Both the position numbers and the translations under genes were made by a program. Shown here piece after piece: positions 1-64,000 of a DNA stretch of 64,000 nucleotides. The notes beneath the pieces were generated by a model. It searched no databases. It was given only the letters and a program-made list of their open reading frames with translations, and was not told where the DNA came from. Numbering within the stretch: the first letter of the stretch is position 1; each line of letters starts with the position of its first letter. The stretch covers positions 310,001-374,000 of the forward strand of contig BCIG01000008.1 in the NCBI GenBank assembly GCA_001599915.1, written 5' to 3'. The stretch is from Symbiotaphrina buchneri (lineage: Eukaryota; Ascomycota; Symbiotaphrinales; Symbiotaphrinaceae).

Positions 1-3000
1 TGACTGGAGCAACTCCTTCTGCGACGTGACAGCCAATGATCTTGCATGGACATTCAGCGTCTGCAGAACGCGAAAGGCCGCATCATCGTTATGTCGACAG
101 AAAAAGTCAAGCCGTTGCGAAAGCGAAATATGACGTCCCAGTATGCAGTCAAATATTGCTAGGAGCCGGGCAATACCTATAAGCAGAAGAGGCGCGTTGT
201 CTAGATGTCCAGAAAGGTTTGTCGGGATTGACGGTTCATGGCACTCCTGAAGATCCAGAAAACAGTGGCAAAGTAGAGTATCTAATTCTAGTAGGCCCGG
301 ACGACATTCCGGATTCCCTATGCTTTTGTCAGAGCGCATGGTACGCGAGCAAGGAGCCGGTTTCAACTTACGAATATGAACGGAAAGTTCATCCATTCCA
401 GTGGAGTCTATTAAGCAGTTCAATATGTCAAGCACAGCCGTTTTTATATGCAAGTTCGGACTCTGCTCCAATACGAGGCGACATGAGCGCACTAGGCTTG
501 CTATAAAGTTGCCATCAAACCTCAGCTGGCTCGTGAAGGACTCATCGGATAGTCTAGGAGTCTGTCCGCTGCCAAAGCCCATTCGCCCAGAAAGGGAAAA
601 TGTTCTTAACATGTGCAGTACGCATAGCAATCTCCCATGCGTCTCATTAGCAGACGCTGTTTCCTGATCGAGTAGATTGAGTATCTCTTCAGGATATGCG
701 CCAATCTTCTTCAAAGAGCAATATGTCCGAGCAGCCATGTCCCTAACAAGCCATATGCTACTGGCGAGATGGGCACGCACGAGTGATTGTATCTCGAATC
801 CACAATCTGGTGGTGAACCTGCTCGCCTTATGATCTCTAGAGCGGGAAGCACGTTCTGAGGCAGCCCAGCTCCATGGGAAGGAGTCGACGTGCGAGTTGT
901 ACCTGTGGATCCTGCTGAAGCCTCAGTGCTCTGAAGCAATGACACCAATAACACCGGCAAGGTTCTATGTTTGTCATAAGACAACTTTGATGGGCCACGG
1001 CTGGTCACTTCTGCCGCATCGTGAGATTCATTGGTGCCAAAGAGACGGTCGATAAGAGCCCGAAGAAGCATCATCCCACAATTACGAATAGCCCATCTAT
1101 ATGATCATCAGCTGGTGTCGGTCCGGTAGTGAGAGGCATCAGAGGCAGTACATTTCTTTTGTTAAGCAACTCACCGCTATGTCCAAGGTACTAGCTAAAT
1201 GAAGTTCAGAATTGGGCCCTAACCGGGAGCTCGTAAATATTTCCTTCAGGCAGTTGAGAGCATGCACCTGAGGAAGCCGTGAATCTTCGTGGTTGAAGAA
1301 TGAAGGCACCGGTTCAAGCGCTTTCCTCTGCAGATCGGTGATAACGGCATGGAAGAACACGCTCCCTGGCTCAGCTGATAGTATCCCTATAAGCAATGAC
1401 GGTATGCCAGCAGAGCGGCGAGTGATAGTTGACGCCTTATTTTCAATGCAAAGCATCGTCTCATTGTACCAAGTATCCAGCCACTGACGTCCTCCTGAGG
1501 CCGCTAGAAGAGCAGACCGTTGGCAGGATGCTGCAAAGGTAGTAGAGACTGTCGAAAAGGCGCCGCGGTGCCGCAACTCTGATAGTTGCTGGAGGGATAA
1601 CTCCCCTATTTCCCTGAAATGGTGTGGGGAAAGCCAGAAGATACCAGCCGTTCCAGGAGAAGGCGTCTTCTCAACGATAGTTCGGAGTAATGCACTGTAA
1701 TAGTGAGCCTCGAGAGTCAAGCGAAAGCATCGCAGCCATACCTTGCTTCTTTCAAAGCACGCCATGAGTAACTGAGGAGGTCCTTTGTGTCAAATTCTTG
1801 TTCCTGCTCCATGTCTTCCGGGAGATGTCCTTCAGGCGAATCTGTACATAGGACAGGCTTGACCACCGCCCAAATATCTGAGCAAGACATTATGATTCGT
1901 GGTAGTAGGCGGCTCCATATTCCTTGTCCATCTGCGGACAGCTGTGTCGAGGAATAGAAATCTGGCCTGCCCAGAATATACCTAGTTCGAAAAGTCAATG
2001 GTTGAGAAGAGAGTAAGGGGTAGAATTATATCACCTTACGCCGGCCAAATAACCGTGTACCGGGTGATGAGCAACAGCTGAACCGAGATCTTGGTGAGCA
2101 ATTTCCAGCTGTTCCTCTATTGTCGAGATCAAATGCGCCCCGATACTTGGTCTACTGCACCACCACTTGGCGCGGGTGTCTTCCGTAACTTCACCTTCTT
2201 TTGGTGTCGGGTCCGCCAAGTGAAAGATGAGCTCAAACAATCGAGCCAGTCCGTCTGAATGATCAGCACGCCCGGTTCTTGCTACTGTAAGTTTCGCCCT
2301 CTTTAGTCCATGAAGTACACTTTGAAACATCTCTGGGGGACACGGGACTGGCTCTGAAGGAAGGGTTGAGCAATCCACCTGCTCATGTTCATAGTTGTCA
2401 CGAGCACGATTTGATGCTGAAAGACCACTGGTCGGGCCAGGGGTGGAAATCTTAAGAATCGTGCTAGCTGAGCTACGAACATCGTCGAAGGGGTCCATCA
2501 TCAATTCCACAAGTATATGGATCAGGGGGCCCACTACAACTTCGCGCTGCAGGCTCCGCGGCCACCTAACCTCACCGGATGCTAGCTTCGACCAGTGCAT
2601 TCTCGACACATTGGGATCCAGTCCTGTTTTCAAAACAAGCGTCAAAGCTTTGAGAGCCATAATATGCCGTTGATATGGCGCTGTTGGCCCGAGCTCGAAG
2701 GTCAAGGAATGAATATACCAGTCCAGAAATTCTTTATGAGACTGATAAGTACCGTATGGGTCCAAGCTTTGGTCGTTTGACTGCTCTACCGAAGTTTTGA
2801 CCGCAATTTGATCTCTCTTGTTCCGCGCGTTGCAGAGCCTGTGCAGGTATGATGTGCTTCCAAGTAGTCTATCGAGTAGTTGTTTCGTGGTGCTGAGCAT
2901 GTCCATACGATTTTTAGCGTCTGTATCAGCATGGAAAAGAAAGATGTTGTCCCGAAGTGCTTTCAGAGCCGAATTGCCGAATGGCTTTGTCAGAGAAGGT

Positions 3001-4329
3001 GACGCTACAAGCAGTGATAGGGCGGCCAGCCTGATAACAGATGAGGCATGCTTGAGCAGGTCACCTAGTGCTGTGTCCGAGATCTCTATCCCTTGCAATG
3101 TGAAAGAGACCTTTGGATGGGTACAGGGAGCTGGAGATTAAAGGTGAGCAAAAGATTTTGGCCGTGGAGATGGTTACTGACCCGCCTCCCGCACGAGTCC
3201 TAATTCTTTCGAAACCTGCAAAGCCGAAAATAGTAAAAGAAGGTCATTGCTCGTACGAGATTTGGACCCCTTCATGAAGAGCGCCTCTAGACCAAGGCTC
3301 TTGAGGAAAAGAGCAAGGTCCGAAGAAGAAAGCTTGAAAAGAGCGGGGAAAACATGATGTTTGAGATTGTCCAAGGAGCTAGGAAACAGACAAACACTTC
3401 GTCTCAGTGGGTTTGCCCAGCAGGGCAAATGTGATTCAGGGTCATGCAATGGCAATTTAGCCGACTCTCGAGATCGACACTTGGAGAACAGCACGGATAT
3501 GAGATGCCCGGCTGATGCGGAAGTGGCGGCCGGAGGTATCCATTCGAAGATCGCCATGGCTAGCTGCTCCAGTGATGGGTTACAGCATGACGCATTGAAC
3601 TGCTCCAGGGCTCTCTCGTTGAGCGACTCGTGCGTGATATTGTTCGAGTGTTCTGCCAGCGCGCGAAACTCACGTAGCAAAGCTTGTACACATATTACGT
3701 CCTTGGAGAGGAGATACTCCAGACCTTGCAGAGCTGCTTTCACCATAGAGTGGACCTCAGTCCCTATGATGATACCTAAGAACTTTCTTGTGATTTCATG
3801 GGTAAGAAGCGCTGCCACGGTTGGGTCAATGTTTCTTCTGATCATTGAGACCATGACTGAGATAAGCTGTTTCATGGATTTTCCCTTGGCATCTTCTGAC
3901 CTCTCAAGATAAATATCCAATACAGCATGGAATGTAGTTGGGGAGAGGCTGAATTCACGAAGCTCTGTGCATGCCGCTGTCGAGCCCAGTTCGAGAAAAC
4001 TATAGATAGCATTGAAAGCAGCTGCTCGATGCACAGGGTTGATCCTTTCTTCATTAGCTGTCCTGAGGATGGAAAGCACAACTTTATTCATATGTCTATA
4101 TTTCATAAGTTTAGAATCGTGGGTGCAGGGGTTGCAAGAGGGTCGGTGCATACTTGACCACATCTTGAGAGGTATCCGGGTCTTGCGGATAGCGAGCTTC
4201 CAGACCTTTGCTCAGCTCACGCAGGACATTCTCAGGAACGACCTCGCCGCCGCTTTCTACCAGCCACGACGGAGACGCACCAGACGCAGGGCGCAGCAAG
4301 TCTTCTGAAGAGAGATCCTTCATTGTCAT
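1..4329 (-). CDS. trm732: Trm732/THADA-family HEAT-repeat protein, C-terminus cut by window edge
   Basis: In yeast Trm732 partners Trm7 for 2'-O-methylation of C32 in the tRNA anticodon loop; THADA is the animal homologue. I read six exons: 4329-4154, 4095-3182, 3130-2035, 1981-1742, 1694-1152 and 1096 to the left edge, about 1355 codons with all phases matching. Family signatures (DUF2428) include IRLAALSLLV, RHRGAFSTV, TRRSAGIPSLLIGIL and WAIRNCGMMLLRALIDRLFG; the last appears only when the exons at 1152 and 1096 are joined (donor GTACTG). The product is alpha-helical throughout, as expected of HEAT/ARM repeats. The start at 4329 is the first ATG in an open frame that reaches back to about 4505, so an extra 5' exon is possible. 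It is divergent from tim23. Family assignment is firm; the start is uncertain. Confidence 0.88.
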
Positions 4330-4769
4330 CCATTGACCGACAGATTGATGCTTCCATGTGTGTATGCCAGCCAGCCGGACCGAGGAAAGCACCCCGTGAC
4401 TATCCCAGCACCGGCTTCCGTAGCTTTGTCGGCACCTTGAAGGTCGAAGGTGTAGAATGGTAGCCAGGCGGATGTAAGAAACATCATTGCGGTTTGTTTG
4501 CTTCGTTTAACTTTCAAAGATGCGGATTTCGCAGCGCTTAGCCCAGCCCAGCAGGGCAAAACTTCCCGGCTCCGCTTTACTTCGTACGCTAGCGGCCTCG
4601 GCTAGACCTGCGCGGGAGATGCTCCGCGAAGACAGCCCGAAATTTTTAGATGATAGGCAGACCATAACCTCTATAATCGCTTCCCATCCGTCAAGTCCGC
4701 TCTGAGGCGCGTTGGAGTCAACGTCGAAGCCTTCTTCGCAGAGCTGTCAGTCTTCGCAAGGGAACTAGG
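4330..4769. promoter_or_regulatory. Shared divergent promoter region of trm732 and tim23
   Basis: About 440 bases separate the two start codons. The frame upstream of the trm732 ATG stays open to about 4505, so part of this stretch may be 5' leader or an upstream exon. I saw no clear TATA box or known operator. Confidence 0.45.
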
Positions 4770-5491
4770 ATGTCTATCTGGGACTCTCTCACCGGACGGA
4801 AGTCCAAGCAATCACAAGCGTCGCCAGAGACGCTCCAAGCCTCGGCGGATACTTTCCAGCCAGCGCCTTTCGATCCGTCAACAGCTCAGGACGTCTCTTC
4901 CTTCTTGTCAGGCCCTTCCTTACCTGATCCGTCGCAACTACACCCTCTTGCCGGTCTTAATCAACAAGCGCTCGACTACCTAACGCTCGACGAGTCGGCC
5001 CTTTCGGACTTACCTGGGGGCAGATCTGCACTTCCATCGCGAGGATGGTCGGACGATCTTTGCTATGGTACTGGAGTAACCTATCTTACAGCCCTCTCAA
5101 TAGGAGGAGCGTGGGGACTTGTGGAGGGATTGAACAAGACACCGGCATCGGCTCCGCCCAAGTTGAGGCTGAACTCAGTCCTTAATGCCGTTACTAGGAG
5201 AGGACCTTTTCTCGGCAACTCCGCTGGTGTCATCGCCATGGTCTACAACGGAATCAATTCTACCATTGGTTACTACCGAGGGAAACATGATTCGGCAAAT
5301 AGCATTATCGCTGGAGCACTCAGCGGCATGCTTTTTAAGAGCACGAGAGGCTTGAGACCTATGCTGATTTCTGGCGGTCTGGTAGCTAGCGCAGCAGGAG
5401 TTTGGACGGTTAGTCTTGATGCAAATGGTCGTCAGGGGAATGCCTGCTAACCGTCCTACCAATTTAGGTTGCACGAAAGGCTTTGTTCTGA
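4770..5491 (+). CDS. tim23: Tim23, channel subunit of the mitochondrial inner-membrane presequence translocase
   Basis: Tim23 is the core of the TIM23 complex, which moves presequence proteins across or into the mitochondrial inner membrane. Exons 4770-5408 and 5468-5491 encode 220 aa, the usual length. The N-terminal half is hydrophilic and lies in the intermembrane space. The C-terminal half has four hydrophobic segments of the Tim17/22/23 (PRAT) fold, including GVIAMVYNGINSTIGYYRG and a Gly-rich IIAGALSGMLFKSTRG. The 59-base intron (GTTAGT, branch CTGCTAAC, acceptor TTTAG) must be removed: splicing gives a short tail VARKALF and stop, while read-through gives a different 14-residue tail. 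The last exon is only 8 codons including the stop. It is divergent from trm732. Confidence 0.95.
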
Positions 5492-6238
5492 TCGGCTTGA
5501 TATGGACAAGTCTGTCTTATGATACACTGGATTTCACTGCGGACCCCTCCCCCATCCTAGATGATGCTTGCGGAAGTTTGCTTTGATGACGGGAGCTTGT
5601 TGCATCTGTTCCATATGTCTGACTGATCATTTGCGGGCGTTGGTGTAAAATTGGGTCGGAAACAGCAGCTATCTCTCTGCTCTTGCATCTACTTTTTGTT
5701 TCATTTGAGAGAAGTTCAGACCGAAGCTTTACTTGGAGCGGCATAAATCAGCAGTCAATGCATCAGGCGGTACATACGACCCCTTATTCATTTGTTGGCG
5801 GTACTGGACTGATGTGGTCACCTTTCTTCTGCGCCATGGAACAGCTTCTAGCTTCTGGACGCAGACAATGCAGTCCGGGCTTCTAGGGCCAGTGTACTTC
5901 ACAGATATATTCTACGGAATGCTCGATTACCTGGGCTGAACACAGCCTTGTATCTTTACCTAGAATATCGTAACTGGAAAACTGTCCGAAATCAACGTGT
6001 AGAGGTCATGTCAATGCCCGAGTGCCAGATTAAGTGTCAAGGCTACATCACTTGGGTCTCCGGCACTTCCTCTGTGCATGAGTTGTATCATTCATTGCTT
6101 TACTGTATCAAGAGATTATTGAGGCAAGAAGAGACTTCTGAGAGATTACAATTCTACGCACTCCGTACCTTCTCAAAACATCAACAAGGCCACAAGCAAC
6201 CAGTCTCAGACAATACTAGCACGTCGGTCGGCATCAAG
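5492..6238. other. Gap between tim23 and the next gene
   Basis: The second half, from about 5948, is open in the frame of the downstream gene, so a longer N-terminus or a 5' exon is possible. The last 80 bases are CA-rich and look like a 5' leader. Nothing else is recognised. Confidence 0.35.
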
Positions 6239-7254
6239 ATGGAGAGCGCAACAAAATCACCTAAACCAGAGACAGTGGATCTTGCCCTCTCACTTATCTT
6301 GCAACGCGCTCGGTACGAAGGAGAGGTGGGCTTGTACACGACGCCTGCACTGCATGATATCGCTTCTCACGTCTCGCTCCGACCAAGTCCCTTTGAACCA
6401 GGACAAGGCTGTCCTTTCGGGAACGCAGAACTCGACCTGAATGCATGTTTGGGCCAGTCTATCGGTGACTGGACGCTGGAAAAGTCTGAAGAGAACAAGC
6501 TTCGTCAACTTATAAATAGCAATCATGCGTCACTCCCTCGAGCGCTGCAACGAGTGGTTGACCGGCATCTATCTTCGGCGGGCGTCTCCTCCACTACATC
6601 TAACAGCCTCCGCTTAAAGGACAAAGTCATCAACCTGTACAATCTCTCAAATCCTGGGCCGCCAGAGAGTCAGTGCTTCGTCTTCTGGCTCATTGACCTA
6701 CAACCTTATGCGAAGAGCCGGATGAAGGAGATGACGAAGGTGCACATGCCAGTAGATTCGAGCTACGGAGAATTTTTGGCCACTCTGAGAGACCTATCCT
6801 GCCACTCAGCGAAAATCGCCCTCAGTGACTGGACTGGGGACGGCGCGGACGCCCAGAAAATGACCTCTTTAGCTCCTGGGAGATGGAATTATCGCCTTGT
6901 AGACGTTAACTTACAATGTTCCCAGCCAACTGTGTCAAGAAGGATCAAAGACGACCAGTCATACGCAGACATGGTCAGAACACTGAGGTTGGCCGGGATT
7001 GGCGGGGCCCTCATATACCATGTGAGTGACAAATCGAAATGGGAGACAAAATATCTTTCAGCTAAGACACGATGTAGGAGACAGTCATCGAGATATGGAA
7101 TCAAAGGGACCAAGATGAAAGGAAACAAAAGGGAGAACGGCGGAAACTGGAAAGCGCCGAACCAGCCGACGAGGCCGGCGTACCATACTTTGAGACGGTT
7201 GACTGGGGCGCGGTGGTTCGACAGCGACTGGCAGATGCGAACTCGACCGAATAA
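6239..7254 (+). CDS. Uncharacterised protein (319 aa)
   Basis: I do not recognise the family. Exons 6239-7021 and 7078-7254 are joined across a 56-base intron (GTGAGT; GCTAAG branch; acceptor TGTAG). This join moves the frame into a charged helical stretch (EIWNQRDQDERKQKGERR) and a tidy C-terminus ending LADANSTE. Without splicing the frame continues to 7306 but loses coding character. The protein looks soluble, with no signal peptide or membrane segment. The C-terminal 60 residues are probably a coiled coil or long helix. I chose the ATG at 6239 because it follows a CA-rich leader; in-frame ATGs upstream at 5948 and near 6009 are alternatives. The neighbours tim23 and a kinase give no functional hint. 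Confidence 0.6.
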
Positions 7255-8496
7255 CGAGGTGACCTTCTCGGGATACACCTTCAGATCTGGCCTAGACATC
7301 GGTTGATCCAATTCGGGGAAGTTTCGAAGATCCAGTCGTCCTCAGAATATGACGTGGTTATCCCCCTGACTGCGAAACCTGATCAGCAGAGCAAGGAGGA
7401 TCAGTTTCCATTCACTTGCAAGCACCTTGCCGTCGTCATGGTTGTGGTTAGGTTATTGCATAGAGAAGATACCTGGCCTCAAGTTGACTTGGCGATCCAG
7501 ATCGCGCAGGACTGCAAGGCAGTAACAGATCGAACAGGCCTGTAAGGTGAGCAGAAAATCATCATCGACCACATAACATCGGGGGAGGACTGCGAAGGAG
7601 AACCCCCATCTAATTGGATTCGTGCCTGACTATAGTGCCGTAGCAGAGAAAAGGCTGTAGTGATGTGCGGTCCCAAGTTATCAGAATCCCTGCCAGGGTG
7701 CACGGTCACTTGCACCCTCTCCCGCTTTGACACGCTCGGTTTGGGACGATTTCCACCAGGTTGTTGACGGCAAAGTGTCAAGGCCAACGCGCCAGTTCGA
7801 AGGGAGTCAATACTCCGATCTTCCACCCTCAGATAGTCCGAGGCTGTCTGTCATTGAAGTCCCGGCGCAATAGCTTAGAGCAAGGTATCATGTGCGATTT
7901 TTACCAGAGGGCTCGAAAGGGAAGTGTTTCTGATTCATCTTACAAATTCCAATTTTGGATAGGGGCCGATATACGGAGTAATTCCCGTCATGTTTTTCCG
8001 CCTTTTCTTTGATTGGCATCCGGTCGCTGCCAATCGACTTTAGCTCAACGCTTGGCATCACTCTGCATGCCTGCGCCAGCTTGGTTGGCATTTAGGCTAT
8101 CTGTGCTTTTTAAATAATTGGTTGGCTTGGCCTTGGCCCTGGGGCAGTCCCTGGACACTTTGTAACTCCATCGTCGTCTCCAACAATCTCCACCACGGCA
8201 GCGGATACTCGCTCCATTGACATTTCATCCTTCTCGAGTCTATCTATTTTCTGCCTACCGCTTCTCGCTCCAAACCGTGCGCTCTTAGCCATCCTCAGCC
8301 CGCCTTACGAGTCTGTTGGTCCACCCACCTGTTATCCACGATTGCTCCAGACGGTTACCATATCTGTGCCGCAAGCTCACGTCACCCTGGCGCCGAGCCC
8401 ACTTCTGCCCCGCCTGATCGATGTGTTTATCCCCGGGCGGGCTGAAATACCCTAACTTGTCAGCGCGCCTGGTCTGTCTTCTTACGGCAGCTAAAC
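7255..8496. other. Intergenic region upstream of the kinase gene
   Basis: No coding or RNA gene recognised. The last 400 bases are pyrimidine-rich (many CTCC and TCTC runs) and end in AAACATGGC, a good fungal start context, so they are probably promoter and 5' leader of the kinase gene. Confidence 0.4.
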
Positions 8497-10459
8497 ATGG
8501 CTTCTGGGAAGATGTCACCCATTCGCAGGGATGGCGAGACTCGACACCAGCCGGCAGATGCAGATAGCGAGAACTTTCGAGCGCTAAATGCAGCGGCCCG
8601 CAGGTGGAACGCTTCGATATCGTCGGCAGGAGGATCTGAAGCAGACTGCGGCTCTGCAACATCGCCGGATCATCCCCAGGGTCGAGCTCCTTCCACCGCC
8701 GGCCTCCATCTGGACACAGGTGTGATCCCAAGTTCAACTGTAGCACCGACGAACGAAGGAGCAACCTTCAACGCTGGTCCCCCGAACCAGTCTGCAGATG
8801 AATCAGATCCCAGATCATCGATGCCCGTCCGGTCAATAACCGCGAACACCTTGTCACCCTCATCTGCACGATCATCGCCTGGCTTAGGCCCTATGGTCGA
8901 TTTGACCCCATTGCCGTCGCCTCTTGGGCACGGTGACTCCCTCAATCCTTGGGCTCGAAATGGTTCATTTATATCGATGGCAGAAGCAATGGAAGCGCCT
9001 GCGGGCCATTCTGCTGACACAATCACGGCTCATAAGAAAAAGACCTACCGTTCCTTGATATCTCAGTCGCCCTTTCCTGTCATGTCTGGGGCTCCGTAAG
9101 GACACTCCCGAAGCCGGAGCATCAGCGATTATGTGCCTGAAGGGCTCCAAGTTCCAAAACCTCGAATTATAGCCGTTTCTGTCGCTGGCACCCCCGATGC
9201 GACATCTGCAAGAGACATGCTACCCGATCCGCACATGCATAGAGAAGAGCATTTGCGCATAGGGACCCGTCTAACATCCACCGATGGGCAACCGCCTACT
9301 CCACCTGCAAGTACAAGGGGAGGTGTGGAAAGCGATGACAATGAAGAGCTGACAAAGAGAGATTCTGACTCCAGATCCTCAAAGCGTCGTCGATTCGAGT
9401 ATTTCGAAGCGAAAACTATCAAGGACCAAAAACTCAGAAGATGGAAGTATGTTCGCGAACTGGGTCAGGGCACTTTCAGCAAGGTGATTTTGGCGGCTTT
9501 GCAGGGTCCTGTGGATGATGAAGAAGTATTGGACGAGACTCGCTTGGACCCCAAGACACTTGTTGCCGTCAAGATCATCGAACATGGCCCGGCAGGCGGA
9601 GCAGACGGAGAGCGGGTTGAGGTATCACTCCAGAGGGAGCTGGATATCTTGAAATCCTTACGACACCCGTCGATAATACATCTAAAAGCATGCAGCATTG
9701 AAATATCCCGAGCATTGCTTGTGCTGACGTATTGTCCTGGGGGTGACCTATTCGACGTCGCTAGTCAACGACACGAGATACTCGTTCCTGGCCTTGTCAG
9801 AAGGATTTTCGCCGAGTTGGTGAGCGCGGTAATGTATCTACATTCACAGCATATTGTCCACCGAGATATAAAGCTAGAAAGTAGGTCCTGCGTTCCTGCA
9901 CCTATTCCTACTCACCAGCCTAATTGGAACCATAGATGTTCTTCTTAATCTACGGCCGAAAGCCGTCGCCACTATCTCCGACTGGCAGCGCTATCCCAGC
10001 TCAGTCTGCACCTTGACCGACTTGGGGCTTTCACGGCGAATCGACCCAGCCTCCCCGCTCCTGACCACCCGGTGTGGTTCCGAGGATTATGCAGCTCCTG
10101 AGATCCTTATGGGTCAGTCATATGACGGGAGGGCGACGGATGCGTGGGCGCTTGGGGTACTCCTTTACGCTCTCATGGAAGGGAGGCTCCCATTTGACCC
10201 TGTTGCGGGCGACAGAGGCAAGAGCCGTACTGCTCATAGGGTGGCGAGAGTCGAATGGCGATGGGTGAAGTTTTGTGATGATGACGGTGAGCCAATGGCA
10301 GACTTCGGAGAGTACCAACCGGCACGGGAAATCGTGGAATCTCTGTTGAAAAGGGCGCGATCGCGAACGAGCCTTGAAACGGTTGGGGCCTCGGACTGGG
10401 TAAAAGGGGGTATACAGCTACCTGGAGGCTTGAAGGTCTGGGAGGAAGACGATCTATAA
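8497..10459 (+). CDS. Ser/Thr protein kinase, reading frame interrupted by an in-frame TAA
   Basis: A protein kinase with a long disordered N-terminus (Ser/Pro-rich) and a C-terminal catalytic domain from about residue 317. Visible motifs are ELGQGTFSKVILA (Gly loop), VAVKII (ATP lysine), HRDIKLEN (catalytic loop), TDLGLSRRI (DLG instead of DFG), YAAPEIL and DAWALGVLLYALMEG. Exons 8497-9880 and 9936-10459 flank a 55-base intron that splits the Asn codon of HRDIKLEN. A TAA at 9097-9099 interrupts exon 1, yet the same frame continues at once with GHSRSRSISDYVPEG, which looks coding. A 30-base intron (9096-9125) would keep phase but lacks a branch site and is unusually short. Translation could restart at the ATG at 9217, leaving the kinase domain whole. 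I cannot name the subfamily; the loop motifs suggest CAMK-like. Confidence 0.8.
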
Positions 10460-10995
10460 GAGCAGGCAAGGCCGCGGAATGATGGCGTTGACATTATGGG
10501 ACGAATGTGGGAAATGTGTTCGATTCCAGCAAGATTTTGGTCGTTAGTGCAGTGGTGGCTTCAATGATACCCGCTAGTAGTGAATGCTGCCCGCTCAAGC
10601 CGGGACATTTGGATAGGGAGCGTTTTATAGCCTCGGTAGTCTACGATACTGTGGATTCAGTATATCTGTAAAGGATAGTCCACCCTAATTATAAGTCATG
10701 GCATGGCAGCTTGATGTCCTTGTATTTGACATACTGAGAGGTCTTGGTGCTGATATGCGAACCTCAGGCAAAGCCGGCGAGCGGGCGTCCGTCCTCACCG
10801 CCTCCGAGGTCGGAACAAAGCGTTGGCCAATCAAAAACCAGTAATTAGTTGACGCATCTCTACGAGGACTCATTCATTTCTGTGACTGAGAGCGAGCGAA
10901 AAGGGCACAGAGGTGCAAGAGGTCTTTCTTTCGCCGTTGAGCAGGAACTGTAGAGCACGGATTGTCGCACGACATCGAGCCGGCTGAGAGACAGC
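10460..10995. promoter_or_regulatory. Intergenic region and likely promoter of ilv3
   Basis: 536 bases with no coding potential on either strand. A near-match to a Gcn4/Cpc1 site (GGACTCA) lies around 10865, which would fit an amino-acid biosynthesis gene but is too short to rely on. Confidence 0.35.
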
Positions 10996-12992
10996 ATGCT
11001 CTTCCCACGGACGATACATCGGGCCTCTGCCTTGAGGTCAAATTCTCTCCGAGTTCAATCTGCGTACGCTCCCCTCCTGGTACGAATGACTCCTGCTGCT
11101 ATCGCTGCTGACCTGAGAATTCCCCCACTGAAGCCGCTACATTTCCAAAACGCACATCTCTCGAAAAGATGGAGAAGCCCAGCTCAATACAGTCAGCAAG
11201 ACCATTACACAACCGAAGTCCCAAGGAGCATCACAGGCTATGCTCTACGCAACAGGAATGTCTCCCGAGGACATGAACAAGGCTCAGGTCGGCATTTCGT
11301 CTGTGTGGTTCACCGGGAATCCTTGTAACATGCATCTCTTGGGATTGAGCAATAAAGTCAGAGAAGGGGTGCAGAAAGCCGGTCTTATCGGCCATCAATT
11401 CAATACCATCGGAGTCAGCGATGGCATATCTATGGGCACGATTGGGATGCGGTATAGTCTGCAAAGCCGTGATATCATCGCCGACTCGATTGAAACGGTC
11501 ATGGGTGGGCAATGGTACGATGCCAACATCTCTATACCTGGGTGCGACAAGAATATGCCAGGAGTTGTCATGGCGATGGGTCGTGTGAACCGACCCAGTC
11601 TGATGGTCTACGGTGGCACCATCAAACCTGGCTGCGCGGCAACGCTCCAAAACGCGGATATCGATCTTGTGTCAGCGTTTCAGGCGTATGGTCAGTTCAT
11701 AACGGGCGAAATCAACGAAGAGACGAGGTTCGATATCATTAGGCACGCATGTCCTGGCCAGGGTGCCTGTGGGGGCATGTATACCGCCAACACGATGGCC
11801 TCGGCCCTGGAAATAATGGGAATCACCCTCCCTGGCTCCTCCTCGAACCCGGCCGACTCGAAAGCCAAAGTTCTGGAGTGTATGGCGGCTGGTGGAGCCA
11901 TCAAAAACTTACTTGTACAAGACATTCGCCCGCGAGATATCTTGACCCGGCAAGCGTTCGAGAATGCCATGGTCCTTATCACTATCACAGGCGGATCAAC
12001 CAACGCCGTGCTCCATCTTATTGCGATTGCGGACTCCGTTGGCGTTAAGCTCACGATAGACGACTTCCAGGCCGTTAGCGACCGGACGCCCTTCCTCGCG
12101 GACTTGAAGCCTTCTGGGAAATATGTCATGGCCGACCTTCACAACATTGGCGGAACACCTGCATTGATCAAATTCCTTCTGAAAGAGGGGCTCGTTGACG
12201 GCGGTGGCATGACCGTGACCGGGAAGACCTTGAAGGAGAATGTGAAAGACTTCCCGGATTTCCCCAATGATCAACAGATCATTCGACCCCTCAGCAATCC
12301 AATCAAGGAGACCGGGCACCTCCAGATCCTGCGCGGATCCTTAGCGCCTGGAGGATCTGTAGGGAAAATCACGGGGAAAGAAGGTACACGCTTCGTTGGT
12401 AAAGCTAGGGTTTTCGACGCCGAAGACGATTTCATCACAGCGCTTGAGCAGGGCGAGCTTAAGAAAGGCGAGAAGACAGTGGTGGTAATCCGATATGAAG
12501 GCCCCAAGGGGGGACCTGGCATGCCAGGTAGACCCCCCTCTCTCCCCCTCATTTGGTGCGATAGCTTGCTAATCCCGCTGTCATCTAGAAATGTTGAAGC
12601 CTTCAAGCGCAATTATGGGAGCTGGACTTGGACAAGATGTTGCCTTGATCACTGATGGCCGTTTCAGCGGAGGCTCTCATGGATTCTTGATCGGGCATAT
12701 TGTACCCGAAGCGCAAGAGGGCGGCCCTATCGGGCTCATCAAGGACGGGGACGAAATCGTCATCGACTCCGAGACTAACAAACTTGATTTGAACGTTCCG
12801 GAGGCAGAGTTGACGGAAAGAAGGAAACTCTGGACGGCACCCAAGCTGAAGTATCAAAAGGGGACATTGTACAAATACGCCAAGTATGTTATCCGCTCTG
12901 AGTTTGTTATTTCCTTTCATGGTGGATTGCTAATCGTAACTCTGTACAGGTTGGTCACGGATGCGAGTCACGGATGCGTGACTGACGCTTAA
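10996..12992 (+). CDS. ilv3: Dihydroxy-acid dehydratase (mitochondrial, branched-chain amino acid synthesis)
   Basis: Ilv3 dehydrates 2,3-dihydroxy-isovalerate and -methylvalerate to the keto acids that yield valine and isoleucine; it is a mitochondrial Fe-S enzyme. Exons 10996-11063, 11134-12527, 12589-12883 and 12950-12992 give 599 aa, the family length. Cluster-ligand regions PGCDKNMPG and [15 protein letters not shown] and the start block [18 protein letters not shown] are intact. The second intron splits [18 protein letters not shown]. The N-terminus is Arg/Ser-rich without acids, a mitochondrial presequence. The first intron (GTACGC, branch CTGAC, acceptor GAAG) is my choice among few phase-compatible options and is less sure. 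The last exon adds only 14 residues (plus stop). It converges on the acyltransferase gene. Confidence 0.95.
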
Positions 12993-13318
12993 GACTCTTG
13001 ATTGTCATGCATTAGCTTTCGAGCCTCAATCGCCGTCGACTGAGGTTATTGTAAATGGAGGTAATACTGTTGCATGGTGCTAGGAGTCTGGTATCATTTT
13101 TGGGTCTGGTGGATAAAAAAGCAACTTCTGCAGCCGTCGCGTATGCCCGAACAGAGACGTGTACCTCTGACCGGATATTCCAATATGATGTGCGCACTTG
13201 CCAAATATTATGGGATAAATTGAGGGAATTGATTCATATATCTATAAATCAGCGAATGTTTTGGGGTATCCGGTAATCTGGCATCTCGAGAGCTAAGCCA
13301 GCTAGGGTTGCTCTCTTC
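12993..13318. other. Convergent 3' gap between ilv3 and the acyltransferase
   Basis: 326 bases holding the 3' ends of two convergent genes. AT-rich patches could serve polyadenylation; no discrete terminator is visible. Confidence 0.35.
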
Positions 13319-14500
13319 CTATCTTGCCTTGCGATGCCTCGCCCAGGCATGTACAAAAGCAACCTTTTCCTTGACACCTAACCCTACCCTTTTGACCCGG
13401 CCTAGTCTAGCCAGCGCTTCCCCCACCCTCTCTAAGAATTTCGATTGCTCCTCAGTCAGCTCCGCCTCATCCTCATCCAGCGTCGGCGTTTCGGGACGAG
13501 CCGCTCGTTTCTCCTCGGCCAGAAGAGTATCTAAGAAATTCGTAGAATAGCTGTTCTTAATGCTCGCGGTTTTAGGACTTGCAACGCTGCTGGATGTATC
13601 GGGAGCAGAGACACCTTCGGCTATCCGCACCCTGATGCAATGTGTTGGTTTGCTAAGCAGATTCCAGAGGAACGTGAAGTATGAGCCAGGCACAGGGGTG
13701 GTGATGTCGGCCGGCGAGTAGCGCAAGCTAATCGGATATATCTTCGCCTGTGCGGGAGCGGAGAGCAAGCTGGGACTGAAGGGCAGAATCCCTCTTCCAT
13801 TCGTTGTCGTGCACTCTGGAAAGACAGCAATGATCCTGTTAGGCCTGGACCGAATCAAGGACTCTAGCTCGATCAATTTGGCATCCGGGGGCTGATGAGT
13901 CTCCGGCATCGAAAATGCCCTCAACATGGCCTGCCACAGGGTAATGCGCCGGACCAGCTTGGTGGATGGATAGGAGGCGGTGAATATGGGATCGAAGATG
14001 GCGGCCAGATACAGCGCATCGATCGGAGAAGTGAATGAAGACGCAATCACGCTGCCCGGGTGAGGCAGCCGATGGCTCTTCTGTTTCCCCAGAGACCTAA
14101 AAACGCCATGCTCTTAGCCAACATTGTCTGTACCACAAGGTCTAGATGGCGCACCCTTTCTTCACGCCGTCAATCTGCAGATCAATCCACCACACGCCAG
14201 GGATGCCCAGTATGAGCCAAAGCATGGCTTTCTTGCCCAGCGACCCCAGCGGAAGCCATTGTAGCAGGAAAAAATGGGCGACAATGACGGTGACAAGGAG
14301 AGGTAAGCGGAGGGCGAAGAGGAAGATGTGGAAAGGAAGGTAGGCGCCCGAAGGTTGTGTGGGGACGGGGAAGAAGGGCGCGATGCCCGAACCTAGATCA
14401 TGCCGTCAGATCTGATGCGATGCACGAGACGGTCCCGCGCGAACAAGGGAAGGCGGGTTAGGTAGCTACCTCGGTCGCGAAACTGCGAGTACTTCTCCAT
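13319..14500 (-). CDS. loa1: Loa1/Vps66-type lysophosphatidic acid acyltransferase
   Basis: Loa1 (Vps66) is an ER and lipid-droplet acyltransferase that makes phosphatidic acid and affects triacylglycerol and vacuolar sorting in yeast. Exons 14500-14470, 14392-14155 and 14096-13319 give 348 aa. The N-terminus MEKYSQFRDRGSGIAPFFP matches the start of yeast Loa1 as I remember it (MEKY..WRDNGTGIAPF). Two hydrophobic segments follow (about residues 30-50 and 60-80). The acyltransferase core has SSFTSPIDALYLA at the usual HX4D site, with Phe where most PlsC enzymes have His, and PECTTTNGRGILPF at the EGT-like block. The C-terminus is charged. Introns are 77 and 58 bases, both phase-consistent. Start choice rests on the Loa1-like N-terminus. 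Confidence 0.85.
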
Positions 14501-15765
14501 CGGTGAGGCGATGTCCTCTGTCCTCAGAGACGGTATACTCTTGCTGACGGCGAAGATCGCAAAATACAAGCAAAACAGCGTCTCGCATGCAACGATATCG
14601 TCCTTTCCATACTCCGGCGATGGGTCCGGTTGAGATCTGGGGTTCGAAGCGCGTACTGCGCTCACCACCGAGGGCGGGCCGTAGGCATGTAATGTACCGG
14701 CTTGTAGGGTAGATGTACGAAGGATGATATGATGTACGAGGTGAGGAAGATGAGTTGTATATGTACAGAGACGGTCAGTAGGATGGTCGCAGATGCGAGG
14801 TTACAAGGACAAGGCAGGGGCGCAAGATGCTCTTTTAGAAAAGGAAGCGGGACGGGTACAGAGAGATCCTGTGAGACGATCGTCCTGTCTTCACATGTGG
14901 CATGACCGAGGGAATCTCATGTGCGAGGATTTACACCATGTACATGCGCGTCGTCGATGCAAAAAGAGGGACCGCAAGGCGGGTCATTAATGTAGTACTA
15001 AGTACTTTATATGTACCCATCTCAGGCGCCGCGGGCTTGGTCTAAGTACCTATTCGTACTCCGTTGTAAAGCCACCGCCCGTCACATTCTCCTCACGTAT
15101 GAAGTACTTGTACTAATCTTTGATTGCCTTACCTTACTCAGCGGACTTGGAGGTAAAGTACTTAAGAGATACTGCTACAGTATAAGTGTGTGCATGTGAA
15201 AGGGAAGAGACATGTGCTCTTTTCCTCCACCGACATTGCCTTAGCCTTGGTATTTATTTATACGCGGTGTACTTGGTAAGTTACCTGTACAGTATATACT
15301 GGGTATGTACCAATATTAACGGTGATACTTTGTAATGTTTGCTTTATGCCTTCCATTTTAGCCGTTCTCGGCCAGTTCCTGGCAATTGCTTGGCACGAAC
15401 AAGAGTAAAGGTACCTTTCGAAGTGTACCTACCTTACGCAAGGCCGTTAGCCCGCTTAGTCATCTTTGTTTACTCTCAGTATCTCAATGTTTAGGTTCCC
15501 TCCTTCACTGCACTGCGTGCTCTCCTGAAGACCACACTTCAAGATTTCCTAACCTACTCGCTGCTCCTCCACGCCATCCTGGATCTCTTCATAGCCAATT
15601 GCCCCTAGCAGGGAAGCCAGGCAAAGCTCGGTCAATCAATAATGGTTCCAACCTTTCCCCTTCCTCTCCTTGCGCAGTGAAACCTACCATCACAACCGTA
15701 CACCAGCCTGGAGCAATAAGGAAACAAAAACATTCTATACCTAGTTTACTGGGGCCACCACAACG
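14501..15765. promoter_or_regulatory. Divergent region between acyltransferase and kinesin, with GTAC-rich repeats
   Basis: 1.27 kb with no supported gene. From about 14990 to 15440 it is dense in GTACTT, TACTAAGTAC and GTACCTACCTTAC words. From 15480 to 15765 it is C/T-rich and likely the kinesin 5' leader. One frame is open 15386-15826 with several ATGs, but the composition looks like leader, not protein. Confidence 0.4.
15407..15439. repeat. Short GGTACC/ACCTTAC motif cluster
   Basis: Contains AAAGGTACCTTT, a 12-base palindrome, then GTACCTACCTTAC. It belongs to the dispersed family of KpnI-type words seen in many gaps of this window. Confidence 0.6.
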
Positions 15766-18700
15766 ATGGACTCGATGGACACAAATGGAGTCGGGGACGA
15801 GAACTCAGTATGGATCCACACACTAAGCTCTCCAATGCAATCCGTTCCGCTATGTTCTAACAGCAGCATCAGTTTCTGAATGGGTCGCATCTGCGCCCTC
15901 CTACCAAGATACCTTCCCCCGGAAAAGGGCTGTTCGAAATATCGGCATCTGCGACCAATGCTCGCCCCGTCTCAGCAATGGGCCCGCCGACGAGCAAGGT
16001 CATGAAGCACAAGGGATCCGCACGTACGTGCCATCGAGCTTCTGTTGAATCCTGGCGAAGCAAGCTGACCTTCTTCATCACCGTGCAGTTCCTGAGCCAG
16101 CACCAAAACGGAAAACACTTGCGGAACGAGCAGGGGAGGTGAAACCAAAGCCTGCGGCGCCTCCTTCCTCCCGGCCGGTGAGTTCTTCGGTTCGGGCAAC
16201 GGCCACAGCAGGTGCAAGGATCACATCGTTCTCATCCTCCGTGTCGTCTGCGACTTCGAGAACCGCCTCCTCCCGAAATGTATCCGGCAGTTCCTTCTCC
16301 AGCAGCGTTGGCCCCGGCACTCGCCCACCGTCCTCATCCAGTACGTACAGGCCGCAGACGGCCATGGGCCATGGTCCCACATCGCGCCACGCATCCACCT
16401 CTAGCCGCCCAACGACCTCTCTTGAGAACCACCAGGTGGGCATGGAGAGACCAGCATTGGGCAAGAGAAAGGGTATGCCCCCAATTTCCATTTCAACCTT
16501 TCAGCATGCATTTCCTGCAAGTGTTGCCCGACCAAGGGGCACCTACGATCAACACATGAATTTCATCTCAGATTGGCCGGGAACCAAGCAGGAGGCGAGC
16601 CCATCAGCTCATCAGGGCAATGCTCGCAACTTTTCATTGAACTCTGCAATGCGCAATCTCTCCTTAGCTCCTTCTCCCTCACCTGCATCAACTCAGGCGG
16701 GATATGGTTCTCGTACACCCTCGCACATACCCAGGCCTAGGCCTGCTTCTCCATTATCTCCTATACCCCAATCACCAAGTCCTTCTAAAACGAGCAAATC
16801 TTCTTCTTCACCGAGAAAGCTAGTCCCGTTTCTAACGCGTGATGGGTGTGTTCAAGCTTGGGACACCAAAGGCAGGCTCGAAGACGTCGAATTCCTATAC
16901 GCCGAACTCTTCGAGAAGATGAAGGACGCAACCAACGATAGAAATGGTTTGGAAGAAACTGTCGGTCTATACAAGACAAGAAGTACGTCATCCACATTTA
17001 CTGAGATCCGAGCGTGCATTCAGAAGCTCTTTCTTTCTCCCACTGGAAGCTCTCCAAGCAATTACAGAAAGTTAACTCATCATCTTGTGTGTGCAGTCAA
17101 TGAGCTGGAAAGTATGAGATCCGAACTCACTGTTGGGTCTGCCAAACTACAAGCGGAGCTAGAAAGTACTAAATCCAGGCTCACCGAGACGACAACAACA
17201 TTGGAGAATGAGAGGAGGGTATTTCGGACCGAGACCGAGGACCTTAGAAGACGCCATCGGGAAGAACTTGATTCTACCAGGAGAGACGCCCGGGATGAGC
17301 TAGACCGCCTTTTGAAACAACATCGTGACGAGCTCTCGGATTTGGAGCGGAGACTGAAGGCGGAGGTAGAGGAAGAGCGGAGTAAGGCGCTCCGGCAAAT
17401 GCAGGAAGTATCTACCACAGCAGCACTCAATCGACAGAAGGTAGAAGTGGAGCTTGACCTGAAAGATAGAGAGCTACGCAGTGTGAAAGGCGATTTGGAA
17501 CAGCTTCGAGGGGAGTTAGACAAGGAAAAGTCCTTGAACCTGAATCTGCGGGGAAACCTTGCAGATGTGTCGTCCAACAGTGTTACCCTGGAATCTTCCT
17601 TGCGTGCCCTGAAAGCTCGGATCGACTACCTCGAATCAGACAGCAAGGCACAGTCGAACTGCTTCGCCGACCTTCAACAGCAACTCCAGGATGCCATTGA
17701 CGCAGAAAAATTGGCCAAAGACAAATTACGACATGAGGAGACGCTGCGACGCAAGCTTCATAATCAGGTCCAGGAGCTGAAAGGCAATATACGGGTCTTC
17801 TGTCGTATACGTCCTGCTCTTCCGGCAGATGATGGTGCGGATAGAGCGCAGATTACACTGCCAGATGTCGACAAAGACTCTAAAGAGGTTGCCATTCAAG
17901 GCCCTGAAGAAAGAAGCAGTCTCGGCACGGTCACGACGAAGACACACCCATTCGCCTTCGATCGTGTCTTCGGTCCCTCATCGCAGAACGCTGAGGTCTT
18001 TGAAGAAATCAGCCAATTGGTTCAGAGCGCGTTGGACGGATATAACGTATGTATCTTCTGCTATGGCCAGACCGGTTCTGGGAAGACTTTCACCATGTCG
18101 TCGGAGGATGGCATGATCCCGCGTGCTGTCCACCAGATTTATGATACGGCCAAGTCTCTGGAGGAGAAGGGCTGGACATATAGGATGGAGGGATCCTTCA
18201 TTGAGGTTTACAACGAGAACCTGAATGATCTGCTGGGGAAGGCAGACGATCTCGATAAGAAAAAACATGAAATTCGACATGATCCAGCCAGATCCAAGAC
18301 CACCATAACTGACATCACCACTGTCACACTTGACTCACCATCAACTGTGGAAAGCATCCTTCGTCGAGCAAGTTCAAACAGAAGCGTGGCAGCGACCAAG
18401 GCAAATGAACGTTCCTCTCGGTCGCATTCGGTGTTCATACTACGCTTGATCGGCGAGAACTCTGTGACAGGCGAGAAAAGCGAAGGGACACTCAACCTGG
18501 TTGATCTTGCTGGGAGCGAAAGACTGAGCCATAGTGGCGCCACTGGTGAAAGGTTGAAGGAAACGCAGAATATAAATAAGAGTTTGAGTTGTCTCGGAGA
18601 TGTCATCGGCGCTTTGGGTCAGGGAAAGGAGGGAGGCCATGTCCCGTACAGGAACAGCAAGGTGCGTATCAATAAAGCTTCGAAAGAGAGGGAACGGCCT

Positions 18701-18947
18701 GCTAAACATTGAATGGCGCAGTTGACATATCTCCTTCAATACTCCTTAGGGGGAAATTCGAAAACTCTGATGTTCGTAATGGTCAGTCCGCTGCAGGCGC
18801 ATCTCAGTGAGACGTTGACCAGTTTGAAATTTGCTACAAAGGTGATTAAATCATGCACCATTCATTGCCCCGCCTTCTGACGTGCTTTCACAGGTGCATA
18901 ATACCCATATTGGAACCGCTAAGAAACAGACAAAGGTCAGAGATTAG
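15766..18947 (+). CDS. klpA: Kinesin-14 (KlpA/Kar3 type), minus-end-directed C-terminal motor
   Basis: Kinesin-14 motors slide and bundle spindle microtubules and oppose kinesin-5. Exons 15766-15807, 15873-16023, 16089-18661, 18722-18841 and 18894-18947 give 979 aa. The order is a basic Ser/Pro-rich tail (1-270), a coiled coil (about 330-620), the family neck joining at [13 protein letters not shown] (about 629), then the motor with [11 protein letters not shown] (P-loop), [11 protein letters not shown] (switch I), [10 protein letters not shown] (switch II) and VPYRNSKLTYLLQ. The last motif forms only after removing the 60-base intron at 18662-18721. The motor ends [11 protein letters not shown] with no C-terminal tail, as in Kar3/KlpA. 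The first exon encodes just 14 residues. It converges on the lipase gene. Confidence 0.95.
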
Positions 18948-19490
18948 TGGATGGGGTCGTTGTCTGTTTGTTACCCTCCCGTGTGCTTTTGGCATAGACA
19001 TCCCGTTTCCTGGATGCTGCAGGGCGGCGTTGTCAAGGAGTACCTTTGGTGTTTGGAGCATGCCGAGGGCATTAGTAATTGCCTTCATTCGACTACAATT
19101 GATGAATATCAATGATGTTGAACTGTTTCATTCTGCGTAAATCCACTGGATTGAATTATTTCCCACATTGGACAGCGTCGCTGCCAACCGACCATTGAGT
19201 TGACATCAGTAGTAAAGAAACAAGGGATAGCGCCTTATAGTTGATATGGCTTCTATGTGCTGAAGCGGTAAATGTATGAGGACTGGGATCGGCGGTCGAG
19301 ATTGGCCGCCCAGACCTGTCGTGCTTTCACCCAGGTCTCCTCCTTGAAGACAAGAGACTGGAACGAAGAGAGGAATTTATGGCGTCACGAAACAGCATGC
19401 GCATCCAATATAAGTGAAGAATACCACGAGAGCCCGACTTTCCCATTAAAACCCCCTTTTGAGAAATTGAAGGAGAAAGTGCGGCGGGTT
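18948..19490. other. Convergent gap between kinesin-14 and lipase genes
   Basis: 543 bases holding two 3' ends. An AT-rich patch near 19080-19170 may carry polyadenylation signals. No further gene seen. Confidence 0.35.
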
Positions 19491-21275
19491 TCACCACATT
19501 CTGGCCGTGACGGCATTTGTTGCCAGTATCTCAACCCTCCGGGCATAGAGCCTCATCTGATGCATCATAGGTTCGCCGAAGACGACGGTCCGCAGCTGTT
19601 CATCGCTAGTAACGCACGCCTGCACACGGTCCTCGCTCCCAGCTACTCGCAGGACGACGGGCCGACCAGCATTCGACAACGAGCACGGCGGCACGTTCCA
19701 CACGATGGGCGGTAGTGGCGGTCGGGCCGGTGTGAGCTTGCCCCGCTTGGGCTTTGGGATCAGTGTGCTCAGGCAGGTGGAGCCTGGGGCCGGAGTGGTG
19801 TAGAGATCGAGCAGCGAGCGGACGTATGCCCTGTCTGCTCGAGGAACAGGGTCCCCTTCGTTGATGAATGAGATGAATAGTGATTTGCGGAGACGGTACG
19901 AGTTTGGTTTTTGGATGGGTAGGAGAGAGACAGGGGGCGAGCCGAAGGTGATGCAGTGGACACGTTTGAAGCCTGTTGTTGGCATGTGTGTCAGCGTTGT
20001 CTTCGGTCTAAAGGGTAAGGGCTGTTCAGGGGATCTCACAGCTAGTGAGGATGTTTAGTTCTGAACTGACTCCTTCCGACATCATGTGGGCGTATAGCAG
20101 GCTGGCCACGGCTCCGCCTGCAGAGTGCCCGGTGATGAGCAAAGAGCATTGTGAGCGAGATGGATTCTCTTCTAGAAGGGAGCGGAGACGAGCGGCAAGA
20201 GGCTTGATCATCTTCTTGGCTACAGAGAGGAATCCTGAATGACATAAGTTTCCAGGATCGTCCTACGTGCGTTCAGCTTCTCCTGACTGAAATGGATGGG
20301 CGGAACCCCTTACCAAGAAGCCTATAGGGGAGGAAGGAGTCGAGTTCAGGTTGACAGCCCAGTCCATGAAAGTTTGCGTCCCCCTGATCGCAAAACAAAT
20401 TATGTTCATGTCGTCAATAGGGACCGACTTAACGACCATAGCCTTAGTCCCAAGTTTCGAATTTGCATCGACATGAGTACGTTGTTCTGCACCAGAGGGC
20501 TTGGAGTAGACTATCTGTGAGTACTGTGCGGCCAGGCAAAGCAGCGGATACGAAGGCATGTAGCTAGGTTGTCTATTAAGTACAGTACGCTTCTAAGGGC
20601 TACAGAGACATACAGCTTCAAAGGGGGAAGACTCGGAGGCAGCCTTGAATTTGCATACAAGCTCACTTTCGAAAAGTGATTCGTATGTGTCACGGCATCT
20701 GAAATGGCACCGTTGACGGCATGAGAAACAGCTCGTGTACTGCTTGCGCCGCCTCCTCTTAGCAGCAGAAGTGGCTGATATATGGCTAGGGTTGTGTCAG
20801 ACCACAGACCTGCTGTACGGAGGACAAGTATGGACTTACCAAATTCTCGTTCATCCCCGCTGAAACTTTCTGCGTCTATTGAAGTAATGACTGAATTGAA
20901 CTTGGACGAGACCAGATCGACTAGAGTTGTCCCCTTGCCCATATAGTCTGATGCGAGCTCCTGCCAGTTATTCTGGGCATTTTCATAAGGAGCGATAGCA
21001 GTGGCCACAGGCATCATCAGGTTGGTACACGGTGTCCATCCTGCAGTTTGTGGCAGTTTTTCAGGTTGGCCGGAGGCTGTTGTTGTTACGTGCATTGGAA
21101 AGGGGGAAGCGGGGTATTGATATGCTCCTGATTCCATGCCTGAATGATCCTTCGGCCGGAAGCAACGTAAGCACGGTTGGCCAATACTGAAGCTTGAATA
21201 GGACACAACTGAAGCCTCAGTTGCCAGAGCTCGTTGGCTGCTTTCCTCTGTTTTGGGCGTTTTGAATAGTGGCAT
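19491..21275 (-). CDS. Class-3 lipase (alpha/beta hydrolase, sn1-diacylglycerol lipase-like)
   Basis: A serine lipase of the fungal class-3 family, probably intracellular as no signal peptide is seen. Exons 21275-20840, 20785-20614, 20563-20314, 20262-20040 and 19972-19491 join in phase to 520 aa. The core has ICFAIRGTQTFMDWAVNL (oxyanion strand, about residue 255), CHSGFLSVAKKM, LLITGHSAGGAVASLLY (nucleophile Ser in GHSAG), HCITFGSPPV, FINEGDPVPRAD (Asp candidate) and a C-terminal MHQMRLY His candidate. The N-terminal 120 residues are low in order. Introns are 50-67 bases with good CTRAY branch points. Similar proteins act on diacylglycerol or triacylglycerol; the substrate here is not shown by the sequence. 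Confidence 0.87.
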
Positions 21276-22079
21276 ATCCGCCGTGCCTCGCGGCCGCTGC
21301 GCAGAGGACGCGGCGTTGCTTCCTAAGCCCGGGTATTGACCCGGGAGAGCAGCCGGAAATGTTCACTCATTCCATTATTTTGCTAGAAGACTAGACCGCT
21401 GTGAGCAGATCATCGCTCCTGTCGAGGATAAGCAAGAGCTCCGTACTCCGTACAATTGTAGTTGGGAGTTTGAGACGTTGCTTGAGCGGGCTAGACATCC
21501 CGCAGCTCCTCCGCCACAGTTCGGCACTGTGAGTACGTAGTTGAGGCAGTGATGCTACTCGAGTCTAAAAATAGGCAGCGGCAGGCAACTTGTTCAACAC
21601 TTTGCAAGATATCGTTGCAGAAACCCACGAAGGAATCCATGAGACTCTACCGCAGGCATCACTGTTGTGGGAAGAGTCCAAATCACCGCAGGCCCTTGCT
21701 CATCTCAGCTTAGTCGCAGGATCTCGAGCATTCGCTCCTAAGACTCCCACTGATCTACCCTGGACCACAAGAATTTCACTGATCTGCTTGATGGTACCTG
21801 ATTAACTTGGCGCGTTTACTTGTCTCTGAAAGCAGCAGGGGAGTCTTGATGGCCGGCGGCAGTCACAGATGGAGAATATCTCTTTCTCTTCACATCGCCT
21901 CTGCACCATTTGTTAAATCACGTCCTGCTCTCTCAATATATAACAACAGTTAATATGAGACAATGCCCAAAGTACGGTCCTTCCCTGTACCCGCAATTCT
22001 TGCGCCAAGCTACATGCAAAAGGTTGCCTTAACACCCACCGCCAGCGGAAATGCGGACGTCCGCCCAATGCTATGCTAA
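21276..22079. other. Gap between lipase and pik1
   Basis: 804 bases between the pik1 stop and the lipase start. One frame open at 21590-21805 lacks support. The region presumably holds the lipase promoter and pik1 3' region. No repeats or RNA gene recognised. Confidence 0.35.
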
Positions 22080-25000
22080 TCAATAGATCCCTTGTGACCT
22101 GACCAACAAAGACAGTCAGTAATCTCCTCTTGATATCCAACCGTTGGGTGTCCCCAAGGGAGTTCTTACCTGTATTGGAACACGTCGTATAAACGTGTAT
22201 AGTAACTACCCAATGATTTCGCGATGAGATCATTCTCCACAAATCGTTCCGCATCATCCTGGCTAAGATGCAGTTGGAATCTCTGTTTCAAACTCTGGAC
22301 TGCCACAGCGACGCCAGAGGCATAGCACGGCATTTTAGAATGCTGTCCCATCATGTCAACGAGCGAAATGATACTATCGGCCGACTTTCGCAGTGCTACA
22401 GCATCGTCAGCCTCGGCCACTCTATCCAGATATCGGACAAGACCTGCCTTGAAATGATTGCTTGCATAGCCGCTTGTACTCTTCGAATTCAGGGGAACTG
22501 GGACCACCAAGAACTTCCACATAATCCTGCGTAAGTTTGAAAGGGGCCGCTTCAAAGCCCACAGAGCCCGGCGAGTTGGAGAGCATAAATCCGAAGTCAA
22601 TATGTATTATATGGCCTTCATTGTCGATAAGGATGTTGCCGTTGTGTCTATCCTTTAGTTGTAAGATGTAACAAATCATGCTGTACGCTGCGAGGGACCG
22701 CATGAAGGAATCCTGGCCAGCCTTATAACTTTCAGTATCCGGTTCACCAAAGGTCTTGATGAAATGGTCCCTCAACGTCGCGATTCTATTTCGAGGGTTG
22801 TTCCCAGCTGCGATCATGGCCAGAGTCAAGCTCCTTTTCAAGGAATGTAAAGAAACTCCGTTAGTGATCGTTTCTATCAGCCCCGAAGACTCCCCAGTGA
22901 CCAATATCCTCATTGTCTTGACCCAAACTGGTACGTTAGCATCTTGAAAGATCTTCGAGCAGACTTGAATAAGCTGGCAAGCAAATGCTTCCTGCCTCAG
23001 ATCTGCGCCAGTCTTGACAATCACGCTAATCAAATCCCAATTCTTCATCCATCCATAAGGTGAAGTCTTCCTTATCCTCTCCTTCTTTGCTGACCATTCT
23101 TCACCGAAGGTGGCAGCGCTAGGATCGTCCCGATCTCCCTTACGTTCGACGCCACCGGTTTTCTGGTCATTTTCCATTCGCGCCAATCCGGCGTTCGAAT
23201 CGACACCATGTACCAATGTCGAGTTCAGGTCCAATTCTTCGTCCCCTGGCACTGTTGGGTTGCCGTTCAGCAATATGCTATCAAAAGAAGGCACAACCTG
23301 GGATCCCTCAAGAACGAAGCTTTGCTCCTCTAAATTTTGCATACTGGCGATAATTCTGGCCTTAATGGCCGCCACTTCCTCTCTTGGCCTTTTACCACCA
23401 GTAGAATCAAGCTGGGCGAGCATAGCGGCTGCTGTCCTCATATGTGTTGCCAATGCAGAGAAGTCCAAAGTTTCTGGCCCTGAAGAACGAGTGGTTGGAG
23501 GTAATGTTATCTTACGAGACACCGCATTCCCTGTGAGTCTCCCATTTGACGTATCAGAGGTCCGAGGAGTCGAAATAGCCGATCGTGACGAGTACGTGGT
23601 TGCTCCACTTGACAACCGAGGTATGGAAGTGCAGGGACTGTGGCTATTTCGGGATACGAGGCTCGGTCTTGGTGTTTCCTCATCTTCCAATTCATGGAGC
23701 AAGGTGGAACTCCCAAGGTCTCCTGTGCTGGGTTCAAATACGATGTCCGGACCCGTCATTTCAACCAATGGCTGTTGGGTGACAACTCTACTATCCGCCG
23801 TTAGATCAAACAATCGTCTCTGATGAGGACCGCTTTCCGATAATAGTTTTACTAGTAACGCTTGGTTTGCGGGAGACACCGGATTGAAATCAAAATCCTC
23901 CTTCAGAACCTCCACCATCAATAGATACGGGACGCGTTCAGCGCTATTCAGTACTGTCGCCTCAGCTGGATTGACTCTTACGACCCGATGGTGTTTGCTG
24001 CTGCTGGGACTCCCATCAGGAAGATATGCCGGGCAGATGACTGGAATATCGACTTCCACGGGCAAATCTTGGGTGATCAAAGCCAGCTCTGCACGTAAAG
24101 CGCTCAGGCGAGCCGGTTTTGGCACGACCACGAGCCTATTAGATATATCCTCAAGCGCAGTCAAGAACTGAGTCTCGCATCGATAGTAGTTCGATTTCAG
24201 CAGACGAACTTTTTCCGAGCTAGACAGAGCATCAGTATCTGGAGTAGCGGGCCGTTGCGAATGTCGTCGTCGGAAAGGACTATCAGGACGGAGTCCCGGT
24301 GATCCGGGTATGGCAGATGTTCGGACATCTGGAAGAGAAGAAGAGCTCAGCTTAGGATCACCTATGGGCGGCCGAACGTCCAAGAGAGAAGCGGGACGTC
24401 TCGGCGTCCCACGCACCATGGGAGACCGCGGGGTTCTCGGCCACCCCGACTTTGGCTGAGTGGATTGGGTGACAGGCGTACGAGGCCCAGTTCTCGTAGG
24501 ACGATCTCCCTTTGTGCGCACTGTTCCGGGCCCTATGGTGTTGCTGCGACTTAGTCCCGGATTACCCTGCAGATCCGATATAGTCTCATCTTCATATCGC
24601 GGTTTGCGAGCTTGGGCGACAGCCAAAGGTCCGGCAAACCTTGATATAAAGGGAGCCGCAATGCTTGAGAGAACCAGACTCGCCAATACGGACACCGGCA
24701 ATATGTTCTCCTTTATCTTATCGGCACGAAGGTCGTTGGATAAACCAAATATTATACGCTGAACTTTGTTATATATTCTGCGACATGTCTTGAAAGACTT
24801 GAGATGAGGTGACAGGGACAGATCATGCAAATATGTCTGGAACAACCAAAATGTCTAGGAAGGAGATCAGCCCGCAAGTCCCATGAACGCGCACCAGGAC
24901 CGGCAAACGTCGGAGAAATAATGGGGACCAGAGTCAGCCACTCACCAGTAAAGCTCCATTAACGGACTCTTCACATAGGTCGATTATAAATTCCTCGAGA

Positions 25001-25278
25001 GCCATGGACTCGTTATCCAGACTGATGAGGAGGTGGCATAGCTGCGGGAGGAAGAACTCAATCTCCTCATAGCTGAATTGTCGAAGCTTTGAGCACAGGA
25101 CGTAGTGGATACCGACATGATCCGCGTAGCGACTACGGGCAGTGGTCTCCAGTGAGCTCGCAGCCCGTTGCTTGAGGGGGTGGCATCGCGTAACTTACGC
25201 CAGGTATGAGACAGGTAGAAACGGGTCATTGTTGAAGTGATCAGATTCAATGAACCGTTTCAAAAGATCCCAAGACAT
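22080..25278 (-). CDS. pik1: Phosphatidylinositol 4-kinase Pik1 (PI4K beta type)
   Basis: Pik1 makes PI4P at the Golgi for secretion. Exons 25278-25199, 25132-24946, 24854-22448, 22395-22170 and 22098-22080 give 972 aa. The N-terminal lipid kinase unique/helical domain starts MSWDLLKRFIESDHFNN; a Ser/Pro-rich linker carries likely phosphosites; the kinase domain (about 690-960) has LKDRHNGNILIDNEGHIIHIDFGFMLSN, with catalytic and metal-binding Asp in DRHNGN and DFG. The intron at 22396-22447 starts GC, not GT (AAG|GCAGGT). Only this join gives SFQALRKSADSIISLVDMM in the required frame. The last exon encodes SQGIY after a split codon. It is divergent from the NOSIP-type gene. Confidence 0.95.
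22396..22447 (-). other. Non-canonical GC-AG intron in pik1
   Basis: A 52-base intron with donor AAG|GCAGGT, branch GGCTGACG and acceptor TGTAG. A GT donor two codons on (GTCTTG) breaks the frame. GC-AG introns are a known minor class spliced by the U2 machinery. Confidence 0.8.
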
Positions 25279-25766
25279 TTGGTCCCGTTTCGAGAGCGAG
25301 GGAGGCCCTGCTTCAAAGAGCTAGTATGCGGGCAGGAAGCGATCATTCGCGGACCTCCATCGCCGTTGTAGATTGCTTCGAGGTCGAATTTCCGACGTGT
25401 TCCTGGCCAGTGACTCTACCCACATCAGGTGGTAAGGTAGGTAGCCTCGGTAGATATGTCGTATGTCCTAGGTATCACTGGTGCATACTCCAGACAATTG
25501 TATGCCGCGACTTGGTGGTGGAGAGATGACTAAGAGTGTTATTATTGCACACTCACAGCTTCACCGCGAAACTTTCGTGCCCGCGGGCCTACCGCACCTT
25601 TCTTAGGAACACCCGGGACTACTTTTCTCCTAGCGTATGGATGGCTCGCTCGAGTGGCTGATCATCTCCAGGTCCTAGCTCCCTTTAGCACGACGTTACG
25701 ACACATCCACTATTTTGAGCCTGCACACACACATCTACACCACACGCGGAGATCTGCTTCGTTGAT
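25279..25766. promoter_or_regulatory. Divergent promoter region of pik1 and the NOSIP-type gene
   Basis: 488 bases. It holds GGTAAGGTAGGTAG at 25431-25444, a member of the dispersed motif family. C/A-rich sequence just before 25767 looks like a 5' leader. Confidence 0.45.
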
Positions 25767-27050
25767 ATGTCGCACAGTATGTTGATCAGTGGTGTTTCCT
25801 TCCGCTCTTCGTAAACCAGCTAACATTACCTAGGTAAACGGAACACCTCACTAGCCTTCTTCACTACGCACGAGCGTTCGCTCCTTAAAGATACATGGGG
25901 CTCTCAGTCTACACGGCTCACCCGCGAGTCCTTTCTTCCGTTCTCATCATGCAGACTCTGCCTCTTGCCATCGCGGTCGCCGGTGGCATGCGCCAGTAAT
26001 GGGGATATATTCTGCAGGGAGTGCGCAGTAAGCAATCTCCTGGCGCAGCGAAAAGAGATAAAGCGGCTCGAGAAGGAGGAGCGGGCAAAACAGGAGGAAC
26101 AAGCTGATGCGCAAGCAAGGCAGGAAGAGGAGGCTAAGTTGCGAGCAGTAGAAGATTTTGAAAAGGTTCAGGCCGGCTTGGAAACCAAACTGGGAGCCTC
26201 AAATTCAGGCAGAAGAGTCATAGGAAGGGAAGGAGGGAAGATAATTGTGGAGGAAGACGAATCACCGAACGAGCCGAAGGGCAGAAAGAGGAAATTTGAG
26301 CTAGATGAAGATGAACTTATCAGGATTGAGGGGCAAGACAGAGCAAAAGCAAGGAAGGCGCTGGACGACGAAAAGGTACCATATCTTGCTGCAGTATCGA
26401 CCTGCCTCGATTCACATCATCAAGCTAATGTGGCGAGCACGTAGGAAGCTGCAAAACATCGACTCCCGTCCTTTTGGGTCCCATCGCAAACGCCTGAATC
26501 TAATGGGTTAACCTCGACTCGAGATTCCTCAAAATCCCACAAACTTTCACCTATATGCCCTGCCTCTTCGAAAGAGAAACCCCACCACTATTCTCTCAAA
26601 ACCTTAGTCACGTTAAATTTCACTGAAGAGAAAGATGATAAAACCGGCAACCTGGTGCGGGTTTGCCCTAGTTGTCGCAAGGTGTTAAGCAACGCTTCGA
26701 AAGCTATGCGTGAGTGTCTCTAATGGGAGCAAATTGTGATGCCAGGCTTACAGTCGAATCTAGTTGCCAAACCTTGCGGGCATGTCATATGCAAACCTTG
26801 TACAGAGAAGTTTATGACTCCCGATCACAGACTGGATCCCCACAACCCCGATCAGGAGCTGGGGACGGTCCGATGTTATGTTTGTGAAACCGACGTGACA
26901 GAGAAGAAAGGAACGAAAGCGTCAAAGTCCAACAAAGAGGAAAAGGAGAAGATAAGACCAGGTCTAGTAGAAATCAATAGCGAGGGAACTGGCTTTGCTG
27001 GCGGAGGGAAAAATGTGGTGAAGAGAGAGGGCGTAGCCTTCCAATGCTGA
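25767..27050 (+). CDS. NOSIP-type RING/U-box protein (putative E3 ubiquitin ligase)
   Basis: NOSIP homologues are nuclear, spliceosome-associated E3 ligases with a split RING/U-box. Exons 25767-25776, 25834-26375, 26445-26709 and 26764-27050 give 367 aa. The N-terminus [18 protein letters not shown] and [25 protein letters not shown] match the first half-domain. A charged coiled coil ([18 protein letters not shown]) follows, then [10 protein letters not shown]-like [26 protein letters not shown] and [12 protein letters not shown]. The C-terminus ends [21 protein letters not shown], a family ending. The last acceptor (CTAG at 26763) was chosen because it joins KAML to AKPCGH with a 54-base intron; a 36-base alternative (26710-26745) also keeps frame. 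Confidence 0.9.
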
Positions 27051-27438
27051 GACTGGCCGTATTTGGAAACAAGGGGAGATCCTAGTCAAATTTAAAATGG
27101 AATTTCTCTAGATGCAATCCCTGAAGCCCAAAATCCTGACGACAAGTGAGTATGTTAGCGTACTAAAAATGAATCCCGATGCCAATTCTCTTGTAGGTAG
27201 GATGGATCGCTACTGGCGTTGGCGCAAAAAACATGCGATCTCGAGGCAGTTAAAAAAAGGGGGGTTCAGGGGTTCGTTCTACCCCACACGCTGAAGGGGT
27301 CGCCAAGGCGTCCTGTTTACCGCTCCAATAAATACAAACCGCTACTTCGCGGCACCTTCGACTTTCTCTCTTGTGTTGAACCTGTCAACCTTCTTCCCCC
27401 GACAGTCGCTTTCGCTACCTGTGGCAATAATCAGAGAT
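27051..27438. other. Gap between NOSIP-type gene and next gene
   Basis: 388 bases, containing a short A-run and G-run (27250-27270) but no supported gene. Confidence 0.35.
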
Positions 27439-28162
27439 ATGGGTGTCATTAGGAAGCTGTTCAAGGTAACGGCGTATGGAAGCGCTGCGACGCTCGGCAG
27501 CTTCTTCTTCCTGACTCGAAACTCCAAGTTCGTCCCGTTGTCCACCACCGACGCACTCTTCAATTCGGCTTTCTATGCAAAGTACAACCCGAGCAAGAAC
27601 CCGAGCACGCATGATCTATGCGTCAGGAAAGTTCCGCTATCGAAGATTAAGCCGGAGCTGCTCAAAGATGGGAAATTAGTGGAAGCTTTCTGCGCCGGTG
27701 TATGGGGTGGACAGGGTTTGTGGCGCTTCACGACGTTGTCTACTCGGACGCTCACGTCGCATTACAGGTTATGCATTCCAACGATGGTATCTTGCACGGA
27801 AATATCAGGGACCGAGTACGGCGCACCAATTGTGGTCGCCGACGGAGCTTCAAACCTCGAATTATCCTGTCGGCACTCAGATCACGGACCATTTCGAAGT
27901 TTTAGAGCATACGCCTGATCGGATTGTGGTCCGCTGTGGGGATTCCCCTCTGAAGAAGGATGTGCGGCCATCGGATGGGCTATTCGAGATGGCGGCCAAG
28001 GTCAATGAGCAAGAAGGCGTCGCGGAGTTTCATCTGAAGAGCATCTTTTACAAGGGGCTGGGCAAGTCGGAAGGGGAACCGATGCCGCCGCATATTGCTT
28101 GGCTTCACCGACAGTACACCAAGCTCTGGATGGAGACAGCGGTGAGGAATTGTTTGAAGTGA
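27439..28162 (+). CDS. Uncharacterised protein with N-terminal membrane anchor
   Basis: Not recognised by name. Exons 27439-27715 and 27768-28162 (52-base intron, GTTTGT donor, TTACAG acceptor) join in phase to 223 aa. Residues 8-27 form one hydrophobic segment after a basic start (MGVIRKLFK), which could be a mitochondrial inner-membrane or ER anchor. A conserved-looking core follows: VWGGQGYAFQRWYLARKYQ at the splice join, then NYPVGTQITDHFEVLEHTPDRIVVRCGDSP, a pattern that suggests a compact beta-rich domain. The C-terminus is helical (PHIAWLHRQYTKLWMETAVRN). The splice join creating GYAFQRWY supports the model. No operon-like context is expected in this organism. Confidence 0.7.
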
Positions 28163-28767
28163 TGATGGCATTATGGCCGAGTTGGATATACCTCGTCTCA
28201 TCTTGATCGCGTGGGGTCTTTCACTTATCTATAGGTAAATTATATCTACCTTAGCGATAGTAGATACTTAGAGGTGCTTCCCGTCGCTCTCGCATACTGT
28301 ACACATCTCTTTCGTATCCTTCCGTACAGAATCTCCTCACGAGCACTGGACCATCGGCCAACTCAGCCGGTGGCTCGTTCGGTGAGTTCAGCCACCCCAT
28401 GGCGATTGGACGGCGCAAGATGGAGGAGCTTGGCGGGGTTCTTGGATAATAAAGGTGGGTACTTGGCATAAGGTACTGTACAAAGTACGACAGAGCCCAA
28501 AGTACCCGGCCCTGAGGTCGGCCGGCGTCAGCGCGATCTACTTTTGCAAGGTAAGGTACCTAAGGCAAGGTAGGTAAGCCAATGCCCCGCGCCACCAAAG
28601 CTACTTCGTACCATTGGCACTTCGTGCAGCACAGCCCCTGCGTCGCTCTTGCGAGGCGTCAGTGCATCATTTTGCCTTATGGTTTTTAAAAGAACATCCT
28701 TCCGCCGTCCTCTGAACTGTCCTTGCATAATCCTACCTCAGGCTCCTTCACAATTCTTCCCCAGATC
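28163..28767. promoter_or_regulatory. Promoter region of the annexin gene with GGTACC-type motifs
   Basis: 605 bases without a gene. It includes the motif cluster at 28546-28580 and CT-rich leader sequence before the annexin ATG. Confidence 0.4.
28546..28580. repeat. GGTAAGGTACCTAAGG motif cluster
   Basis: Overlapping copies of AAGGTAAGG, GGTACCTAAGG and AAGGTAGGTAAG. Same dispersed family as in other gaps. Confidence 0.6.
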
Positions 28768-30139
28768 ATGTCTTATCCTCCATATCAACAATCTCCAGGC
28801 GGCCCCGGATACCCTCCGTACGGTGCACCTCCTCAGCACGGACAATGTATGTGCTGCACAGTCCTAACTTGGTCAATGTCCGGAGACTGACAATGGAATA
28901 GATCCACCACAACCACCATACGCGCAGCACCCTGCGCATGGTGGGTCGCCATACCCTCCTCAACAGCATCCTTACGGCGCTCCCCCTCCAAGCCAATACC
29001 AGCGATATGCACCTCCGGCCCAGTATGGACAACCACCACAGCAGGGATATGGTCAGCCTCCGGCTCCATATGGTGCTCCGAGTCCACAGCCAGGCTACCA
29101 GCAACCACCCTATCCGCCCCAGGGCCACTATGGCCAACAACCGTATGGTGCCCCTCCGGGACAATTTGGAGCGCCGGCACCTCCGAGCCCCGGCTACATC
29201 CCCAATCAACAAGCCCCCATCGACGCCACGCAGCAGGCAGAAGCCCTGCGCAAGGCCATGAAGGGCTTCGGAACAGATGAGGCAGCATTGATTAGGGTGC
29301 TCGCGCATGCCGATCCTTTACAAATCAATACCATTCGCACCACCTATAATCACCGTTTCGGTCGGGATTTGGAGAAGGATATCGCGAGCGAGACAAGTGG
29401 ATATTTCGAAGAAGGCCTCCTCGCGCTCGTCCGGGGACCGCTGGGCCAGGACGTGTACAATGTTCGTCGTGCCGTGCAAGGGCTAGGCACCAAGGAGAAG
29501 TTTCTGAACGACGTCCTCCTGTCACGCAGCAACGCCGACTTGAACGCTATCAAGGCAGAGTACCAGCGCAAATATAACCGCTCGTTGGAGAAGGATGTTC
29601 GGGATGACCTATCGATGAAGACGGAACGGTTGTTTGCAATGGTTCTCTCAGCCACGCGGCAGGAAGAAAGCACACCGATCAATCCCCAGCAGATCGAACA
29701 GGACGTGACGGAGCTTCACCGTGCGACCGAGGCCAAGGTCGGGACGGATCAGTTGATCGTCTGCTCGATCCTGTCCAACCGGAGCGACGGGCAGCTGCGC
29801 GCGATCGCGCATACCTACGAGCAGCGCTACCGGCTTCCGCTGGAGAAGGTGGTAGAGAAAGAGTTCACTGGCCATATGGAAGAAGCGCTCTTGATGATGC
29901 TGCGCGGCGCCACCGACCGCGTCATGAGGGATGCAGTCCTGCTGGAAGACACAATGCGCGGAGCAGGCACGAAGGACGAGCTACTGGTCAATCGGGTAGT
30001 CCGCTACCATTGGGACAGGCAGCACATGGACCAAGTGAAGCGGGCGTACAGGCACAAGTACGGTAGGGAGCTACGGGATCGCATCAAGAGCGAGACCAGG
30101 GGTGACCAGGAGAGACTGCTGTTGGCCTGTCTTGACTAG
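28768..30139 (+). CDS. Annexin with Pro/Tyr/Gln/Gly-rich N-terminus
   Basis: Annexins bind acidic membranes in a Ca2+-dependent way. Exons 28768-28846 and 28902-30139 give 438 aa. The first 130 or so residues are repeats of PPYGAP, QPPQQGY and YPPQ-like units, a flexible tail. Four annexin repeats follow; type II Ca loops are seen in repeat 1 (KGFGTDEAALIRVL) and, less typically, repeats 2 (QGLGTKEKFL), 3 (AKVGTDQLIV) and 4 (RGAGTKDELL). Acidic cap residues (ETSGYFEE) are present for repeat 1. The intron splits a Tyr codon in the tail (55 bases, GTATGT, acceptor AATAG). Length and tail fit filamentous-fungal annexins. The role in secretion or membrane repair is inferred from the family. Confidence 0.93.
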
Positions 30140-31361
30140 TTGTAAGTTTTGGGGAGGATCTATGACTACACGGCGTTTCGGGATGGGTGATGGGGAGGTG
30201 ATCTGACGTGGTCCCTTTTCGGGATCACCTGTGTGCAAATGCGCCCATGTCTACACCGTAATCTTTCTCTTTCTTCCTTCACCCTCGTCAAATTAATCAC
30301 GAACATATAATTCTATATAAGTTTTTTTTTGGTCTATCCGCCCAGCGCCCGGCCGATGTCCCGTATTTTCCGAGTTCCTTTTCACATGCACGAAGATGTG
30401 GCGATCCAGATCGACTGCACGAGTGCGTCATGCGCCCCTGCAGCCCTACGAGGCGGATGACAAGGCACCGCCCCGACAGTGTCCAGGGACGCAAGGTGGA
30501 CCAATTAATTTGCTAGCATGTGTTATGGACCCGCACTACGTGTATGCACGCAGCACGATGTACCTTCGTACAAGGTACACTAGAAGGTACTCCGCACTTT
30601 CCAAGCCGGGAGCCGGCATCTGAAGAATTCATTTATGATGTGTTCGTACCATTCTTTCCATGGGCTTGCTGTTGCAGTCTTGATGGGGCGTTTTAAACCG
30701 TTTTGGCACAGCCCACCCCACAGAACCCCAGGTACAGTTACTTAAGATACGTACCGCGCACAGTACGTTACGAAGTACGTGTATGAAAACTGGTCAATCG
30801 ACGCGACTCTTCTCGCGAGACATTTTTAGAAGCCGCCATCATTCAGGCTCGCAGGGTCCAGCGAGCCGAGGAGGTCCGAGTGTCGCTCGGGACAATTGGT
30901 TTGCTAGTGTATGCCAAGCTTCAAGCCAGGGAGGAAGAAATATGACGTCGGAGGGGACCCCTTTGACCCGTTCGAATTTACAGCAAGCGGGAGAAGGTAT
31001 TATTTGCGGCGCAGGTAGGCAGCAACATCTCTCCCAAGTCACACGTGGGGAAAGCCAGGAACTGGGCACTCAAGATGGTAGTGATACCCAGAGTGGTCCA
31101 GCTGTCATCGGGAATGACGATGATGAATGATAATTCATAGAGATCATGCTCGTCGACGCAGTCATGCACATCATAGACTTCTCGATCCTGTGTAGATAAC
31201 GATAGTGCACGCTGTCGAAGCGTGTGCACTGGAGACCCGTCTCGTCCAAGCAAGCGGTCACAGACCGTCCAAATCATAAATCTTAGCAGATGAGCCCGTC
31301 AAATAGAACAAAATGCATCAGCATATCGCAACCAGTGCGTCGAGCAACCAACTTCCCCGTG
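30140..31361. other. Intergenic region after annexin
   Basis: 1.2 kb. The frame open on + at 30783-31130 (115 codons) has no family features and I do not call it. GTACCTTCGTAC and AAGGTAC words cluster at 30561-30592 and 30728-30780. Confidence 0.35.
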
Positions 31362-31880
31362 TCAACGCTTCTCGTCCTTGCTGGAGATGAGACTCTTGAC
31401 TGTCTCTCTCACACTAAACCCGTTGAACAACCATTCCGTACTATGTCGTCCACAATCCGAGAAGGTGCCAGCATGCCTGTTGGGGTGACTCCTGTGCCTA
31501 GAGGCCGCAGCTAGATGGTCGTCCCCTCCTGTAGGTGAGAGCTGGCTTCCTGCGTTACGGCGGATTGGTGGATCTGACAACTGCCGCACGTGGTTCTCCG
31601 GTCTTTTGGACGATGGCGGAGAGACGCTGCGGACACGATGAGAGGGTTTATTGTCGGTAGTATTAGGTTTGGGCAATGGTCCTTCCGACGGAATGAGCTC
31701 AGCGAAGTGTTTGCTTTTGCTATCGAAGGACGTCGAGGAGCCTAATGTGAAGTGTCAGGAAGGAGCGGGGGCAATGACTGTCGTGGAAAACATACTGTGA
31801 GCCGATGTGGACGAGTCGGAGTCGACGCGAGTAATTCGCTCAATGGGTGAAGCTGTTGGAGACGACCTGCGCATGCTCAT
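31362..31880 (-). CDS. Small uncharacterised basic protein (154 aa)
   Basis: Not recognised. Exons 31880-31796 and 31741-31362 join in phase across a 54-base intron with GTATGT donor, TCCTGAC branch and ATTAG acceptor, which supports a real gene. The protein starts MSMRRSSPTASPIERITRV, is rich in Ser, Arg, His and Pro (for example HRVRSVSPPSSKRPENH) and ends in a short helix, FSVRETVKSLISSKDEKR. It looks disordered, with several RxxS and SP sites that could be phosphorylated. No signal peptide or membrane segment. The order of splice signals is the main evidence; a non-coding spliced transcript cannot be excluded. Confidence 0.5.
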
Positions 31881-32729
31881 GTGGACGACAATGCAAGTAA
31901 TGTGTGCGGTTAATTAATTATAGGTCTGCAGCTCAAATGGTTGGGAGAGCAATTCAGTTGCCCCTACAAGGAAGACTGTAGTGCCGTGTTATGTGTCAGG
32001 GTGCCTGGGGAACATGAGGAGAAGGTCAATTCGATTAAGATTGGAGCAACGTTCTTTCTGAAGTTGCACACGCACCTGCACATGCCAGATGTACTCCGAG
32101 TAGAAGCGAAGAAGAAGCGGAGGAATAAGTGACATGGAACCGCCCGCCAAGTCCGGCTGAGACAGATGTTCTTCCGTCGGAAAGATTTCCCAATCTTGTC
32201 ATGTGCGCACCCTTAAGGCTCTGTCTGCCTTGCCCGGTCCCCGAGAGAGTCGTTGCCAGGCTGCAACGGGTTTACATGCTCACTCTGACAGGCTATCAAT
32301 CGCGCAGCGCTTCTCTATATTGAATCCATCTCTGCCATTGGTCACCATCTGTACTACGAGATCCGGGTGCAGCCGTCCCTGATATACTACGAGACTTTAT
32401 AAAGTATATTTGTGACTTTCTTTCTCGTCTCTTGTAATCTCCATGTGAGGCAAATTGTTAGTGGAGCCTGGATGCTGAAATCGAATCTCTTCATCCAACC
32501 AGAAGCTGTCGATGTCCGGAAGTCTGCTGCCCCACCAAATCATCACAATCAGCAGTAGCAATTGCATGAGCTCAGTTCTTCAGAAGCCTATGAATTTTGT
32601 CTCATGGAAAGTTAAAGACCCAGGTAACCCATGAAACGCCCGGCAATGCTGTGTCTTATATCAACGACCGCTCCGAATCCAACCCAAGTGCTAACTCGAC
32701 AACGGCAGAGGCAGGCCGACAAGGGGTGT
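31881..32729. other. Gap between the small gene and the BolA-type gene
   Basis: 849 bases. Short frames on + (31941-32132 and 32129-32323) show no family features. Probably the promoter of the small minus-strand gene and the 3' end of the BolA gene. Confidence 0.35.
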
Positions 32730-33288
32730 TCACTCGACACGGGTACGCAACTGGACACCGTGCCATTGCTTGATCTTGTCTCCCAATATACTGTTGATCA
32801 GCCTATGCTGCTTGATGGTCGTCATGCCTTTAAACCTCTGCGAAGCCACCTCGATCGCGTACATGGAACCGCAGCCACCACTGATATCTTGGACCTGATC
32901 ACTAAAGTCAGCCGCCATATATCAACCGATAATAGAGGACAATTTGTCGCATGGGAACGGGTTTGTGGCATACCTCAAGCTTTGTCGGTTCCAGCTCCTG
33001 CTTCAGCTTATCGAAAACTTCCCGTTCGCCTTCCGACAGGTAATCCGGCGGCTCCACCTCTGTAGATGCGGTGGACGGTGCAGCCTCCGCTGAGTATAAT
33101 CTTCTGAAACTTCTCGACTGAGAGCGACATTGTTGACGGCTGCTGACCTGGGCCGCGTGAAATGCCCGATAACGGTATGGCGAGCTGGAAGCACAAGCCA
33201 GGTGCCTTGTGTTACAGAGTGTGCTGTTCCATGTTCGCATAACGCTCAACAGAGCCCTTGAAGGTGGCATCATCCTTATGTTCGACAT
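32730..33288 (-). CDS. BolA3-type mitochondrial Fe-S cluster protein
   Basis: BolA3 helps deliver [4Fe-4S] clusters in mitochondria, working with Grx5 and Nfu1. Exons 33288-32974 and 32894-32730 give 159 aa. The first 60-70 residues are Arg/Ser-rich with no acidic residues (NTRHLACASSSPYRYRAFHAAQ), a clear mitochondrial presequence. The BolA domain forms across the intron: LEPTKLE joined to VQDISGGCGSMYAIEV, then SQRFKGMTTIKQHRLIN and IKQWHGVQLRT. The GGCGS Cys and the QHR and WHG histidines are the expected cluster-ligand candidates. The acceptor is GATCAG; an upstream TTTAG would break the frame. The start could also be a later Met (residue 6 or 17). It is divergent from the cupin gene. Confidence 0.9.
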
Positions 33289-33716
33289 GTCGGGACCGTG
33301 CTAAGATACGCAGATTCCGGATGCACGAGTACTGCTGAGCATCTGGTTCACGATCATTTGTCAGTTTGCTCACAGACCACAGACCAGACCCGGCAGTCTT
33401 ATGTTTATTAGGTAAGCAGGGGCTTTTCGGCACCTCGGTGCGTCAATGCCTCGGAAGAAAGAAGCTTAACTGTAGGCGAGTGATCTTCAGACGTCATTAT
33501 CATCGGTTTTGGATCGCCGTTGGATTTGTGATTGGCGGGCCAGACTCGAGCCCGTTCTTGGGTCATGTTTTGATGATGATGAAGGTCTTCCGTACTTCGT
33601 AGAGAAGACATGCTCAGTAAGGTAGTACGAAGCTACAAACAATAAGTATATAAATCCTGCACGAGACGTATCACCGGTCCAGTCTCATTCCTTGGCTCTG
33701 TGCTATCACCATTCAC
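33289..33716. promoter_or_regulatory. Divergent promoter of the BolA3-type and cupin genes
   Basis: 428 bases between two genes that both encode predicted mitochondrial proteins. No known operator recognised. Confidence 0.4.
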
Positions 33717-34437
33717 ATGTCGGCATCACTCGTCCGTACAGCCCTACGAAATAGACATTTTCTGAGCTTGGCTTCCACTCGAGTGCCCGCATCGTTTTCG
33801 CCCGGCAACATCAGATATCTCTCCACCACCCCAGTCAGGATGGAGGCTCCAAGGGACATGTCACATTGGAAGATGTATGCCACCATCTCTAGTTGAGGTT
33901 GGACTTCGTACGTCCACTGCAGAGCTAACGCCTATTCCAGTGCCGTTGAGGCCAACAAATCATCTGATTTCCGGCGGGTACTATGGACGGGGAAGCACTC
34001 TCAGGTCGTCATCATGAACGTCCCTGTCGGCGGAGAAATTGGCGAAGAGATACACACTGTTGACCAGCATCTGTCCTTCACATCAGGCGTGGTAAAGCGT
34101 GACCTTCTGGCATGAGTGTTTCGGATAGCTTGGGCTAAAGTTGTTGGCAGGGTAAAGCGATTGTCAACGGCAAGGAGCAAGAAGTGACGGAAGGTAGCCT
34201 GGTTGTCGTGCCAGCCGGAGCCAAGCACAACTTCATCAACACAGTAAGCGTGTACTGCCCGGGCGTTCACAGGCTCCCTCTGACCATATCTGTCTTTCTC
34301 ACCAGGGTAATACGCCGCTTTTGCTGTATACGGTGTACGCCCCTGCAGAACACAAGGACGGTGCGGTGCACCAGACCAAGGAACAAGGGGACAAGCTAGA
34401 AGAGGAAGGACAGGACGAGCCACCAACATTTAAATAG
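33717..34437 (+). CDS. Cupin-domain protein with mitochondrial-type presequence
   Basis: A small single-domain cupin (RmlC-like). Exons 33717-33874, 33941-34091, 34151-34243 and 34306-34437 give 177 aa with all phases matching. Residues 1-40 are basic and Ser/Thr-rich (RTALRNRHFLSLASTR), suggesting mitochondrial import. The cupin runs from about 55 to 150: FRRVLWTGKHSQVVIMNVP, GGEIGEEIHTVDQHLSF (first metal motif, His present), VNGKEQEVTEGSLVVVPAGAKHNF (second motif His) and NTPLLLYTVYAPAEHKDG. The tail VHQTKEQGDKLEEEG is acidic. The domain resembles small bacterial cupins I know from COG0662. Reaction unknown. Introns of 59-66 bases show it is established in the fungal genome. Confidence 0.85.
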
Positions 34438-36087
34438 TGTGCTTTCTACCTTTTGTGGTAGCGCAAGTTCGGCATCGGGCGGATGAGTTGTCAAGCGGAT
34501 GGGATGTGCCTTGATATATCCTTTGTCAAAAGGGCCTCAGAGCAACTAGTGACTTTTCGGCGAGTGCATCGGTAGGGCATTCGGGCATGCCGGAAGTGTG
34601 ACTGCCCCAGTATTTCGGCGGAAATTGATACATATATTCCAGTGAAAAATGACCCTCTATTGCGCCGTCTCAATAACAGTGCCCTGTGGAGAAAGCCGAT
34701 GCAATTGGCGTTGGTATCCACGTCCTGTCGCACTTCCCCATACAGGCGGTGACACATTACCTGCGAAGAAGTTCGTACATACATGTACTCCGTAAAGTAA
34801 GGTACCTTAAGGTAGCTAAGATTACCATCACGGGGTACGCAGAGTTGGGGGTGCGTGAGAAGCGGAGAGCATCCGGCCTCGAGCTACCTCCTTAGCTACG
34901 CCGGTTGCGGGGATCGAGAAAAGGGCCGGGAGTGATTCCCGGTGACGCCTACGAGGATTACTACCTGGTAATTAAGGTAAATTAATATATTAAAAATACC
35001 TTACTCCAGTATTCTCCTGATAAGTCATGACGATCCCATGGTCCCATGACTACCACCATGGAACCGCGGGATGCAACTGCGATTGCAACTGCGAACTTGT
35101 TTTCCGCAAGGCAGCCAGCGCAAGTCTTTTCCTCGACCGGCGCGCCTCGCCGCCTCGAGTCTTAGCGCGTTGTGTCCGTCCGGCTCTCCTTCCTTGCCAG
35201 CGCAGCATCCGCGTTTCATGGCCTCCCTGGTGCCTTTGCTGGAGTATACAGAGTAGATTCTACCGTGATTTACCTTTGGGCGCTGTGCATATATTTCCCT
35301 TTCTGGTACGGACCATGTGGGGAGAGGGCGTTTGTGGCTTGCCCCGCTCGTTGCAACCATAAAGTAACTTTCCTTCCCCGGCCCAGTTCGTGCACGATAC
35401 ACCTTTCCTTGGTAGTGCCGCCGCCGGTGCCGCCGGCCCTCAGACTGGCATTTCACGATCCCAGGCCCTTACAGACTTCACTCGCCAAGGCATCAATGGT
35501 ACACGGGTCTCAAGTCTTGAATCTCTTCATTTGCATTCCTCGAAATCGTCCAAGCGTGACGACATATAGCACAAGCTCGTAAAGCATGACCGTCCCACCA
35601 CCATATCAGCGGCCGCTGTACGGCGCACGCACGTGGAAAAGAAAGAACTCCTGAGCCAATTCCAAGCAATTCCAAGCTCCCATGCCAGCGCGATGAGCAA
35701 AACGAAGCAGTCATCCACGAAACTTTTTATAGCCAATCTGTAGCAACAGTAAAGTTCCTCCGATGCATACGCTCCAGAGGAGCTAGAGGGTAAGGTGGAG
35801 AGGTCATCATTACAAACGATCTAGAACAAGCAGAAACGAGTCAACGAAAACGATGCACGAAACGCTCAACACAGAGCCCAACCGGCTGAAATGCAATGTC
35901 AAAAAAGGGTGCTGCAAATTGAATACCCATGACCCATTACCACGGCCCAAGCGGCTCTCGACAACCGTGGAGTAATTCTTCCAAAATCATTTAGAGACTG
36001 CGTAGTCTCCCTTTCTAGTCACAGGTAGAGACATCCAACCGGGAGTCGAGGAGCAATATATCATCGAGGGAAGATGTAGCGAGATCT
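34438..36087. other. Convergent gap between cupin and PP1-targeting genes
   Basis: 1.65 kb with no gene I can support. It holds a motif cluster at 34791-34820 (AAGTAAGGTACCTTAAGGTAG) and an AT-rich patch at 34970-35005. Short frames around 35027-35736 show no family features. Confidence 0.35.
34791..34820. repeat. AAGGTACCTTAAGGTAGC motif
   Basis: Contains the overlapping palindromes AAGGTACCTT and TACCTTAAGGTA, the clearest copy of the dispersed motif in this window. Confidence 0.65.
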
Positions 36088-38484
36088 TCAGCCACGGATC
36101 GCTGTAGGTCGACCATCAAAGATCCCACCACGCATAGGCTGATAGGGATAACCGTACGAGCCTGGCGATGACATTGTTGAACCCAAAGCACTACCTGTCA
36201 TGGGAGCAGGAGACGTCGATCGTGATCTCCTGGGGCTACCAGTCCCTGCAGGCGAGGCTGAACGGTCATCGCTTATGACGGGTGAGCCATCATCATTGGG
36301 AGATGACGTTGCACGAGTCCCTTCGGCGCTTCCCAGATTATATTCGGAGACGGATGATTCATCGGAGGCGCCGTCCATGTGAGGTATGGAGGGTTTCGAG
36401 AGCTGAGGGGAGCTTTTTGCGGATCCAAACTGAGCAAGAAATTAGCACACTGTTGATTATTTGTCGTTGCTGGTCCGAGAACGTACGAAGCAATACTTGT
36501 TGAGGAGTTCCTGATATGACGGGGACTCGACCGACGGTTTGTCCGAAGGGGAGAGGTGCGGTAACGGAGACCCAGGGAAGGAGGCAGCGCCAATGTATTG
36601 ACTCTCACTTCTCTTGTCAGAAGTTGCAGCACCCTTCAGAGTCTGTTGGTGAAAGCTATGCTTCGAACTAGGATCAGGTCCGGAGAAGTAACTGTTACTA
36701 CCTTTGGCTTTCGCCTGTCCCATTTGCAAGCCGCTCCGGCCTTGCAGAGTATCGTTTGCCGCCTGGAGCGCGGCGGAAAGCGATGCAGAGAAGTTGTAGC
36801 GATTACCAAAGGCTTGAGGGCCAGAGTTGCGTCTTGCCGGGTCATCTGAGGTATCCGTATCCTTCTTCGCTGCTTTCAATCGAAGAGTCGTCGGAGGGGA
36901 CTCGCCCATGAGCTTAGTCACAGGCTGGCGAAACGAACGCATATCGTAGGAGGAGTCGAAGCCATCCGCGAAATCGTCGAATGAGGTCGGAGCAGATTTT
37001 GGTCTGTTACCTGGCGATGATGAAGGCCTGCTACGTGGCAGTGCATTTAGCGGTCGGGCACCCAACCCCTGTTTTCCGTGCTGCGGCTTCGCTTTCTTGG
37101 TGAAATCCACTTGAAAGTTGATGGAATTATTGTTGTCCCAGAACTCCTGCCCATTGACATTGTACCGGACGCAGAAGAACATTGTTTTGTTTTCCAAATT
37201 CGCCAGGTCAGCCAACTTGATGCTGAAGTTGAAGCGATCATAGCCATCCGCTGTCTGCTTGCGTCTGACATCATTGTTGTACTCGGCCACGACCTCCGAA
37301 GTAGTCTTCCAATAATCCAAGGTAAATCGGACTACGACCAATTTGTGGAAGGCGATGTTGGCCACTGCGACAGTCCCCACCAAATTCTTGTTATCCCCGG
37401 AGAGAAAGACTCTCTCCACTCTGACTGGCATAGCCATTCGCTCTGGTGTCTCTCGAGGGAAGTTAGGGAGCTTGATCTCCCACTCGAGAGGCGGTGAATG
37501 GATCGGGTGGATATCATCACTCCCGAAAGGAAATTCCATGTCGCTGTCGTATGTCTCAACAGGGGATGAGCCTGCGCTGACCGCAAGCGGGCGATCGACC
37601 TGCAGAAAATGCCTGATGTGCTCCAGGTGCGAATCGAAATGTACAGCTTTCGAATATGTCGGTGTTCCCGGCATACTCGAGGGACGTCGCCGAACTGAAG
37701 AAGGCCGCAACGCAGGCTTCACAAGTTCACCAGACTTCTTTCGCACCATTGTCGGCTTGCGCGGTCGTCTCTCTTCATCACTGTCGTCCGAGACCTGGAA
37801 GGGTGACTCGCTCTTCCCAGCATCCACAGTGACTGAAGGCTCAGTAGAGGACCGAGAATGCGAAATCTTGCGAGCCTCATGGGTCAAAGATTGCGGTGCC
37901 CTCATATCTGTGGGCGAGACTTGATCGTCGTCTGCGGGTTGTGCACCACCCGTATGCAAGCACTCTAATGCCAACTCCAGCTGCCTCACTTCCTCGGCCA
38001 CACGTTCAGGGGAGCCCTCCCTTCTTTGTTCTATCGTCCTGACCACTGCCTCCAGCTCCTCAAATTTGTCTGTATCTCTGCCCCTACGACTAAGAGACTC
38101 GTCCTCATCGTCGCTAGAGTTCTGTGAGGAATCTGGAGGGGTCGTCACAGCGCCTGTGGGGATCAACGAGCCATTCACAGGTGGAGGAGACTGGCGAAGG
38201 CTACCGTTTGCATTGACGCCTCTCCGCTCCGCAGACTCATGGCTCGAGACGCTGTCCAGGCGCTGGGAATCGAGCGTGGAAGCCGGCGGATCCTCAAACG
38301 TGGCGTGTGTCGGCAGCGAGGGCGTCCGTCTATGGCGCTGCAGATAGGTTGTAGACCGAAGGAGGGCTGGCCGAGGTGGAGATGTCGAGATCTGCTGTGC
38401 TTGATTTTGAGAGTGCGACCGGCTGATTGAAGGCGTCTCTGGTGCTGAGCTAACAGGCGACTGCTGTGGCGGAGTGTACGGCAT
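36088..38484 (-). CDS. CBM21 protein phosphatase 1 regulatory subunit (Gac1/Pig family)
   Basis: Gac1-type subunits bring PP1 to glycogen synthase. Exons 38484-36487 and 36429-36088 give 779 aa. A disordered N-terminus (Ser/Pro/acidic) leads to KPTMVRKKSGELVKPALR and SKAVHFD, where KAVHF fits the PP1-docking [RK]xVxF motif. The CBM21 starch/glycogen-binding domain lies at about 340-470: VERVFLSGDNKNLVGTVAVAN, VVVRFTLDYWKTTSEV, DRFNFSIKLADL and FCVRYNVNGQEFWDNNNSINF. The long C-terminal tail is Ser-rich and continues across a 57-base intron (GTACGT; acceptor CTCAG). The start MPYTPPQQSPV is the first in-frame Met. Confidence 0.92.
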
Positions 38485-38948
38485 CCGTACGGCTGCAGAT
38501 GACAGAGGTGCAATGGACTCGGGCCCGAGGGTTTAGGAATCAAAGGCCGCAGGTATCGCGAGCATGAACGCAGGTGGTAATCAGGGACACTAATAAAGAA
38601 ATATAGGACAACCGGGTCTGGCCAATCGCACAAGTCAGCTATTGAAACAAGGAACCCCCAGCAAAATCAACACAGATATCGCAGCGGAGTGATTGGGATC
38701 CGGCCATACCTTTTGAAAATCGAACGATGGTGCTTGTGGTGGTTGAATAACAGAATAAGTCGGATCGGGGCTTAGGTGGACAAGGTGTAATAGATGCTTG
38801 CCGAAAGCAAGAGCGAGGTGAGGATGCCCTCAGCACCAGACGGCCCAGTTGCAGTAGTAAAGTCAGGGAAGAGCAAAGAGGAAGTCGACCGTGACTTCTC
38901 GACCTGCTCCTTCACCTCGATGGGCGTACGGGAAGAGAGGAGGGAATG

Positions 38949-38969
38949 AGAGGGAGGGAGGGAGGGAGG
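38949..38969 (+). repeat. (AGGG)n tract, G-quadruplex-capable
   Basis: Four consecutive GGGA units in the presumed 5' region of the PP1-targeting gene; meets the G3N1 quadruplex pattern on the + strand. Confidence 0.6.
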
Positions 38970-39426
38970 CAGAATGTCTGAAAGTCCTCGGAAGCCTGAT
39001 AGGAGGATGACGGGAACGACGCTCGCTAAGCCAGCGAGCCAACTTCCAAGATTCTGCCGGGCTTATCCTAGTCGCGCCACAAGATCACGTTCCCGCAGTG
39101 ACGATATCGGCGTCTCACAGCCGTCCGCGATGGTCCTTGGGAAAGAGCGTCGGCGATGCGTGGATAGAAGGAGGAGACAATTGAGAAGCGGAAGGAGAAG
39201 GGCAGAAGAGATGGGAAGGGGGATAGCACCATCCTAAAGCAGACAAAACAGTTGGGGTGCTGCTACCGTGGCCGCCGCTCCCGTTGATGGAGGGTCAGAA
39301 AATCGCCCGGAATCCGGTTGTTACTCGTTACTCGTACAAAAGGTAACGGTAGGGTACGACTTCTACTGATACGAATACTTTTGGCACACTGATGAAGAAG
39401 TAGTACGAGTAAGTAGCCTGACGACC

Positions 39427-39441
39427 GGGGGGGGGGGGGGG
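39427..39441 (+). repeat. Poly-G homopolymer, 15 G
   Basis: A run of 15 G inside the gene-poor region. Length at such runs is often wrong in assemblies. Confidence 0.8.
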
Positions 39442-42400
39442 TGTGGGCTGGTTGAGTGGTACAGGGGGAGGGTACGGGTACTGCTACATTTCTAGATTAC
39501 AAGAGTACCGGGTCGAGCGCGACTAAGAAAGTCACGACTCACGCCGGCTGCTTGGAAATCTTGGGGAGGGGCTTGTGTGGCTTGCACCGCACCGGCCAGT
39601 CATACGAGAGAGGACAAATATAAAGGGACTTATGTACTCCGTGCTCTTCCACAGATAAGGTACCTACCTTAAGATAGACGCTTACACCACCCGGCGATCG
39701 CTTTGCAATCACAACCTGTTGTCTCAAGAAGTCTCTGCGATTCTCTGATGACCTGTAAGCCCCGGATCGCCAGGATTTCTACACAATAGCCACGACGGAC
39801 GAGCTGGACAGATCTATGGACTGTGGAATAGGTATCATCTTTGACCACAATGCCTTACTCAGGACAGCTAAGGTGATAATAATTGCAAGAGCTGCCATAC
39901 CTAGAAGGTGCATCACTAGGTCTCTTAGCTTGGGTGGCTACTCGCTGGTCCTAGCGCCCCTCAACAAACACCAAAGCTAAACTGCAGCACACTAAACCCC
40001 ACCGACACCTAGCGTCTTAGGCATCATAAGGTCGAGTCGTGCGAGCGTGCAACGCGCTTCTGCTCCAGACCTTTCTTCCTGAACCTCTTCCCGTCAGCAT
40101 CCGAGAAATTGAGCTTCGTCGTATGTCTCGGTCGAGAGAGGCCAATAATGGCCAAGAGATGATGTACCCAATTCTTAATCGTACGTACACCCCTCGTATA
40201 AAGACCGACCTTACTCGTGGCCATCGATCTCCCCTCGTTCAATCTCGGCGTATGGTAGTTACCTACAGCAGTAAGTCCCTGCCTGAACATGCAACATTCC
40301 AATTCGCTTCCCCAACCTCGTGCGACAGAAACTTGTGGACGGATTCAAACACCCCACCTTTAGGCATGCTACCCGCGTTGGGACTAGCGCATTCTCACGA
40401 GCCTCTGACGCACAGAGTGAGGAGAAGCTAGCTCGTGGACAGCCACACCTGTCCTCAGAAGTTGTTGCATTCTCGCACAGGTTCACTATCTGTACCTCCA
40501 CGACATCAGATCTCGATAGGATAGTCAAAAGGAACTGGATGCCGTCCAGCTCACGTGATCCTAGGAAAATACGTTCGTTACCTTAAGTTGCGGTCGTTTC
40601 CGATGTCTTATCAGGGTTGGGATCGTGCAACAATCCTGCATATCAAGGCCCGCATGCACTTCAACGACTCCCTGACCTTAAGGTGATCGAGGTACGAGCG
40701 GTTACGTAGGTGCTGCAGTGCTAAATTGAGTATCTCGATCTACCACTGACCTGGCGGATCCCAGTGGCAGGTCCAAGCACGCTAGTAGGTCGCTCCTTCA
40801 AAAGACATTGCAGTGACCTCAGCCCCGGCGGTAGAGTATCATCGGGTCTCAATTCAAGTATAAGATAGTCCTCAAGAGTCTAGCCGGTTCATCATGAATC
40901 CTCTGCCGAAGACATCAGAGTCTCGAGGTCACAACTTACAATATCGAGCTGTGCAAAGTGGCAGGTCCCTCCTCGTTGACATTGTTATCGACCTGGTGCT
41001 CTGCTTATCAAGTTCCAATGTCAACTGCGAGGTCGCTTAGCTCAGCGGCTTTGCCACTGGCCTGGCGCTACGTGCAGAGCGCGAGAAGATGGCGCGATCA
41101 AGCTTTCGCGTCAGGAAGGAGACGTTTGCTGGAGGCGGAAACAGGAGGCGGCCGATGCCTTCGCTTCCACCTTAGTTTTTGACCAGGAGTCCGACGCGTC
41201 GAGGGCGCCGACGGCGTCTTCAGGTTGGATTAACCATTTGTTGACTACGGTACCTTATCAAGTCTCCTGCCAGTAAAAGGCACCTAAGGTAGGTAGGTGC
41301 ACGGGGCACAGGTCTGAGATCAGAATTGTTCGCATAGCGCATCCGTACTCGGACTACTGAGCACCGACTACGCCGACATTGGGAAAGTGGTACGGAAGAG
41401 CCAGCAGAGTCCACCCGCCCAATCAGGAGCTGTCAGAACCTGCTCCTCTTCCTGGAGGCCAAGACTGCGATACGCGACTCCAGATATGCCTCCACAGAGT
41501 CCACATCTCTACTCCATTGAACCCACTTTATGCAAAAGCCCACATACTCCAGACATGTCTCCACCAAAGGGGGTGCATGACGACATTTGAGGTCCCGGCA
41601 GATGTGATCGGTCGTTGTCGACCTGTGCTTGCCTGGGACATTCGAAACTGCAGATGAAGGATCTCGCGCCTTTGAAGGAAAGAAGCTGTTGCCCAATCTA
41701 CAAGATGCGAGGCTGATAAGGTAAGAATACAGGCAAGTACGGGTGAATCTGTGCGAAAGAGACCGTTGAGCAGGTACAAGCCGTGAGCACTTTGGCTCAG
41801 TGATGACAGAAGTACTTGAGTCTTTAGTTGCCGGCACTACCTTCCCTAAGCTCGAGCTCCGAGGCGCTACCTTAGCTTAGCCCCGAAAATTTTCACCGCC
41901 AACGCTAGCGAACCTTAATCTTTTTGGGAGTCCGTGGCAGGGGAAGCAGGGGGCAGCTGTCAAAATGAGGAAATACCTTATGCATCGAAGAATAACAATA
42001 ATTCGATGTCTCGGGTCTTGAGCGATTCGATAATCTCTCGTTGCTAGCGCTGCAGTGGGAAATTGAGAGCACGGGAACTCCTATATTATTTGATAATAGT
42101 ATGCATACGCGCCGAAGATCTGCGAGATTTTTGTTTGGAGGGTGTTCTACTCCTGCAGGAGGTGGATGACCAGTATCCATCCGGCTGTACTCCTACGGCT
42201 ACGGAGTACGATTCTCTGTTTACCCGGTCAGGGGGAAGGTATCTTGACAGAAGAAAAGTTTTCCAGTCCATTGGAGCCCTATCGAAGGCTTCCAGCTTCA
42301 TGTTGTTATTCTTTCCTACTTCAGCCCGTCGTTTGCATGCACATGACTTGCATGCGAGCGTTGCTCTTTCATTGATCTCGATGCTCCCAGCTCTGCCAAG

Positions 42401-44487
42401 ATCTCTGTGTGAATTTCGTGCAGGCCGCCAGAAAGGCGGTGAGGAAGGCGTCACACCGCCAAAGCACAAAGAAGCACCTTCACCCTTATCAATAATCACT
42501 TTGTCTTCGATTATCTTTCTCATCGCAGCTTTGCAGCACTGCCCGTCTTATCTCTTTGGCCGATAGATCCCTGCCAAAAATTGGCCGAAGAAATAGTTTG
42601 CCGATGTGCATTGAACAAAAACCTTCAAGGCCAAGCCTGCCTGTCCGGTTGAGTCGGCAGTCCTATTCATGTGACTCTGTGTCCAGTAACCTCTCGATTA
42701 TCATCGCAGACAATTGCTATCAATTTTGTCTCGAGCTTGATGAAGGTACATCATCATGGTCCATTTGCTTTAAGGCCACGAGTGATAAAGCGAAGCTATC
42801 ACAGTAACGTCTGGCGCGTGCCTAGGTAGCTCCGTATTCCGAGGTCAAGGGATACATGAGCCAGAGTTGGTCAATAATAATAGAGACGTGCCGTGGTATC
42901 TTTAATGTACCTGGTGTTTCCCCTGCGAAGCTTTTCCTCAACAAGAACCCGTTCTAGAACGGATCGCCACCTGCTTCTCCAGCAGAAGGGGTCCCTCGAG
43001 ACATCGCAGATCTGCAGCCGTTTCGTCCCTCTCTGCCGCTCTCCCGCAGCTCGGCTCGGCTTGCGCGTCTGTGTGACCTGCCCTGCTAGGCAACGAGCTG
43101 CGGCAGCTGGTCCCTGAAAATGATCCGGTTCAAAAATGGCGGGCGCAAATCCTTTGAGTATATAAGGGTACATACTGCGTAGGGCTCGACTATCTTGGGA
43201 GACGGGTTCGATATGGTGTACCGAAAGACAGTTGGTGGAGTGTGCTGAAATGCAGGGTCCAGTCGTGTGGAGATCTGCCCCTCCATCAGGTTGAGTACCG
43301 AATTATTGTTGGGTCGTGGGATGGCGCGGCAGCTGGAGATAGCCAAGTAAATTGGAGGTTTGGGATCTGCTCCAATGCGCAGATAGCAAGCTGCAGCATC
43401 TTCGCCTCTATTATCACAGTATATTGTCGTAGGTTACCGGGAGACTAGATACTGAATCGATTGCCTGATCCGATTAACGGCTCTACGATTCGGTGGTTAC
43501 AGCTTCTTGGTCAGATAAGCGAGGGTGTGGATTTATGAGATTCCTGTCGAGCTGTCACTAAGGTACCTTAAGAATTGGAAATTATCACAGTATGATGCCC
43601 GTCAGAGTTGCGGTGAGAGGGATCGAGGCTGGTTTGGCATGTTTGCGGAGTTTGCATGGGGCTGTTGGGGGCCCCGGAATGCTGGCGGGGTGGGAAGGAA
43701 TGCTTCGACTCCATACATGGCCCCTTCCTGTGACCCCTTGCTTTCTGATCCGTGCACGTCTGATGTTCGTCGCATGCCGTACTCCTCCTTGAGGCCCAGG
43801 TATCGCTACAAGGCTCGCGACGCCACCTACTTCCACGTCTTGTCCGGACCAGGTACGAAGGAAGGCGGTCACTGTAACTTTGTCGATAGGGCGTCTGACC
43901 CAGTCAGTCATGGATATGGTTCCCAACATCGGCTCTGGGCAGAGGCCACTGGTCCCCTCCCTGCGCTCAGATGCCCGACCCCGCCGTCGGACATAATCCT
44001 CGTTGTCCTGGGAAGTGGCAGAGTTGATTGGACGCTGTCGCCGGTGTTGTCTGGAGGAAAGGGTTGCGAGTCTCGGACACTCTTCTTGCTTCTACGCCAC
44101 TACCATCCTCTAACATCTGAACTTATGAAACTGGAGCCGCCGCCTGAAGAACAGAACCTTAAAATTGCAGCTGAGATACTCGTCTGCGGGTGATCAGCTA
44201 GCGAACGGACAAGGCCTGGCCCGTTCGTTCCCTCTGAGAAGGTTCCCCATAGAGAAAAGCAATAACACCAAGCAACATGGATGGCGGCTGCTCCGCTCAC
44301 CATCATAGACCACTGAATTCGTCCACAAACCACAAATCGAGGTGCAAGATTAACACTATACGCCTACCCTCAGACGCCTTCCGTTCTCCGTCCATGACCA
44401 GCCCATTTCCCGTAGACAAACACGTTTGATTCGTTTAAACCAGGTATCGCCAATCGTCATATGATCTGTGGAGCCTTCGACTCGGGA

Positions 44488-48343
<3,856 letters not shown>

Positions 48344-48906
48344 GGTGTCGATCGAGCCGGCGCCTCTTGCCCCGGCAGGACCTCCAGCACGCGCGGCGGA
48401 CGGGGACGTGTAATGAAACCAGATTGCACAATAGAGATGCGCGTTTCTGCGAGCTATACTCGTGGAGCAGACGGAAGAGATACAATTAACGGGGGCAATA
48501 GCTCCAAAGAGGCTGTGTATGCGCGAGCGGTAGATGGCGTCGTCGTGATGGATGTTCAACGTGAAGAGACCGCTCCGTGCTTTGCCTGTACGAAGTAGCT
48601 ATCTGCGCAAAGACGAGACGCGTCGGTGCCAACGGGGAAAGTGCCGACGATGTAAGGAAGGTAAGGTAAGGTGAGGTAAGTACGGGGTACCGTAAGGTAC
48701 TTCTGTATTCGTACTCAGGGCACTAAGATAGCCCACCTCGGCCGCTAGCTTGAATCAGAATTGGTGCCTTCTGGGTCATCCTCTCAGCCTTCTAAATTAG
48801 CGTCATCGTCTTTCTGGAAGCATACGTGAAATTCTGCTACGAAGTCCACGACACCTGCACGCCGCATCGTCACAGTACTCTGCAAAGCCCATTGCCAGCT
48901 TGCGTA
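48344..48906. promoter_or_regulatory. Divergent promoter of smc3 and rio1 with a GGTAAG array
   Basis: 563 bases between two start codons. The middle (48651-48700) carries tandem GGTAAG/GGTACC words. C/T-rich leader precedes the rio1 ATG. Confidence 0.45.
48651..48700. repeat. Tandem AAGGTAAGGTAAGGTGAGG array ending GGTACCGTAAGGTAC
   Basis: Five near-perfect GGTAA/GGTGA 5-mers in a row followed by a GGTACCGTAAGGTAC near-palindrome. Largest tandem array of this motif family in the window. Confidence 0.7.
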
Positions 48907-50698
48907 ATGGATCACTCCTCGTCCAACCAAGCCGAGGACGTTCAATATGCTGCTGGGCAACAGCCATCATATACTTACATACCGAACCATGGATACGTTG
49001 CTCCGCCAGTAGCCACCGAGCGCGCGGATCGTGACTCCACTGCGGCAGCTCCCATCGCCGCGGACCGAAATGATGGGGAAGACGATGATGACGACTTTGA
49101 TGACCTCTTTGAAGACGAAGAATTTGCCGATGATGTGGCAGACATTTCCTCCAATCCCGCGGATTATACGAAAGCTTTCAACCGACAGAAACGTATGCTG
49201 GATCCAAACCTACCATCCATCCAGCGGCCTAGGATCAACCCACAGAAGCCTAATGCAAACAGTATGGCAGCTATTGATGATCAGATCGGGTCTCTCTCTC
49301 GACATGCTGCTAAGATCAAATTGGATGACTTTCAAATGCGACATTCCGGCAAGAACGAAAAGTCCGCGGACAAATCTGATAGGGCAACCAGCGAACAAGT
49401 CCTCGACCCGAGAACTAGAATGATCCTTTTACAGATGATCAACCGCAACGTAATTTCAGAGATTAATGGCTGTATCTCTACGGGGAAAGAAGCCAACGTT
49501 TATCACGCTATGTATATTGCGGAAGAGGCAGCTGAGGACGACTTGGCTGGACGTGCCGAGCAGCGCGCCATCAAAGTTTATAAGACCAGTATCTTGGTGT
49601 TCAAAGATAGAGACAAATATGTTACGGGCGAGTACAGGTTCAGGTCGGGATACAACAAGAGCAACAACCGCGCAATGGTCAAAGTATGGGCCGAGAAAGA
49701 AATGCGAAATTTGAAGCGCATATTTGCTGCGGGAATACCATGCCCAGAGCCCGTGTACCTACGGCAACATGTCTTGGTTATGGGCTTCTTGGGCGACAAG
49801 AAAGGGTGGCCAGCACCACGATTACGTGATGTGGAATTCGATGGCCCGGACACTGAAGTCAGGTGGCAATCATTGTATCAGCAACTTCTGGGTTATATGC
49901 GGACCATGTACCAGAAATGTCGGCTTGTCCATGCTGATCTTAGCGAGTACAATCTGCTTTTCCACGACGACAAGTTATGGATGATAGATGTTAGTCAGAG
50001 CGTGGAACATGATCATCCTAGGAGTTTGGAGTTCTTGAGGATGGACGTCAAAAATGTCATGGACTTCTTCAAGCGGAAGGGCGTGGACACACTACCTGAA
50101 CGCTCAGTTTTCGCATTCATTACTGCTGAGAAAGGGAGTGGAGAATCACTTGGAATGTCGGCTGCTCTTGATCAGCTGTACAAAGCTAGGGATTCCTCAA
50201 CTGAGGACGAACGAAATACAGTTGAAGTGGAAGAGGAGGTATTCAGGCAGCAATATATCCCACAAACACTTGAGCAGGTCTATGATGTCGAAAGAGATGC
50301 TGAGAAGGTAGGCAAGGGTCTGGCGGATGACCTTGTATACCGGGAGCTGCTCGCAGACCCTGTGAACAGTACCGGAGATGAAACAGATGGCGGAGTACCT
50401 CTGGGCGGAAGCGAGCATTCTGACGCAGAGGGCTCAAGTCACGAAGGCGACGACAGTGAGGAAGATGGAGAAACGAACAAAGAATATTTCGAGTCGTCAC
50501 GACCGAGGGGGAAGCGCTTTGAAGACAAGAATGCTAAGAAGGTAAGATCACCAGTCACATGCTTTGCGGAGCACACTCTGACTTGTCCAGGAACACAAGC
50601 AGCAGGTAAAAGAGGAGAAAAGGGAGAAACGGAAGACGAAGATGCCCAAGCATGTCAAAAAGAAGCTTGTCAGTGCAAGTTCCAAGCACAAAAAGTAG
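48907..50698 (+). CDS. rio1: RIO1 atypical protein kinase/ATPase, 40S ribosome maturation
   Basis: Rio1 acts in the last cytoplasmic steps of 40S subunit maturation (20S to 18S rRNA). Exons 48907-50541 and 50591-50698 give 580 aa. An acidic patch (DDDDFDDLFEDEEFADD) precedes the RIO domain: ISTGKEANVYHA (nucleotide loop), IKVYKTSILVFKDRDKYV, FRSGYNKSNNRAMVKVWAEK (family-specific flexible loop), GFLGDKKGWPAPRL, VHADLSEYNLL (catalytic Asp) and LWMIDVSQSVEHDHP (metal Asp). The C-terminus is acidic, then strongly basic after the 49-base intron (KRKTKMPKHVKKKL), as in yeast. Without splicing the basic tail is lost. The ATG at 48907 is chosen over an upstream in-frame start because homology-like sequence begins there. 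Confidence 0.96.
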
Positions 50699-50996
50699 GA
50701 CTGATATGGCCCGAGAAAACAACAACCGTGGCCAGTAACTGCAAAGACCAACCCCACGGTATGTTTTCCTGTATATCGTAGTCCTCGCTGTCCTGTGATG
50801 AGTATTCGTCTCGCCTCTCATCAGCAGTAGCGTTTCTTTACTCCAAAAGTAACCTCTGCTGCATTGAAGGGGGAGCATGAAGAAGCCTTCGATGGCTTAA
50901 TGCTGCTAAAAGAGAGCCCTGAGAAAGCGCAGATCCATGTACATTCATTCAGGCACCGTACCTGCCTCACCTGAGATACACGTGTCACTGACATAC

Positions 50997-52617
50997 TTAA
51001 AGTCGTCCACTAGTTCGTCGAAGAGCATCTTCCAGGACCTTCTTGGGTATATCGGGAATATCACCGACTTCTGGATTGACGGGCAGGATCTCAAATCGAA
51101 GTGGAGGATCGTTTAGACCAGGCCAAATGTCGGATGGAAGATAGTCTCCCTGCTCCTTCCGGAAAACTTCTCTCTCCGACATATCCTCTGGATACGGTCA
51201 GCAGTTTCGCAGCGAGATGTCGTCAAGAACGAACTTTACCTTTACAAAGACGCTCGATTTTGTCCATTGCGTCGTGCACGATGGCTGCAATGTTATTCTG
51301 CACGCCCTTCCTCCTTCCAATCTCGACCAACAATCCGTCATAAGCTTTCAGAAACTCTTCATAGAAATCTCCCAGTCCATCCAACTCTTCCATACGCTCT
51401 TCGATATTTTGCCTCTCCTCCGACCAACGAGCCAGGAACTCCTGACTGGATTGTATGTAACCGGACAGTCTTGAGCCAGTCTGTTCCAGCATGTGGAAAG
51501 CCGAGACCATGTCTGCATACTCGGCTTCCAATGCAGTCGCAATATCACTGACGACCTCGAATTGCGACTCCATCTCCACCAAGCGTTCTTTGACTTCCAG
51601 CACCACGTCATCCACCTCAGCAGCATCTTTCTTCAATACCTCGAGCATTTCGTGTATTTCATCCTCGCTTATGGGCTCCGGAGGACCGTCGTCTCCCCTC
51701 CCAATATCCATGCCTTCCGGTAAGTCGCCTGCTATACTTTGAGCCGTAGCACCACCGCCCTCGGTATGTTTTATTGCGGTCACACATAGATCAAAGTGGC
51801 GAACCAATGATTCTAGCAAGTCTGCCATCTCTTTTGCGTGTGATTCCAGGGAGTGTATGATAGTTGGCAGTGGCGTCTTCGAGACCACTGTGAAGTGGTG
51901 CAGCCGATGTTCGACGTGTAGCAGAGATTTGATATGTTCAAGGTCGTCCTTGAAGGTATCAATGGAGTCGTTGAAGCCCGCTTGTGCTTCCTAGAGCCAA
52001 CGCACAGTCAGCAACAGCACCGTTTTCTGGAAAGGGTGATTCACCTACATTGGTGCGGTCGATTGACGCTCGAACAGCCTCCGTAAGGTTGTGAACCCCT
52101 TTTTCATCGACAAAGTCACGAAGAGTCTTCTGCGTTTCCTTTCCCGATCCGAACGCTGATTCAACGTTCGTTGATCTCAACTGTTCCAAAGTCTGTTGAA
52201 GGCGAGCATCGGCCGCATCGAGCCTCTGCAGCACGTTCTGTTGTGATCACGCGGTTACTTCGTCTGATCCACTACGGAAGGCAGAGGCCGGCGTACCTGA
52301 AAGTCTGTCGCTGCCTCCAGTGCCACATCCCGAACTCCCTTCTGAACAGTCTCAAGGCTTCTGATCTGGTGGTGGATGCCCCGTCTTAGAAAACTTGTCT
52401 GAGCTCTGAAAACCGCACTGGCTTCGAGCGCTGCGCGGGACGCGGTGACGATCTCATTCGCCCGCCAGACATGACTGATGGCAGAGAGCGACCGCTTTGA
52501 TGCTAGTAGGTGAGACACAAGTGTCTCGCGGCTTAACCCCACCGCAGCATTAACAGTCTGAGCAGCATGGGGCGAGGATGGCCGCCCTGCCGACAGTTCA
52601 ACCTCCCCTGCGGACAT
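50997..52617 (-). CDS. atg17: Autophagy scaffold protein Atg17
   Basis: Atg17 scaffolds the Atg1 complex at the phagophore assembly site with Atg29 and Atg31. Exons 52617-52297, 52237-52049, 51990-51240 and 51187-50997 give 483 aa, typical for fungi. It is almost wholly helical and coiled coil (LEHIKSLLHVEHRLHHFT, LVEMESQFEVVSDIATALE, YAAF-like HMLEQTGSRLSGYIQ). The most diagnostic stretch is the C-terminal EDMSEREVFRKEQGDYLPSDIWPGLNDPP, which forms across the last 52-base intron. An in-frame upstream start at about 52662 would add 15 residues; I prefer MSAGEVELS. It is convergent with rio1 (298 bases) and divergent from sconB. Confidence 0.93.
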
Positions 52618-53393
52618 GGTGCGCACGGGACGGAGGATATTCAGGGGCCGCGTCCGCGTCACAGTGTAGTAGGGGTTGATTAGCCCACAAGGGACTTTTA
52701 CACCACAATGTCATGTCCCATCTCTACCGGCCAAGTGTGATCGTGTTGTGCCTTGTGTGTTCTGTTCTTACTGAGTGCCAATGATGATCATGAAATAGAC
52801 CGTTATCTGTACCCCAGCATTAAGGTATCTTTAGCCACCTGACCTTAAGGTACCTAGCGGTACCTACCTTACCTTGAGGTCAGGTGATAACATCCCGATA
52901 TGAGCTCATTCGATGTTGATAACAAGGCTAAGCCATATATGTCCTAGTGGTAATATGGCGTCTTTGGCGGGCAGGATCATCGCATCAGCACCTTACCTTA
53001 GGGAGGTAAATGCTCTCCGCCTTTCCAACACGCAAGGGTTGCCGGTCCCTTGGTGTCGTCTAAAGTACTCCGTACCATAGGAGGCAATCCAAGGCGGCCG
53101 CCTTTCGCCTCTTCGAAATCTCTCAGCCCGATAACGTGATCCCATCCAGCCAGCACGCAGCACGCATACACCGCACACACCGTGCTTCCCTCTGCGTCGC
53201 TTACCACGTCACTGAATGAAGTGATCGTCTTGAAATAAGGAGGTGCTCCCTAGGAAGCATAGGCTCTGACCGCACCTCCGCCCAATTGTCCCTCGACGAG
53301 CCTCCTACATCAACCTTCGCCGAGCGGTTTCGCATACGTCTCATCTTGGGCCCTGCCCCCATTTGAGATCAAAACAACGCTGCTCCGGTCTCG
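52618..53393. promoter_or_regulatory. Divergent region between atg17 and sconB
   Basis: 776 bases containing the inverted repeat described separately and several GGTACC-type words near 52821-52885 and 52990-53010. No gene seen. Confidence 0.45.
52836..52886. repeat. 17-base inverted repeat (hairpin/cruciform) with 17-base loop
   Basis: Left arm CACCTGACCTTAAGGTA at 52836-52852; right arm TACCTTGAGGTCAGGTG at 52870-52886. The arms match at 16 of 17 positions. The loop holds CCTAGCGG and TACC words. Confidence 0.75.
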
Positions 53394-55640
53394 ATGGCAT
53401 CACAGTACGTCACCGAGACAGAAATCATGGCCGACAATGAGATCAGGCAAAACATAAAACGCAGGCGGTTGTCGCCACGGCCGGAGTCCGCATTATCTGC
53501 GGCGGATGCGCAGCCACGGTCACGGTCTGCTCTGGCTGATAAGCCAGGCGACGAGAGTTTTCAACCCATGCACCAGCATGATAACATCAGAGACACAAAG
53601 GAAGCGTCAAATATCAAGATATCTTCCACGAGCAAGCAGGCAGAAGACACAGTTGCACCATTCTTAGCCAGACATATCCCTGACCAATATGCTCCCTTGG
53701 GCACCGAGGGTCAAAGGGAGGACCGTGTGATCAATGACTCGAACACGAGATACTGTTATAGGCATCGCCCTGACCTCAAATGTAGGCGGCAGGTTGACGA
53801 ACCCACAATGGGCCAACTTCAACGGGTAAGCAGATGGCCGGTGCTTCTTTTACCTCCCACCCATGCTGACAGTCTCCTCCAGGAACTAGAAAGCCTCTCG
53901 CAAGCCGATCAACAAGGAATAGCTCATGTGTGGTCCTTGTTCTCTGCGGCGCCTTCAAAGCACCGCAAGCTCATGCTTCAAGGGATTCTGGCACAATGCT
54001 GTTTCCCCCAGCTTTCGTTCTTATCGGCTGCAGTTCGTGAGCTCATCCGCATAGACTTCCTATCAGCCCTGCCTCCAGAGATCTCTTTCAAGATCCTGTG
54101 CTATCTAGACACGACTTCACTATGTAAGGCGGCCCAGGTCAGCAGGAGATGGCGGAGCCTCGCCGATGATGACGTTGTTTGGCATAGAATGTGTGAGCAA
54201 CATATCGACAGGAAGTGCACTAAATGCGGGTGGGGGTTGCCATTGCTTGAAAGGAAGCGCTTAAGGGCTACAAAGAGGCAAATCCAACTCCGGGCCACAG
54301 GTATGGGCTTGAATCAGTGGTCGCCTGCAATTACGCCTTTGCCCGAGCCATCCGCTCGTAGTCCGACTCGGTCCTCCGATGGTTCCTCTGACCGCCCGAA
54401 CAATGTGAATGGCAAGAGGTCTCTAACTTCGGAGGACGAATGTATCCGCTCAGTTCAAGACTCGGAAATACAAGAGTCAGTTATCTTGAAGAGGAGAGAA
54501 TCTGACTCATACTTCAAACCGCGTCTGAGGCCGTGGAAGGACGTCTACAAGGATCGTTTCAAAGTTGGCACGAACTGGAAATATGGCCGATGTTCGACGA
54601 AGATTTTCAAGGGACATTCTAATGGAGTAATGTGCCTCCAGTTTGATGACCAGATCCTCGCCACAGGTTCATACGATAGCACAATCAAGATCTGGGACAT
54701 CGAGACTGGAGAGGAGATTAGAACGTTGAGAGGCCACCAGTTGGGGATTCGCTGTCTTCAATTCGACGACACTAAGCTTATTAGCGGCAGCATCGACCGG
54801 ACAATCAAAGTATGGAACTGGAGGACTGGAGAATGCATCTCCACTTACACTGGTCACGGCGGTGCTGTCATCAGCTTGAATTTTGATGCGTCCCTTCTTG
54901 CTTCGGGATCAGCGGACAAGACTATCAAGATCTGGAACTTCGAAGACAAGTCAACGTTTCTGCTTCGTGGACATACAGAGTGGGTCAACGCCGTCAAGGT
55001 AGACTCGGCATCACGAACAGTATTCTCAGCCTCGGATGATTGCACTGTGCGCCTGTGGGACCTTGATACGAGATCTTGCATCAAGGTCTTTGAAGGCCAT
55101 GTTGGTCCGGTGCAGCAAGTGTTACCTTTGCCTACGGAGTTCGAACTGGAAGAAAGCGACTTGGACGGCAAACAGGACGGTTGTTTCACCAAGGGCGAAA
55201 ATGTGTCCATATTTGGACCCAGCTTTGGGGGTAAGCGATCTGACCCGCCCAGGTACATGCTCACAGGAGCTTTGGATTCTACTATCCGTCTGTGGGATGT
55301 CGCCACTGGGGCATGTCTCCGGACATTCTTCGGTCACGTAGAAGGCATCTGGGCGCTGGCAGCGGACACTTTAAGGGTGGTATCAGGCGCCGAAGACCGC
55401 ATGGTGAAAGTATGGGATACGAGGACTGGAAAATGCGAGTGGACTTACACGGGGCATGCGGGCCCTGTTACGTGCATCGGCTTGAGCGACTCGAGAATGT
55501 GCACGGGAAGCGAAGATTGCGAGGTCCGAATGTACAGTTTCAAGCCCGAAAGCGCACCTGTCGTGGCTCTCTCACCTTCTTCAACAGCGGGCGGGTCCAT
55601 AATAAGAGGCATCGAGGATACAGGAGGAGAGAGCCACTAG
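53394..55640 (+). CDS. sconB: Sulfur controller SconB/Met30, F-box WD40 protein
   Basis: SconB/Met30 is the substrate receptor of an SCF ubiquitin ligase that represses sulfur assimilation by acting on the Cys3/MetR activator. Exons 53394-53825 and 53883-55640 give 729 aa. Landmarks are [20 protein letters not shown] at the splice join, the F-box (about 209-256, [35 protein letters not shown]), [16 protein letters not shown], and [19 protein letters not shown] before seven or eight WD40 repeats (first [14 protein letters not shown], with [12 protein letters not shown]). An insertion of about 45 residues between two WD repeats ([14 protein letters not shown] to DPPRYML) is usual for the family. 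The 57-base intron (53826-53882) has no in-frame stop. Several N-terminal Mets make the exact start uncertain. Confidence 0.94.
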
Positions 55641-56172
55641 GACCTTCTTCAAAGTCTGTGTGTGCATAACTTGTTCTGGAAGGTCGAGCTCAAGGGTTGG
55701 ACTGTGAGGCATTTGCGGTGTTTAGATACCCAAGGGTGGGGACTTCAGCGCTTCTTGAATATATCCTGCAGCGAGCAGCAGCATTAGTCGGAACTGTACT
55801 TTATGTAGGGCTCCGCGCCTAGTGTCTATTGAACTATTTTCTAGGGGCTATTCGAAACACATCCCTTCCCTGCTATATTCGTACGCAAGTCAGCGTTAGA
55901 CACTCACCTCTTTTGCTTTTCTGCTCCCCTTCCCGTAGTCCTTCTGGCATATTTACGAGACGGAGAATTTGCTCGGGTTGCAGGGTACCTACAGGTCATC
56001 GCGCAGCCCGTGATCTGGCCGGAGGCGAGCTCTAAGACGAAGAAAAAGGGTTCTCAACATTACCCCGCCTTGTACAAATGAGCTCCACCTCGAGCTGCCT
56101 GTTTCGGTAGAAACATGCATCGGTCGCCCTCCTGACCGGAAGCTCTGCATCGTACTGTTCTTCTCGAGCAAG
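55641..56172. other. Gap between sconB and the RING-ZZ-SH3 gene
   Basis: 532 bases; sconB 3' region and presumed promoter. No gene or repeat recognised. Confidence 0.35.
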
Positions 56173-59000
56173 ATGGAGAGGGGAATTGGGACTGGGACAG
56201 TGACAGACTTGGAGAGGGAGTTGACTTGCTCGGTTCGTGTGGCCACGCCCAATAAAGCGGGTTTACCTGATCCATGCGCACATTTGCCTGACTGAAGCCC
56301 ATCAAATAGATCTGTACCGAAGTTCTATATCAGCCACTTACTCTCCTGGACTGCTTGCATACCTTTTGCGGATCATGCTTGAAAGAATGGTTCACTTGGC
56401 AGGCGGGGCATACATCAACCTCCTACCCATACACCTGCCCCTCATGCAGAGCCAGAGTTCGAAACACTCGACCCAATGCTACGGTTACAACTCTGCTGGA
56501 TATCCTACTGAAATCAAATCCCGAGAAAGGGAAGACGAGTGACGAGAAAGAAGAGATTGCCAAACGCTATAAAGCGGGAGAGGGCGTGATACCCCCTGTC
56601 AGGCAACGGAAAGATACTACCGAGTCTCAGCAAGACCGCAGGCTGCTAGAGGAAGTCCGAGCACTGAGTTTGAGAGAGGTTGGCGTTTCATCTGATGGAC
56701 AACGCGGCCAAGATACGTATGAGGCAGTCAGCACTTCAGACCGGAGGAGGCGGCGAAGGGATAATGAGGGATCACACCGCGAGACACGAGACGTACAACC
56801 CTCATCCTCCTCTGTGGCTGAGGAGAGTCGTGAGCTAGCACCCGAGGCATCAGACACTTCCATAAGGGCACAGCAGCTGGGACACCAAACCAGTCTCCGC
56901 TCACTCCTTAGCGCCTCAGATGTGGATTCATCAGAGCTGGAAGAGGAGATCATTCGACAGATTGTTGCTACTGGACTACTCGACGGTGTCGATGTGGCAA
57001 ATCTAGATACAGAGAGGGAAGATGAGATTAGTGAGGTAATTGCAAGGGCAATTCGTGATAGACATCAGGAGACGAACTTGAGCAGTCACCGACACCCGGG
57101 GAGACAGGGGACCGACAGCAGCTCTAGGACAAGGAGTAACGACAGAATACAGGATGGAGCAAACCGCGGGAGGAGGAATAGCTTTCTCGTCGATGAAACA
57201 GTTCGGCCTGGTACTGTTTCTCAGTCTTCGATTTCCAGAGCTCATCTAGACGTCTCGCCCAATGTTCAAACAAGGCATCGTCGAGCGTCCAGTGACACGC
57301 GGAGCAGGGCAAACGGAGATTACACTTCAAGTTCTGAAAGAATACGGCCAGGGGCAAGATCAGCGACCCATTTGTCAGAACATCCGCGCTCCATGGCTAC
57401 ACATGTGTCAAGACAGGAGGTCTCCACCGGCTTGAGGCAGAGAGGCAGCGACTCATTTGGCCAACCCAACGCAACTCGAAGACACCGGGCCTCAAGAGAG
57501 AGGAGCCATGATGGTCAGGGCCGTCCAAGGACTACTGAGGGAGATAGGAGTTTGACGGCCACAAGGACCATGGTTGTAGGATCTGCTTCTGGCAGCCGTT
57601 TGCAACCATCAACAAGCACCCCTCAACCTCCAAGTATCGCATCTTGCCACGTGCTCCAAGCTTCCGATGCTGCCCATACCTCACCAAGGGAGAGCAATGG
57701 CCAGCCGACAACAGCCAATCTGGCTCCCGCCTCCACTAGCGCTGCGCGCTTTCGGGCTTCGCTCTATCCGGAACCAAGGATTTCCTGCGATCGATGTGGT
57801 AAAGCAAACATTGCATATGAACGCCATGCGCATTGCACTATATGCAACGGCGGGAACTACAATCTATGTTTGAGGTGCTATCGTTCTGGGCAGGGCTGCG
57901 AGCATTGGTATGGATTTGGACACGCAGCAGGCGCAAAATATCAACGCCTACAATCTCGCGAAGGTCTTCCTCCTAATCACCAGTTCCCTCACTCGCTCGT
58001 CAGTCAAAGGTACCTCAAACCGAAGCACACTATCGAAGCAAGCGGCAGTCCAAGGGGAAGAAAGAGGCTAATGACAAGCGACGACCCATCTAAACGCTTG
58101 CAGTCCGGCGTCTTCTGTGACATATGTCAGGCGTTTGCAAATCCGTGTTATTGGAAGTGTGGCATTTGTAATGACGGCGAATGGGGTTTCTGCGATACTT
58201 GTTTAGGGCAAGGGCGATGTTGCACGCATCCATTGCTCCCGACTATCGTGTCTGTTCCCTTCACCTCGAGCGCCGGTGGCACTCTGGGCACCACAGCATC
58301 TGGGGACGTTGCTATCCCTCCATCGGCGGAAGACACTCCCAACCTGTGCTGTGAAGTCATGACTGTCTCTACAAACTGCGACATTTGCACCTACCCTATA
58401 CCTCCTTCAAATACCCGGTTTCACTGCATGCAGTGTAAAGGTGGCAATTACGATATCTGCAGCAATTGCTATTCACGCCTCGTGTCTGTTGGCAAGATCG
58501 GTCCAGAAAATGGGCCTAATGGATGGAGGAGGTGCCCTCAAGGGCACAGAATGGTCGTCGTCGGATACCAAGACGCAGATAGGGGTCAGCGACGCGTGAT
58601 TGTACGTGATCTGGTTGGCGGATATGCCTTGAAGGACGATCATGCGAGTTCAAGTCCGGTAATGGAAATAAACTTCAAATGGCAAGATGAGCCTGGTGGC
58701 GAACAGCAGTCTAAAACAACAAGTTATTCCAAACAGGCGGGGCACTCCGACAGCTCATCAACGGACATCTCACCAGTACTAGCACGGTATCCCCCAGACG
58801 GTGGTGTCGGGATGAGAGCGACGGCGCTCTGGAGCTATTTTCCGGAGGAAGGGGTTGAAGATGAGCTGATGTTCCCCAAGCGTGGTGAGGTACACGAAAT
58901 CGAGGACGTCAATGGCGACTGGTACTGGGGTCGCTATGCCGGAGCGAAGGGACTGTTTCCAGGTAATCACGTGGATATCTTCCAGAGCGTGGGCTTCTAA
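56173..59000 (+). CDS. RING / triple ZZ-type zinc finger / SH3 protein (putative E3 ligase)
   Basis: A multi-domain protein, likely a ubiquitin ligase by its RING. Exons 56173-56232 and 56310-59000 give 916 aa. The RING (about 19-75) reads LTCSICTEVLYQPLTLLDCLHTFCGSCLKEWF then YTCPSCRARVR, closest to CHFR-type RINGs; the first Cys pair sits at the intron join (donor GTTCGT, acceptor AATAG). Residues 110-480 are disordered and Ser/Arg-rich. Three ZZ-like fingers follow at about 510 (CDRCGKANIAYERHAHCTIC), 613 (CDICQAFANPCYWKCGIC) and 710 (CDICTYPIPPSNTRFHCMQC). An SH3 domain closes the chain (about 850-916, ATALWSYFPEEGVEDELMF, GDWYWGRYAG, GLFPGNHVDIF). Partners are unknown. A further 5' exon cannot be excluded. 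Confidence 0.9.
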
Positions 59001-59158
59001 ATTAAGTGGTCATGATCGACCGGGTGACGACTTATGAATCAGATGAGGATATGTTGGTCATGCTTTCGTGCCATTGAATACCTATGGCATGTAATGCCGC
59101 GAACGGAGGGATGTATCTTATAGATTGGATGATCGCCTCGGGGAGATGAATATAGACT

Positions 59159-59974
59159 TCACCGCTGCTTCTTTGCGACGTCTGCGTCGGTAACTTCAGC
59201 AGCAATGGTGAAAGCAGCTTGGATACGACTGTAGGCCTCGTAGATGATCCAGAGCGGGATCCAGACCCAAAGTGTGTTGAAGAAGAACAGATATACCCAC
59301 CTGAATATTGTTGTCAAACGCTGTAGAAAGAGCGGAGGATGGAGCAGTGGCACGTACAGGTACATGAAGTTGGATGTATCCAACAGAGTGGAGCCTGTCA
59401 GCCACTCCGGGCAGAAGGTCATCCACCCACCATAGAGTTCTGCCGTCGCCAGAACGATCATGCTAAACCACGCCGTTGGCCAATCTTGCTTCCTGAGGCA
59501 ATAACAAATCCAGACGGCAAGCGGTCCACCGCCAAAAACAGTCAAGATCTCCAGGCTGATGACCGTGATGTCCGTTCCGGCCCATCTCTTGTCGGCCTTG
59601 GCATATTCTTGCCATAACCGCGCAGTAGGGGCAGTCCCATATCCTGCACCATAGGCGCGCAGGGGCTCGTTCATGAAATAGGGGCCTCCATGAAGCGGCA
59701 CAGAAAGGGGGACGTGGGTAAAAAAGCAGTGGTAGAGGAAAGAACCCTCGAGAAGAAAATGTGTGAGGGCATCGAATGCGTGCCAGATGAACAGGATGCG
59801 AATCTTGGTGGGTGACTTTGCCGGTAGGGCTCGCAATGAAGCGGCATAGGCAGCTACCAGGATTGCAACCGTCGCTAGAAGGGAGATGACGCTGGTCATG
59901 GAGAAAATAGGGGATGCGTCGGCGGCCGAATCCATCTGTACTGGAACGACACCCGAGTCGTAGTTGTCTGTCAC
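59159..59974 (-). CDS. EXPERA/EBP-family membrane protein (sterol isomerase-like)
   Basis: Emopamil-binding proteins are ER sterol delta8-delta7 isomerases; the fold (EXPERA) also occurs in non-enzymatic proteins. Exons 59974-59358 and 59300-59159 give 252 aa. Hydrophobic segments lie at about 25-45, 60-85, 130-150, 160-180 and 210-235. Family residues include FIWHAFDALTHFLLEGSFLYH (His and Glu of the active-site helix), LWQEYAKADKRW, ISLEILTVFGGGP (Glu) and, after splicing, NFMYLWVYLFFFNTLWVWIPLW. The 57-base intron (GTACGT, acceptor TTCAG) is in frame and stop-free, but only its removal restores the EBP motif. Fungal ergosterol synthesis uses the unrelated Erg2, so the role here is open. 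Confidence 0.88.
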   Translation of the reverse strand: MTDNYDSGVVPVQMDSAADASPIFSMTSVISLLATVAILVAAYAASLRALPAKSPTKIRILFIWHAFDALTHFLLEGSFLYHCFFTHVPLSVPLHGGPYFMNEPLRAYGAGYGTAPTARLWQEYAKADKRWAGTDITVISLEILTVFGGGPLAVWICYCLRKQDWPTAWFSMIVLATAELYGGWMTFCPEWLTGSTLLDTSNFMYLYVPLLHPPLFLQRLTTIFRWVYLFFFNTLWVWIPLWIIYEAYSRIQAAFTIAAEVTDADVAKKQR

Positions 59975-60999
59975 TATGAAAAATTTAAGAGCCAGTCACT
60001 ACTCATACCTCTAGGGACACTACCTTTTTGTCAAGTGTTGTGATTGCAATATTATTGAATCGGTACAAGGAGAGTTTTCAAGACTAAGGTAGGTAAGGTA
60101 TAATATAATGTCTGTCAATTTCCACCCGACGAACCCCAAAAGTCGGGGACCAAGTATGTGCGGGCACTACGGCACTTCAAGTGTTTTCACAAGGGAAGAG
60201 ATTACGAGTACAGTGGAGTCCAACCACCAGACCGGTTCGATCGACCGATTTTAGTTAATCGTTCAGTTTTTTCCAGTTAAGATCAGGCCCGTTCCGATCT
60301 TGCACTTGGGACGCCTTAGCCCCTTAAATCGTCTACTTCATGCATAAGGTAAGATAACAAACAGGTCATTGTGCCAGCCAACTCATTCAAGTTCATCCAG
60401 GTTGATTGATCCTCTGCCCGGCCATTCCACACAGGTCAGAGTATCGGACATACAGGACTGACCACTTTTTGCTCTCACACACAGGAAGGGACGAGACCAA
60501 CGTTTAAGCATTGAGATTCTAATGTCCTTGGTGTGCTTGTCCGCAGTGGTGCGCCAACTGAAATGGTTTCACTCCGGGGAAGTGGGTGTGGGGTAAAGAG
60601 CTCCCCACACGGGGTTTGAAGTTTACCTTACAGTACCTACCTTAACGTAAGGTACCTGTACTTGTCGGTTGCCTTCAACGAGTTCAGACTCAGGCGGGTG
60701 GCTGAGCTGCAGCCCGCATCAATCTTAATGCATCGCTGCCTCAGTCGTGCCGTGGCCGATCTTGGCTGAATTGCTTCCTTAACCACGGCAGTCTACGAGC
60801 GATGACAGTCCGTCTCCTTGTCTCACATCACTCAACTCTCCGTTAGAGGGGTCCTTCATAAATATGTACCTGGTTCTCTTTGCGGCAAAGAGAAGCCTGA
60901 TATACTCATACGCAACGACTTGGCTGCGGGCCGCTGTCGTGTGCTAGGTCATTTCTCTGTAGTCAACGGAGCAGTCTGAAAGACAGGTCTATTGCCGTT
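59975..60999. promoter_or_regulatory. Divergent region between EBP-type gene and right-edge gene
   Basis: 1.03 kb with no gene. Motif clusters sit at 60084-60100 (CTAAGGTAGGTAAGGTA) and 60623-60660 (TACCTACCTTAACGTAAGGTACC). Confidence 0.4.
60623..60660. repeat. TACCTTAACGTAAGGTA palindromic motif
   Basis: TACCTTA-ACG-TAAGGTA inverted arms with a CAGTACC extension; same motif family as other gaps. Confidence 0.6.
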
Positions 61000-63900
61000 A
61001 TGGCTCAAGTACCAATCATGAGCGTTGCAAATCTTACCAGGGTTTCAAGGCTGGCATGGGACCTCTATCATCACTGGTACTTTGCGGATGACAGCCCCTC
61101 TCAAGCATCGTACGAGCTGTTGGATGAGCTTGGTGCCGTCCAACGCATATTGCGAACTTTGAGAGATGATGTGAGCTGGAACCAAGGCATATTACTAGAT
61201 ATGGACGAGGTCAAATTATCAGGGCTCGATAGCTCTGTCTCTGGTTGTCTTGAAGCGTTGGCCTCTTTGGAATCACTGGTGGTGGACGGGAAATCGAAGG
61301 CAGTCCATTTAGGGGTAAGTATAGACGATATACACGGCTGCTTGGGCAAACTTGCTGAGGCGCTGCAGGATGTTTCGTGGCTGGAAGGTCATTGTGAACC
61401 TATCGTAGCCTTGCGTATCAAACTGGCAGCTCACCGATGCATTATCAGTCTGTGTTTGAGTGAACTCCCGAGGTGAGCAAGCATCAAGGGGACAGGGGTC
61501 CGTAGCACTTGACTGACGGTGTATAGTGCTTTCATAGCTCGCATGCAGATTTCCTTACGAGCGGTTTGTGGACCTCAAATTCTCCCGCATCAAACAAACA
61601 ATACCATGAGCGCATTGAGTGAGTCATATAAAATCTTGAATATTGGATCACCCCCAGGAGGGTTGGATGAGGGTAGTATCGACAATGAAATGTATCGGAG
61701 CATAACAGGTTCGACACTGGGTGAGTCCGCGCCTGGTTTGAAAAGGGCTCTCTCATCCGGACCGCGTACGTCTTTCGGGGAAGGCGATACCCTGCAATTG
61801 TGGGACTCCACCGCATCTACACTCTTGAACACTAACGAGGATTCGAGCTGGGGTCTGCCCGGGACATTATCAACACCTTTGTCCAAAACCAAGCGCCTAG
61901 AAAACGCTCATCCGGAGAAAAATGTGGCGCCATTAAACAGACAAGATTGGCTAGATGCAGACGAGACTGGAACTATGGTTGGACAGACACAATTCAGCCT
62001 CCATGATGTGACAGACGTCCTTGGACAAGTAATGCAGGTGCTTCTGCAAAGCAAGCAAGACGAGATCGATTCAAAACATATCAAAGTACCATCTCCATTT
62101 TCGTTGGACATGTGTAACTTCGCTGTGCTAGAGGCTTTCAGACATTCTCTGAAAGATGACTTCCACATGACGGTAATGAATGCCAGAGACTGGCTTCGCG
62201 TTGCGACATGGTGGCTTCTCAAAGCGTCTCACGTATTTGATGGTCCAAAGGATGCACCCGCGATAGGATCACGACAGGCAGCCCAAGCCTACGTGAACCT
62301 CATGAAAGCGGGTTGGGTAATACGTGAGAAGATCATACAGGATGACGGTATGAGAGTTCTACTCTCTGCACCATCGCTAAAGCTAGTGGCATCCCTCTGT
62401 GACCTTCTGGATTGCTGGAATCGAAAGTTCCGCTCATTCCCTCCCATTGCTTCTTCGGACATCCGACACACCAATTTGGCCATACTGGAACATCTGCAGC
62501 CCGAAGAGGAGACACTTGAAGAAGGAAACCCTTGCGATGCCCGGTTTATTACACTACAAAGGCATATCTCTGGGCCAGAAACAGAAATAGTCCACCTGAG
62601 GACTTTCGTCAATGCTGAGGTCAGCTCCAAAACACTGCATATGAAGTCCAATGACGCGCCCTTTATGTTGGTCGTCTTTACGAAGGATGGGGAGAGCGAG
62701 CCGCTTGTCAGCATATGCAACCAGAACAGCACGTTCGCTATCACAAAAGCTCGTAAGTGTACTGGCACATATTCTGAAAGTCCGGGCAGCTCATTCTATT
62801 AAGTCACTTCGAAGGATATCGTCTCTCATCTGCCGCTCTTTGAGTCTGAGCCTTGTAATCAATCACCTCAGCCTGTTGCCCTTAAATTTGGTCGATTGAA
62901 GGTTTCTGTCCAGTTCCAAGATCCCCATGGTGAGTAAATCTCGGCTCTGAACAAAGATTACGCGGAACCCTAATGGCGTGGAGCCCTCGCCACGTTCTTG
63001 GAGTTTGCTAGATCATACTTTGAAGCCGTCTATGAGAGAGAACCACAAACAAGGCTGGACGGCAGAGAAAAATTGATTTTCAGGTGGTGGGTCTGGCGGT
63101 ATGGCTTTGCCCGACATACTGCTGATATACTGTAGTGCTTCAAGGACGTACGAGAGCCTCATATCTTCTGATAACGGACCGGGCCTTCCTTCACAAATAT
63201 CCAAATCATGTGATATTCGGATCATGGAGACTAACAGTGATCGGGGTTGGAGGATTACTAGGAGATTTGTTGTGAGCTCGTCTGCCGGCGAGGACAGGCC
63301 ATGGTGTCGGTCTGTGTTCCTCCCTCTGAGTCAAGTGCAGCTCCGCCGAGATAGGGGCTCGCGGGAAGTCATTGCCCGCTGGTCTGATTGCACCCACGAA
63401 ACCATTGAGCCTGATGGTCATGGCGACAATCATTACTCCTATATATACGATCTTCAAAAACCTAACAACGCCGTCAGGGTCGAATTCCGTAGCGAGGCCG
63501 ACGCTGCTGAATTCGAAAAGGCAGTTCTACACCTGAGCTATACCCCCATATTTTCTTGTCTTCACAGGCAGGAAGAGAGGTGCATCTATAATGTGCACGA
63601 TAATCTGCATCCCAGGCAGGATTACAGAGCAATATTAGCAGGACGTACTTCAGGGGCTTGGTTGTTCTCGGAACTTTTCTACTTGTGTCGTGCTGTCGAC
63701 TTTCAATACCACCGGAAGCTTGGTCATCTTGAGCTTTTCCAGGTCAACTATGTGGACTACATCTCGACGCACATAGAGAAGCTATTTAGGCCTAGCCAGA
63801 ATGCGGAGCCTACCTTTTCACATGCTGAGAAGCGGCTTTGCGACACCTCTGTGGACTTCCCAAGTCAGAAGTCCAGTGACAGGTTCTTGAGTACCCTTAC

Positions 63901-64000
63901 CAGAGGATACGATTTGAAGTTTTCGGAGGATGCACAGGTGTCTTGCAAGGTCCCCTCACGTCTTGGTATTACAAAGTCCAGCAAGGGAACTGCTGCCGTC
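61000..64000 (+). CDS. Large uncharacterised fungal protein, cut by right edge
   Basis: Not recognised. Exons 61000-61472, 61527-62752, 62804-62929 and 63084 to the edge join in phase to about 920 visible residues with no stop at the end. The N-terminal 160 residues are helical (WDLYHHWYFADDSPSQASYELLDEL), a layout often seen at the start of fungal NLR-like and other large cytosolic proteins. The middle is mixed: a disordered linker, then a helical block (VLEAFRHSLKDDFHMTVMNARDWLRVATWWLL). Near 63450-63530, NNAVRVEFRSEADAAEFEKAVLHL resembles the end of a PH-like fold. The third intron (62930-63083, 154 bases) is longer than the others and could hide a small exon. I assign no function. Confidence 0.65.

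Follow-up and report, generated by a model that had tools for sequence, protein, structure and literature searches.

Does the TAA codon at positions 9097-9099 interrupt a single protein kinase gene, and if so, is it a mutated or miscalled base, part of an intron, a stop that is read through or edited, or the border to a shortened or a neighbouring gene? The window, i.e. the whole stretch of 64,000 nucleotides of Symbiotaphrina buchneri DNA that was analysed, contains this codon in frame between an ATG at 8497 and the reading frame of a kinase domain. All features of the gene lie on the plus strand.

A kinase gene with an in-frame stop codon

The upstream frame extends from stop to stop over 8446-9099, and the same frame resumes directly as 9100-9948. 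The 5' coding part, from the ATG to the last sense codon before the TAA (8497-9096), comprises 200 stop-free codons and has the start context AAAC-ATG-G. No Pfam match was obtained for it, and its low content of hydrophobic residues suggests that it is probably a disordered tail. A 48-codon frame (8421-8567), opened by an ATG further upstream, overlaps the start of the kinase in a different frame; translation from 8497 might be reduced if the transcript begins before that ATG.

Downstream of the stop the frame is open as far as the kinase domain. The N-lobe and the start of the C-lobe, including the HRDIK motif, are encoded at 9451-9880; the Pfam family Pkinase matched residues 118-260 of the piece that starts at 9100 (E 1.6e-21). 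An intron of 55 nt (9881-9935, GTAGGT...CTAAT...ATAG) separates this piece from the second one (9936-10459, Pkinase E 2.8e-17), which contains the remainder of the domain with the DLG and APE motifs and the C-terminus with the stop codon. The profile of the eukaryotic protein kinases (PF00069) covers both lobes, and the catalytic motifs HRDIK, DLG and APE are present; judged from its sequence, the gene is predicted to encode a serine/threonine kinase with an intact-looking domain. According to the alignment, DLG at 10019-10027 replaces the usual DFG motif. The claim of a preceding sequence-only reading that an in-frame TAA splits a kinase gene, the frame of which resumes at once, was thus borne out by the sequence, the frames and the Pkinase matches.

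An in-frame stop was therefore found 5' of a conserved domain, with coding-like sequence on either side. The kinase domain, of which both Pfam pieces match strongly, showed neither further frame breaks nor lost catalytic motifs. An old, decayed pseudogene was rejected, because both kinase pieces are open and matching and have kept HRD, DLG and APE.

As far as searched, the kinase locus is single-copy. A DNA query of 401 bases over the stop site had one match in the 23.4-Mb genome (82 contigs), which was the site itself. The protein search of the same genome listed 21 kinase matches including the query; none of the others is a close copy, the nearest being 42% identical over 111 residues. A scan of viral contigs yielded six pattern stretches and no relative, and 97 pattern stretches in prokaryotic genome contigs included one relative, which is bacterial and 27% identical, and no fungal relative. 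Six variants of a tail peptide were not found in the literature text.

Coding character around the stop and frequency of such splits

The sequence following the stop was scored with a phased Markov model of order 2, which had been trained on 95 long frames. The stretch 9100-9374, which is stop-free and is also the body of an intron candidate of 279 nt, scored 17.4, and the mean of coding windows was 17.3 (n = 318). None of 62 noncoding windows reached this value, nor did any reach the scores at orders 3 and 4 (14.0 and 5.2); these windows were defined as being devoid of any frame of at least 80 codons, and therefore they carry stop penalties by construction. When the right frame was scored against the wrong ones with stops skipped, the true frame of this stretch reached 11.9, the other forward frames -0.8 and -13.5, and the reverse frames -7.4 to -8.8. 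The 91 residues after the stop contain no Cys, Trp or Phe, and their hydrophobic fraction is 0.19. Among overlapping wrong-frame segments of coding regions, 184 of 2705 were stop-free, 133 of 2705 had an equally low hydrophobicity, and four matched both measures; for overlapping noncoding segments the latter two counts were two and zero of 556. By several measures, the stretch 9100-9374 as a whole looks coding.

The 39 codons that directly follow the stop (9100-9216) have a weak coding signal when taken alone. Their codon score was -0.9, a value which 29% of the off-frame windows reached, and 15.5% of the in-frame windows scored no higher. The Markov scores at orders 2, 3 and 4 were 4.7, 1.0 and -3.9, and the right-versus-wrong-frame score was 1.5, compared with 1.9 in another frame. 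The earlier statement that the composition continues unchanged across the stop hence applies to 9100-9374, but not to its first 39 codons on their own, and these count against a premature stop as the explanation.

This weak stretch lies just between the stop and an in-frame ATG at 9217-9219, a candidate start which is read from the sequence only. It could be expected if the TAA were fixed and harmless and a transcript starting downstream used the ATG at 9217, or the next in-frame ATG at 9235, to make a shortened kinase, so that the 5' frame would be a relic. The kinase domain is intact and the ATG at 9217 has a purine at -3, in agreement with such an arrangement. However, over its 200 codons the 5' frame has stayed free of a second stop and has a coding-like score, and thus it is not visibly decayed. 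The ATG at 8497 is in a strong start context, and therefore 9217 would be hard to reach on the same message. A shortened kinase is accordingly regarded as unlikely.

The 5' part itself was also scored: its own frame reached 13.5 and the other forward frames -18.6 and -11.9; one reverse frame scored higher (16.9), but it holds four stops. Two unrelated neighbours might have been envisaged at this site, with the 5' frame being a separate short gene or a chance frame and the kinase gene beginning later. The 5' part lacks a Pfam match, and the longest chance frames in simulated sequence of the same composition were 213-263 codons per 264 kb. Against this stand the identical frame, the absence of any gap, the similar tail-like composition on either side and the gene-start context at 8497, which leave this arrangement hardly credible.

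How unusual such a split is was estimated in 264 kb, made up of the window and a further 200 kb from its contig. Pairs of same-frame neighbours with 100 or more codons on each side of one stop occurred 37 times, compared with 6-8 times in five Markov simulations of the same length. These counts include antisense frames and neighbouring genes, and therefore they represent an upper limit on true splits. In 18 of the 37 pairs, including the kinase site, both flanks looked coding, and nine of these 18 had no in-phase intron candidate of 40-300 nt with a score of at least 14.4, which is the score of an intron in a gene of the SMC family. The kinase site is not among the nine, because its 279-nt candidate scores 16.8. 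Three of the 37 pairs had 200 or more codons on each side, namely those at the kinase site, in the SMC-family gene, where the split looks like an ordinary intron, and at a site near C8:166434. By this coarse same-frame measure, the kinase site is unusual, but not unique.

The SMC-family gene (SMC hinge E 5.2e-34, SMC_N just below the cut-off) appears to be split by an intron of 51 nt on the minus strand (GTTAGT...CTAAT...TTTAG, from 46832 to 46782). At the site near C8:166434, also on the minus strand (L020), a TGA separates 532 and 207 codons in the same frame; the best in-phase intron score was 12.1, and the downstream coding score was low (1.6). The ribosomal protein L3 piece of the genome scored highest, at about 460 bits, against three chains from Neurospora crassa (7r81) and Chaetomium thermophilum (8oo0 and 7olc), and no more than 405 bits against the others among the 58 sequences listed, which makes the fungus a probable member of the Pezizomycotina. 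Another locus (L037, C16:20694-21077) showed a second, weaker match to ribosomal L3, and we presume that it perhaps encodes the mitochondrial ribosomal protein L3.

Intron candidates at the stop codon

Introns located between pairs of long frames in the same 264 kb served as reference. Seven of 32 candidates were left out, as they scored under 3.9 or were longer than 90 nt, and the 25 retained introns were 45-87 nt long; their branches read CTRAY or TTGAT, and they end in CAG or TAG. Their total scores were 17.4-29.1 on a model built from themselves; the 55-nt intron of the kinase gene belongs to this set, with a total of 19.7. The model is strict, as the best intron of the SMC-family gene, which is outside the set, reached only 14.4; its donor type GTTAGT is absent among the 25 reference donors.

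The TAA would be removed by 64 in-phase GT-AG choices of 18-300 nt, in disagreement with the former assertion that only a 30-base intron keeps phase. The best total among the 64 was 2.7, and no ordinary short intron (45-87 nt, donor, CTRAY branch, YAG) fits at the stop, an absence already noted in the sequence-only reading. Three candidates were rejected individually. The 30-nt intron at 9096-9125, formerly listed as an ultra-short option, is shorter than all 25 reference introns and combines a weak acceptor with the lack of a good branch site (total -0.4). The 51-nt intron at 9050-9100 has the donor GTTCCT (total 1.7), and the 117-nt intron at 9096-9212, which has that best total of 2.7, has an AAG acceptor and no CTRAY.

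The exclusion of normal-size introns had overlooked a longer in-phase candidate of 279 nt at 9096-9374, the donor-like hexamer of which (GTAAGG, 9096-9101) holds the TAA itself. It has a CTGAC branch 21 nt before its end and a CCAG acceptor, which ranks first among the 12 in-phase acceptors available to this donor as far as 9456. Without the length term, its signals sum up to 16.8, at the low edge of the reference introns (16.4-26.6), making it the only stop-removing candidate with signals within their range. Because the SMC-family intron scores lower (14.4), the signal sum alone does not rule it out, and a retained phase-2 intron would be expected to show just such a TAA within GTAAG. In a control for chance, an in-phase acceptor and branch at least as good were found within 360 nt for eight of the 146 donor-like sites that lie in open frames of 250 or more codons, and the presence of such a partner here counts against a mere premature stop. 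It could be a true long intron or a former exon that was intronized by the change that made the stop.

Several observations weaken this candidate. With a score of 4.5, the GTAAGG donor is below all 25 reference donors (5.8-11.2), none of which has this sequence. The length is more than three times that of the longest reference intron, though the reference set was cut at 90 nt, and with the length term the total drops to -5.0. Furthermore, splicing would remove coding-like sequence. In a looser scan, 23 of 49 intron candidates were at least 90 nt long and seven of these 250-400 nt, all of them putative, so that long introns may exist in this genome; at least one of the long candidates is false, since it combines the donor of the 55-nt kinase intron with an acceptor at a distance of 214 nt. 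Intronization is also rare in a fungal survey, which covered 28,256 introns of four Cryptococcus species and described five cases (PMC2740785). Use of the 279-nt intron is therefore rather improbable.

The birth of an intron at this site would be a special case. One change would have made both the in-frame TAA and the GTAAG donor, and a pre-existing CTGAC...CCAG would let the cell splice out the 279 nt in phase. The equivalent of 93 codons would then be removed and the kinase rescued without part of its tail, while unspliced messages would be truncated. This scenario is considered quite improbable. If the intron were used, stop and splice donor would have arisen together, and an exon-derived origin of an intron could be tested in one gene.

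Readings of the stop codon and known systems

A coding-like frame that runs on through a stop might also be expressed by programmed readthrough or by A-to-I editing that corrects the stop, both of which would yield the full protein. Stage-specific A-to-I editing in some Pezizomycotina corrects the kinase gene PUK1, and UAG and UAA stop codons are both described as frequently edited (PMC11156358). According to the same source, however, correction acts on UAG to give UGG, and a single edit of UAA gives UGA, which is still a stop. For readthrough, the order UGA, then UAG and UAA is given (PMC12233894, 2025), and in Ustilago maydis readthrough is efficient at UGA CU(A) and drops when UAA takes the place of UGA (PMC4207609). 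The context here is UAA GGA, and not the fungal UGA CU(A) context compared in that work. No significant fold was detected in 9100-9200, 3' of the stop (z 0.92 versus shuffles), though such a structure is not always required for readthrough, or around the stop (z 0.14 versus shuffles). Readthrough, which had been one of the options listed previously, is disfavoured by the UAA followed by G and the absence of a significant downstream fold, and rescue of the protein by either route appears very remote.

The neighbouring gene for dihydroxy-acid dehydratase bears on the genetic code. It ends in a TAA (12990-12992) after the C-terminal ...DASHGCVTD, and this C-terminus matches residues 546-557 of a solved chain of 560 residues. 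TAA thus ends the dehydratase at its expected C-terminus, and on the evidence of this one gene the code is unchanged.

The locus is probably best explained as a kinase gene that is intact apart from one premature stop, which stems either from a nonsense mutation that arose recently in this strain or from an incorrect base in the assembly. This explanation is preferred because it accounts with the fewest assumptions for a frame that is open, a composition that resembles coding sequence and a domain that looks intact. Point mutation and assembly error had been among five unranked options of the sequence-only reading, and they fit best. The original frame would have led from the ATG at 8497 to 9880, across the 55-nt intron and on to 10459 as one protein kinase gene, and the TAA would interrupt an N-terminal tail that is itself probably disordered. 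Provided that the base is correct, the regular message would yield a tail fragment of 200 residues without the kinase domain and would probably be a target of nonsense-mediated decay, and the full-length kinase would be absent or much reduced. The recent origin of the stop, a mutation or an error as its cause, the loss of the product and the decay of the message are what we infer from the structure of the gene. The donor-like hexamer around the TAA is the one observation that a premature stop leaves to chance. Taken together, the stop most likely goes back to a random mutation or a sequencing error, and a new mechanism is less likely. If the case is this ordinary one, annotation should retain a single gene model with a flag on the base, and should not predict two genes or a tiny intron.

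Comparison with known systems places the locus as follows. The best matches of the kinase among solved structures are MELK, SNF1-related and MARK-type kinases, with which it has the kinase domain motifs in common, while it differs by DLG instead of DFG and by its long N-terminal tail. Like PUK1 of Fusarium graminearum, it is a kinase gene with an in-frame stop, in a fungus that probably also belongs to the Pezizomycotina; in PUK1, TAGTAG is converted to TGGTGG, whereas here a single TAA lies in the N-terminal tail (PMC11156358). The frame is open past the stop as in the fungal UGA CU(A) readthrough genes, but stop and context are different, and the extensions described for those genes carry a C-terminal peroxisomal signal and not a whole kinase domain (PMC4207609). 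As in the reported intronization of exonic sequence (PMC2740785), a splice-like donor, branch and acceptor lie in phase within coding-like sequence; compared with those cases, the donor of this putative intron is weak and its length unusual. Although the sense state of the codon is here deduced from one sequence, the locus shares with a nonsense allele or a miscalled stop in a single fungal gene the one in-frame stop, the otherwise open frame and the intact-looking domain.
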